NCBI GenBank assembly: GCA_005793285.1
Contig: SXPO01000139.1
Coordinates: 1 to 11,167, forward strand
Length of the DNA: 11,167 nt
Direction: 5' to 3'
Source of the DNA: Nitrospiraceae bacterium
GTDB taxonomy: Bacteria; Nitrospirota; Nitrospiria; Nitrospirales; Nitrospiraceae
How positions within the stretch are numbered: position 1 is the first letter of the stretch; each line of letters starts with the position of its first letter. Positions 1-11,167 of this stretch are shown here, in pieces. Under the pieces are notes generated by a model that saw only the letters and a program-made list of their open reading frames with translations, was not told the DNA's origin and did no database searches. A program made the position numbers and the translations under genes.

Positions 1-291
1 AGGATCATGGTGAAGGAAAGCATCGACGCCTTCGTCAAAGACGACTCGGCGCTGGCCAGAAAAGTACTCGCGCACGATGACCTCGTGGATGAACTGATGG
101 AACAGATATTTCGTGAACTGTTGTCGTTCATGATCGAGGACCCGCATACGATTTCACGCGCGATCCGCCTGAGCTTCATCGCGAAGTACATCGAGCGAGT
201 GGCCGACCATGCCACGAACATCGCTGAATTGGTGGTGTACCTCGTCGAAGGCAAGATCATCCGCCATACCGCGCCGCCCCTGTCGTCCTAA
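1..291 (+). CDS. phoU: PhoU phosphate-signalling protein, C-terminal fragment
   Basis: This is the 3' end of a gene that begins before the window; the reading frame is open from base 1 and ends at TAA 289-291, leaving 96 residues. The sequence matches the second helical-bundle repeat of PhoU, including the signature IERVADHATNIAE close to the end and the VVYLVEGK(I)IRH tail, so the assignment is firm. PhoU proteins are cytoplasmic and peripherally membrane associated; they pass phosphate status from the PstSCAB transporter to the PhoR kinase and bind metals through conserved acidic clusters. The ATG at 7 is internal and is not the true start. The downstream ftsK starts 68 bases later with its own likely promoter, so the two are probably separate units. 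Confidence 0.92.
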   Translation, partial: RIMVKESIDAFVKDDSALARKVLAHDDLVDELMEQIFRELLSFMIEDPHTISRAIRLSFIAKYIERVADHATNIAELVVYLVEGKIIRHTAPPLSS

Positions 292-322
292 GCTCTCCGA
301 TTCGGCTTCATCCCGCGTTCGT

Positions 323-351
323 TTGAAATGACTTTTCCCCTGTGTTAGCAT
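323..351 (+). promoter_or_regulatory. Candidate sigma70 promoter of ftsK, extended -10, possibly leaderless
   Basis: A TTGAAA -35 box lies at 323-328, followed by 17 bases, then TAGCAT at 346-351, preceded by TG at 343-344 as in an extended -10. The predicted transcription start falls at about 358-359, essentially on the ATG of ftsK. No Shine-Dalgarno-like run is visible before that ATG. Only the motif match is seen; promoter activity is inferred. Confidence 0.45.
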
Positions 352-358
352 CCACCGC

Positions 359-2782
359 ATGGGTGTCACTGCCTCGGTCAAGCGGCGCGAAGCCCGCCGG
401 GCCCCTTCTCCGCCTTCTCATCTTCAGCGCGAAGTGATCGGCGTGGTCTTGATCGCGATCAGCCTGCTGATGCTGCTGAGTCTCCTCTCGTTCGTGCCGG
501 GTGAGGCACAAACCGTTGTAGCGGGGGATCCGGTCTCCAGACCACCACGCAATCTCATCGGCTCCTTCGGCGCACTCTTGGCGGAAGGGTTATTTTATCT
601 CATTGGCGGGGCGGCCTATCTGTTTCCGCTCTTGTTGGGCCGGCTGGGAATACGTTGTTTCTCGCAGAGTCCCGCCAGTATCCGTGTGAGGACGGCCGGA
701 AGCTCCCTGGCTGCTGTGTTTTTTTTGAGCGCATTTCTTCATCTCGAAACGACGGCGATTCCGACAGTCGCGAGTGGAATGATCTCTCGGGGGATGCCGG
801 GCGGAGCCGTCGGCCAGCTAGTCGGAGATGGGCTTCAGGCTGTGTTCGCCGGCACCGGCGCGCACATTCTTATCATCGCAGGATTCCTTGTCTCACTCTT
901 GTTCACCACCCCGTTGTCGATCGGGGAAGTGGTTCGTCGAATACCTCAACGCTGGGCTGGCCTCCGTGAACGGCTGGCCGCGGTGATTCCGGAGCGGTCG
1001 GCAGAGGAACCGGAAGAGAGCAGTAATCGGAGTGAGTCAGCCAAGAGACCGCAACTGGTCCAGGCCGGTATGGGTATGGATTCGAGCGCTGAGCCGGAAG
1101 AAGAGAGTGAGCCGGTTTCTATTGCAGCGCCTCCCGTTATTCAGCAGGCTGCCACGGCTTCGTCCATTGCAGTGGAAGAAGAGCTTGAACCGGAAATTGC
1201 AGCTGCACCGGTCGAGGCCGGTGACTATCGCTTGCCCGATCCAGAAGTCCTACTGAGCGATCCTTCTGGCCCTCTCAGTCGCATGGACGATGAGGAGCTG
1301 AGGGTCCAGTCGGACGTTCTATCGAAGGCTCTGGCCAGTTTCGGCATCGACGGCCGGGTCACAGAAGTGCGACCGGGGCCGGTGGTGACGATGTATGAGT
1401 TTGAACCGGTGCCCGGCACCAAGGTGGCGCGCATCGTCAGTCTGGCCGACGATGTAGCGCTGGCGCTCAAAGCGGTGAGTCTCCGCATCGTTGCGCCGTT
1501 GCCCGGCAAGTCGGTGGTGGGTATCGAGGTGCCGAATCGGTCCCGTGAAACCGTGTCTCTTAAGGAAGTCTTGATGAGCGAGACCTTCACGAGGGCTCGG
1601 TCAAGACTGACGCTGGCATTGGGAAAAGATATTTTCGGCGCGCCGGTCACTGCGGATCTCAAAACCATGCCGCATCTTCTCGTTGCAGGCGCGACCGGAG
1701 CCGGCAAGAGCGTCAGTCTGAATACGATGCTGCTAAGTATTCTCTTTTCCGCAAAGCCGAGCGAGGTCAAGCTGTTGCTCATCGATCCAAAGATGCTGGA
1801 ATTTCAGTCGTATGAGGGCATTCCTCATCTCTTGCGGCCTGTGATCACGGATCCCAAATCGGCGGCTAGGGGGTTGGGGTGGGTTGTGGCTGAGATGGAA
1901 CGACGGTACAAGCTCTTGGCGGAGGCCAGTGTGCGGAATATTGATTCGTATAATCGAAAGGTGGCCGGTTTGCACGAGGCGTTCGCCGATCGGACCGTAC
2001 CGCCCGTCGAGCAGCAAGAGTTGCCGATGCAGTTTCTTTCAGAAGAGCAACGGCTATCCGCCGGTGAGACGGCGATCGCCGAGGGCGAGCCTGGCTGCAT
2101 GCGGTCTGTCCAGACGCCACCGGAGCCGCTGCCGTATATTGTGGTGATGATCGATGAGTTGGCTGATTTGATGATGGTGGCTCCCAAAGACGTGGAAGAC
2201 AAAATCGCACGGCTCGCGCAGATGGCGCGGGCCTCTGGCATCCATCTCGTGCTGGCCACGCAGCGGCCGTCCGTTGACGTGTTGACCGGATTGATCAAGG
2301 CCAATTTTCCTGCGCGCATTGCATTCCAGGTTTCTTCAAAGACCGACTCGCGGACGATTTTGGATGCGAACGGCGCGGAGGCGCTGCTTGGCCGAGGTGA
2401 CATGCTGTATCTCGCCTCCGGCACCGGACGGCTTGCTCGTTTACATGGGGCCTTCGTGTCGGATGACGATGTGGGTTCTGTCGTCGATTTTGTCAAGAAA
2501 CAGGCGTTGCCGGCGTATAATCAGGCACTGCAATCGCTTCAATCGGAAGAGGCGGCCAAGGAAGAGGAAAAAGATGAGGTGTATGAACAGGCCAAAGATC
2601 TGGTGCTGACGACCGGGCAAGCGTCGGCCTCGCTGATTCAGCGCCGGTTACGCGTCGGCTACCCACGAGCTGCCCGTATGATTGAGCAGATGGAGACGGA
2701 AGGGATCGTCGGCGCGGCGGGGCGGGATGGGCGTCGTGAAGTGTTGGGCCGGCGTGGGCCGGTCGGGGCTGCGGAAGCATGA
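359..2782 (+). CDS. ftsK: FtsK/SpoIIIE-type DNA translocase
   Basis: This membrane-anchored DNA pump acts at the division septum to clear and align the chromosome termini. The 807 residues carry the full family layout. A basic N-terminus is followed by about four hydrophobic helices (roughly residues 25-46, 67-97, 113-128, 168-186), then a short acidic and Ala/Pro/Glu-rich linker (about 212-290). The motor domain follows, with Walker A GATGAGKS at 444-451, Walker B VVMIDE at 595-600 and the LATQRPSVDVLTGLIKAN motif at 632-649. A winged-helix gamma domain at about 738-797 is the part that recognises polar DNA motifs in this family. The linker is much shorter than in E. coli FtsK. Between YNRK (531-534) and PYIVV (592) there is a Gln/Glu-rich stretch somewhat longer than I recall in homologues, probably a surface insertion. 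The start at 359 keeps the basic pre-helix segment; there is no ribosome-binding site, which fits the leaderless promoter idea. The stop overlaps the lolA start (ATGA). Confidence 0.96.
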   Translation: MGVTASVKRREARRAPSPPSHLQREVIGVVLIAISLLMLLSLLSFVPGEAQTVVAGDPVSRPPRNLIGSFGALLAEGLFYLIGGAAYLFPLLLGRLGIRCFSQSPASIRVRTAGSSLAAVFFLSAFLHLETTAIPTVASGMISRGMPGGAVGQLVGDGLQAVFAGTGAHILIIAGFLVSLLFTTPLSIGEVVRRIPQRWAGLRERLAAVIPERSAEEPEESSNRSESAKRPQLVQAGMGMDSSAEPEEESEPVSIAAPPVIQQAATASSIAVEEELEPEIAAAPVEAGDYRLPDPEVLLSDPSGPLSRMDDEELRVQSDVLSKALASFGIDGRVTEVRPGPVVTMYEFEPVPGTKVARIVSLADDVALALKAVSLRIVAPLPGKSVVGIEVPNRSRETVSLKEVLMSETFTRARSRLTLALGKDIFGAPVTADLKTMPHLLVAGATGAGKSVSLNTMLLSILFSAKPSEVKLLLIDPKMLEFQSYEGIPHLLRPVITDPKSAARGLGWVVAEMERRYKLLAEASVRNIDSYNRKVAGLHEAFADRTVPPVEQQELPMQFLSEEQRLSAGETAIAEGEPGCMRSVQTPPEPLPYIVVMIDELADLMMVAPKDVEDKIARLAQMARASGIHLVLATQRPSVDVLTGLIKANFPARIAFQVSSKTDSRTILDANGAEALLGRGDMLYLASGTGRLARLHGAFVSDDDVGSVVDFVKKQALPAYNQALQSLQSEEAAKEEEKDEVYEQAKDLVLTTGQASASLIQRRLRVGYPRAARMIEQMETEGIVGAAGRDGRREVLGRRGPVGAAEA

Positions 2783-3486
2783 GTCGCTACTGGTTGCTAG
2801 TCCTGTTCAGTCTGCTGATTGTTTCTCCGGCTATAGGCGCCGATGGACCGGCTGATGACAAGGCGTTTCAGGAGGTCCGTGAGGTCGTGAAGCAGATTCA
2901 GGCCCGGTATGAAAAAACCAAGGACCTCCAAGCGGACTTTGTCCAGAAGACGAGGATAGAAGGGTTCGAGCGTCCGGTGATCTCGTCCGGCAAGGTGTAT
3001 CTCAAGAAGCCGGGTCGGCTGCGGTGGGACTACATTGATCCTGCGCACGAAGAAATTTATGTGAAGGGAGACGATGTCAGGGTCTATGTCCCGGAGCACA
3101 AACAGGTATTGATCGGAAAGTTGACACAGATGGCGGCATCCCAAGCGCCGTTGGAGCTTCTGCAGGGGGCAGCCAGTTTGGACCAATCGTTCGATGTCGA
3201 GCCGACGCCAGGGAACGAGCGGGGACCCGATGGGGTTCGCCCGATTACGTTGTTTCCTAAATCCAAGGAGCAGGAGTCATCGAGGAATCTTCAACGGATC
3301 GTCGTGGAAGTATTCCCGAAGACGTACTTTCTTCGTACCGTGTCGTTGTACGAGATCGGCGGCAATGTGGCCACGTTTGAGTTTTCCGGGTTGAAACCGA
3401 ATGCCGGATTGGGGAATGAGGTGTTTGATTTCAAAGCCCCGCCGGATGTCGAAGTCGTCAAGGCTCCGGTGTTGACTGGGCCGTAA
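2779..3486 (+). CDS. lolA: Outer-membrane lipoprotein carrier LolA
   Basis: LolA is a periplasmic chaperone that accepts lipoproteins from the LolCDE transporter and hands them to the outer membrane, so its presence implies a diderm cell. The 235-residue product begins with a signal peptide: a hydrophobic core at about residues 5-17 and likely cleavage after Ala21 (IGA|D), leaving a mature protein of normal LolA size. The body shows family hallmarks: the LQADFVQKTR segment early in the mature part, SSGKVYLKKPGRLRWDY, then EEIYVKGDDVRVYVPEHKQV, which form the open beta-barrel half. Its ATG overlaps the ftsK TGA in an ATGA, so the two are translationally coupled; the same gene order is known in enterobacteria. 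No lolB gene is in the window. Confidence 0.92.
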   Translation: MSRYWLLVLFSLLIVSPAIGADGPADDKAFQEVREVVKQIQARYEKTKDLQADFVQKTRIEGFERPVISSGKVYLKKPGRLRWDYIDPAHEEIYVKGDDVRVYVPEHKQVLIGKLTQMAASQAPLELLQGAASLDQSFDVEPTPGNERGPDGVRPITLFPKSKEQESSRNLQRIVVEVFPKTYFLRTVSLYEIGGNVATFEFSGLKPNAGLGNEVFDFKAPPDVEVVKAPVLTGP

Positions 3487-3502
3487 TGGGATGTGTTTTG
3501 TG

Positions 3503-3572
3503 TCAATGGTCACGCGTCACGCGTGGGAAGAAAAATGGAATCCTGTGTGATTGACGGGTGACGCGTGACGAC
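3503..3572. repeat. Heptamer palindrome element A (TCACGCG / CGCGTGA units)
   Basis: The left arm has 7-base units in register at 3503, 3510 and 3517; the last two are both TCACGCG. The right arm has units of the TGACGCG type at 3552, 3559 and 3566. GTCACGCGTCAC at 3509-3520 and GTGACGCGTGAC at 3558-3569 are exact reverse complements, 12 base pairs with a 37-base loop. The loop contains GAAGAAAAA at 3527-3535. The element sits between the lolA stop and the 2OG-oxygenase gene and could fold in RNA as a stable hairpin, possibly limiting read-through from ftsK-lolA. It has the same design as the elements at 4949-5034 and 6428-6508 but a different unit sequence. Confidence 0.75.
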
Positions 3573-3578
3573 ATTGGC

Positions 3579-3586
3579 GGGAGGAG
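3579..3586 (+). promoter_or_regulatory. Ribosome-binding site that decides the 2OG-oxygenase start
   Basis: GGGAGGAG ends 11 bases before the ATG at 3598. This favours ATG 3598 over the in-frame GTG at 3565, which lies inside heptamer element A, has no Shine-Dalgarno sequence before it and would add 11 residues unlike any enzyme core. Confidence 0.6.
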
Positions 3587-3597
3587 CGAGTTCGAAG

Positions 3598-4359
3598 ATG
3601 AATCTCCAGACGAGCAGTGTGGCAGAAGCAGTCGAGCGGGCGGTGGCAGGATTGGACATGGAACGCCTGCGCCGTGAGTATTGGGATCAGAATGAGTTTC
3701 TGGTCATCAAACAATTTTTGCCGAGAGCATTCGTCGAGGACAGGCTGGTGCCTCAGGCTCAGGGGGTCAAGGGGGAGCTCAATCGAAACTATATCCCGGG
3801 CCATAAAAAGGGAGGCAGCGTCAGCTATTATACGGTGCAGGAAAAGGCTCCCCGGTTTCTAGATCTCTACCGGTCGGACCCCTTCAAGTCGTTCTTGAGC
3901 CGGCTCGTCGACGCGAAGCTGACGTTTTGTCCGGATAATGATCCACATTCGTGCGCACTCTATTACTATACCGAGCCAGGCGACCACATTGGGTTTCATT
4001 ACGATACGTCGTACTACAAAGGGGCGCGCTACACGATCTTGATGGGGTTGGTCGACCGATCGACGCACTGCAAGTTGGTGTGCGAACTTTTTAAGGACGA
4101 CCCAACGAAACAGCCGCGCCATCTTGAGTTGGTGACCGAGCCAGGCGATATGGTGATTTTCAACGGCGATAAGCTGTGGCATGCCGTCACACCATTGGCA
4201 GAGGGAGAAGAGCGGATCGCCCTGACGATGGAATACGTGACGAATCCAGACATGAATCCCGTCAAGCGGCTCTATTCCAATCTAAAAGACTCCATCGGGT
4301 ACTTCGGTCTCAAAGGAGTCTTTAAGCGTGCGCTCTCCGGTTCCAAGCAATCCAGATAG
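3598..4359 (+). CDS. Fe(II)/2-oxoglutarate-dependent oxygenase family protein
   Basis: The 253-residue soluble protein, counted from ATG 3598, has the facial triad of Fe(II)/2OG oxygenases on a double-stranded beta helix. His134 and Asp136 lie in FHYDTSYY (HxD), the distal His195 is in KLWHAVTPL, and Arg206 (EERIALTMEY), 11 residues further on, is placed to bind the 2-oxoglutarate carboxylate. Asp in HxD argues for hydroxylation or a related oxidation rather than halogenation, because 2OG halogenases replace it with Gly or Ala. The GDMVIFNGDKLWH segment before the distal His is typical of the jelly-roll core. The YYYTEPGDHIGFHYD region resembles prolyl/lysyl hydroxylase-like members, but I cannot name the substrate. 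No signal peptide or membrane segment is visible, so it should be cytoplasmic. It stands alone, separated from lolA by a palindromic element and facing a convergent gene. Confidence 0.85.
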   Translation: MNLQTSSVAEAVERAVAGLDMERLRREYWDQNEFLVIKQFLPRAFVEDRLVPQAQGVKGELNRNYIPGHKKGGSVSYYTVQEKAPRFLDLYRSDPFKSFLSRLVDAKLTFCPDNDPHSCALYYYTEPGDHIGFHYDTSYYKGARYTILMGLVDRSTHCKLVCELFKDDPTKQPRHLELVTEPGDMVIFNGDKLWHAVTPLAEGEERIALTMEYVTNPDMNPVKRLYSNLKDSIGYFGLKGVFKRALSGSKQSR

Positions 4360-4391
4360 GCGTAAACCAGTAGAATTGTCGGAAGGTCAAG

Positions 4392-4411
4392 ATATCGGTG
4401 AAGGCCGATAT
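4392..4411. terminator. Short hairpin between convergent genes
   Basis: ATATCGG at 4392-4398 and CCGATAT at 4405-4411 form a perfect 7-base-pair stem with a 6-base loop, in the 70-base gap between two converging stop codons. There is no T run on either side, so intrinsic termination is doubtful. Apart from this the gap holds nothing I recognise. Confidence 0.25.
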
Positions 4412-4429
4412 GGTCGAGGGGGACAGACG

Positions 4430-4939
4430 CTACTGGTGCAGGTGTTTCATGGCAGCTGCGCAGAGAATGATGAAAAATCCCATCCAGAGGGCGGCGCGTT
4501 GGAAAGGGATTGCTTCATAGGACTCCCCCTCATCGGTCTCATCGTCTGACTTGAAAATGACCGTGTACAGAAAGAGTGTCAGGAGGCCCAGCACGAGAAG
4601 AAGCTTGATCATCAAGACCATGAGGTATTTGGCATGGTGCGGTATGCCGACGCCGGTCTGCGAGGTGATGGCCTGGTTGACGTAATGGAGGTTCACGCCG
4701 CCGGTGAACAGCAAGATGAGCAAGAGGATACCGGCGACTTTCTTATAGTGCTGGTAGAACGCATCGGTGATGGGCTTGATCTGATCTTTCGCGACGGCCT
4801 GTTTCAGGCCAGGCGTGACTGCCATGACGAGAAAGGCTAATCCGCCGACCCAAATGACGGCCGAGAGAAGATGGAACCAATGGTTGATGATCGGAATCAG
4901 CGTATTGAGATCGATGACAATGCTTTGCAGAGCGTCCAT
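4430..4939 (-). CDS. Four-helix integral membrane protein, CopD/HemJ-like
   Basis: The 169-residue protein has four hydrophobic helices at about residues 17-42, 66-86, 104-128 and 146-166. Helix 1 begins NHWFHLLSAVIWVGGLAF, the histidine-plus-(W)VGG pattern seen in CopD-type copper proteins and in the HemJ family of protoporphyrinogen oxidases; both are superfamilies of small b-haem or metal-binding membrane proteins. Other candidate ligands are His64, His85, His101, His102, His166 and His168. The resemblance is to the superfamily only, and I cannot decide between copper transport, haem-linked oxidation and a cytochrome role. It is the last gene of the minus-strand run after the radical SAM gene, 83 bases downstream and separated by heptamer element B. 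No clear Shine-Dalgarno precedes ATG 4939, so translation may depend on the upstream gene. A short acidic segment (about 131-141) joins helices 3 and 4. Confidence 0.72.
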   Translation of the reverse strand: MDALQSIVIDLNTLIPIINHWFHLLSAVIWVGGLAFLVMAVTPGLKQAVAKDQIKPITDAFYQHYKKVAGILLLILLFTGGVNLHYVNQAITSQTGVGIPHHAKYLMVLMIKLLLVLGLLTLFLYTVIFKSDDETDEGESYEAIPFQRAALWMGFFIILCAAAMKHLHQ

Positions 4940-4948
4940 AGCTAGTGC

Positions 4949-5034
4949 CGTGAAACGTTAAAGGGTGAAACGTCAGGGAGAAGGAAAGACTCCGGAAGCC
5001 GGAACTTTTTGCGTCTCACGGTTTACGTTTCACG
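4949..5034. repeat. Heptamer palindrome element B (CGTGAAA units)
   Basis: The left arm has units CGTGAAA at 4949, CGTTAAA at 4956, GGTGAAA at 4964 (after one extra base) and CGTCAGG at 4971. Read on the minus strand, the right arm has CGTGAAA (5034-5028), CGTAAAC (5027-5021), CGTGAGA (5020-5014) and CGCAAAA (5013-5007), in perfect 7-base register. The arms are inverted copies and could pair into a long imperfect hairpin. The spacer contains GAAGGAAA (4980-4987) and a small GC hairpin. The minus-strand TAA stop of the radical SAM gene (5025-5023) lies inside the CGTAAAC unit, so the element defines the end of that protein. Confidence 0.75.
4991..5010. terminator. Small GC hairpin with T run nested inside element B
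   Basis: TCCGG at 4991-4995 and CCGGA at 4999-5003 form a 5-base-pair stem with loop AAG, followed on the plus strand by ACTTTTT (5004-5010). It looks like a weak intrinsic terminator for plus-strand transcripts arriving from the oxygenase side. On the minus strand it is followed only by GTCTTTCC. Function is inferred from shape alone. Confidence 0.3.
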
Positions 5035-6420
5035 ATCGAATTTAAAGACCGGGGCGTCGTTTCCGAATCGCTTCTTGCGGAGTTCTTCCATCAACTCGAT
5101 GGTAATGAGAGGGACATTGTTCTCGCGCGCGTGCTTCTCGACCCCTTTTTTCACCATGGCGCGAAGGAAATATGGAATACGGCTGAGACGGAGGGCCGAG
5201 GCGTCGTCCCAGGCTACCTCGGACTCTTCCGGCGTATTGAACGCAACCTTGATTCTCTCGCCGCCTTTCGGTGTGTAGAGACACCACTGGTCTTCGTCTA
5301 GCCAGTCTCCGTGGTCGACATAGGGGCGGGCGCGGCAGCCTCCACAGATGTCGGTGTATTCACAGTCGCCGCATTTACCTTTGAGCTGGGGATAGCGGAA
5401 CGAATTGAACACATCCGACTTATCCCAGAGATCGGCGAAGCTGTTGTGGCGGACATTGCCGGCTGAGAGAGGCATATAGGGGCAGGGCGTCAATTCTCCG
5501 TTGGGTGTCACACGGGCGTAGTTTGTGCCGGCGAGGCAGCCTCCACCCATATAGCCGGTGGCCTTGGTAATCGGAGAATTGGGGTCTTTCTCATAGGCCA
5601 GTCGCTTGAAGTGCGGCGCGCAGCGGGCACGGACGAGCATGCCTTTGTAATTGTCCTGGCAGGTGACCAGGTATCCGAGCACTTCTTCGTATTGAGCCGG
5701 AGTGATATCGGTCAATTCTTCTCCACGTCCCGTGCAGACCATGAAAAAGACATTCAAGACGCGGGCGCCGAGTTGATGGGCCCAGTCGATGACCGTCGGC
5801 AGTTCGGTGTAATTCATCGGCTGCGCGCTAAAATGAACTTGGAATTGGAGGCCGTTGCGCTTGCTGGCCTCGATTCCAGCCACAGCTGCTTCCCAGGCGC
5901 CTGGGACCCCGCGGAACGCATTGTGTTTGACCGGATCGAGTGAATCGATGCTAATGCCGACGCCCATGACGCCGATCTCAACCAGCGCTTTGGCCATCCG
6001 GTCATCGATAAGCATTCCGTTCGTTCCAAAGACAACCATGAAGCCAAGTTTCACGGCATAGCGCGCGATATCAAGGATGTCCGGGCGCACCAATGGCTCG
6101 CCTCCGGTGATGACGAGCAGGCACCCCTTGTTGACCTCGGCGATTTGGTCGATGAGTCTGAAACATTCTTCCGTGGACAGTTCGTCGTCGCCGCCTGCCG
6201 CTTTCGTTGTGGCGTCGAGGTAGCAATGGTCGCATTTGAGGTTGCAACGTTTGGTCAGGTTCAGGGCAACCAGATAGGGCTTGAAGTCATCGACGGTTCG
6301 GCCGTCGTGTGGAGCTGGACCTTGGGCTGTCGGTGTGAGGAACTGGGTGACTTGCTGCTGGAAAGAGCCGAACGCGCCCGCCAGAGCGGAGCCGTTAAAG
6401 ATGGGAAGTGATTTGCCCAT
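5023..6420 (-). CDS. Radical SAM/SPASM protein with C-terminal PCP_red-like domain
   Basis: The 465-residue enzyme has a complete radical SAM core. The CxxxCxxC cluster site is Cys59/Cys63/Cys66 in NLTKRCNLKCDHCYLDA, GGEPLVRPD at 106-114 binds SAM, and GISIDS lies at 155-160. A SPASM-type region for auxiliary clusters follows, with cysteines 267, 295, 313, 350, 353, 359, 362 and 380, including CGDCEYTDICGGC. The core resembles the NirJ/AhbC/AhbD group that modifies sirohaem-derived tetrapyrroles, but the same fold also serves peptide maturases. Residues about 404-450 form a further domain: Trp404, LSRIPYFLR, VEKHARENN and ITIELMEEL follow the pattern of the PCP_red C-terminal domain of protochlorophyllide reductase subunit B. 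That fusion supports a tetrapyrrole substrate, an inference. It follows the USP/PCP_red gene by 79 bases and precedes the CopD-like gene. ATG 6420 lies directly beside heptamer element C with no visible Shine-Dalgarno, and its stop lies in element B. Confidence 0.88.
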   Translation of the reverse strand: MGKSLPIFNGSALAGAFGSFQQQVTQFLTPTAQGPAPHDGRTVDDFKPYLVALNLTKRCNLKCDHCYLDATTKAAGGDDELSTEECFRLIDQIAEVNKGCLLVITGGEPLVRPDILDIARYAVKLGFMVVFGTNGMLIDDRMAKALVEIGVMGVGISIDSLDPVKHNAFRGVPGAWEAAVAGIEASKRNGLQFQVHFSAQPMNYTELPTVIDWAHQLGARVLNVFFMVCTGRGEELTDITPAQYEEVLGYLVTCQDNYKGMLVRARCAPHFKRLAYEKDPNSPITKATGYMGGGCLAGTNYARVTPNGELTPCPYMPLSAGNVRHNSFADLWDKSDVFNSFRYPQLKGKCGDCEYTDICGGCRARPYVDHGDWLDEDQWCLYTPKGGERIKVAFNTPEESEVAWDDASALRLSRIPYFLRAMVKKGVEKHARENNVPLITIELMEELRKKRFGNDAPVFKFDRET

Positions 6421-6427
6421 ACTGTTC

Positions 6428-6508
6428 AGTGTCGAGTGCTGAGTCGCGAGTGCTGGGTTACGGTTGCGAAGAAAATCAGACGAGGCTCAGCACCAAGCAC
6501 TAGGCACT
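6428..6508. repeat. Heptamer palindrome element C (AGTGCTG units)
   Basis: The left arm has gap-free 7-base units at 6428, 6435, 6442 and 6449; two are exactly AGTGCTG and the others AGTGTCG and AGTCGCG. A diverged unit may follow at 6456. The right arm, read on the minus strand, has AGTGCCT (6508-6502), AGTGCTT (6501-6495), GGTGCTG (6494-6488) and AGCCTCG (6487-6481). The spacer holds GAAGAAAAT at 6468-6476. The element fills almost the whole gap between the USP/PCP_red gene and the radical SAM gene, begins 8 bases from the latter's start codon, and supplies the TAG stop (6502-6500) of the former. Confidence 0.78.
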
Positions 6509-8575
6509 TCCCTTTCCCGTCAGGTCGGCGATCATGTCCTTGAGGTTGCCGGTTTTCATGGCTTCCGCCATGTAGCCTTTCGCCTGCTCGATGCCTTCGT
6601 GTGCGACCTCGATGGTGATGTGAGTCACGCCGATCTTTTCCGCGTGCTTGACGATGAGCGCTTTGGTGCAGTCCCGCATGAAGCCTTCCGGGGCCCGTTC
6701 CAGCCTGGCCTGTGCCTCGACGGTCCAGGTATAGGGAGCAGGCGTAATGTGGCCGTTGTCTGCTTCTGGTGTGCCGTTTCCGTTGACGGTTGCAAGCGTG
6801 GCCGCCGCTTCGGCAGACGTCCCAGTGCCCTTGTTGGCGAAGATCGGTGTGTAGTCTTCCGAGGCCGCTTCTTTGATCATCGGGGCTGCGTATTCGAGGG
6901 TGATCGTCGTCATCCCCAGCTTGCGCGCGGTTTTTTCAATTTTGGCTTTGGCGCGGCGCCGCTGAAAGCCAGCCGGTACCGCTCGGATCGCTTCTTTTGC
7001 ATCTTTGGTCCATTGCATCGGCACATCGTCGTACGCGAGGTCCGTTTCCAGTTCGCCTTCGGCCGTCGCCGCCACTTCAAACACCTTCCTGTCGACTTGC
7101 TTGAACTTCGTCCCGTCCGCGCTGCACACCGGACATTTGACCGGCGCGTCGCCTTTGCCGATGTATCCACAGCCGTCACAGACAAAGTAGTTTTGACTCA
7201 TGCGGTCCAGGTAGGCCTGAGTGGAGGCATCGATGAACTTCGGTTTCTCCTCGACAATCTGGGTCATGACTCCGCTTAACGTCGGGCCCATGAGATCTTT
7301 TGTCACGGATTCGTCAGCCTGCATCTTGTCGCGATCGATGCCGGCTGCATCCAGACTGCCACCAAGCGCGCGCATAGCATCCATGGCGCCTTTAGGCAGG
7401 ATATGCCCAACCGCTGCATCCACGACCGTGTTGCTGATGATGGTGTGACCTTTTTCGATGGCGTACCGATGAATGGCCGTCTTGGCCACGCCGCGCGCAA
7501 AGATCGGGATCTTTTCCATCCGGCGCAAGGCTTCCTCGGTCCAGGCGATCGTGTATTCCGCCTGGGTATCGATCGGTGGTACATATTTCCGATTCGAGAT
7601 GAGCACATTACAGGGCGCGCTCCGGAGAAGGTTTTCCGTGTTGCTGCCGATATCCATATCCTCGTCGCTATGGACGCCGATACGGCCCACGATCAGCAAG
7701 GCCGGAATGTCTTTCCGCACGTATTGAATGATCTTTTCGAAGGCCTTGCCGTCGAGCAAGGTCGTCTTGACGTCGGTCTGCTCAGCCTGCGCGATTTCAC
7801 GGGAGATATCGAGATGCGACTGGTAGATTTTGGCCAAGCCGCTGTCGATGATTTCTTCGTGCAGTTTTTCCTGTTCCTTGAAACGGAAGACTTTTCCGGC
7901 CTCTTCGTTCAACACACCGGAAATGCTGTGGAACGCCGCATAGTGGAAATAGGGGTCAAACGCCGCAATCGCTTCCACCGGCATGTTCAAGGCCTTGCCG
8001 AGCTGAAGTCCCGTCATCAGGCCGCCGAAAGAATGGGGGCTGCCGTCCACGGCCACCACGATCTTGCCGACCGTCATCGGCTGGGTGTTCTTGATGATCA
8101 GCATGTCGGAGTTGCGCACGCGGCGCACGACACGTTCCGTATTGCTGCCGATGACGCTGTCTTTCACCGCACCGACACCCAACGCTCCCATGATGACGAG
8201 ATCGTACCCGTTGGTATTGATGTCTTCGGCCAGGACTTTCCAATTCCGGCCCTCGAGCGATCGGCGTTCGATCGGCAAATTGGCTTCATTACATTTCTTG
8301 TCGACGTAGTCGAGATAGGAGTCCGTGATGATCTGAAGCCCGCGGGTGATCAGCGAGTCGTGAATCTGGCGTTGGCGGTCGAGTTCCTTCTCATCGTGGT
8401 ATTCCTCAGGCAGGCCCGCTTCCATCTGCTTGAAGCGTTTATCGTGCATCTTGGCGGCATAGACATGGCTGCCGACAATTTTTGAACCGAACGTCTTGGC
8501 CATGTGAACGCCGATATCCACGGCCGTATTGGAATGATCGGAGTTATCAACGGGGATATAGATAGTCTTATACAT
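6500..8575 (-). CDS. Universal stress tandem fused to three PCP_red-like domains and a rubredoxin-like knuckle
   Basis: This 691-residue cytoplasmic protein has a mosaic layout. Residues 1-167 and 168-335 are two UspA-type domains. Each keeps the ATP-binding motif GxxGx9GSNT (130-146, GALGVG...IGSNT; 297-313, GRIGV...IGSNT), so both are expected to bind nucleotide. Three PCP_red-like segments follow, at about 345-390 (Trp345, KIPIFARG, IHRYAIEKG), 522-568 (Trp522, VPAGFQRR, IEKTARKLG, ITLE) and 617-664 (Trp617, APEGFMRD, IVKHAEKIG, ITIE). Between the first two lies a rubredoxin/rubrerythrin-type knuckle, CDGCGYIGKGDAPVKCPVC, with Cys466/469/481/484, able to hold Fe or Zn. An Ala/Gly/Thr-rich linker (about 571-613) separates the last two PCP_red segments. 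I know of no characterised protein with this layout. It is first in a minus-strand run with the PCP_red-carrying radical SAM gene, so ATP sensing, electron transfer and tetrapyrrole binding may be linked (inference). The start is supported by a strong ribosome-binding site; the stop lies inside heptamer element C. Confidence 0.88.
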   Translation of the reverse strand: MYKTIYIPVDNSDHSNTAVDIGVHMAKTFGSKIVGSHVYAAKMHDKRFKQMEAGLPEEYHDEKELDRQRQIHDSLITRGLQIITDSYLDYVDKKCNEANLPIERRSLEGRNWKVLAEDINTNGYDLVIMGALGVGAVKDSVIGSNTERVVRRVRNSDMLIIKNTQPMTVGKIVVAVDGSPHSFGGLMTGLQLGKALNMPVEAIAAFDPYFHYAAFHSISGVLNEEAGKVFRFKEQEKLHEEIIDSGLAKIYQSHLDISREIAQAEQTDVKTTLLDGKAFEKIIQYVRKDIPALLIVGRIGVHSDEDMDIGSNTENLLRSAPCNVLISNRKYVPPIDTQAEYTIAWTEEALRRMEKIPIFARGVAKTAIHRYAIEKGHTIISNTVVDAAVGHILPKGAMDAMRALGGSLDAAGIDRDKMQADESVTKDLMGPTLSGVMTQIVEEKPKFIDASTQAYLDRMSQNYFVCDGCGYIGKGDAPVKCPVCSADGTKFKQVDRKVFEVAATAEGELETDLAYDDVPMQWTKDAKEAIRAVPAGFQRRRAKAKIEKTARKLGMTTITLEYAAPMIKEAASEDYTPIFANKGTGTSAEAAATLATVNGNGTPEADNGHITPAPYTWTVEAQARLERAPEGFMRDCTKALIVKHAEKIGVTHITIEVAHEGIEQAKGYMAEAMKTGNLKDMIADLTGKGSA

Positions 8576-8589
8576 GGAGGCGCCTCCTT
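8576..8589 (-). promoter_or_regulatory. Strong ribosome-binding site within a 12-base palindrome
   Basis: On the minus strand AAGGAGG (8589-8583) lies 7 bases before the ATG of the USP/PCP_red gene, ideal spacing. The 12 bases 8576-8587, GGAGGCGCCTCC, are a perfect palindrome, so GGAG can pair with CTCC across a GCGC loop and mask the Shine-Dalgarno. It confirms the 8575 start; the masking effect is inference. Confidence 0.65.
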
Positions 8590-8675
8590 AGGGCGCTATC
8601 ATGAGACAGGCGAAACGCCGTAATCGTATGAAAAACCAAATGGTTGACGTGCGCACAGAGCCGTAAAGAAAGCGG

Positions 8676-8705
8676 ATGATAGCACTGGCTGGAACTGGAA
8701 TGCAA
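8676..8705 (-). promoter_or_regulatory. Candidate sigma70 promoter of the USP/PCP_red operon
   Basis: On the minus strand, TTGCAT (8705-8700) is followed by 18 bases and then TATCAT (8681-8676), preceded by TGC as an extended -10. The start site would be near 8669, giving a leader of about 90 bases. This is the best promoter match in the 221-base gap 8576-8796, which otherwise holds only short palindromes (8634-8645, 8649-8656, 8718-8730) and no gene. Confidence 0.4.
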
Positions 8706-8717
8706 GAAGGCCGTGAA

Positions 8718-8730
8718 GGGTGTCACACCC
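8718..8730. promoter_or_regulatory. Inverted repeat upstream of the operon promoter, possible operator
   Basis: GGGTGT and ACACCC are perfect inverted 6-base arms separated by one base. The centre, at 8724, lies about 55 bases upstream of the predicted start near 8669, where an activator would bind. No regulator can be named from the sequence. Confidence 0.3.
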
Positions 8731-8796
8731 AATGGTCAAGCCTCAAGCAATGGAGAAATCAAAAGATTTTCTGCCAGGCCGACGAGAGGATGGTGT

Positions 8797-10425
8797 TTAC
8801 CTGGCTGAAGTGACGTGGGGATTCTCAACCGATGGGATAGAAGGCGGCGCAGGGTGTCGGGGCCGGAGAATATCTTCAATCGCGAGCAAGGCGTCTCGTC
8901 CCGAATTACCTTCGATGCCTTTGCTCAAGTTCGTGTCTGCATACGAGGTTGTTTTCGTACCGGATTGAGAGAGAGAGCCGGTCCATTTTCTGGGATCGCG
9001 ACTGCCTTGTTTCTTTTCCCAGGCTCGCAGGCAGGCCTTGGCGATGACGCTATTGAGCGGCGCCGGGTTATAGAGCAGTTTTCTGATGCTGCTTGGAGTC
9101 AACATCAGGGGGTTATACCCGGCCGACAGGTACCCTTCTTCGAGCAATCGATGTTCCAGATCCGTATTGGGCTGGATCCCCAGGAAGAACATCAAGGGGA
9201 AGACCCGTTCCTCACCCAGGATCGAGGCGACCATCTTGTAGGATTCCACGCTCTGAAGCAGGCTCTCTTCCGTCTCCTTCGGGCTGTTGAGTGAGTAGTT
9301 CAGAATGACTTTGCCCCTGAAGCCTGCCTCGGCCAGATAACGACAGCCGTCATAGAGCCGTTCCAGCTTGAATCCCATGTGAAGGTTGTTCAGAACCTCT
9401 TGCGAGCCGGAAGTGATGGCCACTTCCAAATCGCCGACGCCCGACCGCACCATCAGCTTGGCCAAGTCCGGGGTGATCAAAGAAGTCCTGATGTAACCGG
9501 ACCACTCGATATCGAGTTTCTCGGCAAGAATCCGCTCAAGGATCTCCGTACATTGCGGATAGGCTTCTTTGCCGGTGATGAATTGGGCGTCGGTGAACCA
9601 GAAGCGGCGCGTCCCCCACTGGTGATAATGCTGGGCGATATCCTTGACGACCATGTCCGGAGGCCGATAGCGAACCCGCTTGCCTTCGATATAGGGATAG
9701 AGACAGAAGGCGCAGTCATAGGGGCAGCCGCGCTTGGTTTGCACCCCGATGGATTCGTGCTGATATTCTCGATATTGAGGGAAAATCGAGGTGAGATAGG
9801 GGAGATCGACCGTCTGGGCGTCGAGCAAGGTCGGTGAGCCTTGATTGCCCTTTCTGACGGAATTCCCCTCCTTGATGATATAGCGTTCGTCTTCGATCGA
9901 GCGGCCTTCAATCACTTTCAATATTGCATCTTCGCCTTCCCCCAACAGGCCGATCGTGCCGTCCGGTAGTTTTTCGATCAATTGATCGGCAAACGCGGTG
10001 AAGGCTCCGCCCCCGATCATAATCTGAGCCTTGGGGAACTCTTTGCGGACCAGCCAGGGATAGGACAGGATTGTATAGATGTGGCTGTAGTACCGGTAGA
10101 GCTGTTTCACGCCTGCAAAGGAGGCGGCAATCCGCTTCAGCGGGTTGCTGGCAAAATAAAAATTGAAGGCATGTTCCAGCGACGAATCGCCTTCGTGAGG
10201 CGAAAAGATCTGAATATCGCGCCAGGAAAAGCAGACGAGATCCGGCTTGAAGTCGGCAGCCGCATCGCGAATCGCCTGACTCCGTTGCGGCACAGGAAAC
10301 AGCGACAGATCGAGGATGCGCTGCCGTACCTCAGGCTTCCGTCGGTGGATGAAGTCCGCCAGATAGGTAATCCCGATGGGATAGACCTTCTTGCAGGGGA
10401 GGAAGATATAAAGAATCGAGTTCAT
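8797..10425 (-). CDS. B12-binding-type radical SAM protein
   Basis: The 542-residue protein has an N-terminal Rossmann-like region of the cobalamin-binding type (about 1-175), ending in IGGGAFTAF (137-145) and LLGEGEDAI (160-168), which mark this class. The radical SAM core follows: Cys234/Cys238/Cys241 in KRGCPYDCAFCLYPY, then RYRPPDMVVKDI (252-263) and FWFTDAQFI (275-283). Where the N-terminal domain normally carries DxHxxG, the histidine that ligates cobalt, this one reads DLSLFP (39-44), so any cobalamin would be bound without that histidine, as in TsrM. The class includes methylases and ring-forming enzymes such as BchE; the substrate here is unknown. The last 65 residues are polar, probably disordered. 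ATG 10425 gives the full N-terminal strand SILYIFLP, although no strong Shine-Dalgarno precedes it. It follows the UbiE-type gene by 76 bases on the same strand, with a possible weak terminator between. Confidence 0.83.
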   Translation of the reverse strand: MNSILYIFLPCKKVYPIGITYLADFIHRRKPEVRQRILDLSLFPVPQRSQAIRDAAADFKPDLVCFSWRDIQIFSPHEGDSSLEHAFNFYFASNPLKRIAASFAGVKQLYRYYSHIYTILSYPWLVRKEFPKAQIMIGGGAFTAFADQLIEKLPDGTIGLLGEGEDAILKVIEGRSIEDERYIIKEGNSVRKGNQGSPTLLDAQTVDLPYLTSIFPQYREYQHESIGVQTKRGCPYDCAFCLYPYIEGKRVRYRPPDMVVKDIAQHYHQWGTRRFWFTDAQFITGKEAYPQCTEILERILAEKLDIEWSGYIRTSLITPDLAKLMVRSGVGDLEVAITSGSQEVLNNLHMGFKLERLYDGCRYLAEAGFRGKVILNYSLNSPKETEESLLQSVESYKMVASILGEERVFPLMFFLGIQPNTDLEHRLLEEGYLSAGYNPLMLTPSSIRKLLYNPAPLNSVIAKACLRAWEKKQGSRDPRKWTGSLSQSGTKTTSYADTNLSKGIEGNSGRDALLAIEDILRPRHPAPPSIPSVENPHVTSAR

Positions 10426-10430
10426 AGTGC

Positions 10431-10503
10431 GATAGTCTTCAAGTCAAAAAGTCCGAAAGCAAGGACCGGATGACTTTCCAACTGTATGGACGTTACGACT
10501 ATC
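10431..10503. repeat. Possible degenerate 8-base palindrome element
   Basis: GATAGTC at 10431-10437 and GACTATC at 10497-10503 are exact reverse complements enclosing the gap between the UbiE-type gene and the B12-type radical SAM gene. Inside, AGTC recurs with 8-base spacing at 10434, 10442 and 10450, and the other side shows AGTC/CGTC on the minus strand at roughly 8-9-base spacing. The right end covers the stop codon of the methyltransferase. The units are far more degenerate than in the three heptamer elements, so this could be chance. Confidence 0.3.
10446..10466 (-). terminator. Weak intrinsic terminator after the UbiE-type gene
   Basis: On the minus strand GTCC (10466-10463), an 8-base loop and GGAC (10454-10451) are followed by TTTTT (10450-10446). 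The stem is only 4 base pairs, so termination would be partial at best. Confidence 0.3.
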
Positions 10504-11167
10504 ATTTGACGGCGATGTGGATCGCGACGATCCCGCCGGTCAGGTTCTTATACGACACCTGGCTGTAGCCGGCCTCGCGTAAAATCTGGCAGAGCCGTTC
10601 TTGATCCGGGAACGTGCGGATCGATGCCGGAAGGTATTCGTACACGCCCGTTTTATCTCGCGCCACCTTTGTGCCGACCCATGGCAAGAGTTTGAACGAA
10701 TACCAATCGTACAGGGCTCGCAGCCAGCCGAACACGGGGCGTGAAAATTCCAGACAGATGAAACGGCCCCCCGGCTTCATGACGCGGCGAATCTCGCGCA
10801 CCGCTTGCGGAAGGTTGCCGACATTGCGCATGCAGAAGCCGGTGGTGACGGCATCGAAGGTATTGTCGGTAAAGCCCAAATGTTCCGCGCTTGCCTGCAA
10901 GCAGGTGATTTTTCCGGTCAGCCCTCTACCGTCCACTTTTTTAAGGCCTTCGGCCAGCATGGCATAGTTCAGGTCGGACGCCACTACGCGCCCAGTTGCG
11001 CCCATTCGTGGCTCAACCAGCAGCGCGAGATCTGCCGTACCGGCCCCGACATCAAGGGCCGTGCCTTGTTCGACCGGCGTGACAAACGACGCGGCGATTT
11101 GTTTCCAGCGGTAATGGAGGCCGAAGCTGAGGAGCGTATTATTCAGGTCGTAGACGCCGGCGATGGA
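10502..11167 (-). CDS. ubiE: UbiE/MenG-type quinone C-methyltransferase, N-terminus outside window
   Basis: This SAM-dependent enzyme methylates the quinone ring in menaquinone or ubiquinone biosynthesis. The frame stays open to the window edge and gives 221 residues ending at TGA 10504-10502; the family is about 230-250 residues long, so some 10-30 N-terminal residues are missing. Visible motifs, in fragment numbering, are the opening SIAGVYDLNNTLLSFGLHYRW, typical of UbiE, and SAM motif I ALDVGAGTADLAL (37-49). Next come the acidic SDLNYAML region, TTGFCMRNVGNL and RVMKPGGRFICLEFSRP, the family signature. The ATG at 11005 is internal: the motif I sequence lies upstream of it, so it is not the true start. 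In a Nitrospirota-like organism menaquinone would be the expected product (inference). The next gene on the same strand is the B12-type radical SAM protein. Confidence 0.92.
   Translation of the reverse strand, partial: SIAGVYDLNNTLLSFGLHYRWKQIAASFVTPVEQGTALDVGAGTADLALLVEPRMGATGRVVASDLNYAMLAEGLKKVDGRGLTGKITCLQASAEHLGFTDNTFDAVTTGFCMRNVGNLPQAVREIRRVMKPGGRFICLEFSRPVFGWLRALYDWYSFKLLPWVGTKVARDKTGVYEYLPASIRTFPDQERLCQILREAGYSQVSYKNLTGGIVAIHIAVK

Follow-up and report, generated by a model that had tools for sequence, protein, structure and literature searches.

A universal stress protein with PCP_red domains adjoins an AhbD/NirJ2-like radical SAM enzyme in Nitrospira: a possible tetrapyrrole module outside photosynthesis

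Introduction

Why should a universal stress protein (Usp) of Nitrospira carry PCP_red, a domain of the protochlorophyllide reductase subunit BchB? The question is raised by contig SXPO01000139.1 of a Nitrospiraceae bacterium, analysed here over its positions 1 to 11,167 (the window). Nitrospira are widespread nitrite oxidisers, and the protein bears both on the role of PCP_red and on the product of a second AhbD-like enzyme in organisms already equipped with haem b genes. A preliminary description, made from the DNA letters, had reported, in one chain, a pair of intact ATP-binding Usp domains, three PCP_red-like segments and a four-cysteine rubredoxin-like knuckle, and had recognised no characterised equivalent. 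None has emerged from the open-access literature either, where no description of a Usp-PCP_red protein was found (subscription journals were mostly outside the scope of the search); the consulted parts of two papers on dark-operative protochlorophyllide reductase say nothing on the C-terminal domain of BchB. The main context of the Usp protein, absent from the preliminary description, is a radical SAM neighbour which carries PCP_red as well. In Nitrospira, the two proteins may together act on a pigment of haem type in the absence of photosynthesis.

Domain organization of the Usp-PCP_red protein

The gene and its parts are located as follows.

6500..8575, reverse strand: Usp-Usp-PCP_red-RUBY-PCP_red-PCP_red protein, 691 aa, ATG start (ORF and Pfam)
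8087..8575, reverse strand: Usp domain 1, residues about 1-163 (Pfam, 85-row alignment)
8144..8188, reverse strand: Usp 1 ATP motif GALGVGAVKDSVIGS, residues 130-144 (pattern match)
7589..8077, reverse strand: Usp domain 2, residues about 167-329 (Pfam, 85-row alignment)
7643..7687, reverse strand: Usp 2 ATP motif GRIGVHSDEDMDIGS, residues 297-311 (pattern match)
7409..7543, reverse strand: PCP_red copy 1, residues 345-389 (Pfam, predicted fold)
7100..7186, reverse strand: rubredoxin-like four-cysteine knuckle, residues 464-492 (RUBY_RBDX profile, fold matches)
6872..7012, reverse strand: PCP_red copy 2, residues 522-568 (Pfam, profile comparison)
6584..6727, reverse strand: PCP_red copy 3, residues 617-664 (Pfam, profile comparison)

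The domains reported earlier are borne out. Pfam recognizes Usp (PF00582) in two stretches (3.8e-31), the predicted structure contains the Usp fold and resembles tandem Usps, and the ATP motif of the family, G-2x-G-9x-G-S/T, is intact in both domains, at residues 130 and 297. PCP_red is matched in three stretches of the whole protein (1.6e-30, 105.3 bits against a cut-off of 32.5). Taken singly, copies 1, 2 and 3 score 53.3, 41.4 and 31.8 bits, the third slightly below the cut-off, while the corresponding copies of N. moscoviensis and N. defluvii lie above it. Profile comparison gave 98.8 to 99.5% for the PCP_red copies and 99.4% for the two Usp domains. All three segments are thus assigned by profiles, while agreement of the predicted fold is best for copy 1, which matches 2ynm_D at 1.1 A across 50 residues. 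The knuckle, CxxC-x11-CxxC, is recognized by RUBY_RBDX (2.2e-6, 27.4 bits against 26.5), and its segment finds fold matches in nigerythrin and rubrerythrin. A promoter scan found none, shuffled sequence giving 2.1, and terminator-like sites were no more than at chance level.

Homologues and conserved residues

Judged by its domain matches, the architecture is no one-off, the layout being common to the best 120 of 5592 homologues found. One of them, P0001, is 99% identical to the 691-aa protein. In this set of 120, PF08369 and PF00582 are present in all, the RUBY label in 111, three PCP_red matches in 119 and four in one; a pattern search finds two or more ATP motifs, and one CxxC-CxxC knuckle, in every one of the 120. 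Where named, the proteins are annotated at source as universal stress protein, and once as "modular". A wider search, with a relative from family f6 as query, was evaluated on the best 120 of 4287 matches, 101 of them newly numbered proteins; those listed include Nitrospirota, Nitrospinota, Mariprofundaceae, Candidatus Binatia, a Deltaproteobacterium and Candidatus Dormibacteria. Since 33 of the 101 have a single PCP_red match, and 76 lack the knuckle by pattern, the core architecture can be read from the sequences as Usp-Usp-PCP_red, with the knuckle and further PCP_red copies optional. The knuckle is missing also in the one f6 protein (locus L141) and the one f12 protein (L157) scanned.

These data bear on the earlier proposal of a redox role, with electrons going from the knuckle to a tetrapyrrole held on PCP_red. 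The retention of the four cysteines among the close homologues and the nigerythrin and rubrerythrin fold matches would suit such a role. The absence of the knuckle from most of the newly numbered wider homologues weighs against electron transfer as the core function, which has been discarded, and the proposal as a whole is now barely credible. The knuckle would rather be a lineage-specific, optional metal site outside the core.

The 85-row alignment draws attention to another part of the molecule. Residues H37, H44, M51, E52 and H72 of Usp 1, and D207, H211, E236, H239 and H302 of Usp 2, are invariant, the His, Asp and Glu being carried by family-specific helical parts of the tandem. Because all except H302 fall outside the best stretches of the profile matches to solved Usps (listed for residues about 88-203 and 252-337), the set points to a candidate site additional to ATP binding. 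In PCP_red copy 1, W345 and P357 are kept in 85/85 rows, and no His, Cys or Met, sought as axial ligand, is conserved in 70% or more of them.

The radical SAM neighbour

Two further genes follow the Usp-PCP_red gene.

5023..6420, reverse strand: AhbD/NirJ2-like radical SAM/SPASM enzyme, 465 aa (Pfam, NCBIfam, tree, loci)
5077..5211, reverse strand: PCP_red at the C-terminus of this enzyme, residues 404-448 (Pfam, 1.8e-12)
4430..4939, reverse strand: CopD-like small membrane protein (neither Pfam CopD, 8.4e-4, nor NCBIfam CopD, 36.5 bits, reaches its cut-off)

Gene order was compared in the best 80 of 257 relatives obtained by a scan of the genome collection, titled Nitrospira, Nitrospiraceae or Nitrospirae, one being labelled Nitrosospira. 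In 79 of these 80 loci the radical SAM gene comes directly after the Usp gene and is read from the same strand; in the remaining one the contig stops 80 bases past the Usp stop codon. The gap is estimated at -119 to 114 bases, with a 1-base overlap in 22 of the 79, and the two genes probably form one operon. The CopD-like gene is found downstream in 71 of the 79. Among the eight loci missing it, seven are on contigs ending within 121 bases of the radical SAM match, and the eighth has 6,594 bases of contig left. Upstream of the Usp gene, the window encodes a B12-binding radical SAM protein near slr0320 (8797-10425, reverse strand; NF045585, 448 bits, cut-off 775), a gene found in the same position in 70 of the 79 loci, and MpqE, a methyl-plastoquinone methyltransferase (10502-11167, reverse strand; 380 bits, above the cut-off of 335).

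The best NCBIfam models for the neighbour are NirJ2 (TIGR04055, 323.2 bits) and AhbD (TIGR04545, 310.7 bits), the cut-off being 500 for each. In a tree of 25 radical SAM rows, enzymes found next to Usp-PCP_red genes (module enzymes) group with G075_411 (support 86/88). AhbD forms a separate group (100/97), which includes two PCP_red-bearing enzymes of family f10, and a third group is separate as well (100/100); long branches meet in this tree, and some of the joins are unsure. True AhbD (522 and 516 bits) is present in genomes G004 and G023 alongside the module enzyme, whose gene is cut in G023 by the contig end. The neighbour was therefore rejected as a plain AhbD, being below the cut-off, apart from the AhbD group and coexistent with AhbD.

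Haem b synthesis is the obvious task to consider for such an enzyme. According to this proposal, the pair would be an oxygen-independent haem b route, performing the AhbD reaction on coproheme under a shortage of oxygen or peroxide, with Usp as stress/ATP switch. The idea is improbable, and has some points on its side. NirJ2 and AhbD are the best-matching families of the enzyme. For both N. moscoviensis and N. defluvii, searches that did not extend to HemF gave HemY, HemH and a pair of chlorite-dismutase-family proteins, whereas nothing passed the HemN cut-off and PF17805 found no match; the chlorite-dismutase-family proteins of N. defluvii reach 63 and 123 bits against the HemQ model, whose cut-off is 235. 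AhbD and HemQ carry out an identical final step, as stated in the consulted part of a review (PMC7242693), and four UspA proteins, not named individually in the text, go up at low oxygen in N. marina (PMC8115632). What speaks against the proposal, besides the score of the enzyme and its place in the tree, is the company it keeps: genomes with true AhbD (G004, G023), or with HemN, HemH and HemY all over cut-off (G010, G114), carry the module enzyme too. The module is for this reason not simply the haem b route. In genome G073, a single contig from the same order, a HemY match was seen, with no HemH, no PF17805 and no HemN over cut-off.

Distribution in Nitrospirota

A sample of 118 Nitrospirota genomes was surveyed, in which f1 denotes the family of the window. 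PCP_red was found in 62 of them, so that its presentation in the preliminary description, as a domain otherwise known from BchB, was too narrow. The Usp protein is encoded in 42, including all 28 sampled f1 genomes (the match in G095 covers the last third only), and the module-type enzyme, at 300 bits or more, in 46; 93 have some match at 1e-60. The 300-bit line was chosen by us in a gap between 309 and 272 bits. The two proteins occur together in 41 of the 118 genomes (Fisher p 5.6e-25, a value which ignores kinship and overstates independence). With gaps of as much as 1,100 bases allowed between the matched parts, as several matches are partial, the two genes are neighbours on a common strand in 40 of 43 Usp loci. 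The exceptions are G020, where the enzyme was not found, G009, where it is on another contig, and G046, where the locus is a second Usp copy. Five genomes have the enzyme and no scored Usp protein. In G027 an ORF cut at the contig start, with two PCP_red matches, precedes it. G075, of family f19, has a radical SAM-PCP_red enzyme, its PCP_red confirmed, with no Usp match, and G057, G085 and G094 resemble G075 by alignment reach.

The survey also bears on another view of the protein, that of a general Usp-type stress or ATP sensor, for which radical SAM adjacency is a matter of history and the PCP_red copies only aid oligomer formation. Several sources do annotate a universal stress protein, and the fold matches tandem Usps. 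Such a sensor is nonetheless very improbable: adjacency persists across Nitrospirota families at about 50-60% protein identity, the partner enzyme has PCP_red too, and the His/Asp/Glu set is invariant in 85 rows.

PCP_red in other settings

Other PCP_red proteins of the phylum are informative on what the domain may do. In family f12 the third gene of the set is a protoporphyrinogen oxidase (TIGR00562; 305 bits in locus L143, against 97.9), immediately 3' of the radical SAM gene in L143 and L144; in L157 a homologue is found two genes beyond a Usp-PCP_red gene. The radical SAM enzymes of f12, of 706 and 716 aa, have tails 40-42% identical, over 256-263 aa, to a four-PCP_red protein of N. defluvii, which is thereby linked to the module though encoded separately. 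In f4 a stretch of about 9 kb in locus L147 holds the Usp, radical SAM and CopD-like genes, all on one strand, together with genes on the opposite strand for a four-PCP_red protein, a haem-oxygenase-like protein (PF14518), a two-PCP_red protein and an Mrp-type protein. In N. defluvii (G051, L154 2124-7398) a two-PCP_red protein, a match to bd-type oxidase subunit I and an O-methyltransferase are encoded on the same strand.

Fusions are found as well. The f10 genome G008 has an AhbD-class enzyme (489 bits against 500) fused to PCP_red (37.4 bits), and its counterpart in G018 also matches the local PCP_red profile. G008 has PF17805 matches, which we take to be AhbA/B-type genes; none of HemY, HemN and HemH passes its cut-off there. 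Names among the protein matches suggest that f13 is Leptospirillia; in this family PCP_red is present in 10 genomes, and is fused to a chlorite-dismutase/HemQ-superfamily domain in all eight loci fetched; the same fusion accounts for 35 of 46 protein matches. The His of the aligned proximal column, presumably the proximal haem ligand of the superfamily, is missing in 28/28 aligned fusion rows and present in five rows without PCP_red; two fusion rows, P0149 and P0154, have a His two columns past it. On this ground, the Leptospirillia fusions were rejected as ordinary coproheme decarboxylases, and they score 53-56 bits on the HemQ model (cut-off 235). The haem spectrum of Leptospirillum cytochrome 579 fits no usual type, according to the part available of PMC8126622, and a connection with the PCP_red fusions of the same lineage is only a thought.

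Not all settings are of this kind. In the same genome as the window (L001 1-1659), a Mrp/ApbC-type ATPase gene is followed by one for a CxxC-pair protein with two PCP_red domains. A PCP_red protein with CxxC pairs holds the same place in the f1, f3, f4, f6 and f12 loci fetched, and in three f19 loci a PCP_red protein comes after a B12-type radical SAM gene. Both arrangements favour another interpretation, possible if unlikely: PCP_red may serve Fe-S and radical SAM proteins in general as a docking domain, touched by no tetrapyrrole, and the Usp protein may be an ATP-dependent assembly or repair factor for the neighbouring enzyme. BchB and AhbD are Fe-S enzymes, which fits this interpretation, as does the lack of a conserved axial ligand in PCP_red copy 1. 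Yet neither the chlorite-dismutase/HemQ-superfamily domain of the fusions nor the adjacent protoporphyrinogen oxidase is an Fe-S protein, and the radical SAM fusions found belong to the AhbD/NirJ side.

Discussion

The Usp and radical SAM genes form a conserved pair, whose products have PCP_red in common; the Usp protein has ATP motifs, and PCP_red is elsewhere fused to proteins of tetrapyrrole type. Because of the pair, the shared domain, the AhbD-class and chlorite-dismutase/HemQ-superfamily fusions and the f12 protoporphyrinogen oxidase gene, we favour, with chances that we put at about even, the view that the Usp-PCP_red protein binds ATP and partners the radical SAM enzyme, the two belonging to a conserved tetrapyrrole module unconnected with photosynthesis. 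The tetrapyrrole involvement guessed at earlier gains indirect support. In the mechanism that we propose, PCP_red, to judge from the fusions, would be the shared element by which a haem-like macrocycle, or its intermediate, is handled or docked. The Usp tandem, plausibly binding ATP through its motifs, would gate or scaffold the passage of this macrocycle to the radical SAM enzyme. By analogy with AhbD and NirJ, whose chemistry is described in the consulted parts of PMC7242693 and PMC10548856, the enzyme may then remove or remodel a side chain.

Several observations go against this tetrapyrrole reading. PCP_red occurs beside the Mrp/ApbC-type ATPase and B12-type radical SAM genes, where a tetrapyrrole is not evident; copy 1 has no conserved axial ligand, and the chlorite-dismutase fusions have no His at the proximal column; the module coexists with differing haem b gene sets; and the enzymes of G075 and its likes are found apart from a Usp match.

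A bolder version, rather doubtful, is that an undescribed modified haem or other tetrapyrrole is made or installed by Nitrospirota and by certain further lineages, the Usp-PCP_red protein acting as an ATP-gated chaperone that brings it, held on PCP_red, to a sister enzyme of AhbD. If so, PCP_red would handle tetrapyrroles in general, and the C-terminus of BchB would be no more than its best-known case. If the broader tetrapyrrole reading is right, a domain classed with chlorophyll synthesis would mark haem-type chemistry that needs no light, and a defined enzymatic partner would be gained for a universal stress protein.

Comparison with known systems

The protein has relatives on several sides. 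With the tandem universal stress proteins Rv2623, TTHA0350 and UspE it shares the Usp pair and the ATP motif, but it has PCP_red and the knuckle in addition, and its H37-H72 and D207-H239 parts are unmatched by sequence. The nigerythrin/rubrerythrin rubredoxin-like domain has the four-cysteine knuckle in common with it, RUBY_RBDX being barely above cut-off; no diiron domain is among the Pfam matches of the 691-aa protein, and in the Usp-PCP_red family the knuckle is optional. The C-terminal PCP_red fold of BchB/ChlB, the dark-operative protochlorophyllide reductase subunit, is shared by copy 1 (2ynm_D), whereas the nitrogenase-like part is missing: the BchB model gives 62.9 bits against 509, over the PCP_red stretches only. 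The Leptospirillia fusions likewise join PCP_red to a protein of a haem-binding superfamily, but have no Usp, and no proximal-column His in any of the aligned rows. The radical SAM neighbour, in turn, has the radical SAM/SPASM organization of the haem b synthase AhbD and of NirJ2, and one AhbD-class enzyme also carries PCP_red; in contrast to them, it scores below both cut-offs, falls outside the AhbD group, and coexists with AhbD.
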